Shown in pieces: positions 1 through 64,000 of a stretch of DNA of 64,000 nucleotides (within the stretch, counting starts at the first letter, position 1; each line of letters begins with the position of its first letter). The notes under the pieces are model-generated. The model searched no databases and was not told the origin of the DNA. It saw only the letters and a program-made list of their open reading frames with translations. This DNA comes from Amycolatopsis sp. 195334CR (GTDB taxonomy: Bacteria; Actinomycetota; Actinomycetes; Mycobacteriales; Pseudonocardiaceae), in assembly GCF_017309385.1 (NCBI RefSeq), contig NZ_JAFJMJ010000002.1, positions 2,728,001-2,792,000 on the forward strand, in the 5' to 3' direction. The position numbers were made by a program, and so were the translations under genes.

Positions 1-146
1 GGCCGTTCGGCCGCGGCGAACCGCACGGCTTCGTCGGCGCCCGCGCATTCGCCGATGACCGCCATGTCCGGTTCACCGGCCAGCAACGCGGCCAGCCCGG
101 CGCGGACCACGGGGTGGTCGTCGACGATCAGGATGCGGATGGTCAC
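1..146 (-). CDS. senR: Response regulator, N-terminus only (SenR-like, cut by window edge)
   Basis: This is the first 48 codons of a receiver domain, cut off by the window edge. The start reads TIRILIVDDHPVVRAGLAALL, which contains the acidic pair (DD) and the HPVVRAGL segment typical of NarL/LuxR-class regulators. The phospho-acceptor Asp and the DNA-binding domain lie outside the window. The GTG start overlaps the stop of the upstream histidine kinase gene (GTGA), so the two are translationally coupled and form a cognate pair. The SenR assignment is an inference from the divergent HbpS-like gene and the nearby katG-fur pair. It could be any NarL-type regulator. Confidence 0.85.
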   Translation of the reverse strand, partial: MTIRILIVDDHPVVRAGLAALLAGEPDMAVIGECAGADEAVRFAAAER

Positions 147-1321
147 CTGGCCTCCTCCACGGGTGCGGTGACCGCGAGCGCGGTGCCCTTCCCGGGCGCG
201 CTCTCCACCACCAGCGAACCACCGAGCGCGGCGACCCGCTCGGCCATCATCCGCAGGCCGTACCCCCGTCCCGGGGCGGCGCGCACCGCGTCGGGGTCGA
301 AGCCGGTGCCGTCGTCGCGGACGTCGAGCACGACCTCGTCGCCGAGGTAGGTCAGCGTCACCGCGGCCTCGGCCGCGCCCGCGTGCTCGGTCACGTTGGC
401 CAGCGCGCCCTGGGCCACCCGCAGCAGACCGGCCTCCACTCGCGGGTCCAGCGCGTGGGGTGTGCCGCTGGTGGCGAACCGGACGACCGGGCCGCCCGCC
501 GAGCCCGCCTGCTCGGCGAGTTCGGCCAGCGTCCCAGCGAGATCGGTGCCGTCGAGCCGGGGTGAGGAGAGGTCGCGGACGAACCGGCGTGCCTCGGCGA
601 GGTTGTCCCCGGCGGCCTCGACCGCGCGGGTGACGTGCCCGCGGGCCACCTCCGGTTCCGCCGACCACGACCGCAACGCCGCCTGCAGCAGCATCCGCAT
701 GCTGGACAGGCCCTGCGCGAGCGTGTCGTGGATCTCCCTGGCCAGCCGCTCGCGTTCCTGCACCACCCCGGCCACGCGTTCGCTCTCCGCCAGGTCGTCG
801 CGGGTGCGCAGCAGGTCGGCGGCGAGTTCCTGCTGTTCGGCCCTGGCGCGGTCGAGTTGCAGGAAGGTGACCGTGGCCATCAGCGCGACCGCGATCGGGG
901 CGAGCACCAGGCCGAGGTCGAACCCGCTGGCGATGCGCAACTGGGCCAGGATCACCGCGACGGTGAGCAGCGCGACCATCACGATCACCACGCGCGGGCG
1001 CAGCAGTTGCAGGCAGACGAAGAACAGCGGGACCGCGCACCAGGCGAAGCTCGGCGCGGCCACCACCAACGCCAGCCAGACCGCGATCACCACCGCGAGC
1101 CAGGCCTGCCGCCATCGGCCAAGGCTCGTCCACAGCAGGACCCCGGCGGCGTAGACGACCGCGAGGCCGCCGGTGAGGCCGAGGATCAGCGGGGTGGCGC
1201 CGTGCAGTCCGTGCGCGCTGACGAACCGGGCCACCGACGCGGCGAGCAGGAGGAAGAAGCCGGCGTGCATGGCGGCGTTGAGCCGCGCGCTGCGCGCCCC
1301 GGCCGTCACCGCGACTGCCAT
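143..1321 (-). CDS. senS: Membrane histidine kinase, NarL-partner type (SenS-like)
   Basis: The 392-residue sensor kinase has about five to six hydrophobic segments in residues 20-155. A short linker helix follows, then the dimerisation/phospho-acceptor segment EIHDTLAQGLSSM with His198, and a C-terminal HATPase_c domain containing DVRDDGTGFD and GYGLRMMAERV. The ATG at 1321 was chosen because a strong GGAAGGAGC ribosome site precedes it; the frame extends further upstream without such a site. It overlaps the response-regulator start. In Streptomyces reticuli the five-helix kinase SenS is paired with the secreted heme protein HbpS and the regulator SenR. The same layout is seen here, with an HbpS-like gene divergently transcribed 193 bp away. 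Kinase class is certain; the SenS equivalence is inferred. Confidence 0.88.
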   Translation of the reverse strand: MAVAVTAGARSARLNAAMHAGFFLLLAASVARFVSAHGLHGATPLILGLTGGLAVVYAAGVLLWTSLGRWRQAWLAVVIAVWLALVVAAPSFAWCAVPLFFVCLQLLRPRVVIVMVALLTVAVILAQLRIASGFDLGLVLAPIAVALMATVTFLQLDRARAEQQELAADLLRTRDDLAESERVAGVVQERERLAREIHDTLAQGLSSMRMLLQAALRSWSAEPEVARGHVTRAVEAAGDNLAEARRFVRDLSSPRLDGTDLAGTLAELAEQAGSAGGPVVRFATSGTPHALDPRVEAGLLRVAQGALANVTEHAGAAEAAVTLTYLGDEVVLDVRDDGTGFDPDAVRAAPGRGYGLRMMAERVAALGGSLVVESAPGKGTALAVTAPVEEAR

Positions 1322-1514
1322 CGGTCCGCTCCTTCCGCCTCGATCGACCCGGTGATCGTAAGCACGGGTCACCGGTGCCGCATCAATCGTCCGGATGATG
1401 CCGGGGTCGCCCGGACGACGCCGAAGCCCGCGACCCGCCCCCGATTCGCCGGTGCCCGTGAGCCGGGAAAGTGGTGGCAGAGCGGGAAAAACCCGCCGGA
1501 CGAAGGGACATCCG

Positions 1515-2057
1515 ATGAAGACCACCACCGCCCGCACCCGGCTCGCCCTCGGCATGACCGCCGGTGTGGCGACCGTCGCACTCGCCACCGGTTTCGGCGT
1601 GGCGCAGGCGCAGGGTGACCAGCAGGCGCCCCAGCCCGCCGCCGCGCAGAACGTGGTGCAGACCAGCACGCTCAGCATCGACGCGGCGATCCGGGCCGCG
1701 CAGGCCACCCTGGACGCCGCCGAGCAGAACGGGCAGCGGGTCACGGTCGCCGTGCTGGACCGCTCCGGCGCGGTGCGCGCCATGCTCAAGGGTGATGGCG
1801 CGGGTCCGCAGACGGAGGAGTCGGCCAAGCGGAAGGCCTTCACCGCGGTGTCGTTCGGGCAGCCGACGTCCGCGCTGGCCAAGAACGCGCAGGGCAACGG
1901 GCCGAGCGTGCGGGACATCCCGGGCACGCTGTTCCTCGCCGGTGGCGTGCCGGTCGTGGCCAACGGCGGCCCCATCGCCGCGATCGGCGTGGGCGGCGCA
2001 CCGAGCGGTGACCTGGACGAGCAGTTCGCGAACGCGGGCCTGCGGGCGATTCGCTGA
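1515..2057 (+). CDS. hbpS: Secreted HbpS/GlcG-type heme-binding protein
   Basis: The 180-residue precursor has a signal peptide (about residues 1-33, ending GVAQAQ) and a DUF336/GlcG-HbpS domain starting at TLSIDAAIRAAQATLDAAEQNGQRV. It also carries LDRSGAVRAMLKGDGA, KRKAFTAVSFGQPTS and the C-terminal GGVPVVANGGPIAAIGVGGAPSGD-type strand, which are family hallmarks. HbpS proteins bind or degrade heme outside the cell and tune the kinase SenS in response to redox state. The ATG at 1515 follows GAAGGGACATCCG. The gene is divergent from the kinase/regulator pair and its stop overlaps the next gene's ATG, so the ankyrin lipoprotein is probably co-translated. Other DUF336 proteins have different roles, so the functional link rests on context. 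Confidence 0.85.
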   Translation: MKTTTARTRLALGMTAGVATVALATGFGVAQAQGDQQAPQPAAAQNVVQTSTLSIDAAIRAAQATLDAAEQNGQRVTVAVLDRSGAVRAMLKGDGAGPQTEESAKRKAFTAVSFGQPTSALAKNAQGNGPSVRDIPGTLFLAGGVPVVANGGPIAAIGVGGAPSGDLDEQFANAGLRAIR

Positions 2058-2887
2058 TGATGGCCGGTCTCGGCGTGGTCGCCCGCGTGGACCACGGTAG
2101 CGGCGGTGGCGGAGGCGGTGGCAACACCGACGGCACGGATGGTCGCGACATCCGTGCCACCCGCGGCGGGCGGGGCATTGGCGGTGTCATCGCGCTGGTT
2201 TTGGCTCTTGTGCTCGGTGCCTGTTCTGGGCAGGCGCCGAGCACCCCACCCACTGGAGTTCCGATGGAGTCGAGTGAAAGGCAGGTCGCTCCGGTGCAGG
2301 CCGAGGAACTGCTGGCGGCGGCAGATCGTGGTGATGCGGGGGTGGTGCGCGCGGCCATCGCGGCAGGTACCGATCTGGAGGTCCGCGACTCGGCGGGCCG
2401 CACCCCGCTGCTGCGAGCGGTCACCTCCGACCGGGTCGAGGTCGCGTCCCTCCTGGTTGCGGCCGGCGCCGATCCGGATGCGCTGGATCAGCGCCACGAC
2501 ACCCCGTGGCTGGTCACCGGGGTCACCGGCAGCGTGGCGATGGCGCAGGCCCTGCTCCCCGCCAACCCGGACCTCACCATCACCAACCGGTTCGGCGGCA
2601 CCTCGCTGATCCCGGCGTCCGAGCGCGGTCACGTCGAGTACGTCCGGCTGGCCTCCACCACCGGGATCGACGTGAACCACGTCAACAACCCGGGGTGGAC
2701 GGCCCTGCTCGAGGCCATCATCCTCGGCGACGGCGGGCCCGCCTACCAGGAGATCGTGCGCATCCTGATCGACGCCGGGGCCGACGTGAACCTCGCCGAC
2801 CACGAGGGCACCACCCCGCTCGCCCACGCCCGGGACAAGGGTCAGTCGGCCGTGGCGTCCATCCTCACCGCCGCCGGAGCCCGGTGA
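2057..2887 (+). CDS. Ankyrin-repeat lipoprotein
   Basis: The 276-residue protein has a long, glycine-rich basic N-terminus. A hydrophobic segment follows, with a lipobox ending LVLGAC (around residues 46-56), so it should be a membrane-anchored exported lipoprotein. Residues 80-276 are four to five ankyrin repeats (for example GRTPLLRAVTSDRVEVASLLVAAGADP and GADVNLADHEGTTPLAHARDKG). Its ATG overlaps the HbpS-like gene's stop, with a second ATG three bases later. Ankyrin proteins are encoded beside catalases in several bacteria (for example ankB next to katB in Pseudomonas). Here it sits in the same locus as katG, which suggests a role in envelope oxidative-stress protection or heme handling. 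That role is inferred. Confidence 0.85.
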   Translation: MMAGLGVVARVDHGSGGGGGGGNTDGTDGRDIRATRGGRGIGGVIALVLALVLGACSGQAPSTPPTGVPMESSERQVAPVQAEELLAAADRGDAGVVRAAIAAGTDLEVRDSAGRTPLLRAVTSDRVEVASLLVAAGADPDALDQRHDTPWLVTGVTGSVAMAQALLPANPDLTITNRFGGTSLIPASERGHVEYVRLASTTGIDVNHVNNPGWTALLEAIILGDGGPAYQEIVRILIDAGADVNLADHEGTTPLAHARDKGQSAVASILTAAGAR

Positions 2888-3373
2888 TCAACCGGCGGCC
2901 AGCATCTGCGGCGACAGGGTCTTCAGCATCGCGTCGGACCACTTGAGCTGCCGCGACGTCTGCGGGTGACACCGCCCCGCCAGGTCGAGCAGGTCCCGGT
3001 CCTTCACCGCCTGCGCGCCCTGGCCCAGCAGTTCCCAGTCCAGCGAAACCCCAGCCGCACGCCGGTGCAGGCGCCGGAGGTCGGCGAGCAGCAGCAACCC
3101 GGGCTCCGCGCGCCGCCCGGTCAGTTCGCTGGCCTTCCGCCGCGCGGGGGCCAGCAGACCGGACGACCGCGGAGCCGCGGGCCGCAGCGTGAGGTCGTAG
3201 CGGTGGCCTGCCTCGGCGAGCTCGCGCACGTGCTCACGCGACCACCCCGCCAGATCCCTCGCCACGTGGTACACCTCGTGCTCCACGCGGTGGCGATCGG
3301 ACAGTTCGTACAGGAAACGCGCGAGCGAGGTTTCCGACCGGTGCAGTTCCCGGATCACCAACCCGAGTTTCAT
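2888..3373 (-). CDS. Conserved-looking hypothetical protein coupled to the molybdo-oxidoreductase
   Basis: The 161-residue, mostly helical protein has no signal peptide or membrane segment. It is rich in Glu, His and Arg in its first half (ELSDRHRVEHEVYHVARDLAGW, AEAGHRYDL). Its ATG overlaps the TGA of the upstream molybdopterin oxidoreductase (ATGA), so the two proteins are made together and this one may be a partner subunit, chaperone or electron-transfer partner. It is convergent with the ankyrin gene with no gap between the stops. I do not recognise the family. The many His/Glu residues in a helical protein allow a metal-binding bundle, but no diagnostic motif was seen. Confidence 0.7.
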   Translation of the reverse strand: MKLGLVIRELHRSETSLARFLYELSDRHRVEHEVYHVARDLAGWSREHVRELAEAGHRYDLTLRPAAPRSSGLLAPARRKASELTGRRAEPGLLLLADLRRLHRRAAGVSLDWELLGQGAQAVKDRDLLDLAGRCHPQTSRQLKWSDAMLKTLSPQMLAAG

Positions 3374-5694
3374 CGCTCCTCCCCGGCTCGGGCGATCGCC
3401 GCCGCGGCGGTCTTGAAGATCGGCTGCTTCGACGCCGGGTCCCAGTCGGTCGGCGTCAGCTCGTTCGCCGCGCGGTGCGGATCGCCGTCGGTGTCCCAGT
3501 AGCCGTAGTGGAACGGCAGGAACAACACGCCGTCGCGGATCTCGCGGACCCGCACCCTGGCCCGCACCAATCCCCGCGCGGTGGTGATCTCCGCCAAGTC
3601 GCCCTCGCCGAGGCCGTGCGCACGGCTGTCCCGTTCGGACATCTCCACCCACACCTCCGGTTCCGCCTTCTGCAGTTCGGGTGCGCGGGCGGTCTTGGTG
3701 CGGGTGTGGAAGTGGTACAGCGTCCGCCCGGTGATCAGCGCGAACGGCCGTTCCGCGCTCGGCGGTTCGTGCGGGGTCAGGTACTCGGCGGGCCGGATCA
3801 TCGCCTTGCCGTCCGGGTTCATCGCCCGGTATTCCCCCGGCTCCATCGGGGCCCCGGTGACCAGATCGCGGCCGTAGCTCTCGCAGTAGTCGGGATCGGC
3901 GAAGAACTTCCCGTCGGCGTAGAGCCGTTCCGTCCCTTTCGGACTGTCCTCGGTGCACGGCCATTGAATGCCGTTGGCAGAACGCAGCTTGGCGTAGGTG
4001 AGTCCACTGTAGTCACACGGACGCCCCGCACTGGCCGCCTTCCAGGCCTCGAACGCCGATTCGGCGTCGTGCCAGGACGGGAACGGGGCATCGTCGCGGT
4101 CGCGGAAGTCCATGCGGCGGGCGTAATCCAGGAAGATGTCGAGATCCGATTTCGCCTCGCCCGGTGGTTCGACCGCCTTGTCCGACAGGTGCACGGTGCG
4201 ATCGGCGTTGGTGAACGTACCGGTCTTCTCGCCCCAGATCGCCGCGGGCAGCACCACGTCCGCCAGCTCGGTGGTCTCGGTGCGGAAAGCGTCCTGCACC
4301 ACGAGGAACAGCCGGTCCTGGGAGAGGATCGACCGCACCCGCGCCAGTTCGGGCAGGGACACCGCCGGATTCGTGGCGCTGACCCACAGGAAGCGCAGCG
4401 TGCCGTTCTCCGCGTACCGCAGCATCTGCATCAGGTGCGTCGGCGGGGCGTAGTGCGGGATCTGCAACGGATCCAGGTTCCACAGCCGCGCCAGCTCGGC
4501 CACGTGCTCGTCGTTGGCCCAGTTCCGGAACCCGGTCAGATCACCGTCGGCACCGCATTCACGGGTGTTCTCCGCGGTCGGCTGCCCGTTCATCTGCAGC
4601 ACCCCGGCGCCGGGTTTGCCGAGCATGCCGCGGATCAGGTGCAGGTTGTTCACCTGCACCGCGGCGGCGGTGGCCTGGTGCGACTGGTAGAACCCCTGCA
4701 GCACGGTGGACAGCAACCGGGAGGCGCCGCCGAGGAGCCGGGCCGCTTCCCGGATGCGCTCCGGCGGCACCCCGCAGATGTCCGCGACCGCTTCGGGAGT
4801 GGCGTCGGCGACCTGCTTCACCAGCTCGTCGTAGCCGACCGTGTGCCGCTCCACGTACTCGTGGTCGACCCGGTCGTCCTGGATGATCTGGTGCAGCAAC
4901 CCGTTCATCAGCGCCACGTTCGTGCCGGGCAACGGTGCCAAGTGGACGGTGGCCGCGCGGGCCACCGGCGTGGTGCGCGGGTCGACGCACAGCAGCGCGG
5001 GCGGGTTCGGCCCGGCGAGCCGGTCCAGCATCCGGCTCCACAGCACGCTCTGCGTCTCCGCGACGTTGTGCCCGAACAACGCGATGACGTCGGCGTGGTC
5101 GACGTCGGTGTACGAACCGGGTTGCCCGTCGCAGCCGAAGGACTCCTTCAGCGCGGCCGCCGCGGTCGCGGTGCACAGCCGGGTGTTGCCGTCCATGTGG
5201 TTCGTGCCGATCGCGCCGTGCCCGATGGCGGCGAGCGTGTAGTACTCCTCGGCGAACAGCTGTCCGCTGGTGTAGAAGCCCAGCGCGCTCGGGCCCTGCT
5301 CCCCCAGCAGCTGCCTGCTCCGGCGCACGACCCGCGCCATGGCCTCGTCCCAGCTGGCCTCGACCAGTTCGCCACCCTCGCGCACCAGCGGGGTCGTCAG
5401 CCGATCGGGTGATCCCCCGGCCTGCCAGCCGTAGAGGTCCTTCGGGTCGAGGCGGCCGTGGTTGACCCGGTCGTCCGCGCGGCCGCGCACCCCGGCCACC
5501 CGCCCGTCCTTGACCGCGATCTCCAGCCCGTCCCCGTTGGAGTGCAGTACCGCCGCCGAGGTCACCCACGCGTCGACGTCCTCGGCACGCAGGCCGTCGG
5601 CCAGGTGGCAGTCGACGCGCACCGGCCAGCTCTCCCCCGGGCCGTAGGGGGTGCGCTCACCCCACGGTTCGCTGATCGCGTCGCGGTCGGGCAT
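3370..5694 (-). CDS. Molybdopterin oxidoreductase lacking the N-terminal Fe-S cysteines
   Basis: This 774-residue member of the nitrate reductase/formate dehydrogenase superfamily has the bis-MGD fold and a C-terminal MGD-binding domain (AELQKAEPEVWVEMSERDS onward, near residue 640). The likely Mo ligand is Cys174 in NTRLCTATAA. It also has the family signatures NHMDGN, GFYQSHQATAAAVQVNNLHLIRGMLGKPG and VVLPAAIWGEKTGTFTNADR. The usual CxxCxxxC motif near the N-terminus is replaced by Ala48, His51 and Asp55, and the position of the fourth Cys, before PK.LYGW, is Asp83. No [4Fe-4S] cluster is therefore expected. The ATG at 5694 was chosen because an upstream TTG falls in a hairpin loop. The substrate is unknown; nitrate is only a superfamily guess. 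Confidence 0.88.
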   Translation of the reverse strand: MPDRDAISEPWGERTPYGPGESWPVRVDCHLADGLRAEDVDAWVTSAAVLHSNGDGLEIAVKDGRVAGVRGRADDRVNHGRLDPKDLYGWQAGGSPDRLTTPLVREGGELVEASWDEAMARVVRRSRQLLGEQGPSALGFYTSGQLFAEEYYTLAAIGHGAIGTNHMDGNTRLCTATAAAALKESFGCDGQPGSYTDVDHADVIALFGHNVAETQSVLWSRMLDRLAGPNPPALLCVDPRTTPVARAATVHLAPLPGTNVALMNGLLHQIIQDDRVDHEYVERHTVGYDELVKQVADATPEAVADICGVPPERIREAARLLGGASRLLSTVLQGFYQSHQATAAAVQVNNLHLIRGMLGKPGAGVLQMNGQPTAENTRECGADGDLTGFRNWANDEHVAELARLWNLDPLQIPHYAPPTHLMQMLRYAENGTLRFLWVSATNPAVSLPELARVRSILSQDRLFLVVQDAFRTETTELADVVLPAAIWGEKTGTFTNADRTVHLSDKAVEPPGEAKSDLDIFLDYARRMDFRDRDDAPFPSWHDAESAFEAWKAASAGRPCDYSGLTYAKLRSANGIQWPCTEDSPKGTERLYADGKFFADPDYCESYGRDLVTGAPMEPGEYRAMNPDGKAMIRPAEYLTPHEPPSAERPFALITGRTLYHFHTRTKTARAPELQKAEPEVWVEMSERDSRAHGLGEGDLAEITTARGLVRARVRVREIRDGVLFLPFHYGYWDTDGDPHRAANELTPTDWDPASKQPIFKTAAAAIARAGEER

Positions 5695-5709
5695 GCCGCG
5701 CGCGTACCC

Positions 5710-5748
5710 GGCCCGATCACCGGTCAAACCCGGACCGGTGATCGGGCC
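5710..5748 (-). terminator. Perfect 15-bp hairpin behind katG
   Basis: GGCCCGATCACCGGT at 5710-5724 is the exact reverse complement of 5734-5748, with a 9-base loop. It starts 7 bases past the katG stop on the minus strand and has no U-tract, as is usual for high-GC actinomycete terminators. It also separates katG from the molybdo-oxidoreductase start at 5694, which argues against a simple read-through operon. Confidence 0.75.
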
Positions 5749-5754
5749 ACGGGA

Positions 5755-8043
<2,289 letters not shown>

Positions 8044-8466
8044 TCATCGGGAACTGGCGGTCGCGCAGGCGGGGCAGGTGCCCCAGAACACGACCTCCGC
8101 CTCGTCGATCACGTACCCGTGGTCGGCCGAGGCGGTCAGACAGGGTGCGGGACCGACGGCGCAGTCGACGTCCGCGATCGCCCCGCAGGACCGGCACACC
8201 ACGTGGTGGTGGTTGTCGCCGACGCGGGCCTCGTAGCGCGCGGTGGCCCCGGCGGGCTGGATGCGCCGCACCAGCCCGGCCTCGGTGAGCGCGCGCAGCA
8301 CGTCGTAGACCGCTTGGTGGGAGACCGCGGGGTGCTCGGCCCGCACCAGCGCGATCACTTTCTCGGTGTCCACGTGCGGGTGGTCCTGCAGTGCCGCGAG
8401 CACCGCGAGCCGAGGCCGGGTCACGCGCAGCGAGACCGCCCGCAGCTGTGCCTCGAAATCCGACAT
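8044..8466 (-). CDS. furS: Fur-family peroxide/redox repressor of katG (FurS/FurA type)
   Basis: The 140-residue regulator has an N-terminal winged helix (TRPRLAVLAALQDHPHVDTEKVIALVR, then SHQAVYDVLRALTEAGLVRRI). The metal-binding dimer domain contains DNHHHVVCRSCG and a terminal CPAC, giving two CxxC pairs for structural zinc. It should repress the fur-katG operon in the reduced state and release it on thiol or metal oxidation, as FurS and FurA do in streptomycetes. The ATG at 8466 is preceded directly by an in-frame GTG at 8469. A promoter placed just upstream would give a leaderless message starting at one of these codons. Confidence 0.93.
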   Translation of the reverse strand: MSDFEAQLRAVSLRVTRPRLAVLAALQDHPHVDTEKVIALVRAEHPAVSHQAVYDVLRALTEAGLVRRIQPAGATARYEARVGDNHHHVVCRSCGAIADVDCAVGPAPCLTASADHGYVIDEAEVVFWGTCPACATASSR

Positions 8467-8474
8467 CACCCGGA

Positions 8475-8504
8475 ACCCTAAGACCGTTCTCTGGAACGGG
8501 TCAA
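8475..8504 (-). promoter_or_regulatory. fur-katG promoter with embedded palindromic operator
   Basis: On the minus strand, TTGACC (8499-8504) and TAGGGT (8475-8480) are 18 bases apart. Between them lies the perfect inverted repeat CCGTTC-N4-GAACGG (8484-8499). The repeat would block RNA polymerase when bound and is the natural candidate site for the Fur-type repressor. The expected transcription start falls at about 8468-8469, on the start codon, predicting a leaderless transcript. Confidence 0.7.
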
Positions 8505-8505
8505 A

Positions 8506-9018
8506 TTATGCCGGGTCGAGCACGAACACCAGGGAAGCCCGCGCGGTCGCCGCGGGAGTGCCGGACGCGACCACCAGCAGCGCGGCCCGCCAGGCCGCGG
8601 CCAGCACGTCCGCGGCGGGTGCCTTGTGCTTGGTCAGCAACGGCCGCAGCGCGGCGGCGACCGGGTCCTCGCGCTCGACCGGGGACTGCTCGCCGAGGAT
8701 CCGGCACACGGTGAACCGGACGGCGGCGTCGAAGGCGACCAGCAGCGCCGCCCGCACCGCCGGGTAGCCACGCCCACCGACCGCCTCGGCCGCCCCCTCC
8801 ATCCGTTCGGTGATCCGCTTCTCCATCTCCTCGCGGACCGTCTGGTAGAGGCCGAGCTTCGAGCCGAAGTGGTGGTACAGCGCGCCGGTGGTGACGCTCG
8901 CCTTGCCCGCCACCTCCACCACGTTGACCGCCTCGTACCCGCTGAGTTCGAAGTGGTGGATGGCCGCCTCGATCAGCCGGGCCTTCGCCGAACCGGGGAC
9001 CGGTACCCATTCGCGCAT
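8506..9018 (-). CDS. TetR-family repressor
   Basis: The 170-residue protein has a TetR N-terminal HTH (AKARLIEAAIHHFELSGYEAVNVVEVAGKASVTTGALYHHFGSK) and a helical ligand domain. The ATG at 9018 begins MREWVPVPGSAK; the frame runs further upstream without a convincing start. It is divergent from the VOC-domain gene, and the 52-bp gap holds a palindrome over the VOC promoter's -10 box. It most likely represses the VOC gene and perhaps itself. The ligand is unknown. Confidence 0.9.
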   Translation of the reverse strand: MREWVPVPGSAKARLIEAAIHHFELSGYEAVNVVEVAGKASVTTGALYHHFGSKLGLYQTVREEMEKRITERMEGAAEAVGGRGYPAVRAALLVAFDAAVRFTVCRILGEQSPVEREDPVAAALRPLLTKHKAPAADVLAAAWRAALLVVASGTPAATARASLVFVLDPA

Positions 9019-9035
9019 GCCCCCAGCATAACCGG

Positions 9036-9064
9036 TTGACGCCCCGCCGTAATCCATTTACGGT
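9036..9064 (+). promoter_or_regulatory. VOC gene promoter and probable TetR operator
   Basis: TTGACG (9036-9041) and TACGGT (9059-9064) are separated by 17 bases, and the predicted start is the A of the ATG at 9071, making the message leaderless. The inverted repeat CCGTAA-N5-TTACGG (9047-9063) overlaps the -10 box and is the likely binding site of the divergent TetR regulator. Confidence 0.7.
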
Positions 9065-9070
9065 CACGCC

Positions 9071-9421
9071 ATGAAACTGACGTTCCTGTACCAACCGGTG
9101 AAGGACCTCAAGCAGTCGGTCGCCTTCTACCGCGACACGCTCGGCTTCGAGGAGTCCTGGCGGGAGGGCGACCTGACGGTGGCGTTCAAGCTCCCCGGGT
9201 CGGAGGTCGAGCTGATGCTCGACGTGCCGCCGGACTCCGGGCCGCGGTGGGGCGCCGGCGGTTTCTACGCCGTCGACAGCGTGGACGACTTCCGGCGGGC
9301 GCACCCGGAACTCGACTGGCAGGGCGAGATCCCCATGCCGGGCGGCAAGGGCGCGACCTTCCTCGACCCGAACGGCACCCCGGTCCACCTGTTCGACCAG
9401 AGCGCCGCCGGCCCGGAGTAG
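9071..9421 (+). CDS. VOC/glyoxalase-fold protein
   Basis: The 116-residue protein shows the paired beta-alpha-beta-beta-beta modules of the vicinal oxygen chelate superfamily: LKQSVAFYRDTLGFEE at the start of the first, and GKGATFLDPNGTPVHLFD at the end of the second. Such small proteins act as dioxygenases, glyoxalases or drug-binding resistance proteins. Nothing here fixes the substrate. It is likely induced through the divergent TetR repressor by a compound that one of the pair recognises. It starts directly at the predicted transcription start. Confidence 0.88.
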   Translation: MKLTFLYQPVKDLKQSVAFYRDTLGFEESWREGDLTVAFKLPGSEVELMLDVPPDSGPRWGAGGFYAVDSVDDFRRAHPELDWQGEIPMPGGKGATFLDPNGTPVHLFDQSAAGPE

Positions 9422-9424
9422 CGG

Positions 9425-10594
9425 TCAGGCCAGCTCGGGGATCAGCTCGCCGATCAGCCGGATGCTCTTGAGCACCTGGTCGTGGGGAATGCCGCCGATC
9501 TGCTGCAGGCACATCATCCGGTCGATGCCGAGATCGGCGTAGGCGCGCAGTTTCCGGCGGCAGGTTTCCGGGCTGCCCACGATCAGCGAGTCCTGCGCGC
9601 TGAGCACGGTGAAGACCTCGTCGTCCGGTACGGCCTCGCCCTGCAGGATCCTGGCGATCAGCAGGTTCGCCTCGGTCGGTTCGTTCCGAGCCTCCTTGCG
9701 GAGGAACTCGCCGGTGAGGCCGCCGCCGTCGGGCGCGGCGGCGATCTCCTCCTGGCGCGCGTTGAGCCGGACGAACTCGCTGGCCGCTTCGAAGAAGGTC
9801 AGCGCGGTCACCGTGTACCAGGCGGCGGCCGCGGCGGCGCCGTTCCGCATCGCCTCCTCGTCGGTGTCCGCGCAGTGCACAAAGGTGAAGAAACCGACCT
9901 GGTTGTTGACGAACGAGCCGACCGGGTCCGTGCACTGCCCGGCCGCGGCCCGGTACAGCTCGACCAGCCTGCCCGCGCGTTCGAGCGACTCCCACATCGT
10001 CGTGCCCAGCACGCCGACCCCGCGGCGGCCCGCCTCCTCGAACGAGGGCGCGCTCGCCGCCGCCTGCCAGAGCGGCGGGTGCGGCCGCTGCACCGGTTTC
10101 GGCGCGATCGGCACGTCGTGGACGCGGTAGTGCTCGCTGTCCCAGGAGAACCGGTCCGTGGTCCACATCCGCGGCACCATCTCGAACGCCTCCTGCGTCT
10201 GGGCCCGGGCGTCCTCGGGCTCGATGCCGAACAGGCGCCATTCCGGGATGGTCGACCGGGTCAGGCCGAGCTCGACCCGGCCGCCGCTGAGGTGGTCGAG
10301 CGTCGCGGCGCGCTCGGCGACGCGGATCGGGTGGTTGAACCGCCCCGGCGCGAGCACCGCGGCGTGCCCGAGCCGGATCCGGCTGGTGCGCTGCGACAAC
10401 GCCGCCAGCATCAGTTCGGGTGCCGAGGACAGGCTGAACTCCCCAGCGCCGTGGTGCTCGACCTGCCACCAGCAGCCGTACCCGAGTTCGTCGGCGAGGA
10501 CCGCTTGTTCGAGAGCCTGGCTGAACCTGAGTGCCTCGTGCCCGTCCGGCCAGGGCCGGGGGTGCTGGATCTCGTTGAACAAGTCGATCTTCAT
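9425..10594 (-). CDS. LLM-class (luciferase-like) flavin-dependent oxidoreductase
   Basis: The 389-residue TIM-barrel monooxygenase of the bacterial luciferase-like family begins MKIDLFNEIQHPRPWP. Typical segments are GYGCWWQVEHHGAGEFSLSSAPE, RIRLGHAAVLAPGRFNHPIRVAER, LSGGRVELGLTRS and the C-terminal LIVGSPETCRRKL. These enzymes use reduced FMN or F420. The cofactor and substrate cannot be read from the sequence. The ATG at 10594 was chosen over an upstream extension because it starts the conserved first strand. It is convergent with the VOC gene and stands alone. Confidence 0.9.
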   Translation of the reverse strand: MKIDLFNEIQHPRPWPDGHEALRFSQALEQAVLADELGYGCWWQVEHHGAGEFSLSSAPELMLAALSQRTSRIRLGHAAVLAPGRFNHPIRVAERAATLDHLSGGRVELGLTRSTIPEWRLFGIEPEDARAQTQEAFEMVPRMWTTDRFSWDSEHYRVHDVPIAPKPVQRPHPPLWQAAASAPSFEEAGRRGVGVLGTTMWESLERAGRLVELYRAAAGQCTDPVGSFVNNQVGFFTFVHCADTDEEAMRNGAAAAAAWYTVTALTFFEAASEFVRLNARQEEIAAAPDGGGLTGEFLRKEARNEPTEANLLIARILQGEAVPDDEVFTVLSAQDSLIVGSPETCRRKLRAYADLGIDRMMCLQQIGGIPHDQVLKSIRLIGELIPELA

Positions 10595-10681
10595 CCGCGG
10601 CCTCCGTCTGCTCGGCTCACCGAGTGATCCGTCAGCTTCCGCGACCACCGCGTTACACAAGTCGCACGTTCGGCGCAGCGG

Positions 10682-11257
10682 TCACCCCCGCACCGCCCAG
10701 GCGTTCACCGCCAGCCGTCCGGTGTTGCCGAGGTCGATGCCACCGGCCGGGGTGACGAGCTGGGGTGGTTCCCCGGCGGCCGCGGCGATCTCCAGGTACT
10801 GGCCGTTCGTGGCGGGCACCGTCGAGTCGGTCACCGTGTTGCGCCACAGCACCCGCGCGGTCACCTGCTCGCCGGGGCGCACGGTCACCGGCTGGGGCGG
10901 GGCGTCGTAGCTGTCCGGCGCGCTCACCGGGGCCGATCCGTTGCCGATCGTGACGTCGAGCGGCTGCTGGCTGGCGTCCAGCACGCGCACCACCGGGTAG
11001 CCGTTCGCGGTGTAGTCGCCGGTGCCGCAGTTGGTCAGCAGGATCCCGAGCGCCCGCAGTCCCATCGCGCCGTCGACCTCGCCGGCGGTGAGCTTGATCC
11101 CGGGCGCCGGGCACGTGGTGTCGGGGCTGCTGGTCGTCGACGGCGCGGGAAGGGTCGTCACCGGCTCGGGGCCGGAACACGCGGCGAGCACCGCCGTCGC
11201 ACCGAGCACGGTGCTCAGCCCGCGGATGGTCCGACGCCGGAAGAAAGCTGAATTCAC
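10682..11257 (-). CDS. DUF4232-type lipoprotein
   Basis: The 191-residue exported lipoprotein has a basic N-terminus (FFRRRTIRG), a hydrophobic segment and a lipobox ending AVLAAC near residue 26. A Ser/Thr/Pro linker follows, then a DUF4232-like beta-sandwich starting TTCPAPGIKLTAGEVDGAMGLRALGILLTNCGTGDYTANGYPVVRV. The paired cysteines (TCPAP and TNCGTG) are typical. It acts on the outer face of the membrane, and its function is unknown in the family. It is divergent from the membrane-protein gene at 11372. Confidence 0.85.
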   Translation of the reverse strand: MNSAFFRRRTIRGLSTVLGATAVLAACSGPEPVTTLPAPSTTSSPDTTCPAPGIKLTAGEVDGAMGLRALGILLTNCGTGDYTANGYPVVRVLDASQQPLDVTIGNGSAPVSAPDSYDAPPQPVTVRPGEQVTARVLWRNTVTDSTVPATNGQYLEIAAAAGEPPQLVTPAGGIDLGNTGRLAVNAWAVRG

Positions 11258-11371
11258 CGATCGAGCTTTCCACGCCCACCGCCGGGATGATCAGCCGACT
11301 CCCCCGCGGGCGGGAGGAAGACCGGTCGCCGGGGTGATCTCGTGCCGCCGTCCACAAGCGAGGGTGGGCAC

Positions 11372-11938
11372 ATGATCCTCCACCGGCCCCCGGCCGTGAA
11401 CGACACCGCACGGCCGGTCCCCCGCTGGGCCTCGCGCCTGGCCCACGCGCTCCCCCTGCTCCTGCTGCCGTCGTGCCTGTGGCGCCTGCCTTTCGCGCTG
11501 CACTTCGAAATGGGGCAGGTCGGCCAGCCCGCCATGCCGCCCCACTGGATCAGCGTGCCCTACGTGCTCACCCTCAGCGTGCTCACCGAACTGGTCGCGC
11601 TCCTGACGCTCGGCCTGGTGCGCGGCTGGGGCGAGGTGGCGCCCTCCTGGATTCCACTCATCGGCGGCAAACCCGTCCGCCCGCTCGCCGCGGCACTCCC
11701 GGCTCTCCTCGGCGGACTCGCCCTCACCGCGTTCTTCAGCAGCATCCCGCTCGGCGGCGACCGGCATCTGACCGTGCACGGAATAGTCGAATCGGTCGGT
11801 TATTCCGCCACCGCATGGGAAATCCTGGCTATTGTGTGCGTCGCGCCGACCGCCGCCTGGGGGCCGATCACCATCGTGCTGGCCCTCGCCTACTGGCGCC
11901 GAAGGCATTCCGAAACCGCCCGGGCCGGTACATACTGA
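11372..11938 (+). CDS. Polytopic membrane protein, function unknown
   Basis: The 188-residue protein has about four membrane segments: LAHALPLLLLPSCLWRLPFAL, VPYVLTLSVLTELVALLTLGLV, a central PLAAALPALLGGLALTAFF and a C-terminal segment ending in a basic tail (WRRRH). The ATG at 11372 follows GAGGGTGGGCAC; an in-frame GTG at 11342 is also possible. Similar small four-helix proteins are frequent in streptomycetes and relatives without known function. It lies 36 bp upstream of the flavocytochrome gene on the same strand and may be co-transcribed with it. Confidence 0.75.
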   Translation: MILHRPPAVNDTARPVPRWASRLAHALPLLLLPSCLWRLPFALHFEMGQVGQPAMPPHWISVPYVLTLSVLTELVALLTLGLVRGWGEVAPSWIPLIGGKPVRPLAAALPALLGGLALTAFFSSIPLGGDRHLTVHGIVESVGYSATAWEILAIVCVAPTAAWGPITIVLALAYWRRRHSETARAGTY

Positions 11939-11974
11939 CCCCCCTGTTCGGGCACACGGCGAAAAGGAGCGGCA

Positions 11975-13309
11975 GTGGCGACGAGCACACAGGTGCGGCG
12001 AGGCTCGTTGTCGCCGGTGGTCCAGGCACGGCTGGCGTTGTGGGCGTTCCTCGTGGTCAACCTGGTGATCATCGAGTACCTGTTCTTCACCGCGGGCCAG
12101 GGCAAGAACGAGATCCTCACTGTGGCCAAGTTCTTCGGCCTGCACGCCGCGCTGCTGCTGATCTGCCAGCTGCTCCTGGTGGCCAGGTTGCCGTGGCTCG
12201 ACCGGCGGATCGGCATGGACCGGTTGACCGTGTGGCACCGGTGGCTCGGCTTCACCATGTTCTGGACCGTGCTCACCCACGCCACCCTCGTCGTGCTCGG
12301 CTTCGCGGCGCTCGACGAAGTTTCGGCGGGCAAGACGTTCCTGGCGCTGGCCGGGGTCCCGGCCTCGCTGCTGGGCATGCTGGCCGCGGCGATCGTCGTG
12401 CTGACCGCGGCCGTGTCGATGCGGTACGCGCGGCGCAGGCTGCGGTACGAGGTCTGGCACGGGCTGCACATGCTGTTGTACCTGGCCCTGACGCTGGCGT
12501 TCGTCCACCAGCTGCTGGAGACCACGACGTTCTGGTCGTCCGTGTTCGGCATGGTCTACTGGTGGGCGCTGTGGTTGCTGGCCCTCGGCGCGCTGATCAC
12601 CGGGCGGATCGTGCTGCCGATCTGGCGCAACGCCTACCACCGGTTCCGGGTGGCCGCGGTGGTGCCCGAAGCCCACGACGTGGTGTCGGTGCACATCACC
12701 GGGCGTCACCTGGACAAGCTGCCCGCCCAGCCCGGCCAGTTCTCCATCTGGCGGTTCCCCGGGCACCGGCACTGGTGGCTGGCCAACCCGTTCTCGTTGT
12801 CGGCGGCGCCCAACGGCCGCTCGCTGCGCCTGACCGCGAAGGCGGTCGGCAGCGGCAGCGCCGGGCTTCGCCAGCTGACGGCCGGGGCGCGGGTGTTCAT
12901 GGAAGGCCCGTACGGCGCGTTCACCGCCCGGCACCGGACGCGCCACGGCGTCCTGCTGATCGCCGGCGGGGTGGGCATCACGCCGATCCGCGCCCTGCTC
13001 GAAGCCGACCCGACCGGCGACGTCGTGGTGCTCTACCGGGTACGCGACGAACGTGAAGCCGTGCTGCTGCACGAGGTCCGGCAGCTGGTGGAGGTCCGGA
13101 GAGGACGGCTGCACCTGCTCACCGGCCGGACCGGCCAGGGCGCGCGGCCGTTCGACCCGATCGCACTGCACCGGCTGGTCCCCGACATCGCCGAGCGCGA
13201 CGTCTACGTCTGCGGCCCGCCCGCGATGACCGCCGCGGTGGAGAAATCCCTGCGTGCGCTGAACGTTCCGGGTGGCCAGGTGCACGCGGAGAAGTTCAGC
13301 ATGGCCTGA
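11975..13309 (+). CDS. Ferric reductase/NADPH-oxidase-like flavocytochrome
   Basis: The 444-residue membrane oxidoreductase has six hydrophobic segments (residues 18-215) forming a ferric-reductase-like b-heme domain. His pairs occur in VWHRWLGFTMFWTVLTHATL and YEVWHGLHMLLYL, suitable as axial ligands. The cytosolic half carries the FAD site NPFSLSAAP and the nucleotide site GGVGITPIRALLE, ending with YVCGPPAMTAAVEKSL. It should move electrons from NAD(P)H through FAD and heme across the membrane, to Fe(III) or another acceptor. No 2Fe-2S domain is present. The GTG start follows AAAAGGAGC. Confidence 0.9.
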   Translation: MATSTQVRRGSLSPVVQARLALWAFLVVNLVIIEYLFFTAGQGKNEILTVAKFFGLHAALLLICQLLLVARLPWLDRRIGMDRLTVWHRWLGFTMFWTVLTHATLVVLGFAALDEVSAGKTFLALAGVPASLLGMLAAAIVVLTAAVSMRYARRRLRYEVWHGLHMLLYLALTLAFVHQLLETTTFWSSVFGMVYWWALWLLALGALITGRIVLPIWRNAYHRFRVAAVVPEAHDVVSVHITGRHLDKLPAQPGQFSIWRFPGHRHWWLANPFSLSAAPNGRSLRLTAKAVGSGSAGLRQLTAGARVFMEGPYGAFTARHRTRHGVLLIAGGVGITPIRALLEADPTGDVVVLYRVRDEREAVLLHEVRQLVEVRRGRLHLLTGRTGQGARPFDPIALHRLVPDIAERDVYVCGPPAMTAAVEKSLRALNVPGGQVHAEKFSMA

Positions 13310-13385
13310 GACTAGGCCGTCCGGCTGTTGCCGCAGGGCCGAACAGGCAGTTCCTTCGCCTTCCCGGTTGGGTTTTCGCGTGCAT

Positions 13386-13424
13386 TGGTCTATACCTTGG
13401 CAGATACCGCAAAGGTATAGACCA
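13386..13424 (+). promoter_or_regulatory. Two DasR-like operator motifs in inverted orientation
   Basis: TGGTCTATACC (13386-13396) and its exact reverse complement GGTATAGACCA (13414-13424) lie 39-77 bases upstream of the chitinase ATG. They closely match the TGGTCTAGACCA-type elements bound by the GntR-family regulator DasR upstream of streptomycete chitinase genes. They predict repression relieved by phosphorylated amino sugars. Confidence 0.8.
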
Positions 13425-13462
13425 TTCTCCCGCTGAAGTCCCCCCGTTCGAAGGAGCCGGTC

Positions 13463-14347
13463 ATGTTTCTCAGACGGATGCTCGCGGCGGTCGCCGCCAC
13501 CTTCGCCGCCACCACGGTCGCCGTGGTGGTCCCGGCCCCGGCCGCCGTCGCGGCGGCGTGCGTGACCCCGTGGAACGCGAGCGCGGTCTACTGGGGCGGC
13601 GACACCGCCTCGTACAACGGCCGCAACTGGTCCGCCAAGTGGTGGACGCAGAACGAGGCCCCCGGCATCGCGCAGGTGTGGGCCGACCAGGGCGCCTGCG
13701 GCGGCTCGACCAACCCGCCGGACCCGTCCGGCTTCGTGGTCAGCCAGGCCCAGTTCGACCAGATGTTCCCGAGCCGGAACCCCTTCTACACCTACAACGG
13801 CCTGGTCACCGCGCTCAGCGCGTACCCGGCCTTCGCCAAGACCGGCAGCGACACCGTCAAGAAGCAGGAAGCGGCCGCCTTCCTGGCCAACGTCAGCCAC
13901 GAGACCGGCGGCCTGGTCCACATCGTCGAGCAGAACCAGGCCAACTACCCGCACTACTGCGACACCAGCCAGTCCTACGGCTGCCCGGCGGGCAACGCCG
14001 CCTACTACGGCCGTGGCCCGATCCAGCTGAGCTGGAACTTCAACTACAAGGCCGCGGGTGACGCGCTGGGCCTGCCGCTGCTGACCAACCCGTGGCTGGT
14101 CCAGAACGACGCGGCGGTCGCCTGGAAGACCGCCATCTGGTACTGGATGACCCAGAACGGCCCCGGCACGATGACCCCGCACAACGCCATGGTCAACAGC
14201 CGCGGCTTCGGGGAGACCATTCGCAGCATCAACGGCAGCATCGAGTGCAACGGCGGCAACCCCGCCCAGGTGCAGAGCCGGGTGACCAAGTACCAGCAGT
14301 TCACCGGCATTCTCGGCGTGGCCCCCGGCGGCAACCTCTACTGCTGA
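13463..14347 (+). CDS. Secreted family 19 chitinase with chitin-binding module
   Basis: The 294-residue enzyme has a signal peptide (residues 1-31, ending AAVAAA). A CBM5/12-type chitin-binding module follows (about 33-80: TPWNASAVYWGGDTASYNGRNWSAKWWTQNEAP), then a short Pro-rich linker and a GH19 catalytic domain. The catalytic Glu is expected in NVSHETGGL, and AAYYGRGPIQLSWNFNYKAAG is the family signature. It hydrolyses chitin outside the cell to feed the amino-sugar pathway. The start follows GAAGGAGCCGGTC. It is monocistronic between DasR-like operators and a strong terminator. Confidence 0.96.
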   Translation: MFLRRMLAAVAATFAATTVAVVVPAPAAVAAACVTPWNASAVYWGGDTASYNGRNWSAKWWTQNEAPGIAQVWADQGACGGSTNPPDPSGFVVSQAQFDQMFPSRNPFYTYNGLVTALSAYPAFAKTGSDTVKKQEAAAFLANVSHETGGLVHIVEQNQANYPHYCDTSQSYGCPAGNAAYYGRGPIQLSWNFNYKAAGDALGLPLLTNPWLVQNDAAVAWKTAIWYWMTQNGPGTMTPHNAMVNSRGFGETIRSINGSIECNGGNPAQVQSRVTKYQQFTGILGVAPGGNLYC

Positions 14348-14363
14348 CCCACGCTCCGAATCC

Positions 14364-14399
14364 GGCCCCGCACTGCCCACGACGCGGTGCGGGGCCTTT
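14364..14399 (+). terminator. Rho-independent terminator of the chitinase gene
   Basis: GGCCCCGCAC (14364-14373) pairs perfectly with GTGCGGGGCC (14387-14396) across a 13-base loop and is followed by TTT. It may also serve the convergent AraC-type gene that ends at 14407. Confidence 0.85.
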
Positions 14400-14406
14400 C
14401 GGAAAG

Positions 14407-15162
14407 CTAGTTCTCCACGAGTTGCTTCCGGCGCGTTCCGGGCGTGTGCCCGAAGGCGCGCCGGAAGACGTCGATGAACGCGCTGGTGGAAGACCAGCCG
14501 CAGGCGTGGGCCACGGTGGTCACCGGCGTGTCCCCGGCCAGCAGCACGAGCGCGCGGTGGAGCCGCAGCTGGGTGCGCCACTGCGGGAAGGTCATCCCGA
14601 GATCGGCCTTGAACAACCGCGTCAGGGTGCGCTCACTCGCGCCGACGCACGCACCGAGTGCGGCCAGCGTGCGGTTGTCGGCGGGGTCGGCGTGCAGGAG
14701 CGCGCACAGCTCACGCAGGCGGGGATCGGTGGGAGTGGGCAGGTGCAGCGGCTGCTGGGGTGAGGCCCGGAGCTGGTCGAGCAGGACCGCGCGCAACCGC
14801 CGCCGTTCCCCCGAATCGTCGTGCGGCGGCCGGGTGTAGGCGAGGATCAGCTCCCGGAGCAACGGCCCGACGGCCAGCACGGTGGGCTCGGCCAGGCCCA
14901 GCGGGTTGTCGGTGGCGGGCAGTCCGACCAGGTGCAGTTCGAGTTCCCCGTGTGCCTGGTGGGCGTGCACCGTGCCCGCGGGCACCCAGATCGCCCGCGT
15001 GGCCGGGGCGACCCACGAACCCCGGTCGGTCGTGATGGCCAGCACGCCGCGGGCGGCGTAGACGATCTGGTGGTCGTCGTGGCGGTGCGCGTCGATGCCG
15101 GCACCCGCGGCCAGCGGCTGCATCCGGGTGGTCGCGACCGGCATGTGGCGGATTTCCGTCAT
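14407..15162 (-). CDS. AraC-family regulator with cupin sensor domain
   Basis: The 251-residue protein has an N-terminal cupin (about 20-95, HRHDDHQIVYAARGVL and AIWVPAGTVHAHQAHGELELH). The C-terminal pair of HTH motifs (about 150-245) contains LAALGACVGASERTLTRLFKADLGMTFPQWR and the second-helix signature AFIDVFRRAFGHTPGTRRKQ. It is divergent from an MFS exporter gene with 54 bp between the starts. This arrangement suggests it controls the exporter, as NimR does for NimT in Escherichia coli. The ligand is unknown. Confidence 0.9.
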   Translation of the reverse strand: MTEIRHMPVATTRMQPLAAGAGIDAHRHDDHQIVYAARGVLAITTDRGSWVAPATRAIWVPAGTVHAHQAHGELELHLVGLPATDNPLGLAEPTVLAVGPLLRELILAYTRPPHDDSGERRRLRAVLLDQLRASPQQPLHLPTPTDPRLRELCALLHADPADNRTLAALGACVGASERTLTRLFKADLGMTFPQWRTQLRLHRALVLLAGDTPVTTVAHACGWSSTSAFIDVFRRAFGHTPGTRRKQLVEN

Positions 15163-15216
15163 AGGGTGGCATTTTATCGGAAGTGCGACACTGGTCCGGG
15201 CGGCGAGCATGATCCC

Positions 15217-16416
15217 GTGGCACGGAACAAGTCGATCATCCTGTTGTCGGTCGGGCACGCCTGTGTGGACGTCTACCAGGGCTCGGTGGCCGCGCTGGTG
15301 CCGTTCTTCGTGGCCGAGCGCGCCTACGGGTACGCGGCGGCGTCGGGCATCGTGCTCGCGGCCTCGCTGTTGTCCTCCGTGGCGCAACCGCTGTTCGGCG
15401 CGCTCACCGACCGGTGGGCGATGCCGTGGCTGCTGCCGGTGAGCACCTTTCTCGGCGGCCTGGGCATCGCGCTCAGCGGGATCAGCGGTTCGTACGCGCT
15501 GACGCTGGTCTTCGTCGCGATCTCCGGGATCGGCGTCGCGGCCTACCACCCGGAGTCGGCCAGGATCGCGCGGATCGCCAGCGGGGGCAGCAACACCGCG
15601 ATGGGCTGGTTCTCCCTGGGCGGCAACCTCGGCTTCGCCGTCGCGCCGCTGATGGTCACCGCAGTCGTGGCGACCGGCGGGCTGCGCCTGTCCCCGCTGC
15701 TGGTGGTGCCCGCGCTCGCCGGGAGCGCGCTGTGCCTGCCCGTCCTCCGGGCACTGCACCGGGGCGCGCGCACGGCCGCGTCCACGAAGGACTCCGCCGG
15801 GACCGACGACAAGGTCTCGTTCGGGAAGCTGTCCGTAGTGGTGGTCTGTCGCTCGATCGTGTTCGTCGGGCTGGGCACGTTCATCTCGCTCTACGCCCAG
15901 CAGCGGGTCTCCGGCGGGGTCGCGGCGGGCAGCGCCGCGTTGTTCCTGCTCTACCTCGGCGGAGCGGTGGGCACGATCCTCGGGAGCAGGCTGGCCGACC
16001 GCTGGGACCGGGTGGCCGTGGTGCGCTGGTCGTACCTGGGCACCCTCGGCGCCCTGGCGGGGGTCGTGTTCGTGCCCGGGCCGCTGTTCTACGTGTTCGT
16101 CCTGCTGACCTCGGCCGGTCTCTACGTCCCGTTCTCCCTGCAGGTCACCCTCGCCCAGGACTACCTGCCCACGCGGGTCGGCACGGCCAGCGGGGTCACC
16201 CTCGGGCTCACCGTCAGCATCGGCGGCCTCGCCAGCCCGCTGATCGGCACGCTGGCCGACCACACCTCGCTGCGGACGGCCCTCGTTCCCCTGATCGTGT
16301 TGCCCGCGCTGGCCTGGCTGGTGGCCCGCACCCTTCCCGAGCCCGTGGTCGCCCCGCTGTCAACCCCCCAGATCTTGGTATTACCGCGCTCCCCCGCACC
16401 CGGCGATCCTCGGTGA
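15217..16416 (+). CDS. MFS exporter, fosmidomycin-resistance (Fsr) type
   Basis: The 399-residue transporter has twelve hydrophobic segments in two halves. The opening segment (SIILLSVGHACVDVYQGSVAALVPFF) resembles Fsr-like drug exporters, and AYHPESARIARIASGG in the first half is characteristic of that group. GTG 15217 is the only start consistent with the first helix. It is probably a proton-driven efflux pump whose expression is set by the divergent AraC protein. The substrate is unknown. Confidence 0.88.
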   Translation: MARNKSIILLSVGHACVDVYQGSVAALVPFFVAERAYGYAAASGIVLAASLLSSVAQPLFGALTDRWAMPWLLPVSTFLGGLGIALSGISGSYALTLVFVAISGIGVAAYHPESARIARIASGGSNTAMGWFSLGGNLGFAVAPLMVTAVVATGGLRLSPLLVVPALAGSALCLPVLRALHRGARTAASTKDSAGTDDKVSFGKLSVVVVCRSIVFVGLGTFISLYAQQRVSGGVAAGSAALFLLYLGGAVGTILGSRLADRWDRVAVVRWSYLGTLGALAGVVFVPGPLFYVFVLLTSAGLYVPFSLQVTLAQDYLPTRVGTASGVTLGLTVSIGGLASPLIGTLADHTSLRTALVPLIVLPALAWLVARTLPEPVVAPLSTPQILVLPRSPAPGDPR

Positions 16417-16450
16417 CGTTCGGATCACCAGTGATCAGGGGGTTCACACC

Positions 16451-17356
16451 ATGTCGGTGCACAAGATCGGGACCGCGCTGGCGGCGACCGCGGCGGCGCT
16501 CGCGTTCTCCGCCGCGCCCGCCCAGGCCGCGGCGGGCAACGCGGATCTGCTGTGGCACAACGCGAAGACCGGTGAGGTGGGCGCCTGGCTCACCGACGGG
16601 CACGGCACCGTGCTCGGGGAGAACAGACTCTCCTGGCCGTGCGGGCCCGAGTGTTCGGCCCAGTGGCGCGTGGTCGGCGGCGGTGACTTCAACAACGACT
16701 TCACCTCCGACGTACTGTGGCACAACGCCACCACGGGCGAGCTGTCCGCGTGGATCCTGGACGGCAAGGGCACGGTCACCTCGGCGCTGAGCCTGGACTG
16801 GAAGTGCGGCCCGGAGTGCGCCGGCCAGTGGAAGGCGGTGGCCATCGGCGACTTCAACGCCGACAACAAGTCGGACATCGTCTGGCACAACGCGTCCACC
16901 GGCGAGGTGGGCACGTGGCTGCTCGACGGCAAGGGCCACGTGACCGGCAATCCCAACCTCTCGTGGCCGTGCGGACCCGAGTGCGCCGGGCAGTGGAAGG
17001 TCGTCGGAGCCGGTGACCTCAACGAGGACCACCTCGACGACCTGTTGTGGCACAACGCCACCACCGGTGAGGTGTCCGCGTGGCTGACCGACGGCAAGCA
17101 GACGGTGACCGGTGCGCTGAAGCTGTCGTGGCAGTGCGGGCCGGACTGCGCCAACCAGTGGAAGATCGTCGCCGTCAACGACTTCACCAACGACTTCAAG
17201 AACGACGTGGTGTGGCACAACGCCACGTCCGGTGAGGTCGCGGTGTGGACGCTGGACGGCAACGGCGGCGTGACCGGCGACCCGCGGCTGTCCTGGGCGT
17301 GCGGCCCTGGCTGCGCGAACGACTGGAAGGCCGTGGCCACCGGCAACTTCGGCTGA
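16451..17356 (+). CDS. Secreted VCBS/FG-GAP-like repeat protein with CGPxC pairs
   Basis: The 301-residue precursor has a signal peptide (residues 1-27, ending APAQAAA). Five near-identical repeats of about 55 residues follow. Each runs DLLWHNATTGEVSAWLTDGKGTVTG, then LSWPCGPECAGQWKVV, then GDFN.D..D. The Asp/Asn-rich loops (GDFNADNKSD) resemble the calcium-binding loops of FG-GAP/VCBS beta-propellers. The regular CGPxC pair in every repeat suggests a short disulfide per blade. It is likely extracellular, possibly a carbohydrate or surface-binding protein; no enzyme domain is seen. RBS AGGGGG precedes the ATG. Confidence 0.88.
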   Translation: MSVHKIGTALAATAAALAFSAAPAQAAAGNADLLWHNAKTGEVGAWLTDGHGTVLGENRLSWPCGPECSAQWRVVGGGDFNNDFTSDVLWHNATTGELSAWILDGKGTVTSALSLDWKCGPECAGQWKAVAIGDFNADNKSDIVWHNASTGEVGTWLLDGKGHVTGNPNLSWPCGPECAGQWKVVGAGDLNEDHLDDLLWHNATTGEVSAWLTDGKQTVTGALKLSWQCGPDCANQWKIVAVNDFTNDFKNDVVWHNATSGEVAVWTLDGNGGVTGDPRLSWACGPGCANDWKAVATGNFG

Positions 17357-17392
17357 CGCCGGGGGCGCTCACTCCCCCGGAACCACCCGATC

Positions 17393-17429
17393 GGAACCGC
17401 CCCGTTCCGCGCCGGAACGGGGCGGTTCC
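17393..17429 (+). terminator. Perfect 16-bp hairpin terminator
   Basis: GGAACCGCCCCGTTCC at 17393-17408 is the exact reverse complement of 17414-17429, with a loop of only five bases. It sits 37 bases past the stop of the secreted repeat protein and before the next gene. There is no U-tract, in keeping with actinomycete terminators. Confidence 0.8.
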
Positions 17430-17469
17430 CGTAGCGTGATCGACGGCCCTTCGACCGTGAGGTGACGCG

Positions 17470-17736
17470 ATGGTGTGGACGTTTCTCGGCTGGCTCCTCT
17501 TCGGACTGATCGCCGGCTTCATCGCCAGGGCGCTGGTGCCGGGCCGGGACGACATCGGCCTGCCCCGCACCATCGTGCTCGGCATCGTCGGCTCGATCGT
17601 CGGCGGTTTCCTGTTCGGCCTGCTGACCGTGGGCTTCCGCGGGTTCCAGCCGGCGGGCTGGATCGGCTCGGTCATCGGCGCGGTCATCGTGCTGGTGATC
17701 TACAACAAGGTGACCGGGCGCAAGACCCGCGCCTGA
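17470..17736 (+). CDS. GlsB/YeaQ/YmgE family small membrane protein
   Basis: The 88-residue protein has three hydrophobic segments with glycine zippers (WLLFGLIAGFIARALVPG, ILGIVGSIVGGFLFGLL-like, IGSVIGAVIVLVIYNKVTGRK). The GLIAGFIAR...PG start and the final basic tail match the transglycosylase-associated/GlsB stress-protein family. Members are often induced by envelope or general stress, but their biochemical role is not settled. RBS GAGGTGACG precedes the ATG. It is a single gene, convergent with the MFS gene. Confidence 0.9.
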   Translation: MVWTFLGWLLFGLIAGFIARALVPGRDDIGLPRTIVLGIVGSIVGGFLFGLLTVGFRGFQPAGWIGSVIGAVIVLVIYNKVTGRKTRA

Positions 17737-17741
17737 CCGTC

Positions 17742-19094
17742 TCAGGCGGACACCGGCACGCCGCCCGGCCAGCGCCGGTGGCGGCCGTCGATGGTGAACG
17801 CGTGCGCGTGCCGCCAGCCACCGTCGGCGGTGCGCACCGCGTCGGCGATGTGGTCGTCGTCGGCGGGCACGTCGTAGTGGACGTGGGTGAGCACCTCGGG
17901 GTCCCGCCGCGGCCACAGCACCACCGCCGCGATCGTGCCTCCGGCCGTGAGCACGCCGAGCGCGGCCCAGCCCGCCGTGAAGCCGAACGCGGTCACGCCC
18001 CAGCCCGCGATCGGGTAGCTGAGCAGCCAGCACGCGTGCGAGAGCGAGAACTGCGCGGCGAAGATCGCCGGACGGTCGGCCTCGGCGGTGGACCGCCGCA
18101 GCACCCGGCCCACCGGGGTGAGCACCAGGCCCGCGCCCGCCCCCAGCAGCGCCCAGACCGCCAGTGCGGCCGCCCATCCACCGTCCACAAGCGACAGACC
18201 GAGGGCGCCGGCCAGCCCGGCGCACAACGCGAGCGCGCCGGTGGTCATCACAGTGCGCTCGGCCAGCCGGTCGAGCACCCTCGGTAGCGCCAGTGCCACC
18301 ACGATCGTGCCCACGCCGTTGGCCGCGAGCAGGAGCGCGACCTCCGCGTCGGCGAACCCGAGCACGTCGTGGACGTAGTTCACGGTGTTGACCATGACCA
18401 CCGCACCGGCACCCGCCACCGCCAGGTCCAGTGCCAGCACCGCGCGCAACCGGGGCGTGGCAAGGAAAATCCGGGCGCCCGCGGCGACGCGGTCCAGCAC
18501 CGCCGTGCGCGCGGTCGGCTTCGCGCGGGGAACGCGGGTGGTCAGCACCAGCAGTGCCGAGGCGAGGAATCCGGCGGTGGTCCCGCTGAACAGCCAGTGG
18601 AAGCTCATCACGCTCAGCAACGCCGCCGCGAGCACCGGACTCAGCAGTGTTTCCATGCTCGACGCCAGCGAGGAGGCCGAAAGCGCCCGTGTGTACTGCT
18701 TCTCGTCGGGCAGGATGTCGGGCAGCACGGCCTGGAAGGTCGGCGTGAACGCGGCGGAAGCCGACTGCAGCACGAAGATCAGCAGGTAGACCTGCCAGAT
18801 CTCGGTGACGAACGGCAGTGCCAGCACCACCGCTGCCCGCACCACGTCCAGCACGGCGAGGAATCCGCGCCGCGGCAGGCGATCGGCGTAGGCACCCGCG
18901 AGCGGCGCGATCACCACGTAGGCCAGCATCTTGATCACCAGCGCCGTGCCGAGCACCGCGCCGGCCCGCTCGCCCGCCAGGTCGTAGGCCAGCAGGGCCA
19001 GCGCCACCGTGGCCAGCCCGGTGCCGAACAACGCCACCACCTGCGCGGCGAACAAATGCCGATAATCCCGGCCGGCGAACAAGGACAGCCCCAC
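17742..19094 (-). CDS. MFS exporter with His-rich C-terminal tail, possibly metal efflux
   Basis: The 450-residue protein has about twelve membrane segments, with the first-loop motif GAYADRLPRRGFL. A soluble C-terminal tail of about 60 residues has several histidines (THVHYDVPADDDH, RHAHAFTIDGRHRRW). GTG 19094 was chosen because GGAGGT lies six bases upstream. A longer reading from ATG 19181 would run through the operator region. His-rich tails occur in nickel/cobalt exporters such as NreB. With an ArsR/SmtB-like palindrome upstream, this suggests metal efflux, but drug export is also possible. Confidence 0.85.
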   Translation of the reverse strand: MGLSLFAGRDYRHLFAAQVVALFGTGLATVALALLAYDLAGERAGAVLGTALVIKMLAYVVIAPLAGAYADRLPRRGFLAVLDVVRAAVVLALPFVTEIWQVYLLIFVLQSASAAFTPTFQAVLPDILPDEKQYTRALSASSLASSMETLLSPVLAAALLSVMSFHWLFSGTTAGFLASALLVLTTRVPRAKPTARTAVLDRVAAGARIFLATPRLRAVLALDLAVAGAGAVVMVNTVNYVHDVLGFADAEVALLLAANGVGTIVVALALPRVLDRLAERTVMTTGALALCAGLAGALGLSLVDGGWAAALAVWALLGAGAGLVLTPVGRVLRRSTAEADRPAIFAAQFSLSHACWLLSYPIAGWGVTAFGFTAGWAALGVLTAGGTIAAVVLWPRRDPEVLTHVHYDVPADDDHIADAVRTADGGWRHAHAFTIDGRHRRWPGGVPVSA

Positions 19095-19146
19095 GCCCAC
19101 ACCTCCGCACCGAACGCACCCGGACTCTCGGCACCGTAACACACAT

Positions 19147-19162
19147 ATGAAGAGGTCTTCAT
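19147..19162 (-). promoter_or_regulatory. ArsR/SmtB-like operator
   Basis: ATGAAGA-GG-TCTTCAT is a perfect inverted repeat in an A/T-richer pocket, 53 bases upstream of the MFS start. It resembles the ATGAA...TTCAT elements of ArsR/SmtB metal sensors. No arsR-type gene is present in the neighbourhood, so the regulator would be encoded elsewhere. Confidence 0.55.
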
Positions 19163-19230
19163 TCGTTCCCGCTTGAGGCATGCGTGGTCGAGCGCCAGGC
19201 CGACTACAGGGTCGGCTCGTGCGACCGGGC

Positions 19231-19280
19231 TCCGCACGGCAGACAGGCGCGTCCGCACGGCAGACAGGCGCGTCCGCACC
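19231..19280. repeat. 21-bp tandem repeat, two full copies and a partial third
   Basis: TCCGCACGGCAGACAGGCGCG occurs at 19231-19251 and again, identical, at 19252-19272, followed by TCCGCACC. It lies in the 335-bp gap 19095-19429, the only gene-free stretch over 300 bp. Besides this repeat the gap contains the ArsR-like operator (19147-19162) and, at its right end, the ribosome site of the STAND gene. I see nothing else there. Confidence 0.85.
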
Positions 19281-19429
19281 GCGGGCCGCGGTCAGGCCGA
19301 GCGGACCCGCGGACCCGGGCCACCGGCCACCGCGGCGGCCTCGCGCACGGCGGCGTGACCGAAGCCGGTGGTCATCCGATCGTGATCACCGGCCCAGTAC
19401 GGTGGGTGACGCGACCACGAGGGGGATCG

Positions 19430-22400
19430 ATGCCACCGGCAGACGATGTCGAAAACTCCGCCGACGAACCCGAAGCGAATCGCCGGGCGCGGCGCGGGGT
19501 GCGCGAGTGGGTGCGCTCGGCGGGCAAGAGCACCGGTCGCGGCCTGCGGAAGGTGACGCCCTACGGGACCTACGCCTTCCTCACCGCGGCCGCGGTGGCG
19601 CCGGTGGCCGGGGCCGCGCTCGGCGGCACCGACGCCTTCGCCACCGCGCTCGACCAGCTCGGCGGTATGGGCGGCAACTACCTCGCGAACGTGCTCGCCG
19701 ACACCGCCGATCGCATGCGCCGCCAGGGCATCGAGCCCACCGGGGACCAGTGGCGGGACGCCGTCGCCGAGGAGCTGCGCGCCCGGCTGGAGGATTCCGG
19801 CGAGGAAACGCTGCGGCTGCGCGAAGAAGTCGGGCAGGTACTGCGGGCGGTGGACGGCGTCGGCGCGGCGCTGACCGAGTCCGCCGAGCACGCCCACGAC
19901 CTGCACCAGGAACTCGTCGGCGCGATCGCGGTGCTGGGCAACGACTTCGACGAGTTCCGCTGGATGCTCACCGACCTGAAGCAGGCGCTGGCCGAATCGA
20001 CCAGGACGCTCGGCGACGTCCAGCGCGAACTGCTGCTGGCCCGCACCGAGCAACGCGAGCAGAGCGACGTCACGCACCGCTTCCTCGTCGCCGTGACCAA
20101 GGTGCGCCAATGGCTCAAGCCGGAACACCGCGCCCCCGCGCCGCCCGCCGACGGCCCCTGCCCGTACCCCGGGCTGACCAGTTTCCAGGCCGGGGACGCG
20201 GAATGGTTCCACGGCAGGGAAAACGCCGTCGCCGAGGTGCTGGCCCGCCTGGACCGGCCCGGCCCGCTGGTGATCGTGGGCGCCTCGGGTGCCGGGAAGT
20301 CCTCGCTGCTGCACGCCGGTCTGCTGCCCGCGCTCGCCGATGGCGCGCTGCCCGCCGCCGGTTCCGCGGCCTGGCCCCGGCTGGTCCTGTCCCCCGGCGC
20401 GAACCCGCTCGGCGAACTCGCCGCCCGCGTGGCGGCGCTCGCCGGGGTGAACGCCGTCGCCGCGGCACGGGACCTGCGTGCGGCACCGGCCGAATTCGGG
20501 GCCCTGGCCCGGCAGGCCGCGCTGGCCACCGGTGAATCCGCCCGGCTGGTGCTCGTGGTGGACCAGTTCGAGCAGGTGTTCACGCCGTACGTCGACGCGG
20601 CCGAGCGACTGGCTTTCGCCACCGCGCTGGCCAACGCCGGGCCCGCGCTGGTGGTGCTGGCCGTGCGGGCGGACTTCTACGAGCAGTGCACCCGTCTCGA
20701 ACCGCTCGCCGCCGCGCTGCCGGACCAGTTCGTGCTGGGCCCGATGACGCCGGACGAACTGCACCGCGTGGTCACCGAACCCGCGTCGAAGGCCGGACTG
20801 GTGGTGGAGGCCGGGCTGGCCGAACGGCTGGTGGCCGATCTCGGTGTGCGCGAGGGCGCCGACTACGACCCCGGCGCGCTGCCGATGCTGGCGCACGCAC
20901 TGCACGAGACCTGGCGCAACCGTGCCGGCCACACCCTGACCGCGGAAGGCTACGCCCGGACCGGCGGGATCGAGCACGCGGTTTCCGGCACGGCCGACCG
21001 GATCGTCGGCGCGCTCGGGGACACCGAACGGGAGGCGCTGCGGCGGACGCTGCTGCGCATGGTGACCGTGGTGGACGGCGGCGGCGCGGTCCGCAGGCAC
21101 GTCCGCCGCGACGAGGCCGACCTGACCGTGCTCACCCCGCTGATCGAAGCGCGGCTGGTGACCGCGGACCAGAGCGGCGCGCAGATCAGCCACGAGGCCC
21201 TGCTCACCGCGTGGCCGCGCCTGCGCGCCTGGGTGGACGAAGATCGCCACGGACTGCTGGTGCGCCAGCAACTCGACGAAGCGGTCCGGTACTGGACGAG
21301 CAACAACCGTGACGACGGCGCGCTGTACCGGGGTCTGCGGCTGGCTTCCGCACAGGAGTGGGCGGGCCCGCGGACCGACCTGTCCGACGCCGAACGCGAG
21401 TTCCTGCGGGCGAGCGAACGGGCCCAGCAGCGCTCGGCCCGCCGCCTACGCGGCCTGGTCGCCGCGCTGGCCGTGCTGCTGGTGGCGGCGCTGACCGCGG
21501 GTGTGCTCGCGCTCGTGGCGCGCGACGAGGCGGAACGCGACCGGCTGAACGCGCTTTCCCGGCAGTACGCGGCGGAATCACTGCGGAACGCCGACGCCGC
21601 TCCCGGCGAATCGATGCGCAAAGCCCTGTCGGCCTGGCAAACCGCGCACACCACGGAAGCCCGCAGCGCGCTGCTCACGGCGTCCACGCTGACCTACCCG
21701 GCCACCTTCGACTCCGGTCTGGGCACCGCCCACGCCGCCGATATCAGCCCCCGCGGCGAATACGCGGCCGTCGGCGGTCCCGACGGCAAGATCGTGGTCT
21801 GGGACCTCCGCGCCAACCAGCCGCTGCCCGCCGAGTTCAGCGGGCACACCGAAGCGGTGGACGACGTCGAGTTCTCCCCGGACGGTTCGCTGCTGGCCAC
21901 CACGTCGGCGGAGGCGTTCGGCCTGCGGATCTGGGAGGTGCCCAGCGGGCGCCTGGTCCGCACCCTGCCCGGCGTCTTCCGGCTCGCCTGGCGGCCGGAC
22001 GGCGGGGAACTCGCCGCCGTCGGCCTGTCACTGGACTTTCCGGTGGTCGGCTGGGATCCGTCGACCGGCCAGGAGGTGCGCCGGCTGCCCGGTGACCGGT
22101 CGCTGGTCCACGACCTCGCGTTCGGCGCCGGCGACCGACTGGCCGTGGCCAGGGCGGGTGGCGTGGTGGAGCTGTGGCGGACCGGGGACAGCACCCTGGT
22201 CACCCGGGTCGAAGCGCATTCCGCCGAGGGCGGCATGCGGGTCGCCTTCGCGCCGGGGGTGCTGGCGACCAGCAGCCAGCGGGACACCGAGATCCGCTTG
22301 TGGGACAGCGAAACCGGGGCGCCACAGGACCCGCTTCGCCTCGGCGGCGAGTTCGGGCCGGGCGCGATGGCGTTCAGCCCGGACGGGATGCGGTTGTTCG

Positions 22401-23536
22401 CCGGCGTCGGCGCGGAGGTCCAGCGCTGGGACGTGAGCACCCGTCAGCGGGCAGGCAACTACGCGTGGGACCGGGACCCGGTCGCCGACCTCGTGGTCTC
22501 CGCGGACGGCCGGACCGTGGCCGCGGCGGCGGTCACCGGCAAGGTGACCCGCTGGCAGCGCGCCACCTCCTGGTACACGCGACCCAGCGGACCGGTGATC
22601 GGCATCGCCTTCGCCCCGGACGGCCGGACCGTCGCCGCCTCCGACGGCACCGGCGCGGTGCACCTGTGGGATCCGGCGACCGGCGAGCAGCGGGACCAGT
22701 TCACCTCGGACGCGGGCCTGGTCAGCGTGCTCCGCTACACCCCGGACGGCACCCGGGTCGAAGCCGTGCAGAACGGCGTCGTGCGGGTCACGCCGCCGGG
22801 TGGCGGGGCACCGCGCACGGTGGCGCTGCCCGGCCGGGAACTGCGGGGCGATCTTGTCGTCTCCCCGGACGGCGCGCTGATCGCGGCGGCCTCGCGCGGT
22901 GCGGACGACTTCCGCGTCCACCTGTTCGACACCGCGACGCTGACCGAGCGGAAGGTACTGGAACTCGGTGCGTTCTCCGCGTACAGCATGGTTTTCTCGC
23001 CCGACGGCGCGAACCTCCTCGCGGCCACCAGCGACACCACCACGGGCGGCGTGCTGCGGTCGTGGCGCACCACGGACTTCGGCGAAGCGTGGTCCACGCC
23101 GCTCGGCCCCGAGTTCGTGACCGGACTGGCGATCAGCCCGGACGGGCGGACCCTGGCCACCGGCGACGGCGAACAGCTCCGGTTGCGCGCTGCGGCCGAC
23201 GGGCGGGTCCTGCGGGAGGTGGGCGCGCCGCACCCGTCCGCCATCCGGGATCTGGTGTTCTCCCCGGACAGCCTGGTGCTGGCCTCGGGCACCATCGCCG
23301 ACGCGACCGTCCGGCTGTGGAACGTGGCCGACGGCGGCCTGCTGGCCGTCGCGGACGGCCTCACCGGGCCGCCGAACGACCTCGCGTTCTCCCCGGACGG
23401 CACCGTGCTCGCCGCCGCGGGGACGGACACCGACGTGGTGCTGTGGCGGATCGAACCGGAGGCCGCCGTCGCGGAGATCTGCCGGAACCTCACCGACGGC
23501 GGTGCCACCGGCCTGACCGACCTCGGTTGCCGATGA
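19430..23536 (+). CDS. nSTAND1 NTPase with transmembrane segment and WD40 propeller
   Basis: The 1368-residue protein has an N-terminal helical region of unknown type (1-240) with a hydrophobic stretch (YAFLTAAAVAPVAGAALGG) and coiled-coil character. A STAND NTPase core begins at CPYPGLTSFQAGDAEWFHGRE. Walker A is GASGAGKSSLL (about 283-293) and Walker B is VLVVDQFEQVF (about 372-382). One transmembrane helix follows (about 674-697), then roughly fourteen WD40 blades with repeated FSPDG motifs. Such proteins are switch-like signal sensors; related STAND NTPases act in phage defence, stress or development. ATG 19430 follows GAGGGGGATCG. The partner and the N-terminal effector are unknown. Confidence 0.9.
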   Translation: MPPADDVENSADEPEANRRARRGVREWVRSAGKSTGRGLRKVTPYGTYAFLTAAAVAPVAGAALGGTDAFATALDQLGGMGGNYLANVLADTADRMRRQGIEPTGDQWRDAVAEELRARLEDSGEETLRLREEVGQVLRAVDGVGAALTESAEHAHDLHQELVGAIAVLGNDFDEFRWMLTDLKQALAESTRTLGDVQRELLLARTEQREQSDVTHRFLVAVTKVRQWLKPEHRAPAPPADGPCPYPGLTSFQAGDAEWFHGRENAVAEVLARLDRPGPLVIVGASGAGKSSLLHAGLLPALADGALPAAGSAAWPRLVLSPGANPLGELAARVAALAGVNAVAAARDLRAAPAEFGALARQAALATGESARLVLVVDQFEQVFTPYVDAAERLAFATALANAGPALVVLAVRADFYEQCTRLEPLAAALPDQFVLGPMTPDELHRVVTEPASKAGLVVEAGLAERLVADLGVREGADYDPGALPMLAHALHETWRNRAGHTLTAEGYARTGGIEHAVSGTADRIVGALGDTEREALRRTLLRMVTVVDGGGAVRRHVRRDEADLTVLTPLIEARLVTADQSGAQISHEALLTAWPRLRAWVDEDRHGLLVRQQLDEAVRYWTSNNRDDGALYRGLRLASAQEWAGPRTDLSDAEREFLRASERAQQRSARRLRGLVAALAVLLVAALTAGVLALVARDEAERDRLNALSRQYAAESLRNADAAPGESMRKALSAWQTAHTTEARSALLTASTLTYPATFDSGLGTAHAADISPRGEYAAVGGPDGKIVVWDLRANQPLPAEFSGHTEAVDDVEFSPDGSLLATTSAEAFGLRIWEVPSGRLVRTLPGVFRLAWRPDGGELAAVGLSLDFPVVGWDPSTGQEVRRLPGDRSLVHDLAFGAGDRLAVARAGGVVELWRTGDSTLVTRVEAHSAEGGMRVAFAPGVLATSSQRDTEIRLWDSETGAPQDPLRLGGEFGPGAMAFSPDGMRLFAGVGAEVQRWDVSTRQRAGNYAWDRDPVADLVVSADGRTVAAAAVTGKVTRWQRATSWYTRPSGPVIGIAFAPDGRTVAASDGTGAVHLWDPATGEQRDQFTSDAGLVSVLRYTPDGTRVEAVQNGVVRVTPPGGGAPRTVALPGRELRGDLVVSPDGALIAAASRGADDFRVHLFDTATLTERKVLELGAFSAYSMVFSPDGANLLAATSDTTTGGVLRSWRTTDFGEAWSTPLGPEFVTGLAISPDGRTLATGDGEQLRLRAAADGRVLREVGAPHPSAIRDLVFSPDSLVLASGTIADATVRLWNVADGGLLAVADGLTGPPNDLAFSPDGTVLAAAGTDTDVVLWRIEPEAAVAEICRNLTDGGATGLTDLGCR

Positions 23537-23658
23537 TGAGTGCCATCGGCCTCGCCGACCTCGAGCGCCGCTGGCAACGCGCCACCGGCCTGACCGACCT
23601 CGGGTCCTGGTAAGGCGCCACCGGCCTGGCCGCCCCCAGTGTCGATAATGAGTGCCAT
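23504..23658. repeat. Imperfect duplication at the STAND/phosphotransferase junction
   Basis: GCCACCGGCCTGACCGACCT plus CGG occurs at 23504-23526, inside the last codons of the STAND gene, and again at 23581-23603; a 12-base piece recurs at 23617-23628. CGATGATGAGTGCCAT at 23531-23546 recurs as CGATAATGAGTGCCAT at 23643-23658, where it forms the phosphotransferase start. A tandem duplication of the gene junction, followed by drift, explains both pairs. Confidence 0.85.
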
Positions 23659-24421
23659 GGCAGAACTCGAGATCGTCGTCGCGCATCGGGAGTGCGCGAC
23701 TCTCCGCGTCGGCGAGGTGTTCCTCAAGGTCGACACCGATCAGGCGCGGGCCGACCTCGAGGTGGCGGCGATGTCGCTCGCGCCGGTCCCGACGCCGGAA
23801 GTCCTGTGGCGCAAGCCGCCCGTGCTTGCCCTCGCCGCCCTCCCGGGGAAGGCGCTCGGCCGCCTCGGTCAGCCGCCCACCACATCCTCGGCCGCGTGGG
23901 CCGCGGCGGGCGCTGCCGTGCGAGCGCTGCACGACGCGCCCCTGCCGCCCTGGCCCGGCCGGGACCTGGACGAGATCACCGCGGAACTCGACGCCGAATG
24001 CGACTGGCTCCTCACCAACGACGTCCTCCCCGCCGAGCTGGTCACCCACAACCGCCAGGTCGCCGAGGCCGCGCTCCGGCCGTGGAAACCGGTGTTCACG
24101 CACAGCGACCTGCAACTCGCCCACGTCTTCGTCGACGGCGACCGGGTCACCGGCATCCTCGACTGGACCGAGGCCGCCCCGGGCGACGCCTTATACGACC
24201 TCGCCACCCTGACCCTCGGCAACGAGGACCGCCTCGACGACGTCCTGGCCGGCTACGGCACCGACGTCGACCGCGACGTGATCCGCGCGTGGTGGTCCCT
24301 GCGCAGCCTGCGCGGGATCCGCTGGCTCACCGAGCACGGCTTCGACCCGGCCATCCCGGGCTGCGAGATCGACGTGCTCAAGGCCCGGATGCCGGGCGCT
24401 CAGCTCCCGCAGTCGAGGTAG
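23648..24421 (+). CDS. Aminoglycoside phosphotransferase (APH)-family kinase
   Basis: The 257-residue protein has a protein-kinase-like fold. The catalytic loop is FTHSDLQLAHVFVDGDRVTGILDWTEAAPGDALYD, with the catalytic Asp in HSD and the metal-binding Asp in ILDW. Family members phosphorylate aminoglycosides, macrolides, choline or sugars. The N-terminal lobe is short and the substrate cannot be named. ATG 23648 (MSAMAELE) was taken; ATG 23657 is also possible. It lies in a duplicated junction behind the STAND gene, and its 3' end overlaps the convergent gene by 22 bp. Confidence 0.85.
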   Translation: MSAMAELEIVVAHRECATLRVGEVFLKVDTDQARADLEVAAMSLAPVPTPEVLWRKPPVLALAALPGKALGRLGQPPTTSSAAWAAAGAAVRALHDAPLPPWPGRDLDEITAELDAECDWLLTNDVLPAELVTHNRQVAEAALRPWKPVFTHSDLQLAHVFVDGDRVTGILDWTEAAPGDALYDLATLTLGNEDRLDDVLAGYGTDVDRDVIRAWWSLRSLRGIRWLTEHGFDPAIPGCEIDVLKARMPGAQLPQSR

Positions 24422-25320
24422 TCGAACGAGACGCGTGCCTCGTCCAGCATGGTGTCGACCTCGCCGAAGAACACCGGGTCCTGCTCGAAGACGTAGTTGC
24501 GGACCTTGCCCCGGGCGGCGGCCAGTATCTCGGGCAGCGGCAGCTCGCCGTGCCCCAGCGGCCGCTGCTCCAGCTCGGCCGCGGTCCGCACGCCGTCCTT
24601 GACGTGCAGCAGCTCGATGCGGTCGCCGAGCCGGTCCAGCAGCGCGGCCACGTCCTCCCCCGCGTCGTAGGCCCAGCCGATGTCGAGCTGGAAGGTCACG
24701 TACCGGCGATCGGTGTTGCGCACCAGCAGTTCCCACGCCGAAACCAGCTCGCCGGTCACCGGGTCTGGGTACTTCGTGGTGAACTCGTGCTGGTGGTTGT
24801 GCACGTAGACCTTGCCGGTCCCGTTGGCCACCGAACGCACGCCGAGGCGGTCCAGCGTGGCCGCGGTCGCCAGGGTGTCCTCATAGGACCCCAGGCCGGG
24901 CGCGGCCGACCCGCCCGAACCGACGTGGCGCTGGCCCAGCGTGCGCGAGTCGGCGAGTTCGGCGGTCCACCCGGCCTCGTCGGTGCTGCCGTGCCTGCTG
25001 GTGGCGCGCAAGCCGTACTCGCGCAACAGGTCACGGAACTGCTCGGCGGTCAACCCGTTGAAGGTGAACGGTTCCACGTTGCGGTAGCCGATGTCGGCGA
25101 GCTCGGCCAGCACGGTCCGCAGGCGGGCGTGGGTGGCCTCGTCGTCGCCGAAACCGACGTACTCGGCGAAGGTGTAGAGCTGGATGGAGATCTCGCTCAG
25201 CGGGACCGGGTGCGCCGGGCCGCACCCCTCGGCGGCGGCCGCCACCGGGGCGGGCAGCGCCAGGCCCGCGGACACGGCCAGCACCAGGGGCACCCGCAGC
25301 AGGGCGGGAATCTTCTTCAC
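24400..25320 (-). CDS. Secreted sugar-phosphate isomerase/epimerase-like TIM-barrel protein
   Basis: The 306-residue precursor has a signal peptide (residues 1-30, ending PVAAAAE). A xylose-isomerase-like barrel follows: ISIQLYTFAEYVG, NVEPFTFNGLTAEQFRDLLREYGL, VHNHQHEF, YVTFQLDIGWAYDAGED, ELLHVKDG and YVFEQDP. The His/Glu/Asp residues at strand ends fit a metal site (NHQHEF, LDIGW, HVKDG). Exported members of this family occur in actinobacteria and Bacteroidetes, probably in glycan or inositol metabolism. The RBS is GGAAGGAACGACACGG. Substrate unknown. Confidence 0.88.
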   Translation of the reverse strand: MKKIPALLRVPLVLAVSAGLALPAPVAAAAEGCGPAHPVPLSEISIQLYTFAEYVGFGDDEATHARLRTVLAELADIGYRNVEPFTFNGLTAEQFRDLLREYGLRATSRHGSTDEAGWTAELADSRTLGQRHVGSGGSAAPGLGSYEDTLATAATLDRLGVRSVANGTGKVYVHNHQHEFTTKYPDPVTGELVSAWELLVRNTDRRYVTFQLDIGWAYDAGEDVAALLDRLGDRIELLHVKDGVRTAAELEQRPLGHGELPLPEILAAARGKVRNYVFEQDPVFFGEVDTMLDEARVSFDYLDCGS

Positions 25321-25369
25321 CGTGTCGTTCCTTCCAGGAAATCAGCGATGGCACCGGTCGAAAAGCGGT

Positions 25370-28300
25370 CTACGGCGTGAAGTTGCCGATCGTCCCGGTG
25401 GTGTCCTGCTTGTAGGTCAGGCTCGGCGGGAACCAGTCGTTGACCTTCTTCCACTCCGCCGCGGCGTCGGCCGGGTTCATCTTCGCGATGTCGCCCATCT
25501 TGTCGTTGAACTTGGCCACGTCGTACGAATAACCCCGGCCGACCTCGGCGAAGTGGGTGATCGTGGCCATGTCCTTGACGTGCTGCGGCAGCTGGTCGAA
25601 GGTCTTGCGGCCGCTGGCCCAGTCGTTCAGGTCGGCCGCGGCGTGCTTGCCGCCGTCCGGGCCGGCGGTGACCTTGTCGACGAAGCCCTGGTAGCTGGTG
25701 AGCTTGTGCCCGTCCATCCGGACCACCGGGTCGTACTGCTGGAACCCGTGGTTCAGCTTGATGCCGTGGTGGTCCAGCCCGATCTTCGTGTGCGGCGGCA
25801 GGCTGTCCAGGTAGGCCTTGGTGTCGGCCTTCGACCCGTTCTTCATCCAGACCTGGGAGTTCCAGTGCCTGCCGAGGTTGACCAGCTCCTCGGCGGTCGG
25901 GCCCTGGAGCGGCCGCTTCCAGCCCGGCGGCACCGGCCGGCCGGGCGGGGTCGCGCTGCCACCGGTGTTGCCCGGGTTGTGCGTCGAGTTCGGGGTGGTC
26001 GGGGCGCGGTCCGGATCACTGCTGCGGGTGCACACCAGGCCGAGCACGTCGCTGTCCCCGAACGGGTCACCGACGTAGGCGAACGGGTTCGGCCCGGCGG
26101 TCAGGCCAAGCGGGTCCTGGCTGAGGTACCGCGCCGAGGCCGGGTCGTAGTAGCGGAAGACGTTGTAGTGCAGGCCGGATTCGGGATCGGCGTACTGGCC
26201 GGGGAAGCGCAGCGGGGTGCTCGCCCGCGCCGCCGACGACGGCAGTTCGCGGCCCCACAGCGTCCGGCGGCTGTGCCAGGCGAGCTGCCCGTGCTCGTCG
26301 ACCAGCTCGGTCGGCGTGCCGACCGCGTCGGTGATCACGGAGTGGAACCGCTCCCCCGCCGGGCCGCGGTCCAGCTGGGTGACCGGGGTCGCCGTACCGG
26401 GCAGGTGGTTCCAGGTGGTGCTCTCGGTGACCCCGTCGGCGACCCGGATCTGCTCGATCAGCGTGGCGCCGTCCCAGACGAACGAGGTGGTCTCGGCGAT
26501 CCCGCCGTCCGGCCGCAGGCGCTGCTTGGCGATCCGCCTGCCGAGCGGGTCGTAGCGGTACCGCCACCGGTCGCCCTCCGGCGTCCGCAGTCCGGTGAGC
26601 CGCTCGCCGGTCCACTCGTAGTGCCACACCCGCTCCCCCCGCGGATGTGCTTCACGACGGCGGACGCGGCGGCCGAAGTGGTCGTGGTCGAAGGAGATCG
26701 CGGTGCTGCCGGGCCACGCGACCAGGTTGCCCGCGCCGTCGTAGCGCAGTTCCTCCGCGCCGTGCGCCGCGGAGATCGCCACGATGCGCGCGGCGGCGTC
26801 CCTGGTCAGGGCGGTGCGGCCGCCGACGTCCTCCTGCAACGCGGCCAGCTTGCCGTCGGCGAGGTACTCGAACGCACGCCGCTGGACCGGCGCCTGGCCC
26901 GCGTCCAGCTGCTGCGCGGTGAGCCGCCCGCCGGGGCCGAACGACTGCCGCAGCACGCTCACCCCGTCGACCTCACGGGCCACCACGCGGCCGCCTTCGT
27001 CGTGGCGGTACCGGACCACGTGCCCGGCGGTGCTCAGCGCGACCGGCCGGTCGAGATCGTCGAAGGCCCAATCACTGTCCACACCGGACGGTGTGCGGCG
27101 GCGGATCGTGTTGTGCTCGTAGGAGAAGGTGACCGTGCGTCCGTCCACGGTTTCCCGGACCACGCGGCCGTACCCGTCGCGCTCGAACTCCACTGTGGAC
27201 TCGGCGGTGGAGATCCGGACGACCTCACCGACCGGGTCGTAGGCGTAGCTGGTGACGCCGTCGGGGCCGTGCACCTCGACGAGGTTGCCCAGCAGGTCGT
27301 AGCGGTACTCGGTGACCTCACCGGCGGCGTCGGTGGCGTGCGTGAGCTGACCGGCGGCGTCGTAGCGGTAGGTGCGGGTGCGGCCGTCGAAGTCCGTCTG
27401 CTCGGCGAGCCTGCCCGCGGGGTCGTACCCGTAGGTCCAGGTGCGGCCCTCCGGGTCAGTGACCGAGGTCAGCCGCAGCTCGGTGTCGTAGCCGTAGCGG
27501 GTCCGCCCGCCCGCCGGGTCGACGACGGCGGTGAGCAGGCCGAACGGGCCGTACTCGCGGCGCGTGGTGCGGCCGAGTTCGTCGGTGTGCTCGGTTTCGT
27601 TGCCCTCGCCGTCGTACCGCCAGCTGGCGCGTTCCTGCCGGGTGCCGGTGCGGGACGCGCGCTGCCCCTCGATGGTCCAGCCGAGCAGGATGTGCCCGCC
27701 GCCGACCTCCGGGATCGCCCGCGGCCTGCCGAACTGGTCGTGGTCGGCGGCGACCCCGGCCGGTGCGGTGTCCGCCGCGTCCAGCGGCAGGCCGGTCGAG
27801 GTGCCGACCGGCTCGGTCAGCGGGTCCGGCGCGCCGGAGTCGTAGTGGCGGTGCCAGATCCGGTCCTCGCCGGGCACGGTCACCGAGGTCAGCGCGGCGC
27901 CGGTGTAACCGAGCAGGGCGGTGCTGCCGTCCGGACGGACGACCCGCGTGGGCCTGCCCTGCTCGTCGTGTTCGTAGTTCGTGGTGCGGCCCAGCGGATC
28001 GGTCCGGCTGAGGAGCCGGTCGTACTCGTCCCAGGTGAACCGGGTGGTGCCGCCGAGCGGATCGGTCTCGGCGGTGGTGCGGCGGCGATCGTCGTACTCG
28101 ATCACCGTGCGGTGGCCGAGCGAGTCGACGTAGGTGGTGACGCCCTCGTCGTAGGTGAAGGAGCCGTCGAGGTAGGCACCGTCGCCGACGGTGCGGACGC
28201 AGCGGCCCTCGGTGTCGTAGACGTAGCGGTACCAGGCGCCATTGCGGTCCTGCCAGCCGGTCACCCGGCCCTGGGCGTCGTAGTCGAAGTGCTGCGGGCG

Positions 28301-29890
28301 GCCGGAGGAGTTGATCACGTCGGCCAGGTGCCGCCGCTCGTTGTAGCCGTAGCGCAGCACGGTGACGTCCTGCTTGCTCTCCCCGCCGAGCACCCGCAGG
28401 TCGGTGATGCGCCCGTCCCGCGTGCGCAGGCCGACGCGCACGCCGTCCGCCCGCTGGAGCAGGGTGGGTGCGCCGAGGTCGTCGTAGAACACCTCGGTGC
28501 GCAGGGCGCCGTCGATCGCGCGCAGCGGCAGGGTGCGCCCGGAACCGGAGAAGTGCAGCGTCTCGGTGGTGGTGGTGAGCGTGTAGCCCTCGCCGACGGG
28601 GGTCAGCGTCCAGCGCGGTCCGGCCACGGGTTCGGCCGGTTCCCCGACGCGGGGGTAGACCAGCACCATGCCGTCGGCGGAGAAGTAGCGGATCTGCTCG
28701 CCGCCGACCTCCAGCCGCTGGTCCAGGGTCGACGACCAGGACGGGCCGAACCAGCGCCCGGCCCGGTGGGAGGAGACGTGCGTCCGCCGCAGGACCAGGT
28801 CGCCCAGGGTGAGGTCGACCTGCTCGATGATGACCTCACCGGTGGCGACGTCGACCGGGTCGCCCTTGCAGTTCCGGCCGTCGGGGCCCACCGGCTGGCC
28901 GTTGCCGTTGTTCCCGTTGCCGCCGTTGTTGCCGTTGTTGCCGCCGGAGCGGTTGCCGCCGCCACCCCGGGTGCCGGAGGACGAGGTGGAGCCGCCGCCG
29001 TCCAGGCCGCGGTTCTCCGACGGCGGATCGTTGCGGTTCGGCTGGGGCGTCGGCGGGCCGGAGTTGTTGTTGTCGCCCTTGGCGTTGCTGGCCGAGGTGC
29101 CGTCGCCCTTGGCGGTGTTGGTGTCGGGCTTCTTGCCGCCCTTGATGTCCTTGAGCTTCTTCGCCGCGTCGCCGAACGAGTCACCGAGCTTCTTCAGCAG
29201 CGGCGCCAGCTTCTTCAGTGCCTGGACCAGCTTCTCGGTGATGTCGGCGATCTTCATCGCGGTCTTGGCCACCGCGGAGATCACCTGGGGCACCACCCAG
29301 GCCATGCCGATGCCCAGGGTGAACAGCACCTGCAACGCCCAGCTGATCAGGTGCCCGACCAGTTCCGCGATGATGTCGCGGACCAGCGACCGCACCGCGC
29401 CGACCACCTCACCGGCGGTGCCGATACCGCTGGAGGCACCTTCGGCGGCCGATTGCGCGCTGCTGATCAGCGTGGCCGTGTCCGCCCCGCGATCGCGATA
29501 GGCGTCCCCGGCGGGACCGGTCCAGGAGGCGGTGTCCTCCTCGATCATCTTCGCCAGGTCGGCGCTGATGGAGGACAACTCGGTGCCGACGTTCTTCCAC
29601 GTCTCCGAATGCGCCTTGATCTCATCGGGATTCCCGGTGAGCGCGTCGAGGGCGTCCGACAGCGGCCCGACGTGCTCGATCAGCCAGCCGACCCCGGCGG
29701 CGAGGATCGACCCGAAGGGATCCATCGCCATGCCGAGCGCGTCGAGCGCGGTCCCGGCCGCGCCCAGCACCCCGGCCGCCCAGTCACCACTCTCGATCGC
29801 CTTGCTGGTCTCGTTGACCGATTCCAGGATCGGAATGCCCGAAATGGCCGTTGTCGAGTCCTTGGTCTCGGCAATAAGCGGGTTCCCCAT
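25370..29890 (-). CDS. RHS/YD-repeat polymorphic toxin-like giant with unknown C-terminal tail
   Basis: The 1506-residue protein starts with a helical, WXG100-like secretion region (about 1-240, with SWTGPAGDAYRDR near 122) containing a hydrophobic stretch. A low-complexity Gly/Asn linker follows (about 290-335). CKGDPVDVATGEVI marks a DUF6531-type start of the RHS shell, followed by some twenty YD repeats and the core-closing motif YDPASARYLSQDPLGLTAG. After this, about 220 residues form a variable tail with the motif GLDHHGIKLNHG, which I do not recognise. The layout is that of a contact-dependent toxin, with the tail as the active part. No small immunity gene follows; the next gene is the exported TIM-barrel. 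Confidence 0.92.
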   Translation of the reverse strand: MGNPLIAETKDSTTAISGIPILESVNETSKAIESGDWAAGVLGAAGTALDALGMAMDPFGSILAAGVGWLIEHVGPLSDALDALTGNPDEIKAHSETWKNVGTELSSISADLAKMIEEDTASWTGPAGDAYRDRGADTATLISSAQSAAEGASSGIGTAGEVVGAVRSLVRDIIAELVGHLISWALQVLFTLGIGMAWVVPQVISAVAKTAMKIADITEKLVQALKKLAPLLKKLGDSFGDAAKKLKDIKGGKKPDTNTAKGDGTSASNAKGDNNNSGPPTPQPNRNDPPSENRGLDGGGSTSSSGTRGGGGNRSGGNNGNNGGNGNNGNGQPVGPDGRNCKGDPVDVATGEVIIEQVDLTLGDLVLRRTHVSSHRAGRWFGPSWSSTLDQRLEVGGEQIRYFSADGMVLVYPRVGEPAEPVAGPRWTLTPVGEGYTLTTTTETLHFSGSGRTLPLRAIDGALRTEVFYDDLGAPTLLQRADGVRVGLRTRDGRITDLRVLGGESKQDVTVLRYGYNERRHLADVINSSGRPQHFDYDAQGRVTGWQDRNGAWYRYVYDTEGRCVRTVGDGAYLDGSFTYDEGVTTYVDSLGHRTVIEYDDRRRTTAETDPLGGTTRFTWDEYDRLLSRTDPLGRTTNYEHDEQGRPTRVVRPDGSTALLGYTGAALTSVTVPGEDRIWHRHYDSGAPDPLTEPVGTSTGLPLDAADTAPAGVAADHDQFGRPRAIPEVGGGHILLGWTIEGQRASRTGTRQERASWRYDGEGNETEHTDELGRTTRREYGPFGLLTAVVDPAGGRTRYGYDTELRLTSVTDPEGRTWTYGYDPAGRLAEQTDFDGRTRTYRYDAAGQLTHATDAAGEVTEYRYDLLGNLVEVHGPDGVTSYAYDPVGEVVRISTAESTVEFERDGYGRVVRETVDGRTVTFSYEHNTIRRRTPSGVDSDWAFDDLDRPVALSTAGHVVRYRHDEGGRVVAREVDGVSVLRQSFGPGGRLTAQQLDAGQAPVQRRAFEYLADGKLAALQEDVGGRTALTRDAAARIVAISAAHGAEELRYDGAGNLVAWPGSTAISFDHDHFGRRVRRREAHPRGERVWHYEWTGERLTGLRTPEGDRWRYRYDPLGRRIAKQRLRPDGGIAETTSFVWDGATLIEQIRVADGVTESTTWNHLPGTATPVTQLDRGPAGERFHSVITDAVGTPTELVDEHGQLAWHSRRTLWGRELPSSAARASTPLRFPGQYADPESGLHYNVFRYYDPASARYLSQDPLGLTAGPNPFAYVGDPFGDSDVLGLVCTRSSDPDRAPTTPNSTHNPGNTGGSATPPGRPVPPGWKRPLQGPTAEELVNLGRHWNSQVWMKNGSKADTKAYLDSLPPHTKIGLDHHGIKLNHGFQQYDPVVRMDGHKLTSYQGFVDKVTAGPDGGKHAAADLNDWASGRKTFDQLPQHVKDMATITHFAEVGRGYSYDVAKFNDKMGDIAKMNPADAAAEWKKVNDWFPPSLTYKQDTTGTIGNFTP

Positions 29891-30028
29891 GACCTGCCAG
29901 CTCCCCCTGCTCCGGTTGTCGGTTCCCGGCGAGTCAATCGAAGATGGCCGCCGGGGTCAGCCGAGTGCGGTCGTGTTGCCCGATCCGTCACCGAGTGCTG
30001 CCCGGTCGTCCCCCGTACCGTGACGGGT

Positions 30029-30697
30029 ATGACGGAGCAAGTGGAACCGGCACCCCGCCGGGTCAGGGCGTTCCTGCACGGGCGCCTCGCCTTCGACACG
30101 ACGAATGCGCTCTATGTCTGGGAATGGCCGTATTACCCGCAGTACTACATCCCGCTGGCGGACGTCGCCGCCGGTGTGCTCGACGCACTCGGCCCCGAAA
30201 CGGCCCGTGTCCACGACGAGGGCGCCGTCGCAGGTCACGTCCGGTTCGGCTTCGCCGCGCTCGACGCCTGGTTCGAGGAGGACGAGCGAATCTTCGTCCA
30301 CCCGCGCAATCCGTACACCCGCGTGGACGCGTTGCGCTCCACCCGTCACGTCCGGATCGAGCTGGACGGCGTGCGGCTGGCGGAATCCTCGTCCCCGGTG
30401 CTGGTGTTCGAGACGGGACTGCCCACCCGCTACTACTTCAACCGCACCGAAGTGGATTTCCGCCACCTCGTGCCCTCGGCCACCGTCACCGAATGCCCGT
30501 ACAAGGGCACGACCTCCGGTTACTGGTCCATCCGGATCGGCGCCGACCTGCACGAGGATCTGGTGTGGGCGTACGACTTCCCCACGCCCGGGCTGATGCC
30601 GATTCGCGGCATGCTGTGCTTCTACAACGAAAAGGTGGACACCTTCGTCGACGGCGAGGAGATCGCTCGCCCCAGCACCCATTTCTTCACGAAGTAA
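30029..30697 (+). CDS. DUF427-family protein, two domains
   Basis: The 222-residue cytoplasmic protein contains two DUF427-like units. The first has RVRAFLHGRLAFDTTNALYVWEWPYYPQYYIPLADV; the second has RHVRIELDGVRLAESSSPVLVFETGLPTRYYFNRTEVDF followed by YKGTTSGYWSI and PGLMPIRGMLCFYNEKVDTFVDGE. The family is common in actinobacteria and fungi, of unknown function. ATG 30029 follows no strong ribosome site. It is divergent from the RHS gene, but family membership argues against an immunity role. Its end overlaps the next convergent gene by 11 bp. Confidence 0.88.
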   Translation: MTEQVEPAPRRVRAFLHGRLAFDTTNALYVWEWPYYPQYYIPLADVAAGVLDALGPETARVHDEGAVAGHVRFGFAALDAWFEEDERIFVHPRNPYTRVDALRSTRHVRIELDGVRLAESSSPVLVFETGLPTRYYFNRTEVDFRHLVPSATVTECPYKGTTSGYWSIRIGADLHEDLVWAYDFPTPGLMPIRGMLCFYNEKVDTFVDGEEIARPSTHFFTK

Positions 30698-32933
30698 TGG
30701 CTTCCCGTGCCTGCCGGGCGAGCTTTTCGTCGTGCGGCCGGTCGAGTTTCCCGGCGAGGGCGATGGTGCGGTCGAGCAAGGCGATCGCCTCGTCGTGACG
30801 GCCGGCGACGCGGCAGGTTTCGGCGTAGGCGTGCAGGCAGTCGATCTCCAGCTGCGCTTCGTCCAGTGGTTCCAGCAGTTCCAGCGCCCGCCGGTGGTGG
30901 TCGAGGCCTTCCTCGGGTGAGCCCGTGAGGCGCAGCGCGACGCCGAGGTAGTTGTGGCACCACGCCTGGTTGTGCGTCAGGTCGTGCTGTTCGGCGAGGT
31001 GCAGCGCCTCGTGCAGGCTGCGCAATGCCTCCGCCGGATCGTCCGGGGCGAGCGCGACGCCGAGCGTGACCAGCCCGGTGATCCGCGCGGGCCCGTCGGC
31101 CAGCGCCACCGACGCCCTGGCGAGTTCGATGGCCTCGCCGGGTTCGCCGAGGCGGAGGGTCACCCAGCCGTCGAAGGCCAGCGCCTGGGCTTGCCCGCCC
31201 GCCTGCCCGAGCTTCTCGAACAGCTCGCGGGCCCGGCGGAACTGTGTCCGCGCGGCCACGAGGTCGCCGAGATCGCGCCGTGCGAAACCGATGCGCAGCG
31301 CCAGACCGGCGGCGAGGTGGTCGTTGGGTTCGGACCGTTCGGCCTGCTCGTAGGCGGCCAGTGCGTCGGACAACCGCCCGGCGGCGGCACGGGTGAAGCC
31401 CAGGTCCGACAGCAGCGACGCGCGTTCCTGGTCGCGCCCGAGCCGTCCGGCGGCGGCCGCGGCGGTTTCGAGCAGCCGGGCCTGGTCGTCGGTGCCGCGG
31501 TGCCGGAAGAACCAGACCCGCAGGGCCCGCGGCAGTTCGGCCACCACCTCGTCCACACGGAGCCGGACGGCGGCGTCGAAGGCGGCGATCAGGTTCGGGT
31601 ATTCGAGGTCGAACCACGCCATCGCCCGTGCCGGATCGCCCGGCGAAGGCCGCGGGCGGTGCGGTGACGGCAACGTCTCGTCGTGCGCGACGGCCTGGGC
31701 GAGGTAGTGCGCCAGCACCCGGCGCAGGGCGGCGTCCGCTGTGTCCTCTTCGGCGGCGAGGTCCGCCGCGTAGCGCCGGAGCAGGTCGTGCATCCGGTAG
31801 CGGCCCGGGGACAGTTCCTGGACCAGGTGGGCGTCGACCAGTTCCTCCAGCACGTCGTTCACCTCCGCCGGGCGCAGACCGGCGAGCGCACCGGCCACGG
31901 CCGCGTCGAAGTCCTCCCCGGGCAGCACGCCCAGCAGCCGGAACACCCGCCGCTGGGTGCCGTCCAGTTGCTGCACCGACATGCCGAACACCGCGTCGAA
32001 GCGCCCGGCGTTGTCCCGCAGGCGTTCGGCGAGCACCGCGACCGTCCAACCCGGACGGTGGCGCAGCCGGGCCCCCGCCATCCGCAGGGCCAGCGGGAGC
32101 CCGCCGCACTGCGCCAGCACCTGGCCGACGGCGTCCTCCTCGGCGGCGGTCAGCCCGGCGGCCCGGCCGAACAGGTGCGCGGCGTCGCCGTCCGCCAGCG
32201 GCGCCAGCGAGACCGGCGGCACCCCGTCCAGACTGATCAGCCGGTGGCGGCTGGTGATCAGGACCGCGGACTTGCCCGCGCCCGGCAGCAGCGGCCGCAC
32301 CTGCTCGGCGTCGACCGCGTTGTCCAGCACCACGAGCGCCCGCCGCCGGGACAGTTCCGAACGCCAGAGCGCCGCGCGATCGGCGGTGCCGGCCGGCGGC
32401 TGCGTGACCTCGAGCGCGGCCAGCAGCCTGCCCAGCGCGGTGCGCGGGTCCAGCGGTTCCTGGCCCGGGGTGAAGCCATGCAGGTCGAGGTAGAGCCCGC
32501 CGTCCGGGTACGCCGAGGCGAGCCGGTGGCCCACGTGCACCGCGAGGCTCGTTTTGCCCACGCCGCCCATGCCATCGATCGCGACCGCGCCCGCCGTCCG
32601 CAGCAACTCCTCGACCTGCGCGGCCTCCGCCTCCCGGCCGGTGAAGTCGAACAGGTCGGCGGGCAGGTCGTTGCGGCGTGGTGGCGGTGCCGCGCCGGCC
32701 TTGGTGGCCTCCGCCCACAGCGGGCGCAGCGGCCGCGGGTCGCGGGCGACGACCCGGCACAACGCCACGACGGCCTCCCACGGCGGCACGAGCCTGCCGG
32801 TCAGGTACCGCGAGAGCGACGAACTGCTCAACCCCGCCTTCGTGGCGAGGGCGCGCAGGCTGAGGCCGCTCAGCTCCTTGATCCTGGCGAGCTGGGCGAC
32901 CAGTCGCTCCTGGGGGCTGGACACGGAGAACAC
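30687..32933 (-). CDS. XRE-NB-ARC-TPR signalling regulator
   Basis: The 748-residue protein has an N-terminal XRE-type HTH (about 10-60, LSLRALATKAGLSSSSLSRYLTGRLVPPWEAV). An NB-ARC STAND ATPase follows, with P-loop GMGGVGKTS (121-129) and Walker B RRALVVLDNA near 205. The winged-helix segment ends at MHDLLRRYA, and TPR helices run from about 490 to the end. It resembles AfsR/SARP-type regulators with an XRE head instead of the OmpR-like one. It is expected to sense a protein or small molecule through the TPRs and oligomerise on DNA. GTG 32933 is the longest start; GTG 32924 is possible. Confidence 0.9.
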   Translation of the reverse strand: MFSVSSPQERLVAQLARIKELSGLSLRALATKAGLSSSSLSRYLTGRLVPPWEAVVALCRVVARDPRPLRPLWAEATKAGAAPPPRRNDLPADLFDFTGREAEAAQVEELLRTAGAVAIDGMGGVGKTSLAVHVGHRLASAYPDGGLYLDLHGFTPGQEPLDPRTALGRLLAALEVTQPPAGTADRAALWRSELSRRRALVVLDNAVDAEQVRPLLPGAGKSAVLITSRHRLISLDGVPPVSLAPLADGDAAHLFGRAAGLTAAEEDAVGQVLAQCGGLPLALRMAGARLRHRPGWTVAVLAERLRDNAGRFDAVFGMSVQQLDGTQRRVFRLLGVLPGEDFDAAVAGALAGLRPAEVNDVLEELVDAHLVQELSPGRYRMHDLLRRYAADLAAEEDTADAALRRVLAHYLAQAVAHDETLPSPHRPRPSPGDPARAMAWFDLEYPNLIAAFDAAVRLRVDEVVAELPRALRVWFFRHRGTDDQARLLETAAAAAGRLGRDQERASLLSDLGFTRAAAGRLSDALAAYEQAERSEPNDHLAAGLALRIGFARRDLGDLVAARTQFRRARELFEKLGQAGGQAQALAFDGWVTLRLGEPGEAIELARASVALADGPARITGLVTLGVALAPDDPAEALRSLHEALHLAEQHDLTHNQAWCHNYLGVALRLTGSPEEGLDHHRRALELLEPLDEAQLEIDCLHAYAETCRVAGRHDEAIALLDRTIALAGKLDRPHDEKLARQAREAITS

Positions 32934-33091
32934 CGTAGCCGTCCCGCCCCGCCGAACCGGATCAGTGCCGTGTTTCCGCTGGTCAGGCCGTTTCCCGCTG
33001 TCCCACGGTGTCCCACGGAGGGCGCGGGCCGGGGTGCGCTGGTGGTCGTATTGCTCCTGTCAGCGAGACACCCCGAACGAGGAGAAACCCG

Positions 33092-33547
33092 ATGGCCACC
33101 GAGCGCATGCCGAACCCCGCGATGCTGGTTCCCGAGGCGATGGAAGCCCTGATGGCGGTCAACCGGGCCATCACCGGGGCCGGCGTGGACGGCGGGCTGC
33201 TGGCGCTGAGCCACCTGCGGGCCAGCCAGGTCAACGGCTGCGGCCCGTGCGTGGCGGGCGGGGTCCACCAGGCACGGCAGCACGGGCTCACCGACGAGCA
33301 GGTGCACGCGGTGGCCGCGTGGCGCGAAACCCCGTGGTTCAGCGACGAGCAGCGCGCCGCGCTGGCGCTGACCGAGGCCGTGACGCGGCTCGCCGACCGG
33401 CCGGACCCCGTCCCAGACCACGTCTGGGACCTCGCGGCCAAGCACTTCGACCAGAAGGAACTCGCCGCGCTGCTGCTGAACATCGCCATCACCAACGCCT
33501 TCAACCGGCTCAACGCGCCGACCCGCCAGCAGGCCGGTCAGTGGTGA
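33092..33547 (+). CDS. Carboxymuconolactone decarboxylase/AhpD-fold protein
   Basis: The 151-residue helical protein has the AhpD-type redox motif NGCGPCVAGGVHQA (two Cys spaced CxxC and a following His) and the second helix pair FSDEQRAALALTEAVTRLAD. AhpD-fold proteins act as thiol peroxidases or decarboxylases; the CxxC...H set favours a peroxidase/disulfide role. The RBS is ACGAGGAGAAACCCG. It precedes a DUF1801-like gene by 38 bp on the same strand, so the two are likely co-expressed. Confidence 0.9.
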   Translation: MATERMPNPAMLVPEAMEALMAVNRAITGAGVDGGLLALSHLRASQVNGCGPCVAGGVHQARQHGLTDEQVHAVAAWRETPWFSDEQRAALALTEAVTRLADRPDPVPDHVWDLAAKHFDQKELAALLLNIAITNAFNRLNAPTRQQAGQW

Positions 33548-33585
33548 CCCGGAACCGAACCCGACCAACCCCGAAAGGACCGATC

Positions 33586-34023
33586 ATGACCAGCAAGACC
33601 GAGAAGTACGACGGCTTCACCACCGAAGAGCGCGACGCGATGAAGGAGCGCGCCAAGGAGCTGAAGACCCGCGCCCGCCGCGGCGCGAAGGCCGACACCG
33701 AGCCGGAGGTGCTCGCGAAGATCGCGGGCCTGGCCGACGCCGACCGGGTGATCGCCGAGCGGCTGCACCAGGTGATCAAGGCCAACGCGCCGGGCCTGAC
33801 CCCGAAGCTGTGGTACGGCATGCCCGCCTACGCCAGGGACGGCAAGGTGGTCTGCCACTTCCAGCCCGCGTCGAAGTTCAAGACGCGTTACGCCATGCTC
33901 GGCTTCAGCGACCAGGCGAACCTCGACGACGGCGACCTGTGGGCCACCTGGTTCGCGCTGGCCGAGCTGACCCCGGCGGTCGAGGCGAAGCTCGCCAAGC
34001 TACTCAAGCGAGCGGTGAGCTGA
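33586..34023 (+). CDS. DUF1801/YdhG-like protein
   Basis: The 145-residue cytoplasmic protein has a charged, helical N-terminal third (ERDAMKERAKELKTRARRGAK), followed by the DUF1801-like segment APGLTPKLWYGMPAYARDGKVVCHFQPASKFKTRYAMLGFSD. These proteins are small, of unknown biochemical role and sometimes near redox or iron genes. The RBS is GAAAGGACCGATC. Its last 24 bases overlap the convergent LysR gene. Confidence 0.85.
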   Translation: MTSKTEKYDGFTTEERDAMKERAKELKTRARRGAKADTEPEVLAKIAGLADADRVIAERLHQVIKANAPGLTPKLWYGMPAYARDGKVVCHFQPASKFKTRYAMLGFSDQANLDDGDLWATWFALAELTPAVEAKLAKLLKRAVS

Positions 34024-34917
34024 CCTGGCCGCGCTCTCGGCGAGCAGGGACACCATGGTCAGCACGTGGGACGGCGGGCGGTCGCGGTGCACGGTGTGGA
34101 TCTCGCGCACCGGCCGCCTGCCGGTCAGGTCGCGGACCACCAGCCCGTCCCGGCCGGCTCCGGCGAGCAGCGTGTCCGGGACGAACGACACGCCGAGCCC
34201 GGCCCGCACGAGCGCGAGGATCACCGCGTAGTCCCGGGTCTCGTAGGCCACCCGGGGTGCCACGCCGGTCTCGGTGACCAGGCTTTCGAAGCACACGCGG
34301 CTCGGCGCGGCGTCGTCACCGGAGATCCAGTCGTCCTCGGCGAAGTCCTCGAACTTCGGGCGCCGCGCGGTCGCCAGCGGGTGGTCGGCGGGCAGCACGA
34401 GGCGGAGGCGGTCGGCCAGCAGCGGGCGCCGCGCCAGACCGCGGGACGGGGGCAGCCGGACGCCGGGATAGCGGTGGGTGATCAGCAGGTCGAGCTCACC
34501 GGAGAGCACCAGGTCGTAGCCGTCCGGCGGTTCGAGGTCGGTCAGGCGCAGGCGGGTCCGCGGGTGGGCGTGGCGGAAGGCGCGGAGCGCGGGCGGGACC
34601 AGTACCTGCCCGGCGGTGGCGAACGCGCCGATGCTCAGGTCGGTGGCCGGGAGCTCGCGCAGTTCCGCGATGGCCAGCTCGGCGGCCCGCAGTTCACCGG
34701 TGATCGCCTCGCCGTGCGCGACCAGCAGCCGTCCCGCCTCGGTCAGGGCCGCGCCGGTGGGCCGCCGGTCCAGCAGCGCGCAGCCGACCTCGCGCTCCAG
34801 CCGGGCGAGCTGCTGCGACAACGCGGACGGGGTGAACCCCATCCGCCGGGCGGCGGTGGCGATGGATCCGGCGTGCGCGACCTCGACCAGCACGCGCAGC
34901 CGTTCGGCGGTGATCAC
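34000..34917 (-). CDS. LysR-family transcriptional regulator
   Basis: The 305-residue protein has an N-terminal HTH (ERLRVLVEVAHAGSIATAARRMGFTPSALSQQLARLEREVGCALLDR) and a two-lobe inducer-binding domain. GTG 34917 starts the canonical first helix. It is divergent from a PLP-dependent dehydratase-like gene with 73 bp between starts, so it probably controls that gene, with an amino acid or keto acid as the likely inducer. It overlaps the convergent DUF1801-like gene by 24 bp. Confidence 0.9.
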   Translation of the reverse strand: MITAERLRVLVEVAHAGSIATAARRMGFTPSALSQQLARLEREVGCALLDRRPTGAALTEAGRLLVAHGEAITGELRAAELAIAELRELPATDLSIGAFATAGQVLVPPALRAFRHAHPRTRLRLTDLEPPDGYDLVLSGELDLLITHRYPGVRLPPSRGLARRPLLADRLRLVLPADHPLATARRPKFEDFAEDDWISGDDAAPSRVCFESLVTETGVAPRVAYETRDYAVILALVRAGLGVSFVPDTLLAGAGRDGLVVRDLTGRRPVREIHTVHRDRPPSHVLTMVSLLAESAARSAHRSLE

Positions 34918-34927
34918 GCCATAAGTA

Positions 34928-34967
34928 TCGCTAACGTCGGGCAAGTGATCAGCGCTGGTCGCTAACG
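34928..34967. repeat. Direct repeats between LysR and dehydratase genes, probable regulator site
   Basis: TCGCTAACG occurs at 34928-34936 and again at 34959-34967, 31 bases apart (about three helical turns), filling most of the divergent promoter region. Two same-face sites suit the tetrameric binding of LysR-type regulators. Confidence 0.5.
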
Positions 34968-34990
34968 ACTCCGGGCGGCAGGGTGGAGCC

Positions 34991-35890
34991 ATGACAGCCA
35001 CGCTCACCACCGAGGTCACCGCGGCCGCCGACCGCATCCGCCCGCACGTCCGGCGCACGCCGCTGCTGCACGCGGAGGTCGATGGCAGGCCGCTCGCGCT
35101 CAAGCTCGAACACCTCCAGCGCACCGGCTCGTTCAAACTGCGCGGCGCGCTCAATGCCCTGCTCGCCGGCGACCTCCCGGCCGAGGTGGTGACCGCGTCG
35201 GGCGGCAACCACGGCATCGGCGTGGCGACCGCCGCGCGGATCCTCGGCCTCCGCGCCACCGTTTTTGTGCCGGACTCGGTGCCCGAGGGCAAGGCGCGGC
35301 GCATCGAACGGGCCGGGGCCCGCCTGGTCCGCGCGGGCTCGACCTACTTCGACGCCGCCGCCGCGGCGCGGGAGGCCGCGACGGGACCGGGCATCCGGTA
35401 CGTCGAGGCGTACAACGACCCCGTGGTGATCGCCGGGCAGGGCACGGTCGCGGCCGAGATCGTGGCGGACGCCCCGGAGGTGGACGCGATCGCGGTCGCC
35501 GTCGGCGGTGGTGGCCTCGCGGCGGGTGTCGCGCTGGGCGGGGCGGGCCGGTTGACCGTCGCCGTCGAACCGGAGCGGTGCGCGTGCCTGCACCACGCGC
35601 TGGCCGCGGGTGAACCGGTGGACGCCGAGGTGGTCTCCGTCGCGTCGTCCGCGCTCGGCGCCACCCGGGCCGGGGCGGTCCCGTTCGGGATCCTGTCCAG
35701 CCACCCGGTGCGGTCGCTGCTCGTCACCGAGGACGCGATCCTGGCCGCCCGCGACCGGCTGTGGGAGGAGTTCCGGCTGGCCGTCGAACCGGCGGCCGCG
35801 GTGCCGTTCGCCGCGTGGCTCGACGGCCAGGTCCCCGGGGAACGCCCGTGCGTGGTCATCTGCGGCGCGAACGCCGACTGGACCCCGTGA
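34991..35890 (+). CDS. PLP-dependent threonine/serine dehydratase-like lyase
   Basis: The 299-residue fold-type II enzyme has a PLP lysine in RTGSFKLRGALNALL, the substrate loop TASGGNHGIGVATAA and the phosphate-binding GGGGLAAGVALG. It resembles IlvA/SrrD catalytic domains without the C-terminal ACT regulatory domain, so it is a single-domain catabolic type. It likely deaminates a beta-hydroxy amino acid (Thr, Ser or 3-hydroxyaspartate). The conserved Ser/Cys near the C-terminus is seen as CGAN. It is controlled by the divergent LysR gene by inference. Confidence 0.88.
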   Translation: MTATLTTEVTAAADRIRPHVRRTPLLHAEVDGRPLALKLEHLQRTGSFKLRGALNALLAGDLPAEVVTASGGNHGIGVATAARILGLRATVFVPDSVPEGKARRIERAGARLVRAGSTYFDAAAAAREAATGPGIRYVEAYNDPVVIAGQGTVAAEIVADAPEVDAIAVAVGGGGLAAGVALGGAGRLTVAVEPERCACLHHALAAGEPVDAEVVSVASSALGATRAGAVPFGILSSHPVRSLLVTEDAILAARDRLWEEFRLAVEPAAAVPFAAWLDGQVPGERPCVVICGANADWTP

Positions 35891-35961
35891 CCTACGCCGG
35901 CGGGGCCACGCGGTCGAACATCTTCCCCGCCTTCAACAGCGTGGAGAACGAGTAGCCCGGC

Positions 35962-36666
35962 CTAGGCGATCCACGCGGGCAGTTCCGTTTCCAGGCCCAT
36001 GATCCGCGTGGTCGGCCTGCGGCGCGGCCACTTCCCGGCGGTGGTGACCTCCGCCAGGTTCTCCGCGAACGCCTTCCGCTGTCCCGGGGCCGCGACCGGC
36101 CACCGCAGTCTGAGCACCGGCCGGACCGGCGCGAGGAACTCCCTGACCGTTTCGTGCGCGCCGGCCGACCGGGCCCGGTGGTCCCGTTCGGCCCGGTAGG
36201 CCAGTTCCAGCTCGATCCGCGGTGGCGCGCCGCCCGCCTGGTGGTGGCACCGGGTGAGCATCCGGGTGATCTCCTCCAGTGCCAGCCGCACCGTGCCGGA
36301 CATCCGGTCCTGCCACAGCCCGGGGAACGGCACGTTCGGCGCCTGGGTGAGCGCTTCCTCCCGCATCACGATCAGCGCCCGCACTGCCGTCCCGGCGAAC
36401 TCCACGCGAAGCCGCGCCCACCGGCCGCCGACGTCGACGTACAGCAGTGGCGCGCCGACCGCGCAACCGCGGCGGATGCGCTCGCGCGCCTCGACGAGCG
36501 GGTGGTCGAGCACCACCTCGCCGTCGTGACGGTGTTCCGGCAGCACGAAGACGAACTCCAGTTGCTCGCCGGTGAGCTTCAGGCGCGCCGGGAAGAGCGT
36601 CCCGAAGTCGTGCATGAACGCCGAGCCGACGGCCAGCGCCTCGATGCTGGACCCGTCTCGGGTCAT
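35962..36666 (-). CDS. Hypothetical protein of the roadblock operon
   Basis: The 234-residue soluble protein is of no family I recognise. It has an N-terminal beta-rich part (FGTLFPARLKLTGEQLEFVFVLPEHRHDGEVVLDHPL) and a helical, arginine-rich C-terminal half (IELELAYRAERDHRARSAGAHETVREFLAPV). ATG 36666 was chosen because GGAGGAGGCGGTG precedes it. It follows two roadblock-type genes on the same strand, 39 bp behind the second, and is likely a partner or effector of them. A small-GTPase-interacting role is only a guess. Confidence 0.7.
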   Translation of the reverse strand: MTRDGSSIEALAVGSAFMHDFGTLFPARLKLTGEQLEFVFVLPEHRHDGEVVLDHPLVEARERIRRGCAVGAPLLYVDVGGRWARLRVEFAGTAVRALIVMREEALTQAPNVPFPGLWQDRMSGTVRLALEEITRMLTRCHHQAGGAPPRIELELAYRAERDHRARSAGAHETVREFLAPVRPVLRLRWPVAAPGQRKAFAENLAEVTTAGKWPRRRPTTRIMGLETELPAWIA

Positions 36667-36705
36667 CACCGCCTCCTCCGCCGTGCGCACCGCTCCCCGG
36701 GTGAG

Positions 36706-37080
36706 CTACACCTGCAGTTCGGACTCGATGCGCTTGAGGTAGTGCCGCGCCAGCGCGAGATTGGCCTGGTCGCGGTCGAGCACCAGGTACAGGAACAGCG
36801 TGCTCCGCGCGCCCAGCGCGGTGTCGAGCAGCCGGATCAGGTGGTACTGGCGGCGAAGCGTGATCAGGATGTCCTCGATGCTGTCGTTGAGCGCGAGCGA
36901 GGACATCACGCGCAGCTTGGATCTGACCACGTCGGTGTTGCCCGCCGCCGCCACCTCCAGGTCGAACCAGTCACCTCCCCCGGCGGTGCCGAGCGACATC
37001 CCGCTCTCGTAGTCGACCAGCGCGACCCCGAGCGCGCCGGTGATCGACATGGATTCCTTCAGTGCGGTGTCGATGTTCAT
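36706..37080 (-). CDS. Roadblock/LC7-like protein, diverged
   Basis: The 124-residue alpha/beta protein starts NIDTALKESMSITGALGVALVDYESGMSLGTAG, which matches the roadblock/longin fold's first helix and strands. A helix-strand pattern and ...STLFLYLVLDRDQANLALARHYLKRIE follow. Bacterial roadblock proteins (MglB, CvnB) act as partners of small Ras-like GTPases. It is co-transcribed with a clearer roadblock gene 47 bp upstream. No MglA/CvnD-type GTPase gene is nearby. Confidence 0.75.
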   Translation of the reverse strand: MNIDTALKESMSITGALGVALVDYESGMSLGTAGGGDWFDLEVAAAGNTDVVRSKLRVMSSLALNDSIEDILITLRRQYHLIRLLDTALGARSTLFLYLVLDRDQANLALARHYLKRIESELQV

Positions 37081-37127
37081 CGAAAAACTCCACTTCCTCG
37101 GTGTGCTCGGGGACCGGGTCCCGCCGG

Positions 37128-37514
37128 TCAGTGCCGGGACCCCACTCGGTCGGCCAGGATCGAGCCGATCCGCTCGATGACCGGGCGGCAGGCGAACAGC
37201 AGCCGCCCGACGTTCAACTCCTTGTCTCCGATGACGACCATCAGCGCCGACCGGCTGATGGCGAAGACGGCCATGTAGCCCTCACTGCCGAAAACCACGG
37301 TCTGGCCGAGCGTTCCCTTGCCCGTCACCTCGACCGCCTGGCGCGCGATGCCCAGGTCGGCGGCGGCCAGCGCGGAGAGCTTCGCCGGATCGATGCTCAT
37401 CGCCGCGTCCGCGACGATGGGGATCCCGTCGACCGCGGCTATCACCGTGTCGGTCACCCCGGTGACGCTTTCCCGGAGAGTGCGCAACTCGGCGATCAGT
37501 GCGTCGAAATCCAC
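37128..37514 (-). CDS. Roadblock/LC7 domain protein
   Basis: The 128-residue roadblock protein has LRESVTGVTDTVIAAVDGIPIVADAAMSIDPAKLSALAAADLGIARQ, the typical pattern of a dimerising roadblock domain, then the second strand set (VVFGSEGYMAVFAISRSALMVVIGD). It starts at GTG 37514 after AAGG. It heads a three-gene operon with a second, diverged roadblock protein and a hypothetical protein. Roadblock proteins usually modulate Ras-like GTPases, but the cognate GTPase is missing here. Confidence 0.88.
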   Translation of the reverse strand: MDFDALIAELRTLRESVTGVTDTVIAAVDGIPIVADAAMSIDPAKLSALAAADLGIARQAVEVTGKGTLGQTVVFGSEGYMAVFAISRSALMVVIGDKELNVGRLLFACRPVIERIGSILADRVGSRH

Positions 37515-37702
37515 AAACCTTACTTTCTGCTACGGGAAATTCAAAGCCGGGAAAACTTAAACAGATTCACCCGGCCGGCACCACGGCCCACCAGCAGCAC
37601 CACTCGATCGCGTGAAGCGCGACCAATGCTGTAACAACGAATTCCTGGCCCTCACCAACAATTCCCCGACATCGGACGGTTATTGGGCAACAGAAAAAGA
37701 AA

Positions 37703-37741
37703 ACGGGCTCAAACAGGCGACATTCGCCCGTTTGAGCCCGT
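37703..37741 (-). terminator. Strong intrinsic terminator of the HAF-repeat genes
   Basis: ACGGGCTCAAAC (37703-37714) pairs perfectly with 37730-37741, and inside it GGCGA pairs with TCGCC. On the minus strand the stem is followed by TTTTCTTTTTCTG, a classical U-tract. It ends the transcript of the secreted HAF-repeat genes 12 bp after the stop of the second one. The rest of the gap to 37514 holds only the roadblock operon's promoter region, where I see no clear box. Confidence 0.92.
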
Positions 37742-37752
37742 CTGTTGGGCCG

Positions 37753-38757
37753 TCAGGAGCAGCGGTAGTGCGAAGGCCGCTTCGCCTCGACCCCGGCGAT
37801 CGTGCGCTCGTCGTCGCTGAGTCCGGCCAGCGTGAAATTGGTCGTGATCGGCTGCGCCACGACCGCGCCGTCACGCCAGAGCACCACGCCCGACTGGGAG
37901 CCGTAACCGGCGATGGTCCCGTTGCCGCCGAGGGAAACCCCTTCGCGGAGACCGGTGCGGATGGTGCGGACCAGTTCGCCCCGCGCGTTCCACTCGGCCG
38001 CCGCGTAGCTGCCGGCTCCGTCGACGCTGCCGACGACCCGGCCGCCCCGGATGCCCCATGGCGTGCTGGAGCCGTCGGCGCCCATCGACGCGAGCACCCG
38101 CCACTGACCCGCGGGGTCCACCACGTAACCGCCGGTACCGGCGTCGGTCTGCACGATGACCCGGCCCTGCTCGTCGAGGTCGGCGAGGTGGTGGTAGCCG
38201 AGGTTCTGCGGGGTGGGCAGCTCGCGGTAGGTGCCGGGCGCGTTCCCCGGCCACACCACCAGGATGAGCCGCGAGCCGGCGTCGGCCCAGCCGGCGACGT
38301 CGCCGGCGTTGTTGACCGCCCACGCCGATGAGCTGGTCCACGCGGGATTCGCGGGCAGCTTGGTGACCTGGCCACCGTGGCCGACGGTCACCGCGTGGAA
38401 GACGCCGTCGACGACGGTGTCGCCGATCACCAGGCCGGAGGCGTTCACGTCGCGCAGGTGCGGCACGCTGGTGTCGGCCCGGAACACCACCTTCCCGTTG
38501 TCCCACAACGTTCCCCGGGGGTCGGCGACACCGTCGCCCCAGAGCGGCCTCAGCCCGGTGATGCCCACCGCGTACCGGCTGCCGTCGTAGGCGTCGACCT
38601 CACCGATCTCCGCGCCCGGCGGCAGGTCCCAGACGGTCTTCTGCCAGGCGCAGGCCGCCGCCGGTTCCGCCGCCACGGCCGGACCGGCGGGGATCGCCGC
38701 CAGCGCCGCCCCGAACACGGCCGTGGCGAGTACGCGTCTCAGTCGTTTCTCCGACAC
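37753..38757 (-). CDS. Secreted HAF-repeat beta-propeller protein (paralogue 2)
   Basis: The 334-residue precursor has a signal peptide (residues 1-29, ending GPAVAAE). The mature part is a run of short beta repeats in which N.AG.V.G and W.NG alternate (DGSRYAVGITGLRPLWGDGVADP, NNAGDVAGWADAG, RGGRVVGSVDGAG, SLGGNGTIAGYG), the HAF-type extracellular repeat. Cys pairs occur near the start (AACAWQ) and at the very end (YRCS), probably closing the propeller. GTG 38757 follows AAAGG. It is a tandem paralogue of the next gene. Function is unknown. Confidence 0.8.
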   Translation of the reverse strand: MSEKRLRRVLATAVFGAALAAIPAGPAVAAEPAAACAWQKTVWDLPPGAEIGEVDAYDGSRYAVGITGLRPLWGDGVADPRGTLWDNGKVVFRADTSVPHLRDVNASGLVIGDTVVDGVFHAVTVGHGGQVTKLPANPAWTSSSAWAVNNAGDVAGWADAGSRLILVVWPGNAPGTYRELPTPQNLGYHHLADLDEQGRVIVQTDAGTGGYVVDPAGQWRVLASMGADGSSTPWGIRGGRVVGSVDGAGSYAAAEWNARGELVRTIRTGLREGVSLGGNGTIAGYGSQSGVVLWRDGAVVAQPITTNFTLAGLSDDERTIAGVEAKRPSHYRCS

Positions 38758-38786
38758 CAAAGCACCTTTCTGTCCTGAATGGATGG

Positions 38787-39857
38787 TCAGCCGCAGGTCC
38801 ACACCGTCGGCATGTGCTTGCCACCGGGGATCGCCCAGCTCCGGCCCGCGATCGCGCCGTCGTCGCTGGACACCAGGAGCTGCAGCCCGTGGGTCTCGGT
38901 GAAGTTCAGCGTGGAGCCGAGCGTGGTCCGCTGCCACACCCCGAATTCGCGCCAGTCCGGATCGTCGGTGCGGCCGACGAGCTGCCCGTCGTCGTTGATG
39001 CCCCGGATGTCCGCGGACCGCGTCACCTCACGCGGCTGCCCGTCCCGGTCCCAGAGCACGCTGCGGAAGAAGGCGCCCGTCTCGTAGCTGGCTTCGCCGA
39101 TGACCCGGCCGTTCGAGATCCCCCGGGTGATGACGTCGTAAGCCCCTTCGGGCAGCGGCAACCGGCGCGCCACCCCGTCCCGCCAGAGGTACGGCACCTG
39201 GTTGTAGTCCTCTTCGACCGAGACCAGCACGGTGCCGTCCTCGTCGATGCCGTCGGCGGTGGCCCGCGTCCCGGGCAGGCCGGTCAGCTCCACCACCGTG
39301 CCCGGTGCGTCGGCGGGCCAGATGACCGGATGCCAGAAGGGCCCGTCCTCGGCCATCGTCTCGACGGCGCCGACGATGTCACCTTTGTCGTTGACGCCTT
39401 CGGCCATCGACTGGCCGGCACCGGGCAGTTCGGGCAGGCGCTCCATCCGGCCGTCGCGCGACCGGATGGCGGCGCGGAAACCGGTCTGCTGGTAGGCGAT
39501 GCCGACCACGGTCCCGGCGTTGTTCACCCCGGTGATGGTCAGCCGCTTCTGGAACTCGGGGTCGTCGAGGTTGCCGAACTCGGTGAACTGGCCGTTCTTC
39601 CACCGCACGGCCCGGCTGCCCTGCTCGGAGTCCGCGCCGTAGGAGACGCTGCCCGCGTAGCCGCCGGTGCCGTCCGCCGCGTCCACCCCGCCGGTGAGTG
39701 CGCCGGACGGCAGCGGCAGGACGGTCCGCGTCCAGGTGCACGCGTCCGGTGCGGCGGGCCCCGCCGAGGCCGCGGGCGCCACCGCACCGGTCATCGTCGC
39801 GATCAGCACCCCGGAAAGCAGGAAGCGCGTGAGAAACCGGTTCGTCATGCCGCCCAT
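38787..39857 (-). CDS. Secreted HAF-repeat beta-propeller protein (paralogue 1)
   Basis: The 356-residue precursor has a signal peptide (residues 1-32, ending PAASAG) followed by repeats such as GVNNAGTVVGIAY, GVNDKGDIVGAVE, GISNGRVIGEASYE and GINDDGQLVGRTD, typical of HAF extracellular repeats. The mature start DACTWTRTVLPLPSGALTGGVDAADGTGGYAG parallels the downstream paralogue (CAWQKTVWDLPPGAEIGEVDAYDGSRYAVG), and both end with a C-terminal Cys. ATG 39848 (MTNRF) is an alternative start. The two genes lie 29 bp apart and share one terminator. Confidence 0.85.
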   Translation of the reverse strand: MGGMTNRFLTRFLLSGVLIATMTGAVAPAASAGPAAPDACTWTRTVLPLPSGALTGGVDAADGTGGYAGSVSYGADSEQGSRAVRWKNGQFTEFGNLDDPEFQKRLTITGVNNAGTVVGIAYQQTGFRAAIRSRDGRMERLPELPGAGQSMAEGVNDKGDIVGAVETMAEDGPFWHPVIWPADAPGTVVELTGLPGTRATADGIDEDGTVLVSVEEDYNQVPYLWRDGVARRLPLPEGAYDVITRGISNGRVIGEASYETGAFFRSVLWDRDGQPREVTRSADIRGINDDGQLVGRTDDPDWREFGVWQRTTLGSTLNFTETHGLQLLVSSDDGAIAGRSWAIPGGKHMPTVWTCG

Positions 39858-39901
39858 TCACCGGCAGCGACCTATATCCACGCCATATTCCGGGAAACGG
39901 A

Positions 39902-40492
39902 CTAACGCAGCTCGGCGGCCGACGGCACGACCACCGCGTAGAGATCACCGATCGTGGCGAGGGCCGCGCGGTGCTGGTCCGCCGCGGCCACCGGACCGGC
40001 GGCGGACGGCAGGGCGCGGGTGGCGCAGGCCCCGGCGACCACGGTCGGGGTGTTCCCGCGCAGGAACGCGCCTTCCGCGGTGAACGTGACGCACATGTGG
40101 GTCATGAACCCGGCGATCACCACGTCCCGGTGCCCGGCGGCGTCGACCAGCTCCCCCAGTTCGGTGCCGACGAACGAGTTCGGCGCGGTCTTCACCACGA
40201 CCCGCTCGCCCGGCGCGGGCGCCACGCGCTCGTGGATCCGCCCGATCTCCTGTCGGATGTCGTAGGGGCTGCCCTCGCCGCTGTCGTGCATGACGTGGAT
40301 GACGGTGGCGCCTTCGGCCCGGGCACGGGCCAGCAGCGCGGCCGCCTCGTCGAGCGCGCTCTCCCAGCCGTCGAGCTCCATCACGCCACGCGTGTAGGTG
40401 TTCTGGTAGTCGACGAGGATCAGCGTGGCGCCCGAAAGCGCGGCGGCGGTGGTCGGCAGGCTGCTGATTTCGCGGAGCGTGGTGCTGGTCAT
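39902..40492 (-). CDS. Isochorismatase-family cysteine hydrolase
   Basis: The 196-residue enzyme has the isochorismatase-like fold. The catalytic Asp is in LILVDYQNTY, the Lys in VVVKTAPNSFVGTEL, and the nucleophilic Cys in AGFMTHMCVTFTAEGA. Relatives hydrolyse isochorismate, nicotinamide, N-carbamoyl compounds or maleamate; the substrate cannot be fixed. It is divergent from a GlxA-type regulator, a very common pairing in which the regulator controls the hydrolase. ATG 40492 begins MTSTTLREISSLP. Confidence 0.9.
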   Translation of the reverse strand: MTSTTLREISSLPTTAAALSGATLILVDYQNTYTRGVMELDGWESALDEAAALLARARAEGATVIHVMHDSGEGSPYDIRQEIGRIHERVAPAPGERVVVKTAPNSFVGTELGELVDAAGHRDVVIAGFMTHMCVTFTAEGAFLRGNTPTVVAGACATRALPSAAGPVAAADQHRAALATIGDLYAVVVPSAAELR

Positions 40493-40530
40493 CTTGTTCC
40501 TTCGGTTCGTCGGGGTACGGCTACCATCGT

Positions 40531-40572
40531 GGCTGACCTGATCGACCACGGAGATACGGAATCGGGTCAGCC
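40531..40572. promoter_or_regulatory. Interrupted palindrome in the isochorismatase/GlxA-type promoter region
   Basis: GGCTGACCTGAT (40531-40542) and ATCGGGTCAGCC (40561-40572) are inverted repeats with one mismatch, separated by 18 bases, located centrally between the divergent starts. The spacing suits two half-sites of an AraC-type dimer or a hairpin in the leader of the regulator gene. Confidence 0.5.
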
Positions 40573-40611
40573 CTGGCCGGGATCGGCCGACATCCGCGAG
40601 GGAGGGACCCG

Positions 40612-41592
40612 ATGCGTGCTCCGGGAGTGGCCGTCCTGGCCTTCGACGGCATCAGCCCGTTCCACCTCGCCGTGCCGTCGCTCGTGTGGGGGCCGGAAGC
40701 CCCCACCGGCGACCTCGAACCGTGGCCGATCACGGTGGCCGCGCCGGAGCCGGGCCGCCTCAGGACCACCGCGGGCTACGCGATCGACGTGACCGCGGGC
40801 CTCGACGCGCTCGACACCGCCGACATAGTCGTCGTGCCGTGGTGGTCCCATCCGGAGTCGCCCGCGCCCTCGGCGGTCTCGGCCGCGTTGCGTGCCGCGC
40901 ACGAGCGCGGCGCGCTGGTCGTCGGACTCTGCCTGGGGGTGTTCGTCGTGGCCGATGCCGGGATCCTCGACGGCCGCGCGGCGACCACGCACTGGAGGTG
41001 GGCGGACACGTTCCGGCGGCGTTTTCCCCTGGTGCGCCTGCAACCGGAGGAGCTGTACGTCGACGAGGGCGACGTCGTGACCGGCGCGGGCGCGACCGCC
41101 GGGATCGACACCTGCCTCCACCTGCTCGCCGGCCGGGCCGGTCAGGCCGCGGCCAACCGGGTCGCCCGCCGCATCGTCGCCGCGCCACACCGGCCGGGCG
41201 GGCAGGCGCAGTTCATCGAACTCCCGGTCCCCGTCCCGGACGAGGACCCGCTCACCGCCGTACTGGCCTGGATCCAGTCCCGTTTGGACAGTCCACACAG
41301 CATCGACGAGCTGGCCGCGCGGGCGCACATGAGCCGCAGCACCTTCACCCGCGCCTTCCGCGCGCGCACCGGCACCACCGTCCACCACTGGCTGGTCGCG
41401 CAACGGCTCGCGCGGGCGAGGCACCTGCTGGAAACGACGACGCTCGGCATCGACACCATCGCCACGCGGTCCGGTTTCGGCACCCCGGCCCGCCTCCGCG
41501 AGCACTTCGCCACCGCACTGGGCACGACGCCCACCCGCTATCGCACCGAATTCCCCGCGGGACCGCCGGAGCGACGTAGGATCAGCACATGA
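40612..41592 (+). CDS. GlxA-type regulator (DJ-1/PfpI plus AraC HTH)
   Basis: The 326-residue protein has an N-terminal class I glutamine amidotransferase-like domain (1-190) with the elbow Cys in VVGLCLGVFVVADAGILDGRAATTHW. The C-terminal AraC-type double HTH (about 235-320) contains SIDELAARAHMSRSTFTRAFRARTGTTVHHWLVAQRL and the second motif GFGTPARLREHFATALGTTPTRYR. Members sense amino-acid or quaternary-amine metabolites without catalysis. The RBS is GAGGGAGGGACCCG. It likely controls the divergent isochorismatase gene. Its stop overlaps the next ATG (ATGA). Confidence 0.92.
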   Translation: MRAPGVAVLAFDGISPFHLAVPSLVWGPEAPTGDLEPWPITVAAPEPGRLRTTAGYAIDVTAGLDALDTADIVVVPWWSHPESPAPSAVSAALRAAHERGALVVGLCLGVFVVADAGILDGRAATTHWRWADTFRRRFPLVRLQPEELYVDEGDVVTGAGATAGIDTCLHLLAGRAGQAAANRVARRIVAAPHRPGGQAQFIELPVPVPDEDPLTAVLAWIQSRLDSPHSIDELAARAHMSRSTFTRAFRARTGTTVHHWLVAQRLARARHLLETTTLGIDTIATRSGFGTPARLREHFATALGTTPTRYRTEFPAGPPERRRIST

Positions 41593-41843
41593 GCGAATCC
41601 CCGGAGGAACTGGCGAAGGCGTTGCGCGCCAAGGCCAGGGCGGCCGCGACCGCGGCGTTGCGCGAGGGACTGGTCGACGTCGAAAGCCGCCACGGCCAGC
41701 ACGTGGCCGACGAGGTCGTCGGCCTGCTCGACATCGCCGACCTCTACCAGGGCCTCGTCGAGCCGGGCCGGGACTCCGACTCTGCCGACGACTCTGCCGA
41801 CGACGACCAGCCGTACGAACTCAACACCAAGTACGAGTGGTGA
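41589..41843 (+). CDS. Small acidic hypothetical protein coupled to the GlxA-type regulator
   Basis: The 84-residue protein has an Ala-rich helix (PEELAKALRAKARAAATAALREGL), a middle part EVVGLLDIADLYQGLVEPG and an acidic tail with the tandem motif DSADDSADDDQ. Its ATG overlaps the upstream regulator's TGA, so it is translated by coupling. It ends directly against the DUF4474 gene's stop (convergent). I do not recognise the family. An accessory of the regulator is possible, and so is an unrelated small helical protein. Confidence 0.7.
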   Translation: MSESPEELAKALRAKARAAATAALREGLVDVESRHGQHVADEVVGLLDIADLYQGLVEPGRDSDSADDSADDDQPYELNTKYEW

Positions 41844-43151
41844 TCACTTCTCCCAGGTGTAGCTGATCGAACCGTCGGGATTGATCACCGGCTTGAACGT
41901 GGGGTCCGCGGCGGCGTAGCGCTGCATCGCCTTGAACATCTCGTCCCGCATCGCGGGCCGGTCCTCGACGTGGATCGTGGCCCGCTGCCCCAGCGCTTCC
42001 CGGTCCACGTTCGGATCGGTCTGGATCGCCAGGTTCCAGTAGTGGCGCTTGTCCGTGCCGTCGGCACCCTGCCCGTCGTTCGTCAGGTAGACGCGGTCGG
42101 GGTTGTTCTTGTCGTAGATCTGCTGGGTCACCCGGATCTGCTCGTCACCCTGGGCCGCGGAGTGGTAGCCGGGGATGTTGTCGGGTCCCTCGGGGTCGGC
42201 GTCCTTGGCGTACAGCGCGACCTCGCCGCCGAACGAGCCGCCGTACCCGTAACTGCCCTTCCACGCCTCGAACCGGTACTGCTTGCCGGTCACGGGATCG
42301 CGGAACTCGATGTTCGGGTGGCTGGTCTCGTGGAGCTTCATCCCGAGCGCCGGGCCCGCCTTGTCGTAGAGGTCGTGCCAGCCGAAGTAGCTCTGCAGCG
42401 AGTGTTCCCCGGTGGTGTAGAAGTCGCCGTCCTTGCTGTACTTGAAACCGAAGTGCTGGTACACCTGTTCGGCGAGTTCGGGGTTCTCCATCAGCTTGTC
42501 CATCAGCAGGGACTTGCCGAGGTTCGGGTTCTTCATGAGCACGCTGAGGATATAGCTGAGCTCGCTCAGGACACCCGCGTCCTTCTCCCGTGCGGCACGC
42601 AGGACGGCACCGGCGTCCTCGTCGATGTGGCCCTTCATATCGCGGATCGTCGCGCCCTCGTCGTTGAGGACCTTGTCGTAGGTCCGGACGATCCGCTCCA
42701 TGTCCAGGAGCAGCAGCGCTTCCTGGACCTTCGTTTTGGTCTGCTTCGCCCAGGCGCCGGGGAGTTTGAACGGGTTGTCCTCGGCGCCCTGCCACGCCCG
42801 TTCGAGTTCGGCCTCCAGTGCCTTGGCCTCCTCGCGTTTGCTCCGGGCTTCCTGCTGCGCCTTCTCCAGTGCGTCGCGGACCACCTCGAAGGAGGCCGCC
42901 GACCGCTCCAGGTCGTCGGCCTGCCGCTCGCGGTTCCGGCGGAACGCGTCCAGGTCGGCGAGCGCCGTTTCGCCGGCGTTGCCCTGCCACGCCTGGCTCA
43001 TCTCGGTGCGCACCCCGTCGAGCTGGGCCTTGACGGCGTGCACGGCTTCCTTGGCGGCGCGGCAGGCGCGGGCCCGATCGTCCAGGTCCGTGGTGCTGCC
43101 CTGGTCGAGCTTGTCGGCGAGGTCGTAGATCCGGTCGAACATCGCGGTCAC
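41844..43151 (-). CDS. WXG-like protein with DUF4474-type C-terminus
   Basis: The 435-residue protein has an N-terminal ESX/WXG100-like helical hairpin (1-110, with SQAWQGNAGETALADLDAF) and a long coiled coil. The C-terminal domain (about 230-435) has GDFYTTGEHSLQSYFGWHDLYDKAGPALG and YRFEAWKGSYGYGGSFGGEVALYAKD, which resemble DUF4474. It probably travels through a type VII-like system as an effector or surface protein. Its GTG overlaps the TGA of the small partner gene (GTGA); ATG 43142 is an alternative start. No signal peptide is present. The biochemical activity of DUF4474 is not known to me. Confidence 0.8.
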   Translation of the reverse strand: MTAMFDRIYDLADKLDQGSTTDLDDRARACRAAKEAVHAVKAQLDGVRTEMSQAWQGNAGETALADLDAFRRNRERQADDLERSAASFEVVRDALEKAQQEARSKREEAKALEAELERAWQGAEDNPFKLPGAWAKQTKTKVQEALLLLDMERIVRTYDKVLNDEGATIRDMKGHIDEDAGAVLRAAREKDAGVLSELSYILSVLMKNPNLGKSLLMDKLMENPELAEQVYQHFGFKYSKDGDFYTTGEHSLQSYFGWHDLYDKAGPALGMKLHETSHPNIEFRDPVTGKQYRFEAWKGSYGYGGSFGGEVALYAKDADPEGPDNIPGYHSAAQGDEQIRVTQQIYDKNNPDRVYLTNDGQGADGTDKRHYWNLAIQTDPNVDREALGQRATIHVEDRPAMRDEMFKAMQRYAAADPTFKPVINPDGSISYTWEK

Positions 43152-43456
43152 CGGTCCATCTGCGCGAGGCCGTCGTCGAGTGCCTTGATGAAGGCCTCGC
43201 GCGCGTCGGCGTCCTGGGCGTCGTAGGCCAGCGCCGCCGCCCTGATCTTGGCGACGATGGCGGCGGTCTGTTCATCGGCGGCCTTGAGGTCCAGTTTCCT
43301 GGTCTCGAGCCACACCTCGTAGTCGGCGGCATACCCGGCGGCGCCGCCGGTCCCGCCGGCCCCCGGCGTCCCCTGCACGGTCATCGCCGGGGATTCCGCC
43401 TCGCTCAGCTTGTCCGCCGCCGCGCTCAAGTCCCTGACGTGCACTTCGAAGCCCAT
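43148..43456 (-). CDS. Small WXG100-like partner protein
   Basis: The 102-residue helical protein (GFEVHVRDLSAAADKLSEAES, then YEVWLETRKLDLKAADEQTAAIVAKIRAAALAYDAQDADAREAFIKALDD) has the size and two-helix pattern of ESX-type partner proteins, with a Gly-rich hinge near residues 30-40. It precedes and overlaps the large WXG/DUF4474 gene. The arrangement (small helical protein first, large effector second) is typical of type VII substrates and their chaperone-like partners. The RBS is AGGAGGGTGGG. Confidence 0.75.
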   Translation of the reverse strand: MGFEVHVRDLSAAADKLSEAESPAMTVQGTPGAGGTGGAAGYAADYEVWLETRKLDLKAADEQTAAIVAKIRAAALAYDAQDADAREAFIKALDDGLAQMDR

Positions 43457-43536
43457 GCGCCCACCCTCCTGCCGGTTATGTTACAGAGACGATCGAAATG
43501 TCTCACCGGTTCCGCCGGATTAGGGCGGGAGTGGGT

Positions 43537-44445
43537 TCACAGGTACTCCGAGTAGAAGGCGGCCAGGCGCTCGACGGCGGCGTCGACGTACTCGGGTTCG
43601 TCGTACATTTCGTAGTGGCCGGCGCCTTCGACCACCATGAGGTCCACCGGGTTGGGCGCGAGTTCCCACAACAGCATGCCGGACTCGTAGGAACCGGTGT
43701 TCCCGCGGCGTCCCGCCAGGACGACCTGCAGCGGCTGCGTCATGAGCTGGTCTGCCAGGTGGTAGGCGTCGTAACCCAGGAGGAGCGAGTCGCCGCGGGC
43801 GAGGCGCCGGTTCGTCGAATGCGCGCTCCGGCCCCGGTCGGTGCGGTAGAAGGTGATCGCCTGCGTGGTGTCGACGTCGGTCAGCCCGGCCACGGCGGCC
43901 TCGTCCAGGGTGTCGGGGAGCCAGTTCAGGCGGGCCAGTTCGCCGGTGCGGTTCTCCTCGAGGCGCGCCGCGGCCATGGCGTCGAGCGCGGCGGCCGGGC
44001 CCTCGGGCTGGAACCCCCGGAACGACGTGCCCATGTTGCCGGGGACGACCGTGCCGACCGCCTTGATGCGGTGGTCCGTGCGAGCGGTGTGCACCGCGTA
44101 CCCACCACCGGCGCAGATCCCGAGAACGCCGATGCGGTCCGCGTCGATGCCGGGAATCGTGCTGAGCGCGTCGATCGCGTAGGAGATGTCCTCCCCGCGG
44201 CGGTACGGGTCTTCGAGGTCGCGGGGTTCCCCGCCGCTCTGCCCCTGGTGGGCCGGGTCGAACACGAGCGCCGCGATGCCCCGGGCGGCGAGCCGGGACG
44301 CGTAGTTCGCGCCGATCTGCTCCTTCACGCTGCTCCCCGGTGTGGACACGACCACCGCCCGCAGCGGCTCATCCGCGCCGTCGGGCAGGTGGAGATCGGC
44401 CGCGAGGTCGAACGGTCCGCGGGGAATCGCGATGTGCTTGAGCAC
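43537..44445 (-). CDS. Alpha/beta hydrolase with cysteine nucleophile
   Basis: The 302-residue hydrolase has the elbow GICAGGGYA, in which Cys replaces the usual Ser, and the expected His in VEGAGHYEMYDEPEYV. DPAHQGQSGGEP forms the oxyanion strand. The Cys nucleophile is known in dienelactone-hydrolase-like families, so it is probably active rather than dead. Substrate unknown; esters, lactones or peptides are possible. It is divergent from the MarR gene with 74 bp between starts, and the MarR protein likely represses it. Confidence 0.88.
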   Translation of the reverse strand: MLKHIAIPRGPFDLAADLHLPDGADEPLRAVVVSTPGSSVKEQIGANYASRLAARGIAALVFDPAHQGQSGGEPRDLEDPYRRGEDISYAIDALSTIPGIDADRIGVLGICAGGGYAVHTARTDHRIKAVGTVVPGNMGTSFRGFQPEGPAAALDAMAAARLEENRTGELARLNWLPDTLDEAAVAGLTDVDTTQAITFYRTDRGRSAHSTNRRLARGDSLLLGYDAYHLADQLMTQPLQVVLAGRRGNTGSYESGMLLWELAPNPVDLMVVEGAGHYEMYDEPEYVDAAVERLAAFYSEYL

Positions 44446-44486
44446 GACGAAAGCACCTTCCCGGTATCTAGTACAATATGGAACTA

Positions 44487-44500
44487 GTACAGAACTGTAC
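44487..44500. promoter_or_regulatory. MarR operator palindrome
   Basis: GTACAG-AA-CTGTAC is a perfect palindrome. A related CTAGTACAATATGGAACTAG element lies just left of it at 44468-44487. Both occupy the short promoter region between the hydrolase and MarR genes and are A/T-richer than the surroundings, as expected for MarR sites. Confidence 0.7.
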
Positions 44501-44519
44501 CACTTGGAGGAGGGGTCGC

Positions 44520-44924
44520 GTGTCCGTGGACGCCGCGCAGTTGTGGACGCTGAACCACCGTCTGCTGACCGTCGTGCTGGACGCCTGCAGCGACGAACTC
44601 ACCGCGCTCGGCCTGGACCCGAAGGAGTTCTTCGTGCTCGCCGAGGTCGAAGCCTCGCCGTACCCGGCCGAGCTGGCGGCGAAGCTGGTGATCCCCAAGG
44701 CCAGCGTGACGGTCTACGTGCGCAACCTGGTCGCGAAGGACTTCCTGCGCCGCGAAATCGACGACGCCGACCTACGACGGCACCGGCTCGCCCTGACCAC
44801 CGAGGGCGAGGCGGCGCGCGACCGGGCGCTCGCCGCACTCGCGAAGGAGTTCGACCGCAGGCTGGCGAAGATCGCGCTTCGCGACCGCGCCGAACTGCGG
44901 CGGATCCTCCTCGCCCTGCTCTAA
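44520..44924 (+). CDS. MarR-family repressor
   Basis: The 134-residue winged-helix protein has the HTH PAELAAKLVIPKASVTVYVRNLVAKDFLRREIDDADLRRHRLALTTEG, a clear MarR wing with DxDxRR-type residues, and terminal dimerisation helices. GTG 44520 follows GGAGGAGGGG; an in-frame ATG at 44478 would put coding sequence through the operator. It controls itself and the divergent hydrolase by position. Its last four bases overlap the convergent oxidoreductase gene. Confidence 0.92.
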   Translation: MSVDAAQLWTLNHRLLTVVLDACSDELTALGLDPKEFFVLAEVEASPYPAELAAKLVIPKASVTVYVRNLVAKDFLRREIDDADLRRHRLALTTEGEAARDRALAALAKEFDRRLAKIALRDRAELRRILLALL

Positions 44925-45946
44925 CCCGCGGCGATCTTCGCGATCATCTTTCCGGGGGCGCGGCTGGTGAACATCTCCGGAAAGGTCTCGGGAATGGCTT
45001 CGAGCCCGTCGAAGAGGTGCGTCCGGGAGCGCACCTCCCCCGCCGCGACCGCCGGGGCCAGTTCAGCCAGGAAATCCGGGTAGCGGTCGAAGAACTCCAT
45101 CACGTTGAACCCGCGGATGGTCGCCTTCCGGTAGACGGCCGCCCGCAGCAGGTCCGGCAGGTGGTCCGGGCCCTCGGCGGCGCCGGTCCGGGTGATCTGC
45201 GACATCACCCCGCCGACCACGATCTGCGCGTCCGGGTTGAGGTGCGGCAGCAGCGCGGGGAGCAAGGACGCACCCACGTTGTCGTAGATGGTGTCGATGC
45301 CGTCGGGCACGGCACGGGCGAGTTGCCCGGCGAAGTCGGGCGCCCGGTGGTCGGCCGCCGCGTCCAGGCGGAGTTCGTCCAGCAGGAGCCGCACCTTCTC
45401 GGGCCCGCCCGCGATCCCGACCACCCGCAGCCCGCGGAGCTTGCCGAGCTGAGCCGCCGCCGAGCCGACCGCGCCCGCCGCCCCGGTGACGACCAGCGTC
45501 CCGCCGGACCGGGGCCGGGCGATCTCGGTCAGGCCGACCCAGGCGGTCAGGCCCGGCATGCCGAGCACGTCCAGGTTCGTCCACAAGGGAGCCGCGTGCG
45601 GATCGACCACCCGGAGGTCCGATCCGTCCGACACGGCGTAGTCCTGCCAGCCGGTGATCCCGGCGACGTGGTCACCGGCGGCGAACGCCGGGTTCCTGCT
45701 CTCCTGGACCACCGCGACGGTGAAACCGAGCATGGTGTCGCCGATCCCGATGGGGACCTGGTCGCCGTTCGCGTTCCCCATCAGGATGCGGTTGAACGGT
45801 TCGAGCGAGGTCAGAAGGTTCCGGACGAGCACCTCGCCGTCGCGCGGCACGGGGACCGGGGCTTCCACGAGTTCGAAGTCGCTCGCCTTCGGGTTCCCGT
45901 GGGGCCGCGCCGCCAGCACGATCCGGCGGTTCACCGGCTTGGTCAT
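44921..45946 (-). CDS. Zinc-free MDR NADP-dependent oxidoreductase (CurA-like)
   Basis: The 341-residue enzyme of the medium-chain reductase superfamily begins NRRIVLAARPHGNPKASDFELVE. The GroES-like part has RNLLTSLEPFNRILMG, and the Rossmann core has TLVVTGAAGAVGSAAAQLGKLRGLRVVGIAGG. There is no zinc-ligand set, as in leukotriene B4 12-hydroxydehydrogenase and curcumin reductase. It likely reduces an enone double bond with NADPH. The RBS is AAAGGAATCTC. It lies 52 bp behind the AraC-type gene on the same strand, which may regulate it. Confidence 0.9.
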   Translation of the reverse strand: MTKPVNRRIVLAARPHGNPKASDFELVEAPVPVPRDGEVLVRNLLTSLEPFNRILMGNANGDQVPIGIGDTMLGFTVAVVQESRNPAFAAGDHVAGITGWQDYAVSDGSDLRVVDPHAAPLWTNLDVLGMPGLTAWVGLTEIARPRSGGTLVVTGAAGAVGSAAAQLGKLRGLRVVGIAGGPEKVRLLLDELRLDAAADHRAPDFAGQLARAVPDGIDTIYDNVGASLLPALLPHLNPDAQIVVGGVMSQITRTGAAEGPDHLPDLLRAAVYRKATIRGFNVMEFFDRYPDFLAELAPAVAAGEVRSRTHLFDGLEAIPETFPEMFTSRAPGKMIAKIAAG

Positions 45947-45998
45947 GGTGAGATTCCTTTCGTGGCAGCGTTTTGTGCTGGCACCACGGAATCGCACC

Positions 45999-46889
45999 TC
46001 ACCGGTCCGGACCAGTGCTCCGCGGGACCCGGGGAGTGGCAGGTCCCCTTTCCGCGGTCCGCTCCGCCGCCCGCACCCGGTACCGTCCCGGTGTGGTGCC
46101 GAACTCCCGCTCGAAGGCGTGCGAGAACGCGTAGGGACTGCCATAACCGACCCGGCCGGCGATGGTGGCCAACGTGCCGGAGGTGTCCCGGAGCAACCCG
46201 GCGGCCACGATCAGGCGCCACCAGGTGAGGTACGCCATCGGCGGGCGGCCGACCAGCGCGGTGAACCGGCGCGCCAGGGTGGCGCGGGAAACACCCGCCT
46301 CGGCGGCCAGGCGGTCGTTCGTCCACGGCGCGGCCGGATCGGTGTGCACCGCCCGCAGCGCGGCGGCCGTCACCGGATCCCCCAGCGCTCCCGGCCAGGT
46401 TCCGCACGTCGCTTCGTCCATCCAGGACCGGACGAGGTAGACCAGCAGAAGGTCGAGCAGGTTCGGCAGGGCGACACAGGAACCAGGCTTGATCCGGTCG
46501 AGTTCGCCGGACAGCAGGTCGATCGCGGCGCGGAGTTCGAGGTGGCGGCCGACGCGGTGCGGCAGGTGGACGACCTCGGGCAGTTCGGTCATCAGCGGGT
46601 GCATGCGGCTGCAATCGAGCCAGTACCGGCCAGAGAGGACTTCGGTATCAGTGCGCGCGTCCTCGATCGCGTGCCCGGCGCCGTGCGGCAGCAGCACGGC
46701 GTCACCGGCGTCGAGCGGGATGCGGTCGCCGCTGTCGGTCCGCAGCAGGCAACCGCCCTTCAGCACGACGTAGAAACCCGCGCCCTGGAACGGATCGACC
46801 CGCGTGCGCCAGTCCCCGCCCGACCGCATCCGGTGTGACCAGGGGTGCCCGAGGCGCACGGCCGAGATCGCGTCGCTCACCACGTCCAT
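45999..46889 (-). CDS. AraC-family regulator with cupin_6-type domain
   Basis: The 296-residue protein has an N-terminal cupin (AGFYVVLKGGCLLRTDSGDRIPLDAGDAVLLPHGAGHAI) and a double HTH at the C-terminus (NDRLAAEAGVSRATLARRFTALVGRPPMAYLTWWRL, then IAGRVGYGSPYAFSHAFEREFGTTPGRYR). ATG 46889 was chosen; GTG 46898 is possible. It stands directly upstream of the CurA-like oxidoreductase, so the pair may form a regulator/enzyme unit responding to an electrophile. It is divergent from the metallo-hydrolase gene. Confidence 0.9.
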   Translation of the reverse strand: MDVVSDAISAVRLGHPWSHRMRSGGDWRTRVDPFQGAGFYVVLKGGCLLRTDSGDRIPLDAGDAVLLPHGAGHAIEDARTDTEVLSGRYWLDCSRMHPLMTELPEVVHLPHRVGRHLELRAAIDLLSGELDRIKPGSCVALPNLLDLLLVYLVRSWMDEATCGTWPGALGDPVTAAALRAVHTDPAAPWTNDRLAAEAGVSRATLARRFTALVGRPPMAYLTWWRLIVAAGLLRDTSGTLATIAGRVGYGSPYAFSHAFEREFGTTPGRYRVRAAERTAERGPATPRVPRSTGPDR

Positions 46890-46977
46890 GAGATCCACTC
46901 TAAGGTGAGACGCACGCGTATCCGAACGAGCCCATCAAGCATCGAAAAGCTCAGCCGGGCTTCCTACGCTCGATCAC

Positions 46978-47943
46978 GTGATCAACCAGAACGTGCAACG
47001 CCTGATCCTCGGCGACGTCGAGGTCGTGCGCCTCATCGAGTGGCACGAGCCGTTCCTGCCCGCCGCCGACTTCCTCCCGGACGTGCCACCGGAGGCGTGG
47101 GCGCGCCTGGCGCCGGACCACTGGCAACCGGACACGGGCAGGCCGGTGATCGCGCTGCAGACCTGGGTGCTGCATAGCGGCGGGCGCACCATCGTGATCG
47201 ACACCGGCGCGGGCAGCGACCGCGAAAGACCAGGCATGGCCCCGTATTTCCACCACCGACGCAGCAACTTCCTGGAACTCCTCGCCCACGCCGGGGTCCG
47301 CCCGCGGGACGTCGACGTCGTCGTCAACACCCACCTCCACGTCGACCACGTCGGCTGGAACACCCTCGACGCGGGCGGCGAGTGGGTGCCGACCTTCCCC
47401 AACGCCGAGTACCTCATCCCGGCCGCAGACGACGCCCACTACTCCGGAAACGCGGTGCAACCCGTCGACCGCCTGATCTACGAAGACAGCGTCGCCCCGA
47501 TCCACCGAGCGGGGAAAGCCTTGCTGTGGCAGGACTTCCACCGCATCGACGACAACCTGGTGCTGGAGTCCGCGCCCGGCCACACCCCCGGTTCGTCAGT
47601 GGTCCGCCTGACCTCCGGCACCGACCGCGCGGTCTTCGCGGGCGACCTGCTGCACAGCCCGGTGCAGATCCTCGAACCGTGCTGCAACAGCAGCTCGTGC
47701 CAGGACCAGGAACAGGCGGCCGCCACCCGCCGCCGCATCCTCGCCAGGGCCGCCGACGAACGGGAACTGCTCATCCCCGCCCACTTCGGCGGCCCCGGCG
47801 CACTGGAAGTACGACGGGACGGCAGCCGATTCGCCCTCGGCCCGTGGGCTGACTTCACGCCCTCCCCAGCGCCGGCGACCCCAGCAGGCCCAGCTTCTCC
47901 GCGTCCGGCGAACCCGCGTCGGCGTGGTACACCACGAGGGTGA
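46978..47943 (+). CDS. MBL-fold metallo-hydrolase
   Basis: The 321-residue protein has the metal motif NTHLHVDHVGW (about 117-127), further ligands in APGHTPGSS and FAGDLLHS, and a final metal His in IPAHFGGP. It is of the lactonase/AttM-like or general MBL hydrolase group. The last 30 residues (from about 290) are Pro/Arg-rich, unlike the family, and are read antisense to the C-terminus of the convergent XRE gene over 89 bp. The true functional end may be near residue 285. GTG 46978 has no ribosome site, and a leaderless start is possible. Confidence 0.88.
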   Translation: MINQNVQRLILGDVEVVRLIEWHEPFLPAADFLPDVPPEAWARLAPDHWQPDTGRPVIALQTWVLHSGGRTIVIDTGAGSDRERPGMAPYFHHRRSNFLELLAHAGVRPRDVDVVVNTHLHVDHVGWNTLDAGGEWVPTFPNAEYLIPAADDAHYSGNAVQPVDRLIYEDSVAPIHRAGKALLWQDFHRIDDNLVLESAPGHTPGSSVVRLTSGTDRAVFAGDLLHSPVQILEPCCNSSSCQDQEQAAATRRRILARAADERELLIPAHFGGPGALEVRRDGSRFALGPWADFTPSPAPATPAGPASPRPANPRRRGTPRG

Positions 47944-48676
47944 GGCCGTCCGTGCCGCTGATCGCGAGCCGTTCGCGGTGCAGTCGCAACTCGCCCAGCC
48001 GCGGGTGGTCGACGGGGACCACTCCCCCGCGCTGGGTTCGCACGTCGTGGCGGTTCCACAACGTACGGAAGCGCGGGCTCAGCAGGGAAAGCTCGTCGAT
48101 GAGCTCGATGAAGCGCCGGTCGTCGGGGTCGGCGGACCGGCGCAGGCTGGCGGCGTAACACTTCGTGGTCCCGTCCCAGTCCAGATGGAGGTCCTGTTCC
48201 GCCCGATCGAGGAACACGTCGAGCAGCTGGTTGTGCCCCGGTGACAACCGTGGCGACAACGCGGTCGCCAGCGCGTTGGCGGCCAGGATGTCGAAGTAGC
48301 GCCCCTCGACGAAGGCGGGATGCGGCAGGGTCCGCAGCAACTGGGCGGTGCCGCCCGGCACCGTCTCCGTGCGTGGCCCGGCCCGCCTCCGCCGGGGTTT
48401 TTCCGCGCCCAGGCTCAGCAAATGGGCCAGGTGCTCGTCGTCGAGCCGGAGCACTCGGGCCAGGGATTCGAGCACCTGCACCGACGGGTTCCGGTCGCGG
48501 CCGCGTTCGAGGCGCAGGTAGTAGTCGGCGCTGATGCCCGCGAGCATGGCCACTTCCTCGCGCCGCAAGCCGGGCACCCGCCGCCTGCCCAGGTCGGCGA
48601 GTCCCGCCTGCTCGGGCGTGACGAGCCCGCGGCGAGCACGGAGGTACTCGCCCAGGCCGTTCGACTGGTCGGTCAC
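47855..48676 (-). CDS. XRE-family regulator with MmyB-like ligand domain
   Basis: The 273-residue protein has an N-terminal HTH (LGEYLRARRGLVTPEQAGLADLGRRRVPGLRREEVAMLAGISADYYLRLERGRDRNPS) and a C-terminal PAS-like domain of the MmyB type (FDILAANALATALSPRLSPGHNQLLDVFLD, then ELRLHRERLAISGTDGLTLVVYHADAGSPDAEKL). This group is usually placed beside an oxidoreductase gene it controls. Here an SDR gene lies 4 bp upstream on the same strand, so they probably form one transcript. It overlaps the convergent MBL gene by 89 bp. Confidence 0.93.
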   Translation of the reverse strand: MTDQSNGLGEYLRARRGLVTPEQAGLADLGRRRVPGLRREEVAMLAGISADYYLRLERGRDRNPSVQVLESLARVLRLDDEHLAHLLSLGAEKPRRRRAGPRTETVPGGTAQLLRTLPHPAFVEGRYFDILAANALATALSPRLSPGHNQLLDVFLDRAEQDLHLDWDGTTKCYAASLRRSADPDDRRFIELIDELSLLSPRFRTLWNRHDVRTQRGGVVPVDHPRLGELRLHRERLAISGTDGLTLVVYHADAGSPDAEKLGLLGSPALGRA

Positions 48677-48680
48677 CGGC

Positions 48681-49421
48681 TCAGATCTGGTTCATCCCAC
48701 CGTCGACGTAGAGATTGGCGCCGTAGACGAAACTGCTCTCCGGCGAAGCGAGGAACGCCACGGCGGCGGCGATCTCCTCCGGATCGCCCACCCGCTGACG
48801 CGGCAGCCCGGCCGCGACCGTCGCCAGCATCTCCTCGGCCTGCTCACCGAACGCCGAGTCCCACAGCGGCGTCTTCACCGGACCGGGTGAGACCACGTTG
48901 ACCCGGATGCCCCGGCCGCCGAGCTCGCTGGCCCACGCCCGCGCGTAGGCACGGACGGCCGCCTTCGACGCCCCGTAGGCGCTCATGCCCGCGGCGCCGC
49001 CCTCGCCGGCGGTGGAGCCGGTGAGCACCACCGACGCCCCGTCGTTGAGCAGCGGAAGTGCCTTCTGCACGGTGAAGAAGGTGCCCTTGACGTTGATGTC
49101 GAAGATCTTGTCGTGGACCTCCTCGGTGAGTTCCGCCAAGGTGGCGAGCGGATTGACCCCCGCGTTGGCGAACACCACGTCCAACCCCCGGCCGCGCTCC
49201 CGCACGCGCTCGTACAGCCGGTCCACATCGGACGCGACGCTGACGTCACCGGGGACCGCGGTGGCGTCGCCGATGGCGATGACCGCCTTCTCCAGCTCGG
49301 CCTCGCGGCGCCCGGTGATGAACACGTGCGCGCCCTCGGCGGCCAGGCGCCGCGCCGCCGCGAGCCCGATGCCCGCGCCGCCGCCGGTCACCACGGCCGT
49401 TTTGCCCTCGAGCTGTCCCAC
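48681..49421 (-). CDS. Short-chain dehydrogenase/reductase
   Basis: The 246-residue SDR has the cofactor loop [11 protein letters not shown] (FANAGVNP), the catalytic Ser in [10 protein letters not shown] and [11 protein letters not shown] with Tyr/Lys. It ends VDGGMNQI. Acidic or basic residues after the second strand (TGRREAELE) favour NADP(H). GTG 49421 follows GGAGGT; ATG 49436 would start in the operator flank without a ribosome site. It is divergent from a TetR gene, with a perfect 22-bp palindrome between, and is probably repressed by it. Substrate unknown. Confidence 0.92.
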
Positions 49422-49438
49422 TGTCGACCTCCACATAT

Positions 49439-49460
49439 TTAAGTACCGAGCGGTACTTAA
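49439..49460. promoter_or_regulatory. Perfect TetR-type palindrome
   Basis: TTAAGTACCG-AG-CGGTACTTAA is a perfect 10-bp inverted repeat with a two-base centre, lying 18 bases from the SDR start and 66 from the TetR start. It is the obvious operator for the divergent TetR protein and would control both genes. Confidence 0.88.
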
Positions 49461-49525
49461 TCAACGTAGCACAGCGTCGGCGCCTTGCGGATCGACCGGT
49501 ACAGAAAAGGGGTAGGATCGGCCGC

Positions 49526-50128
49526 GTGGACGTTCGGCGGAAGGCACCCCCGGGGCGCCCGCGCGGCTTCGACACCGACGCGGCCCTCGACCGGGCCATG
49601 CGCGTCTTCTGGGAGCAGGGTTACGAGGGCGCCACCCTCACCGACCTGACCAACGCCATGGGCATCACGCGCACCAGCATGTACGCGGCCTTCGGGAACA
49701 AGGAGGCGCTGTTCCAGAAGGCGCTGGAGCTCTACCAGGTGGGCCCCGCTTCCTACGTGAGCCGGGCGCTGCGGGAACCCACCGCGCGCGAGGTGGCCAC
49801 CGCGTTCCTGCGCGGGTCGATCAACACCTCGCTCACGCCGGACTGCCCGTCCGGCTGCCTCAGCGTCCAGGGCGCGCTGGCCGCCGGCGAGCACGGGCGC
49901 ATCGCCCGTGACGTGCTCGCCGCGTGGCGGAACGAAGGCATGGAGCACCTGCGCGAGCGGTTCCAGCGGGCCCTCGACGAGGGCGATCTCCCGGCCGGCA
50001 GCGATCCCGTGGTGCTCGCGCGCTACATCATGACCGTGTCGAACGGAATCGCCGTGCAAGCCGCCAGCGACGCCTCCCGCGAAGAACTGCAGCGGGTGGC
50101 GGAGCTGGCGTTGCGCAACTGGCCGTGA
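49526..50128 (+). CDS. TetR-family repressor (SDR neighbour)
   Basis: The 200-residue protein has the [57 protein letters not shown]. The C-terminal TetR_C-like domain is helical, with [16 protein letters not shown]. The group of TetR proteins with the GRPRGFD start often controls a linked SDR or other oxidoreductase. GTG 49526 has no strong ribosome site. Its stop directly abuts the convergent beta-propeller gene. Confidence 0.92.
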
Positions 50129-51199
50129 TCAGGGGAGCTGGATCGTGGTGCTGTCCCAGTCACCGCCGCCCGGCGTCTTCTCCCAGCCGTGCACCACTTC
50201 CCCGTAACCCGAGGCGAAGTAGCAGAGCTTCCCGTTGACGTCGAGGGCCGTGTCGAGCCCGAACTGGACACCGGGCCGGATCGCCGCGCTGGTCCAGGCC
50301 GGTTCCTCCGCGGTGGCCTTGCGGGCCCAGAACAGCTGGTCGTCGGGCGTACTGGCCAAGTGGACCAGCCGGCCGGCGACGTCCAGCGCCATCAGCGGTG
50401 ACCGGCTGGGCAGGCCGAGGTCGCCCAGGACCCAGTCGAAGCCGGTCTGGTAGCCGAACTTGCCGGGCCCGGTCACGCTGCCGAGCACGAACCGCAGGCG
50501 CGCGCTCGCGTCGGCGACCACCGCGATCGAGCCGGGGTACTCCACCCCGGTGGCCACCACCTCCGACTGCCACACCTCGCCGAACTGCCTGCCGTGCCAC
50601 AGCGTTCCGTCCGACCGGGTGGCCAGGTAGCGCGCTCCGCCGCCGGAGTCGACCAGCAGGCGGGCGGCGCCCACCCCGCCGTCCAGCACGGTGGTCGTGG
50701 TGAACTCACCGGAGCCCGGGGCGGTTTCGACCCCGGACAGGAGCTGGCCCGCGCCACGCTGGACGAGGAACCGGATCCGGCCGTCCGGGCCGAGCGCCGC
50801 CGAACAGATTTCCAGCACCTGCGTGACCGCGACGGTCTTGGTCCAGGTGCCGTCGGGCTGCTGCCTGCCGAACCACAGCTCACCCTGGTTCCCGCGGACG
50901 AAGTACGCGGTTCTCCCCTGGTGGTCCAGCAGCGCCACGGTCCGCCCGTTAGTGCCGTATTCGATGGGCGTGACGTCCCACGGGCCCAGACCGGGGGTGC
51001 GCTGCCTGCCGTAGACCAGGAAGCTGCTCATCCGGTCGTAGACCGAGGCAAGGAAGACCAGGCGGCCGCTCGCGTCGAGCACGCACCCGAGCCCGCCGAT
51101 GTTGCGGGACGCCGCCGAGGCCGCCGGGACCCGCCATGCCGCGGTCACCGCCACGCCCGCGGCCACGGCCTTGCCGAAAGTGCGCCGATTCACCGTCAT
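50129..51199 (-). CDS. Tat-exported beta-propeller (PLL/tectonin-like) protein
   Basis: The 356-residue precursor has a twin-arginine signal (NRRTFGKAVAAGVAVTAAW, cleaved near residue 31). Seven or so beta repeats of about 45 residues follow, such as GRLVFLASVYDRMSSFLVYGRQRTPGLGPWDV, GRTAYFVRGNQGELWFGRQQPDGTW and ARYLATRSDGTLWHGRQFGEVWQ. The repeated GxLWxxRQ pattern resembles tectonin/fucose-lectin propellers. It is likely extracellular and ligand-binding, probably to glycans. ATG 51199 gives the Tat motif at the correct distance. It stands alone. Confidence 0.82.
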   Translation of the reverse strand: MTVNRRTFGKAVAAGVAVTAAWRVPAASAASRNIGGLGCVLDASGRLVFLASVYDRMSSFLVYGRQRTPGLGPWDVTPIEYGTNGRTVALLDHQGRTAYFVRGNQGELWFGRQQPDGTWTKTVAVTQVLEICSAALGPDGRIRFLVQRGAGQLLSGVETAPGSGEFTTTTVLDGGVGAARLLVDSGGGARYLATRSDGTLWHGRQFGEVWQSEVVATGVEYPGSIAVVADASARLRFVLGSVTGPGKFGYQTGFDWVLGDLGLPSRSPLMALDVAGRLVHLASTPDDQLFWARKATAEEPAWTSAAIRPGVQFGLDTALDVNGKLCYFASGYGEVVHGWEKTPGGGDWDSTTIQLP

Positions 51200-51280
51200 C
51201 GCCCATTCCCCCTCGAATGTCGTGTGCTGACTGCACGCCGGGCGGGCGCCGACGGTTGCCCTTGTGGCAGGGTGTGGGTG

Positions 51281-51655
51281 ATGGCGTCGAATCCGAGCGA
51301 ATTGGTGGCGGAGTTCTGCCGGGCGTGGGCGACCCCGCGGCCCGCCGAAATCGCGGCGTACTTCACCGAGGACGCGGTCTACCACAACATCCCGCTGCCG
51401 CCGGTCCACGGCCGGGCGGCCATCGAAGAGTTCCTGACCGGTTTCTGTGCCGCGTTCGAGGGCATCGAGTTCATCGTGCACCGGCAGATCTGCGACGGTC
51501 CCGTGGTGATGAACGAACGCACGGACGTCCTGCGGCGCCGGGACGGGAAAGAAGTGCGGTTACCCGTCATGGGCACTTTCGAAATCGCGGACGGCCGGAT
51601 CGCCGCGTGGCGTGACTACTTCGACCTGTCCGCGGTGACCGAAGCGCTCGGCTGA
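51281..51655 (+). CDS. Limonene-1,2-epoxide hydrolase-like SnoaL-fold protein
   Basis: The 124-residue alpha+beta cone protein has NERTDVLRRRDGKEVRLPVMGTFEIADGRIAAWRDYFDL, which matches the epoxide-hydrolase signature with catalytic Asp and Arg in NERTDVL and WRDYFD. The N-terminal helix pair (LVAEFCRAWATPRPAEIAAYFTEDAVYHNIPLPPVHG) matches the family start. It probably hydrates a small epoxide. ATG 51281 has a weak GGTGTGGGTG ribosome site. Its last 40 bases overlap the convergent thioesterase gene. Confidence 0.88.
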   Translation: MASNPSELVAEFCRAWATPRPAEIAAYFTEDAVYHNIPLPPVHGRAAIEEFLTGFCAAFEGIEFIVHRQICDGPVVMNERTDVLRRRDGKEVRLPVMGTFEIADGRIAAWRDYFDLSAVTEALG

Positions 51656-52065
51656 CCGTCGCGCGCGGCGAGCGCGCTTTCGAAGCGGCTCAGGTCCACG
51701 ATCGCGCGCCGGTGCGTTCCGCGGCACACCACGGCCGCCTCGTCACGGGCGACGACCTCGAACAGCAGGCGCCTGCCCTCCACGGCGGTCAGCACCACCT
51801 CGATGCTCACCGTCGATCCCGGTGGCGTCGGCGCTTCGTGGCTCAGGTCGACGTGCACGCCCAAGGTGCGCTGGTCCGCCCGCAGGAACGGGGCGAGCGC
51901 CCGCATGCAGGTCCATTCGACCAGCCCGACCAGGTACCCGGTGGCCAGCACCCCCGGCATCGCGGCGAAGGTCTCCGACTCCGGGAGCAGGTGCGGCACC
52001 GTCCGGTGCTCCGGCACGGTGTAGTCGAGAGTGGCGCTCAGACCGGGTTCGAGTCGCGGTTCCAC
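51616..52065 (-). CDS. FlK-like hotdog thioesterase
   Basis: The 149-residue hotdog-fold protein has TVPHLLPESETFAAMPGVLATGYLVGLVEWTCMRALAPFL and the substrate-side segment LGVHVDLSHEAPTPPGSTVSIEV. These correspond to FlK (fluoroacetyl-CoA thioesterase), including a catalytic His in SHEA, a Glu in VEWTC and a Thr near TVPH. Most relatives without fluoroacetate hydrolyse other acyl-CoAs. GTG 52065 follows GAGGGAGGAAAC. It overlaps the convergent epoxide-hydrolase-like gene. Confidence 0.85.
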   Translation of the reverse strand: MEPRLEPGLSATLDYTVPEHRTVPHLLPESETFAAMPGVLATGYLVGLVEWTCMRALAPFLRADQRTLGVHVDLSHEAPTPPGSTVSIEVVLTAVEGRRLLFEVVARDEAAVVCRGTHRRAIVDLSRFESALAARDGQPSASVTADRSK

Positions 52066-52149
52066 CGTTTCCTCCCTCGACAGAACAGAACACCGCCCCC
52101 GCTTGACCGGCGCGTCGGTCAGCCCGGAAGCCTGAGCGATGGTGGCAGG

Positions 52150-52398
52150 TCAGTAAAGACGCGGCAAGCCCCGCTCCGCGCCGGGTGGATCACCGGGCGA
52201 AGGCGTCTCCGGGCTCCGCTCCGCCTCGAGCTGGATCTCGACGTTCGTCTTGTGCGCGATCGGGTCCCAGATCTCCTCGAACGGTCCCATCAGCGACTGG
52301 CCGCTTCCGCGACGGCGGGCGCGGACGGCGTACCAGGCGAACGCCGCCAGGAAGAGCGGCAGGCTGCCGAACGCGGCCGCGGCCGCCAGGAACTCCAT
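52150..52398 (-). CDS. Small single-span membrane protein
   Basis: The 82-residue protein has one N-terminal membrane helix (FLAAAAAFGSLPLFLAAFAWYAVRARRR, residues 3-30). A cytosolic segment with GSGQSLMGPFEEIWDPIAHKTNVEIQLEAERS and a Pro-rich tail follows. Small proteins with a FEEIWDP segment occur in streptomycetes without assigned function. ATG 52398 was chosen at the start of the helix; the frame continues upstream. It is divergent from the XRE-TetR regulator, so the palindrome at 52462 may act on it as well. Confidence 0.72.
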   Translation of the reverse strand: MEFLAAAAAFGSLPLFLAAFAWYAVRARRRGSGQSLMGPFEEIWDPIAHKTNVEIQLEAERSPETPSPGDPPGAERGLPRLY

Positions 52399-52461
52399 GC
52401 CCCCGACGATACCGTAACGCAACGTTTCCAGAAACACCGTGTTACCGAATCCGAGTAGCCA

Positions 52462-52476
52462 TTGCGATTATCGCAA
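52462..52476. promoter_or_regulatory. Palindrome upstream of the XRE-TetR regulator
   Basis: TTGCGAT-T-ATCGCAA is a perfect 7-bp inverted repeat, 23 bases before the regulator's ATG. It lies in the divergent promoter region shared with the small membrane protein and is a likely autoregulatory site. A copy before the catabolic operon was not seen. Confidence 0.72.
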
Positions 52477-52498
52477 CGAGCACTTATCGTTCCCCGGC

Positions 52499-53365
52499 AT
52501 GGACGAGACCGGCGGGCTGCGGGAGCGGGTCCGCGGGCTGATCCGGGCGACCCCCGGGGCGCAGCGCGAGTTCGCCGCCGCGATCGGTCTCGACCAGACG
52601 AAGCTGTCGAAGGCGCTGGCCGGTGTCCGCCGGTTCTCCCCGCACGAACTGGTGCGGATCGCCGAGCACAGCGGGGTGACGGTCAACTGGCTGCTCAGCG
52701 GCAGCGACGAGGCCGCCACGGTGACCGCGATCCCCGCCGCCGCGGCACGGTCGACCCTGCCCGACGCGGATCCGGACACCACCGAGACCCGGCTCCGGAT
52801 CCTGGAAACCGCCTGGCGCCTGATCGCCCGGCGCGGTTACCACCAGGTCCGGATCGCCGACATCGCCGAGGCCTGCAAGACCAGCACGGCAACCATCCAC
52901 CACCACTTCCCCACCAAGGCCGCCGTGCTGAACGAAGCACTGCGCCGCAACGTGAAGCTCGCCTTCGACCGCCAGGTCGCCGAACTGCGTTCGGTGCCCG
53001 ACGCGCACCAGCGCCTGCTCCGCCTCGTGGAACTCCAGCTGCCCACCGACGGGCTGCTCCGCGACGAGTGGGCGGTCTGGCTGCAGGTCTGGCACGAAAG
53101 CGCGCTCAACCCGGGAATCCGGTCCCTGTACTGGGATTCCTACGACCGCTGGTACCGCACCATCGCCATGACCATCCGCAGTGGACAGGACCAGGGCCGG
53201 TTCCGGCGGCAGGACCCCGACCAGCTCACCGCGCAGCTGACCGCGCTGATCGACGGGCTCGGCATCCAGGTGCTCACCCGGCGGCCCGGCAGTTCCGTGG
53301 ACACCATGCGCGAGCACCTGCACCAGTTCATCGAGCACACCATTCTCCAGACCACAGTGGACTGA
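52499..53365 (+). CDS. XRE-TetR fusion regulator of the carnitine-type operon
   Basis: The 288-residue protein has two DNA-binding domains. Residues 5-65 form an XRE-like HTH ([49 protein letters not shown]). Residues 95-145 form a TetR HTH ([49 protein letters not shown]), followed by a TetR ligand domain that resembles BetI-type proteins. It starts the operon 29 bp before the cleavage enzyme gene, on the same strand. It should sense carnitine or a pathway intermediate. The ATG at 52499 is just after the palindrome. Confidence 0.88.
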
Positions 53366-53394
53366 CACCGACCAGCCGAGGGAGACATCCGGCC

Positions 53395-54288
53395 GTGAGG
53401 AAGAACGTCATCATCACCTGCGCGCTGACCGGCGCGGGCGACACCACCGGGCGCAGCGCGCACGTCCCGGTCACCCCCGAGCAGATCGCCGCCGACGCGG
53501 TGGCCGCGGCGAACGCCGGTGCCGCCGTGGTGCACATCCACGTGCGGGACCTGGAAACCAAGCAGGGCTCGCGGGACGTCTCGCTCTACCGCGAAGTGGT
53601 CGCCCGCGTCCGCGCCAGCGGGGTGGACGTGGTGCTGAACCTGACCGCGGGCATGGGCGGCGACCTGTTCATCGACCGGGAGGACCCGCTCAAACCGGTC
53701 GACGGCACCGATCTGGTCAACGGCCTGGAGCGGCTCCCCCACGTCGAAGAACTGCTCCCGGACATCTGCACGCTCGACTGCGGCTCGCTCAACTTCGGCG
53801 AGGGCAGCCAGCTCTACATCTCCACCCCCGACATGCTGCGTGCCGGGGCCGGCCGCATCCAGGAACTCGGGGTGAAGCCGGAACTGGAGATCTTCGACAC
53901 CGGGCACCTGTGGTTCGCCACCAAGATGATCGACGAGGGCCTGATCGACCCGCCGCCGCTCTTCCAGCTGTGCATGGGGATTCCCTACGGCGCCCCGGCC
54001 AATCCCGAGCTGCTCCAGACCATGGTGCACATGCTGCCGGAAGGCGCGCAGTGGGCCTCGTTCGCGATCGGCCGCGACCAGCTGCCGTGGGTCGCCCACG
54101 CCGCGCTCCTCGGCGGCCACGTGCGCGTCGGCCTGGAGGACAACCTCTACCTGGCCAAGGGCGTCAAGGCCACCAACGCGCAACTGGTGGAGCGTGCCGT
54201 GCACATCGTCGAGGATCTCGGCGGCACCGTCGCCTCCCCCGACCAGGCCCGCGAACTGCTCGGCCTGAAGGCGGTGTCCAGTGTCTGA
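53395..54288 (+). CDS. cdhC: Beta-keto acid cleavage enzyme (BKACE), CdhC-like
   Basis: The 297-residue TIM-barrel enzyme of the DUF849/BKACE family has the zinc-ligand pair in [35 protein letters not shown] and the C-terminal [15 protein letters not shown]. Family members condense a beta-keto acid with acetyl-CoA to give a new CoA thioester plus acetoacetate. In the carnitine pathway CdhC converts 3-dehydrocarnitine to betainyl-CoA. The neighbours are a carnitine-dehydrogenase-like and a thioesterase-like gene, in the same order as cdhCAB in Pseudomonas. GTG 53395 follows GAGGGAGA. It overlaps the next gene by 8 bp. Confidence 0.9.
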
Positions 54289-55246
54289 AGCGGCCTTCTC
54301 CCCGAATGAAGTGTCCACTGTGGCCTGTGTCGGCGCCGGTGTCATCGGCGGCGGCTGGGTCGCGCACTTCCTCGCCCGCGGTTACCGGGTGCGGGCCTGG
54401 GATCCCGCGCCCGACGCCGCCGCGAAGCTCACCCGGCTGGTGGACCGCGCCTGGCCCGCCCTGGTCGAGCTCGGCCTGGCCGACGGTGCCTCCCCGGCCA
54501 ACCTCACCGTCACCGGCACCCTGGCCGAAGCCGTCGGCGAGGCCCACTTCGTCCAGGAGAGCGCGCCGGAAAAGCTGGACCTCAAACAGAAACTGCTCGC
54601 CGACATCGACGCCGCCACCCCGCCCGGCGTGGTCATCGCCTCCTCCACCTCCGGGTACGGCATGACCGAGATGCAGGTGGCCGCGCCCGCCCCGGAACGG
54701 CTCGTGGTCGGCCACCCGTTCAACCCGCCGTACCTCATCCCACTGGTCGAGGTGGTCGGTGGCGAGCTGACCGCGGACTGGGCGGTCGAGTGGGCCGCCG
54801 AGTTCTACCGCCACGCCGGGAAATCGGTGATCACCCTGTCCCGCGAGCTGCCCGGTTTCATCGCCAACCGGCTCCAGGAGGCGATGTGGCGCGAGGCCCT
54901 GCACATGGTGGCCAACGGTGAGGCGACGGTCGAGCAGATCGATCTGTCCATCACGGACGGACCCGGCCTGCGCTGGCCGCTGCACGGGCCGTGCCTGACC
55001 TTCCACCTGGCCGGTGGTGAGGGCGGCATGGCGCACATGCTCGACCACTTCGGACCGTCGCTGAAGGCGCCGTGGACCCGGCTCGACGCCCCCGAACTCA
55101 CGCCGGAACTGCGCGACCGCATGGTCGAGGGCTGCCACGACGAAGCGGGCGACCGGTCCATCGCCGACCTCGTGCGGGAACGCGACCGGGCGATCATCGC
55201 CGTGCAGCGGGCCGTGCGCGCGGTGCGGGAGGCCGGCCGTGGCTGA
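54281..55246 (+). CDS. cdhA: L-carnitine dehydrogenase-like enzyme
   Basis: The 321-residue NAD-dependent dehydrogenase of the 3-hydroxyacyl-CoA dehydrogenase family has the nucleotide loop GAGVIGGGW (18-26). Catalytic-region motifs are [31 protein letters not shown] with His/Glu, and [21 protein letters not shown]. It matches single-domain carnitine 3-dehydrogenases (about 320 residues), which oxidise L-carnitine to 3-dehydrocarnitine. GTG 54281 overlaps the upstream gene by 8 bp, as does its own end with the thioesterase, giving tight translational coupling. The substrate is inferred from the triad. Confidence 0.88.
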
Positions 55247-55673
55247 GCCGTTCGAATACTCCGACACCGTCCGCGAGGAGTGGATCGACTACAACGGGCA
55301 CCTGAGCGAGCCCTACTACGTGCTGGTCTTCGGGGACGCCACCACCGCGATGATGGACGCGGTCGGCCTCGACCCCGCCTACCGCGGCAGCACCGGCTGC
55401 TCGCTGTACACAGTGGAGGCTCACGTCCGCTACCTCCGCGAGGTCAAGCTCGGCGCGGAACTGCGCGTGCGCACCTCGATCATCTCCGCCGGGCCCAAGA
55501 AACTGCGCTTCTGCCACGAAATGCACGTCGGTGGCGGGCTGGTCGCCACCGAGGAACTGCTCGGCCTGCACGTCGGCGAGCACGGCACCACCCCGTTCCC
55601 GGCGCACATCTTCGAACGGCTCAGACAGCTGGAGAGCCCGGCGCCCGGCTACGCGGGGCGTGCCATTTCCTGA
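55239..55673 (+). CDS. cdhB: 4HBT-type thioesterase, betainyl-CoA hydrolase-like
   Basis: The 144-residue hotdog protein has the 4-hydroxybenzoyl-CoA thioesterase motif EEWIDYNGHLSEPYYVLVFGDAT, with the catalytic Asp in DYNGH. AHVRYLREVKLGAELRVRTSIISAGPKKLRFCHEMH follows. In the cdhCAB-type pathway it would hydrolyse betainyl-CoA to glycine betaine. It overlaps the dehydrogenase by 8 bp. The importer genes begin 41 bp later. The three enzymes together would turn L-carnitine into betaine. Confidence 0.87.
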   Translation: MAEPFEYSDTVREEWIDYNGHLSEPYYVLVFGDATTAMMDAVGLDPAYRGSTGCSLYTVEAHVRYLREVKLGAELRVRTSIISAGPKKLRFCHEMHVGGGLVATEELLGLHVGEHGTTPFPAHIFERLRQLESPAPGYAGRAIS

Positions 55674-55714
55674 TCCCGAACCCCACCTACCTCCCCGAAC
55701 CGGAAGTCCCCGTC

Positions 55715-57271
55715 ATGCCAGGCACCTTCACCAGACGGCAGTTCCTCGCCGCCGGAGCCGGGACCGCCGCACTCGGCCTGGTCCCGGCGCTGTCCGGCTG
55801 CTCCGGCGGCCGCGCCACCGCCGCGGCCCCCACCGGCCCGCCGAAACGCGGCGGCACGCTCCGGGTCGGGGTCACCGGCGGGGGCGCGGCCGACACGCTC
55901 GACCCGCACATCCCGGCCACGAACCCCGACATCGCCCGCACCGTCAACCTGTTCGAGCCGCTGCTGCACCGCAACCACGACTACCAGCTGGAAATGCTGG
56001 TGGCCGAGTCGCTGACCCCGTCGGCCGACGCCCGCACGTGGACGGCCGTGCTCCGCGCCGGGGTGCGGTTCCACGACGGCAGGCCGGTCACCCCGGCCGA
56101 CGTGGTGGCCACGTTCGCCAGGGTGCTGGACCCGCAGGACCCCAAGAGCGGCGCGGCCAGCCTGAGCATGCTCGGCGAGGTCGTGCCCACCGGCGACCGC
56201 ACGGTGGAGTTCCGGCTGACCGAGCCCTCGCCCGGCTTCGACGACTACCTCGGCCAGTACATGCTCGGCATCGTGCCGTCGGGGTTCGATCCGGCGAACC
56301 CGGTCGGCACCGGCCCGTTCCGGCTGGAGTCGTTCACCCCCGGGCAGCAGAGCGCCTTCGTCCGCAACGAGCACTACTGGCGGCCCGGCGAGCCGTACCT
56401 GGACCGCCTGGTGCTGATCAACTTCACCGAGGACGACGCCCGCATCAACGCGCTGCTGTCCTCCCAGGTGGACGCGATCGACCAGGTTCCGGTCGGGCTG
56501 ATCGACGTGCTCGCCTCGGACGAGCGCATCCGGGTGCTGCGGTCGGAGACCGGGACCTGGCTGCCGTTCACCATGCGGGTGGACCGGCCGCCGTTCGACG
56601 ACGCCCGGGTGCGCCAGGCCTTCCGGCTGGTGGTGGACCGCGAGCAGATGATCAACCAGGTGCTCAGCGGCCAGGGCCGGGTGGGCAACGACCTGTACGC
56701 CCCGTTCGACCCGGCCTACGCCGCGGACCTGCCGCAGCGCCGCCGCGACGTCGAGGGGGCGCGGCGGCTGCTGGCCGAGGCGGGCCACGCGAACCTGACC
56801 GTGGAGCTGGTGACCGCGCCGATCCAGGCCGGGGCGGTGGAGGCCGCCCAGGTGTTCCAGCGGCAGGCCGCCGACGCCGGGATCACGGTGAACCTGCGGC
56901 GCGTGGACACCACCACCTTCTTCGGCGACGACTACCTGTCCTGGGATTTCGCGCAGTCCTTCTGGTACACGCGCAACTACCTGCCGCAGGTCGCCTCCGG
57001 CGCGGTGCCCACCGCCCCGTTCAACGAGACCCACTGGGCGGACCCGGAGTTCCTCGACCTGATCGCCCGCGCGCGGTCCACTGTGGACACGAACGAGCGG
57101 AACGCGCTGCTGCGGCAGGCGCAGCGGATCGAGTACGAGCGCGGCGGCAACATCGTCTGGGGCTTCGTCGACCAGGTCGACGCGCACCAGGTCTACGTCG
57201 CGGGACTGGTGCCCGACCGCACCGGGATCTCGCTGAGCGGTTACCAGTTCCGGCAAGCCTGGCTGGGCTGA
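55715..57271 (+). CDS. Oligopeptide-type ABC substrate-binding lipoprotein, Tat-exported
   Basis: The 518-residue family 5 solute-binding protein has the signal TRRQFLAAGAGTAALGLVP with a twin-arginine motif and lipobox LSGC (near residue 29). The mature part starts PKRGGTLRVGVTGGGAADTLDPH. Family features include LTPSADARTWTAVLRAGVRFHDGRPVTPADVVATF, VGTGPFRLESFTPGQ and DDARINALLSSQVDAI. It likely feeds the adjoining permeases and ATPase. Location behind the carnitine-type genes suggests it takes up carnitine, an acyl-carnitine or a related quaternary amine, although this family usually binds peptides or nickel. Confidence 0.9.
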   Translation: MPGTFTRRQFLAAGAGTAALGLVPALSGCSGGRATAAAPTGPPKRGGTLRVGVTGGGAADTLDPHIPATNPDIARTVNLFEPLLHRNHDYQLEMLVAESLTPSADARTWTAVLRAGVRFHDGRPVTPADVVATFARVLDPQDPKSGAASLSMLGEVVPTGDRTVEFRLTEPSPGFDDYLGQYMLGIVPSGFDPANPVGTGPFRLESFTPGQQSAFVRNEHYWRPGEPYLDRLVLINFTEDDARINALLSSQVDAIDQVPVGLIDVLASDERIRVLRSETGTWLPFTMRVDRPPFDDARVRQAFRLVVDREQMINQVLSGQGRVGNDLYAPFDPAYAADLPQRRRDVEGARRLLAEAGHANLTVELVTAPIQAGAVEAAQVFQRQAADAGITVNLRRVDTTTFFGDDYLSWDFAQSFWYTRNYLPQVASGAVPTAPFNETHWADPEFLDLIARARSTVDTNERNALLRQAQRIEYERGGNIVWGFVDQVDAHQVYVAGLVPDRTGISLSGYQFRQAWLG

Positions 57272-57295
57272 CCGGCCCGAGGAGGTGTGCACGAG

Positions 57296-58258
57296 ATGCG
57301 AAGGCTCATTCTCCGGCGCGTGCTGATCAGCCTGGCGGTGCTGTGGCTGGTCACGCTGCTGGTGTTCCTGGCGACGCTGCTGCTGCCGGGCGACCCGGCG
57401 CGGGCGATCCTCGGCCAGCAGGCCACCCCGGAGCGGATCGCCGCACTGCAGGCCCAGCTCGGCCTGGACCAGCCGGTGTGGCAACGGTACCTGAGCTGGC
57501 TGGGCGGGGTGGTCACCGGCGACCTGGGCACCTCGGCGGCCACCCAGGGCCCGGTCACCGCACTGCTGGCCGACCGGATCGCCGCGTCCGGGGTGCTGCT
57601 GGTCGCCGCCGCGGTGCTCAGCGCCCCGATCGGACTGGCGCTGGGCACCTGGTCGGCGTTGCGCCGCGGCCGGGGCGCCGACCACGCGGTGTCCGGGGTC
57701 AGCCTGGTGATCGCCGCGCTGCCCGAGTTCGTCATCGGCGTGGCGCTGATCGTGCTGCTGTCCACCACGGTGTTCCCGGTGCTGCCCTCGGTCACCCTGG
57801 CCGCGCCGGGCGAGGCGGTGTGGGCGCGGCCGGTGCAGCTGGTGCTGCCGGTGGCCACGCTGGTGCTGGTGGTCACGCCGTACATCACCCGGATGATGCG
57901 GGCGACCATGATCGACGTGCTGGACAGCGGGTACGTGGAGATGGCCAGGCTCAAGGGCCTGCCGGAACGCGTGGTGGTGCTGCGGCACGCGGTGCCGCAC
58001 GCGATCGGCCCGGTGGCCCAGGTGGTCGCGCTGCAGCTGGCCTGGCTGGCCGGTGGCGTGGTGGTGGTCGAGTTCCTCTTCCGCTACCCCGGCATCGGGC
58101 AGGCGCTGATCGACGCGGTGAACAACCGCGACGTCGAGGTGGTCCAGGCGATCACCCTGCTCATCGCCGCGCTGTACATCGTGGTGAACCTGCTCGCCGA
58201 CGTGGTGGGCATCCTGGCCAATCCGAAGCTCCGGACCGGACTGGGGGTGGCGGCATGA
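57296..58258 (+). CDS. ABC importer permease (DppB/OppB type)
   Basis: The 320-residue inner-membrane permease starts MRRLILRRVLISLAVLWLVTLLVFLATLLLPGDPARAILG, the first-helix pattern of DppB. The EAA-like loop that contacts the ATPase is MARLKGLPERVVVLRHAVPHAIGPV. About six membrane segments are seen. ATG 57296 follows AGGAGG at a normal distance; GTG 57287 is too close to it. It overlaps the second permease start (ATGA). Confidence 0.9.
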   Translation: MRRLILRRVLISLAVLWLVTLLVFLATLLLPGDPARAILGQQATPERIAALQAQLGLDQPVWQRYLSWLGGVVTGDLGTSAATQGPVTALLADRIAASGVLLVAAAVLSAPIGLALGTWSALRRGRGADHAVSGVSLVIAALPEFVIGVALIVLLSTTVFPVLPSVTLAAPGEAVWARPVQLVLPVATLVLVVTPYITRMMRATMIDVLDSGYVEMARLKGLPERVVVLRHAVPHAIGPVAQVVALQLAWLAGGVVVVEFLFRYPGIGQALIDAVNNRDVEVVQAITLLIAALYIVVNLLADVVGILANPKLRTGLGVAA

Positions 58259-59118
58259 CCACCGCCGTGGCGGCGAAACCGGCGACCCTGCTGCGCCGCG
58301 CCTGGGCCCAGCGCCAGGCGAAGATCGGGGTCGCGCTGACCGCGGTCGTGGTGCTCATCGCCGTGCTGGGGCCGTGGCTCGGCCCGCTTCTCACCGGGTT
58401 CGAGGCCGGGGACTTCTCCGGGAAGCCGTTCAAGCCCGACGGCGCGGCCGGCACCGACGGGCTCGGCCGGGACGTGGTCACCCGCTTCCTTGCCGGCGGC
58501 ACCTCGCTGCTGCTCTACGCGCTGCTGGCGACCGCGCTGGGCGTGGCGCTCGGGGCGGCGCTGGGCATGCTGGCCGGGTACAGCGGCGGGCGCCTGGACG
58601 GTTTCCTCATGCGCGGCAACGACGTGCTGCTGTCCTTCCCGCAGCTGGTGTTCGCGCTGCTGGCGATCGCGGTGATCGGGCCGGAGGGCTGGCTGCTGGT
58701 GCTGGTCATCGGCATCACGCACGCCTCGCGGGTGGCACGCGTGGCGCGGCAGGCGACGGTGGCCGTGGCGGGCAGCGACTACATCCGCGCGGCGGAGATG
58801 TACGCGGTACCGCGGTGGCTGATCCTGCTCCGCGAGGTGCTGCCGAACATCACCGGCCCGCTGATGGTGGAGACCGGCCTGCGGCTGACCTACTCGATCG
58901 GCTACATCGCCTCGCTGTCGTTCCTCGGCCTCGGCATCCAGCCGCCCGCGGCGGACTGGGGGCTGATGATCAACGAGAACCGCATCGCGCTGGTCGTGCA
59001 GCCGTGGGGCGTGCTGCTGCCGGTGCTGGCGATCGCGGTGCTGACCGTGGGCACCAACCTGATCACCGACTCGCTGGCCGCCGCCGCGGCCCGGCGGGAG
59101 ACCGGAGGCCCGGCATGA
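58255..59118 (+). CDS. ABC importer permease (DppC/OppC type)
   Basis: The 287-residue permease has an N-terminal helix (IGVALTAVVVLIAVLGPWLGPLL), a periplasmic segment with GTDGLGRDVVTRFLAGGTSLLL characteristic of DppC, and the cytosolic EAA loop YIRAAEMYAVPRWLILLREVLPNI. It ends with a loop after ADWGLMINENR. Its start overlaps the first permease (ATGA) and its end overlaps the ATPase gene (ATGA), so the three are translated as one unit. Confidence 0.9.
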   Translation: MTTAVAAKPATLLRRAWAQRQAKIGVALTAVVVLIAVLGPWLGPLLTGFEAGDFSGKPFKPDGAAGTDGLGRDVVTRFLAGGTSLLLYALLATALGVALGAALGMLAGYSGGRLDGFLMRGNDVLLSFPQLVFALLAIAVIGPEGWLLVLVIGITHASRVARVARQATVAVAGSDYIRAAEMYAVPRWLILLREVLPNITGPLMVETGLRLTYSIGYIASLSFLGLGIQPPAADWGLMINENRIALVVQPWGVLLPVLAIAVLTVGTNLITDSLAAAAARRETGGPA

Positions 59119-60695
59119 CCGCCACCGCTCCCCCGACCACCGCGCTGGCGGTGTCCGGCCTCGAAGTGTCCACTGTGGCCGGAGAGCCGGTGCTGCACGG
59201 GGTGTCGTACTCGATCGCCGCCGGCGAGGTGCTGGCGCTGGTCGGCGAGTCCGGCTCCGGCAAGACCACCGCGGGACTGGCCGCGCTGGGCCACTTCCGG
59301 CGGGGCCTGGCCGCGCGGGCCGGTGAAGTGCTGGTGGGCGGCGAGGTGGACCTGCTCGCACTGTCCGTGGAGGACCGCCGGAAGTTCCGTGGCAGCACGG
59401 TTTCCTACATCCCGCAGGATCCAGCGCTCTCGCTGAACCCGGGCCTGCGGGTCGGGAAGCAGATCGCCGAGGTGCTCGAGGTCCACGGGTTCGACGGCTC
59501 GATCCCGGCCCGCGTGAACGAGGTCCTGGCGGACGTGGGCCTGCCCGCGGACGAGCCGTTCCAGCGCCGGTACCCGCACCAGTTGTCCGGCGGGCAGCAG
59601 CAGCGCGTCGGCATCGCGATGGCGTTCGCCTGCCGCCCGCGGGTGGTGGTGCTCGACGAGCCGACCACCGGGCTCGACGTGCTCACCCAGGCGCTGGTGC
59701 TGGAAACCGTCGGCAGGCTGGCGGCCGAGCACGGGGTGGCGGCGCTCTACATCACCCACGACCTGGCGGTGGTCGCGGAGATCGCGACCAGGGTGGCGGT
59801 CCTGCACGAGGGCCGGATCGTGGAGTGCGGGAGCACCGCCGACGTGCTGCACCAGCCGCGGCACGCCTACACGCGGAAGCTGATCGCCGCCGTGCCCGCG
59901 CTCGCCGGCCCGGCTGGGTACTCCACTGTGGACAAACTAGCCGCCGCGCCCCTGCTGGCGGCTTCCGGCATCGAGGTGTCCTACGGGGACAAGGCGGTGC
60001 TGCGCGGGGTGGACCTCGCGGTCGAGCCGGGCGAATGCCTGATGCTGCTGGGCGAGTCGGGTTCGGGCAAGACCACGCTGTCCCAGTGCGTGGCCGGGTT
60101 GACCCCGCACCACCGCGGTTCGGTCTCGCTGGACGGCGTGGTGCTCGCGCCCGCCACCCGCTCCCGGACGGCCGAGCAGCGGGGCGCGGTGCAGTACGTG
60201 TTCCAGAGCCCGTTCTCCTCGCTGAACCCCCGGCGGACGATCGCCCGGTCGGTGGAGGTGCCGCTGGTCCACCTGACCTCGATGGACCGGGCAGAACGCC
60301 GGGAGCGGGTGGCCGAGGTGCTGGCCAGGGTGCGGCTGGACCCGGCGCTGGCGGACCGCCTCCCCGACCAGCTCAGCGGCGGCCAGCGCCAGCGGGCCGC
60401 GATCGCCAGGGCGCTGGTGACCGCGCCCCGCGTGCTGATCTGCGACGAGGTGACCTCGGCGCTGGACGTGTCAGTGCAGTCGACCATCATCGACCTGCTC
60501 GGCGAGCTGCGGACGGAACTGGGCATGGCGATGCTGTTCGTGACGCACAACATCGCACTGGCCCGGCACGTGGCCGACCGGATCGCCGTACTGCACCACG
60601 GCGAAATCGTCGAGACGGGACCGGTGGACCGGGTGCTCGACGCGCCGGAACACCCCTACACGGAGGAACTGCTGGCCAACACGCCGAGCCTGTGA
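59115..60695 (+). CDS. ABC importer ATPase, DppD-DppF fusion
   Basis: The 526-residue protein carries two complete ABC domains. Domain 1 has Walker A GESGSGKTTAGL, signature LSGGQQQRVGIAMA and Walker B VVVLDEPTTGLD. Domain 2 (from about residue 280) has GESGSGKTTLSQ, LSGGQRQRAAIARAL and VLICDEVTSALD. Each is followed by the oligopeptide-transporter C-terminal motif (RHAYTRKLIAAVPAL and EHPYTEELLANTPSL). It energises the preceding permeases. Its start overlaps the DppC-type gene. Fusion of D and F subunits is common in actinobacteria. Confidence 0.92.
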   Translation: MTATAPPTTALAVSGLEVSTVAGEPVLHGVSYSIAAGEVLALVGESGSGKTTAGLAALGHFRRGLAARAGEVLVGGEVDLLALSVEDRRKFRGSTVSYIPQDPALSLNPGLRVGKQIAEVLEVHGFDGSIPARVNEVLADVGLPADEPFQRRYPHQLSGGQQQRVGIAMAFACRPRVVVLDEPTTGLDVLTQALVLETVGRLAAEHGVAALYITHDLAVVAEIATRVAVLHEGRIVECGSTADVLHQPRHAYTRKLIAAVPALAGPAGYSTVDKLAAAPLLAASGIEVSYGDKAVLRGVDLAVEPGECLMLLGESGSGKTTLSQCVAGLTPHHRGSVSLDGVVLAPATRSRTAEQRGAVQYVFQSPFSSLNPRRTIARSVEVPLVHLTSMDRAERRERVAEVLARVRLDPALADRLPDQLSGGQRQRAAIARALVTAPRVLICDEVTSALDVSVQSTIIDLLGELRTELGMAMLFVTHNIALARHVADRIAVLHHGEIVETGPVDRVLDAPEHPYTEELLANTPSL

Positions 60696-60768
60696 CCGCG
60701 GATTCGCACGCTGGGCCATCCGCGTAACTCGTCCGTTGGTGTCGCGATCTGCCGTTAGGGTGTGAAAA

Positions 60769-60837
60769 GTGGACGAGATCCGGGCGAAACTCGCTGACTG
60801 CCACGGTGCCGACCTCTCGATGCAGTCTGTGATGTAG
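60769..60837 (+). other. Possible 22-codon leaderless reading frame, uncertain
   Basis: GTG 60769 to TAG 60837 could encode a peptide beginning VDEIRAKLADCH. A TAGGGT box ends seven bases before the GTG, which would make it leaderless, but no good -35 is seen. It may be a chance frame, a leader, or the remnant of a longer gene. The rest of the gap 60696-60913 contains the GntR operator and nothing else that I can support. Confidence 0.25.
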
Positions 60838-60885
60838 CTGTTTGCGCTATGGCTTTCTGCGTACAGGTGGCACACTCTGAAGATG

Positions 60886-60898
60886 TCTAGCCGTCTAC
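60886..60898. promoter_or_regulatory. GntR operator before the regulator gene
   Basis: TCTAGCCGTCTAC lies 16 bases before the GntR ATG. It shares the pattern TCTAG-N-CG-N-CTA with the site before the tiny-ORF/ThiF operon at 61759. It fits the TCTAGACGTCTAGA-like sites of HutC-type GntR regulators such as KorSA, and suggests autoregulation. Confidence 0.65.
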
Positions 60899-60913
60899 AG
60901 GAGCGAGGCAGAC

Positions 60914-61702
60914 ATGCTGCAGCTTGGCCAGGTGGATCGAGGAGCGGACACCCCGCCCTTCCGCCAGATCGCCGCGATGCTCATCGACGCCATCGATGAT
61001 GGCCGATTGGAGCCAGGACAGAAGCTGCCCTCCGAGGCCGCGCTGATGGAGCACTTCGGCGTGGCCCGCATGACGGTCCGGCAGGCCACGCAGGAGTTGC
61101 GCCGCCAGGGGCTGGTCGTGGCCGAACACGGGCGCGGGGTGTTCGTGCGCGCGCCCTCGCCCACCCTGCCGGTGCGGCGGGTGGCCTCCGATCGGTTCGC
61201 CCGCAAGCACCGCGACGCCGGCAAGGCGGCTTTCCTCGCCGACGCGGAGAAACTCGGCTACCAGCCGAGCGTCGACCGGATCCAGGTCCGGCGCGAAACC
61301 GCGCCGCCGCCGGTGGCCGAGCGCCTGCGCGTGGCCCCCGACGACGAGGTGGTGGTGCGCGATCGCCGCTACCTGGCCAACGGCCGTCCCATCGAGATGG
61401 CCACCTCGTACGTGCCCACGGAACTGGCCGAGGGCACGCAGATCCTCGACATCAATCCCGGCCCCGGCGGCATCTACGCCCGGTTGGAGGAACGCGGGCA
61501 CAAACTGGCCTCGTTCACCGAGGAGGTGACCGCGCGCATGCCGAACTCGCGCGAGGTGCGTGAGCTGGGCCTTCCCGAGGGTTCACCGGTGCTGACGGTG
61601 ATCCGCACGGCCTTCGACACGGATGGGGCAGTGGTGGAGGTCTGCGACATCGTCAAGGCGGCTTCGTCCTACGTCCTCGAATACGACTTTCCCGCCAAGT
61701 AA
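60914..61702 (+). CDS. GntR/HutC-family regulator with UTRA domain
   Basis: The 262-residue protein has an N-terminal GntR winged helix (PPFRQIAAMLIDAIDDGRLEPGQKLPSEAALMEHFGVARMTVRQATQELRRQGLVVAEHGRGVFV). The C-terminal UTRA ligand domain (about 95-258) has VVVRDRRYLANGRPIEMATSYVP and the ending YVLEYDFPAK. The HTH and length match HutC-type regulators. ATG 60914 follows GAGCGAGG. It is flanked by its own operator and by a matching site before the downstream tiny-ORF/ThiF operon, so it probably represses that operon until a small molecule binds the UTRA domain. Confidence 0.93.
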   Translation: MLQLGQVDRGADTPPFRQIAAMLIDAIDDGRLEPGQKLPSEAALMEHFGVARMTVRQATQELRRQGLVVAEHGRGVFVRAPSPTLPVRRVASDRFARKHRDAGKAAFLADAEKLGYQPSVDRIQVRRETAPPPVAERLRVAPDDEVVVRDRRYLANGRPIEMATSYVPTELAEGTQILDINPGPGGIYARLEERGHKLASFTEEVTARMPNSREVRELGLPEGSPVLTVIRTAFDTDGAVVEVCDIVKAASSYVLEYDFPAK

Positions 61703-61758
61703 CCGTTCTTACTCCGAACGAGTGCACCCGCATGACTCGTCCAGGCGCTAGGAACTCC

Positions 61759-61777
61759 TCTAGACGACTAGTACAGT
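61759..61777 (+). promoter_or_regulatory. Operator and -10 box of the tiny-ORF/ThiF operon
   Basis: TCTAGACGACTAG (61759-61771) is the second GntR-like site. It is followed at once by TACAGT (61772-61777), a plausible -10 box whose predicted start is the A of the ATG at 61784. The operator would occlude the promoter. No clear -35 is seen. Confidence 0.6.
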
Positions 61778-61783
61778 TCGGTC

Positions 61784-61846
61784 ATGAGGTCCCCCGGCAT
61801 GCGCACCCTTCGCCACGAAGAAGGGGAGGGAGGAGTGCCGCCATGA
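61784..61846 (+). CDS. Tiny reading frame 1 of the ThiF operon, 20 residues
   Basis: ATG 61784 to TGA 61846 encodes MRSPGMRTLRHEEGEGGVPP, placed exactly at the predicted transcription start (leaderless). Its stop overlaps the ATG of the next tiny frame (ATGA), so translation of the two would be coupled. It contains the ribosome site of the second frame. It could be a leader peptide that sets translation of the second frame, or a peptide substrate in its own right. It could also be fortuitous. Confidence 0.4.
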   Translation: MRSPGMRTLRHEEGEGGVPP

Positions 61847-61911
61847 TCGAGATTTCGATGGTGGAGCGCGAGGACGCGAAACGCCACGTGTACAGCGAGT
61901 CGAACAACTGA
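61843..61911 (+). CDS. Tiny reading frame 2, 22 residues, candidate precursor peptide ending Asn-Asn
   Basis: ATG 61843 to TGA 61911 encodes a charged peptide beginning MIEISMVEREDA and ending HVYSESNN. A very good ribosome site GGGGAGGGAGGAG lies 7-19 bases upstream. It lies 31 bases before the ThiF gene. In microcin C biosynthesis the E1-like MccB adenylates the C-terminal Asn of a seven-residue peptide; this frame also ends in Asn and lies before an MccB-like gene, though it is longer. No other small frame before the enzyme is better. Its role as precursor is inferred. Confidence 0.6.
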   Translation: MIEISMVEREDAKRHVYSESNN

Positions 61912-61942
61912 GTCGAACCACGAGGGATGAACGAGGCACAGG

Positions 61943-63040
61943 ATGCGTCTGCGGATCAAGCTGGAACACCGCCCGGTCCGGTTCTCCGACGGCGTCATCC
62001 AGATCGGCGGCGAGGTGTTCGGCATCGCCGGACGGCTGCCCGACCCGGATGGCGCGGTCTGGGCGCTCCTGGGCGTCCTCGACGGCTCGCGAACGGTGGA
62101 TCAGGTGGTCACCGACCTGATCCACCGCTTCCCCGATCGCTCGGTGCGGATGGTGCTCGACGGCATCGAGACGCTGGCCAAGGCCGGTTACCTCGAAGAC
62201 GTCGACGAGCCCGAATGCGCCGCGCTGAGCACGTGGCAGCGGGAGCGCTACGGGCGCGGCCGGGCGCTGAACCAGTGGGTGGACCGGGAATGGCGGGATT
62301 CGAGCTGGGAGTTCCAGGTCAAGCTCTCCCGCGCCAGGGTGGTCCTGATCGGGCTGGGCGGGGTGGGCAGCACCGCGGCGCTGGCACTGGCCATGTCCGG
62401 TGTGGGCAAGTTGCACTGCGTCGAGCCGGACGTGATCACGTTGTCCAACCTCAACCGCCAGATCCTCTACTCCGAGCAGGACCTGGGGCGCCGGAAGGTC
62501 GAGGTGGCGGTGGAACGGCTGCGGGCGGCGAACTCCACCATCACCGTCACCGGCGAACCCACCCGGGTCGACAGCCTGGAGGCCATCCGGGCGCTGGCCG
62601 CGGACTGCGACGTGCTGGTGGTCGGCGCCGACCGGCCGAGGGCGATCAGGTCGTGGGCCAACCGGGCCTGCCTCGCCACGGGTACTCCGTGGGTGTTCGG
62701 CGGTTACCACGGCCCCCAAGCCAGCCTGGGGCTGTACCGGCCCGGCACCGGGCCGTGCTTCGAGTGCGCGAACGCCGCCGACCGCGAGCGTGACGCGCTG
62801 CGGCCGGCGACCGGGATGTGGTTGCCCGCCGAGGAAACTCCCCAGGTGCACGCGGCGAACGCGGCCACCGCGGGCATGGTGGGCAACCTGGTGGCGCACG
62901 TGGTGATGAGCGTGCTGACCGGCGCTCCCCCGCTGCCGGTCAACTGCCAGTACGGCTACAGCCTGGCGACCATGGACCACAGCTTCATCACAAGCGTCGA
63001 GCGCCCGCACCCGCAGTGCTCGCTCTGCAACGCGGCCTGA
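61943..63040 (+). CDS. RRE-ThiF adenylating enzyme, MccB-like
   Basis: The 365-residue protein has an N-terminal winged-helix, RiPP-recognition-like part (about 20-90: GGEVFGIAGRLPDPDGAVWALLGVLDGSRTVDQVVTDL). An E1/ThiF Rossmann domain follows, with GLGGVG (137-142), EPDVITLSNLNRQ (Arg172), Asp230 in VVGAD and four zinc cysteines at 272, 275, 359 and 362. It lacks a ubiquitin-fold substrate gene nearby. The layout equals MccB of microcin C, which activates a peptide C-terminus with ATP. ATG 61943 follows GAGGCACAGG. It is likely to modify the preceding tiny peptide. Confidence 0.9.
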   Translation: MRLRIKLEHRPVRFSDGVIQIGGEVFGIAGRLPDPDGAVWALLGVLDGSRTVDQVVTDLIHRFPDRSVRMVLDGIETLAKAGYLEDVDEPECAALSTWQRERYGRGRALNQWVDREWRDSSWEFQVKLSRARVVLIGLGGVGSTAALALAMSGVGKLHCVEPDVITLSNLNRQILYSEQDLGRRKVEVAVERLRAANSTITVTGEPTRVDSLEAIRALAADCDVLVVGADRPRAIRSWANRACLATGTPWVFGGYHGPQASLGLYRPGTGPCFECANAADRERDALRPATGMWLPAEETPQVHAANAATAGMVGNLVAHVVMSVLTGAPPLPVNCQYGYSLATMDHSFITSVERPHPQCSLCNAA

Positions 63041-63043
63041 GCG

Positions 63044-63901
63044 TCATTCGCCCAACTGGCGCGAGACGCGCTGGATGAGTTGCGTCGCCTCGCGTCCAGC
63101 GAGCGCCGCGGTGTGCAGGTGGCCGAAGAGCCTCGCGTAGCTCGTCACCTCCTCGGGATCCGCGAGCGCCTGCGACCCGGTGATCATCTCGATGGTGACG
63201 GTCTCGTCGTCGTAGATGCTGAACCCGTGCAGCGGGCAGACCGGTGTCGCGGTGGTGAACGGCACGATCCGGAGGTCGACGCTGCCGAGCTCGGCGACGG
63301 CCTGCAGCCGGTCCAACTGCCCGCGTTGGGTGTCGAGGCCGCCGATCCGCGTCCACAGCGCCGCCTCCCCCAGCACGAACGCCAGGCTCCGGCCGCCCTC
63401 GTAGAGCACGGTCTGCCGCTCGATCCGCAGTGCCACCAGCCGATCGAGATCGGCGTCGGTCATCGCCCCGCCCAGGATGGCGGGTCCGGACGGCAGTGAA
63501 AGCAACTCCCGCGCGTAGGCCGGGGTCTGCATCAGGCCCGGGATCATCGCCGGGAGAAAGGTGCGGACCCGGGCCGCCCGCTGCTCACGGCTCCCGGCGA
63601 GTCGTTGCAGGGACCCCGCGCCGCCGGACTCCCTGACCACCTTCCGGAAGTTCACCTGCTCGATCCGGGCGTCGGCCAGCAGCGCCGCGACCGTGTCCCG
63701 CTGATCCAGCGCGCCCGCCGCCGTCAGCCAGTCCGTGACGTCCTGGTCGGTCGGCAACTGCGCACCGGTCTCGATCTTGGACACCCGCGATTGCGGCCAG
63801 CCCAGGTGCGCGGCGAACTGGTTGCCGGACCTCCCGGTCACCGCGCGGAGCTCACGCAGCTTCGCGGCGAGCCGGGCCCGGTCGCTTCGCGAGGCACTCA
63901 C
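63044..63901 (-). CDS. XRE regulator with DUF5753 domain
   Basis: The 285-residue protein has an N-terminal HTH (LAAKLRELRAVTGRSGNQFAAHLGWPQSRVSKIETGAQLPTDQDVTDWLTAAG). The DUF5753 ligand-type domain follows (ESGGAGSLQRLAGSREQRAARVRTFLPAMIPGLMQTPAYARELL, then LDRLVALRIERQTVLYEGG and IVPFTTATPVCPLHGFSIYDDETVTIEMITG). Such Scr1-like proteins usually pair with small DUF397 proteins and act in development or antibiotic control; no DUF397 gene is seen here. GTG 63901 follows GGAGGG; ATG 63925 is possible. It is convergent with the ThiF gene, 3 bp between stops. Confidence 0.92.
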   Translation of the reverse strand: MSASRSDRARLAAKLRELRAVTGRSGNQFAAHLGWPQSRVSKIETGAQLPTDQDVTDWLTAAGALDQRDTVAALLADARIEQVNFRKVVRESGGAGSLQRLAGSREQRAARVRTFLPAMIPGLMQTPAYARELLSLPSGPAILGGAMTDADLDRLVALRIERQTVLYEGGRSLAFVLGEAALWTRIGGLDTQRGQLDRLQAVAELGSVDLRIVPFTTATPVCPLHGFSIYDDETVTIEMITGSQALADPEEVTSYARLFGHLHTAALAGREATQLIQRVSRQLGE

Positions 63902-64000
63902 GGCAACCCTCCGCACCCTGCGCATTGCGCATAACTCGATGGTAGTACGCGAATAGAACCTGAATGGTCGATGGAACTGGCGAATAGTTTGAGAATATCC
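63902..64000. other. Promoter region of the XRE/DUF5753 gene, A/T-rich
   Basis: The last 99 bases are markedly A/T-richer than the rest of the window. They contain the octamer GCGAATAG twice (around 63949 and 63978), about one promoter width before the XRE start. This may be its operator. I see no reading frame here. Confidence 0.4.

Follow-up and report, generated by a model that had tools for sequence, protein, structure and literature searches.

In this study, we identified a small, conserved gene cassette in Amycolatopsis sp. 195334CR, which we read as a minimal RiPP signalling system. An RRE-ThiF enzyme would close a lactone or thiolactone on the core of a tiny precursor peptide, and the regulator encoded downstream would sense the ringed core; we assign this reading a probability of about one half. 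Within the window, that is, the whole 64,000-nucleotide stretch analysed, the cassette lies at 60.9–63.9 kb and consists of a GntR/UTRA gene, a 22-codon frame, the RRE-ThiF gene, and a convergent XRE-DUF5753 gene (Table 1). The cassette is real and conserved, and it is more regular than a first-pass annotation, made from the letters of the window alone, could show. What that annotation observed is real in the main, and its overall interpretation is partly supported. Four features of the family were computed here: a conserved precursor, the fold and active site of the enzyme, the constraints on a Ser/Cys position and on a small last residue, and the pairing with a regulator.

Table 1 Features of the cassette in the window.
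Feature	Position	Strand	Basis
Operator-like site TCTAGCCGTCTA with palindromic core, upstream of the GntR gene	60886..60897	+	One of two places in the genome
GntR/UTRA (HutC-type) transcription regulator	60914..61702	+	PF00392 1.4e-21, PF07702 4.1e-28
Second operator-like site TCTAGACGACTA, before the peptide-enzyme unit	61759..61770	+	Pattern search
22-residue precursor peptide MIEISMVEREDAKRHVYSESNN	61843..61911	+	Same frame type in 54/70 homologous loci
RRE + ThiF/E1-like adenylyltransferase, 365 aa, full-length MccB/PaaA fold	61943..63040	+	PF00899 1.1e-47
XRE-DUF5753 regulator, candidate receptor of the modified peptide	63044..63925	-	PF19054 4.5e-38

The peptide encoded in the window divides into a leader of approximately residues 1–17 and the core SESNN, in which the conserved Ser/Cys position is residue 18. 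The first-pass annotation had singled out this frame together with its ribosome site, GGGAGGAG, and the frame holds up across the family: it precedes the enzyme gene in 54 of 70 non-redundant homologous loci (80 were taken, and 10 were removed as duplicates). Of one set of 34 loci, 16 distant ones (L081–L096) were left out of this count, and of ten further distant loci (L014–L023), only L014 and L018 were inspected and none was counted. A first pattern search for Ser or Cys 4–9 residues from the end gave 53 candidates, and a 54th peptide (L110) was added by hand before the leader-only test. Since this pattern was partly circular, the choice of frame was redone with the leader columns alone, leaving out leaders that were at least 60% identical. 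The same frame ranked first in 54 of 54 loci; therefore, the Ser/Cys column and the last residue played no part in the selection. Leader-only scores ranged from 0.4 to 26.7 in the peptide loci and from −9.7 to 0.3 in the 16 others, except for L139, a possible distant relative with a score of 8.1. The per-locus chance values, which have a floor of approximately 0.025, were weaker in L059 (0.125), L067 (0.056), and L037 (0.048).

A short precursor with a conserved leader and a variable core thus adjoins the enzyme. The N-terminal half of the peptide typically contains [VM]-I-E-[FI]. In the alignment of the 54 peptides, the nucleophile column near the end holds Cys in 27, Ser in 26, and Thr in one (L122), and it is preceded by Phe or Tyr in 45. 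The last residue is small in every case (Ser 17, Gly 16, Asn 11, Ala 9, and Thr 1). From the column to the end, the core measures five to nine residues in 53 peptides and four in L110; L116 is exceptional in having a second candidate nucleophile. The annotated Asn-Asn C-terminus is present in the window copy, and the expectation that a short frame ending in Asn would be conserved upstream of homologous enzymes is correct for the frame but not for its end, as a final Asn occurs in only 11 of the 54 peptides. In the nearest relative (L027/L028), the 17-residue leader is identical, whereas all five core residues differ (CDTGS), with Cys in place of Ser and a final Ser in place of Asn. On the enzyme tree, which was built with a quick method and has 16 weak forks, the Ser/Cys label requires at least 12 changes, 6–7 of which are forced by strongly supported branches; the label is clustered compared with shuffles (12 versus 18 changes), yet far from a single change. 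In 30 close pairs, which overlap and are not independent, the peptide genes differ at 41% of the codons in the core and at 25% in the leader. Of the changed codons, 45 of 111 in the leader and 27 of 78 in the core are synonymous, against approximately 21% and 19%, respectively, expected for random single changes. The 20-codon frame at 61784–61846, also noted in the first-pass annotation, is not supported as a gene and was dropped as a second precursor. Its ATG is absent in the closest relative, G004, where the same end is reached only by a frame that starts with TTG and has another N-terminus; this verdict rests on the comparison with G004, whose enzyme is 92.6% identical.

The enzyme had been described as an RRE-plus-ThiF protein with the layout of MccB and four cysteines, and this description agrees with the Pfam match (Table 1) and with CxxC pairs at residues 272/275 and 359/362. 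In an alignment of 59 sequences, C272, C275, and C359 are invariant, and C362 is nearly so. The adenylation residues that the first-pass annotation presupposed are also kept in the alignment. The comparison it had proposed with RRE profiles and MccB structures gave MccB as the best full-length structural match and PaaA as the best profile match (5ff5, 1.5e-46), including the N-terminal RRE part. The RRE is backed by structure and by the PaaA profile, and the Pfam RRE match of the window protein itself is below the cut-off (E 0.015). The alignment begins at residue 1 for MccB and at residue 6 for PaaA, but only at approximately residue 93 for E. coli ThiF and MoeB. The protein is therefore not an E1 domain alone, as in sulfur-carrier activators of the ThiF/MoeB type, and it has the RRE fused to ThiF and the adenylation residues of ThiF-like adenylyltransferases in RiPP pathways. 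The closest enzyme among the matches listed is from A. lurida (94%). The PADLOC matches were set aside: the enzyme matched only E1-E2/BilD-type models on its ThiF part, and the hits of its neighbors, to TPR, HTH, and further models, were weak or partial. A phage origin was also rejected: PHROG 19840 matches (1.5e-36), but none of the phage records reaches 80% coverage of the enzyme.

The limits of the module were defined by comparing homologous loci. The common DNA comprised the peptide, the enzyme, and the downstream protein in all six locus pairs compared. The block shared by L039 and L040 is bounded at −321 and +3321, tightly enclosing these three genes, so that neither flank is common to the two loci. 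L067 and L102 diverge on the left side (−335); the common block of L027/L028 starts at −1233, directly behind an ABC operon; and in L106/L108, many of the surroundings are common too, with an extra gene inside L106. A peptide-type ABC importer operon ends at 60695, upstream of the GntR gene. We place it outside the unit because the DNA block common with G004 begins at approximately 60710. When frames of at least 70 codons were clustered, only the enzyme, STAND, and XRE clusters occurred in more than 8 of the 70 loci, and there is therefore no common exporter or immunity gene among these frames.

The XRE-DUF5753 gene, which is convergent to the enzyme gene and absent from the first-pass annotation, is part of the conserved cassette. 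In the 54 peptide loci, the next gene downstream encodes a STAND protein (TPR/NB-ARC) in 38 and an XRE-DUF5753 protein in 14. Another gene takes this place in L106, where the STAND gene follows one gene further, and no downstream gene is called in L135, where a STAND gene lies upstream. Convergent orientation is found in 50 of the 52 STAND/XRE downstream genes. As the cluster labels were derived from single-linkage BLAST, all 52 proteins were scanned against Pfam, which gave TPR_12 in 38, NB-ARC in 34, and DUF5753 with HTH_31 in 14. All 54 peptide loci have a protein of the STAND or XRE BLAST clusters within approximately 5 kb, versus 1 of the 16 loci without the peptide. The 9.9-Mb genome of the window strain contains 10 matches to DUF5753 and, with 150 of 240 candidates scored, at least 53 to NB-ARC. 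A STAND/XRE-type protein is also present upstream in 34 of the 54 loci, divergent in 29; among those scanned, some have a BTAD/SARP part and some have WD40 with nSTAND1.

Five downstream STAND proteins were scanned further, that of L106 being the second gene downstream. They match AfsR minus its DNA-binding part, below the cut-off, and match HaaT and FxSxx_TPR (NCBIfam) more weakly, far below the cut-offs. A loose pattern finds a VVQAG-like N-terminal stretch in 27 of the 38 downstream STAND proteins, which may resemble amyloid-signalling motifs. The downstream XRE protein is 74.5% identical in the nearest relative, compared with 95.4% for the GntR protein and 92.6% for the enzyme. Among solved structures, the search for relatives of the XRE-DUF5753 protein returned one weak HTH match only. 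The protein has the HTH and DUF5753 features of XRE-DUF5753/DUF397 pairs. One DUF397 protein was found in L063, and its cluster occurs in five loci, not including L027, among clustered frames of at least 70 codons; shorter frames were outside the clustering, and small DUF397 genes may therefore have been missed.

Covariation of the core with neighboring proteins was analyzed by distance-matrix tests with the enzyme as a control. The core is correlated with the downstream protein in both groups (r = 0.28, p = 0.004 for 14 XRE loci; r = 0.18, p = 0.002 for 38 STAND loci). The signal sits in the C-terminal (DUF5753 or TPR) half, with which the core is correlated given the enzyme and the N-terminal half (r = 0.39, p = 0.0002 for XRE; r = 0.20, p = 0.0001 for STAND). 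The N-terminal half given the C-terminal half carries no core signal (the STAND N-terminal half alone gave p = 0.08), and the core has no link with the upstream regulators (p = 0.28, n = 9; p = 0.36, n = 25). Within the enzyme, the core covaries with the catalytic part (p = 0.0001 and 0.005) but not with the RRE. For the leader, the correlation with the RRE is not significant (p = 0.16 and 0.29), and the leader as well as the core tracks the downstream STAND protein (p = 0.024 for the leader). When columns are drawn at random from the other proteins, the signal is reached in 1.5% of draws for XRE and 0.25% for STAND; values from contiguous blocks are similar for XRE (0.398 versus 0.404) and higher for STAND (0.353 versus 0.212). 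When the test is restricted to loci that have both regulators, the downstream protein gives no significant signal in nine XRE loci (p = 0.13) and gives p = 0.042 in 23 STAND loci. In close pairs with different cores, the regulators do not diverge faster (ratios 1.38 versus 1.55 and 1.21 versus 1.26). The covariation of the core with the downstream C-terminal half is modest, is weakened by these controls, and is suggestive.

The GntR/HutC gene of the first-pass annotation was confirmed by both of its Pfam domains, and the matching sites before this gene and the next unit proved to be specific. TCTAGNCGNCTA has two matches in the window, at the positions given in Table 1, versus 0.02 expected, and CTAGNCGNCTA occurs in the whole 9.9-Mb genome solely at these two sites (a third listed match reads the second site on the opposite strand). 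Both sites recur in the relative G004, along with two other places.

We propose the following pathway based on the gene cassette. The N-terminal half of the peptide would serve as a leader that the ThiF-like enzyme binds through its RRE; the enzyme may then adenylate the C-terminal carboxylate of the small last residue at the expense of ATP. The conserved Ser/Cys, 4 to 8 residues before the end, would attack and form a lactone or thiolactone ring of five to nine residues. The ringed core is possibly sensed by the convergent regulator, an XRE-DUF5753 protein here and in 13 relatives and an AfsR-like NB-ARC-TPR protein in most others. Expression would be under the control of the regulator encoded upstream, which in the window is the GntR protein with two operators of its own. 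Leader binding, adenylation, and ring closure would thus be the chemistry of the cassette, and sensing and expression control its presumed function. The combination of Ser, Cys, or Thr with a small last residue fits ring closure between the two. A bolder and more doubtful extension is that agr-like pheromones with a lactone or thiolactone ring exist in actinomycetes as products of an E1-like enzyme, with XRE-DUF5753 and AfsR-like NB-ARC-TPR proteins as cognate intracellular receptors, and that the core and the sensor domain co-diversify into pherotypes. Such a pheromone would have to leave the cell, and the loci have no exporter in common.

More distant loci show a wider family. The window-type peptide is absent from 29 more divergent loci of other families (L170 and L197 repeat L076 and L072). 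By eye, ten of these have a leader like I-x-I-R-x-L-D/E-x-x-E-T, six of them with a Cys in the core, and the ends of these sister peptides include Glu and Met. Four of the ten lack Cys and three end in Glu or Met, which counts against the proposed reading. In three plasmid relatives (Streptomyces, Nocardia, and Actinacidiphila), a protein matching the M50 protease family adjoins the enzyme, with the match above the cut-off in Nocardia only. The Nocardia and Actinacidiphila loci have a small upstream frame that carries this sister leader and ends in Ser; its Cys stands 6 residues from the end in Nocardia and 4 in Actinacidiphila.

Alternative readings of the enzyme product were weighed against ring closure. 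The microcin-C-like pathway of the first-pass annotation, in which a nucleotide attached to the C-terminal Asn gives a Trojan-horse antibiotic, agrees with MccB as the best structural match, with the adenylation residues, and with the Asn-Asn end in the window. The family evidence turns against it and makes it very unlikely: Asn is rarely last and is replaced by Ser in the nearest relative, and no exporter or immunity gene is common to the loci among frames of at least 70 codons. None of the window genes scanned from 52.4 to 63.9 kb is mccC, mccE, or mccF, in a scan without profiles for these three. Another ThiF-type modification, such as an azoline at the Ser/Cys, an EnfB-like imide, or a C-terminal amide or thiocarboxylate, is improbable to a lesser degree. 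The Ser/Cys exchange at the conserved column is typical of azoles and would suit azolines as well as a ring. Azoles are made with a YcaO partner, and such a partner is missing from the cluster in the six genomes searched, where even the closest YcaO gene is approximately 36 kb away from the cassette (in G013). An azoline also leaves the small last residue of all 54 peptides unexplained. EnfB makes an imide and amides (excerpts of PMC12250964), but an imide has no need for Ser/Cys. In PMC12150305, YcaO clusters were left out because the ThiF proteins there only dock. A further alternative is hardly credible, namely that the short frame has only a regulatory role upstream of a housekeeping ThiF enzyme whose partner is distant. 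The frame is indeed very short and immediately precedes the enzyme gene, but the peptide is conserved at the residue level, and the proportion of synonymous changes in the leader, taken from pairs that are not independent, exceeds expectation. As for the enzyme, a PaaA-like_N or PqqD-type domain is found in 33 of 120 homologues among the matches listed, and the family is patchy, with 51 of 390 family genomes having a member at E 1e-60.

A rather unlikely but more substantial rival concerns the role of the peptide, which may act as an effector or a toxin in an NLR-like conflict module or in an antibiotic module, with the STAND or XRE protein controlling or guarding it without binding it as a ligand. 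TPR/NB-ARC proteins accompany other small-peptide systems, with HaaT and FxSxx_TPR giving the sub-threshold matches described above, and FxSxx systems have been read as conflict systems in which the peptide is a toxin or a signal (PMC7159879, in excerpt). XRE/DUF397 pairs control antibiotic production (parts of PMC10364602 and PMC6262351), and DUF5753/DUF397 genes also adjoin graspetides (part of PMC13097080). The absence of an exporter common to the loci is also in keeping with such a module. Against this, the core tracks the downstream C-terminal half in two clades, within the limits set by resampling, and two unrelated protein types occupy the same, mostly convergent place, which is easiest to understand if both read the product. 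The cassette is best read as a new variant of ThiF-like RiPPs, unusually paired with two orphan regulator types.

We know of no ligands for DUF5753 regulators or for most bacterial NB-ARC-TPR proteins. The pairing of one tiny peptide and one enzyme with such orphan regulators makes the ligand question testable. If the signalling reading is true, E1-made ring peptide signalling extends to actinomycetes, the main antibiotic producers. In the open-licence literature, no such cassette was found named, and no paper was found combining ThiF with DUF5753. A published screen for RRE-ThiF fusions sought clusters with a protease and a transporter (PMC12150305, in excerpt); these are not common to the present cassettes, suggesting why such clusters can be overlooked.

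The proposed chemistry has precedents. ThiF-like RiPP enzymes adenylate a carboxylic acid, which various nucleophiles then attack, and published ring-closing members are GrcB (thiolactone), EnfB, and IndF (Trp-Ile), while MccB makes C-terminal thioesters in a published method (excerpts of PMC12150305, PMC12250964, and PMC13255007). The GrcB, IndF, and EnfB systems of streptococci and enterococci resemble the cassette in having an RRE-ThiF enzyme with a short adjoining precursor and, as proposed here, carboxylate adenylation followed by attack of a peptide nucleophile; the GRC and Enf clusters also sit near quorum-sensing regulators (PMC12250964 and PMC12150305, in part). Their clusters hold transporters and partly peptidases or radical SAM enzymes, none of which is common to the cassette loci. 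In the GrcB product, the bond runs from an internal Glu to a C-terminal Cys, whereas the cassette enzyme would do the reverse and join the C-terminal carboxylate to an internal Ser/Cys. The partners also differ, being XRE-DUF5753 or NB-ARC-TPR proteins of actinomycetes in the cassette.

The cassette is distinct from microcin C in its mostly non-Asn peptide ends and in the lack of an exporter or immunity gene seen in common. PaaA of pantocin A is the closest by enzyme profile, RRE part included. Pantocin core chemistry uses internal Glu and Asn residues, which have no counterpart in the cassette alignment, and the gene set is different. Agr autoinducing peptides have a Cys or Ser some residues before the C-terminus, a ring to the C-terminal carboxylate, and a receptor gene alongside. 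All 54 cassette peptides likewise have Ser, Cys, or Thr before the C-terminus, and a ring is proposed; unlike in Agr, the activating enzyme would be an E1-like adenylyltransferase, not a peptidase, and the proposed receptor is cytosolic. The modifying enzyme of HaaA (cyclophane) systems is a radical SAM protein. The FxSxx-COOH and HaaA systems of actinobacteria share with the cassette the combination of a small peptide, a modifying enzyme, and an NB-ARC-TPR protein, and the modifying enzyme of FxSxx systems is a radical SAM protein (PMC7159879, in excerpt), as opposed to the E1-like enzyme of the cassette.

The Amycolatopsis genome that holds the window carries a further cassette with an RRE-ThiF enzyme and a peptide ending in TFCTKSDG, and NB-ARC-TPR proteins flank it on both sides. 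Among the upstream regions of loci L003-L010, those with a divergent XRE gene contain CTCTACATTGTAGAG-like palindromes and half-sites ahead of the peptide gene. The genes to the left of the window cassette, perhaps a carnitine-type catabolic cluster, are excluded as cassette members by the limits of the DNA shared between relatives.

Location of features in the window and at related loci
Feature	Location	Strand
Further cassette, same genome as the window	G000 contig C1 960038-961126 (L024/L038)	
STAND protein with the N-terminal stretch (example)	L038 10188-12368	-
TetR, BKACE, 3-hydroxyacyl-CoA-dehydrogenase-like, thioesterase and peptide-type ABC transporter operon	window 52439-60695	+

Sister precursors, with a leader approximating I-x-I/F-R-x-L-D/E-x-x-E-T, occur at L164, L165, L176, L189-L195, L202, and L203, as a tandem pair at both L189 and L190; leaving aside the plasmid loci, 6 of 10 have a core Cys. 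At the plasmid loci L201-L203 the enzyme gene is followed by one for an M50-like protein, with a match above the cut-off only in Nocardia.

Ahead of NB-ARC, a G-x-V-x-G-x-VVQAG-x-I-like N-terminal stretch is found at 27 of the 38 loci with a downstream STAND (TPR/NB-ARC) protein, and it may be an amyloid-type signalling motif.
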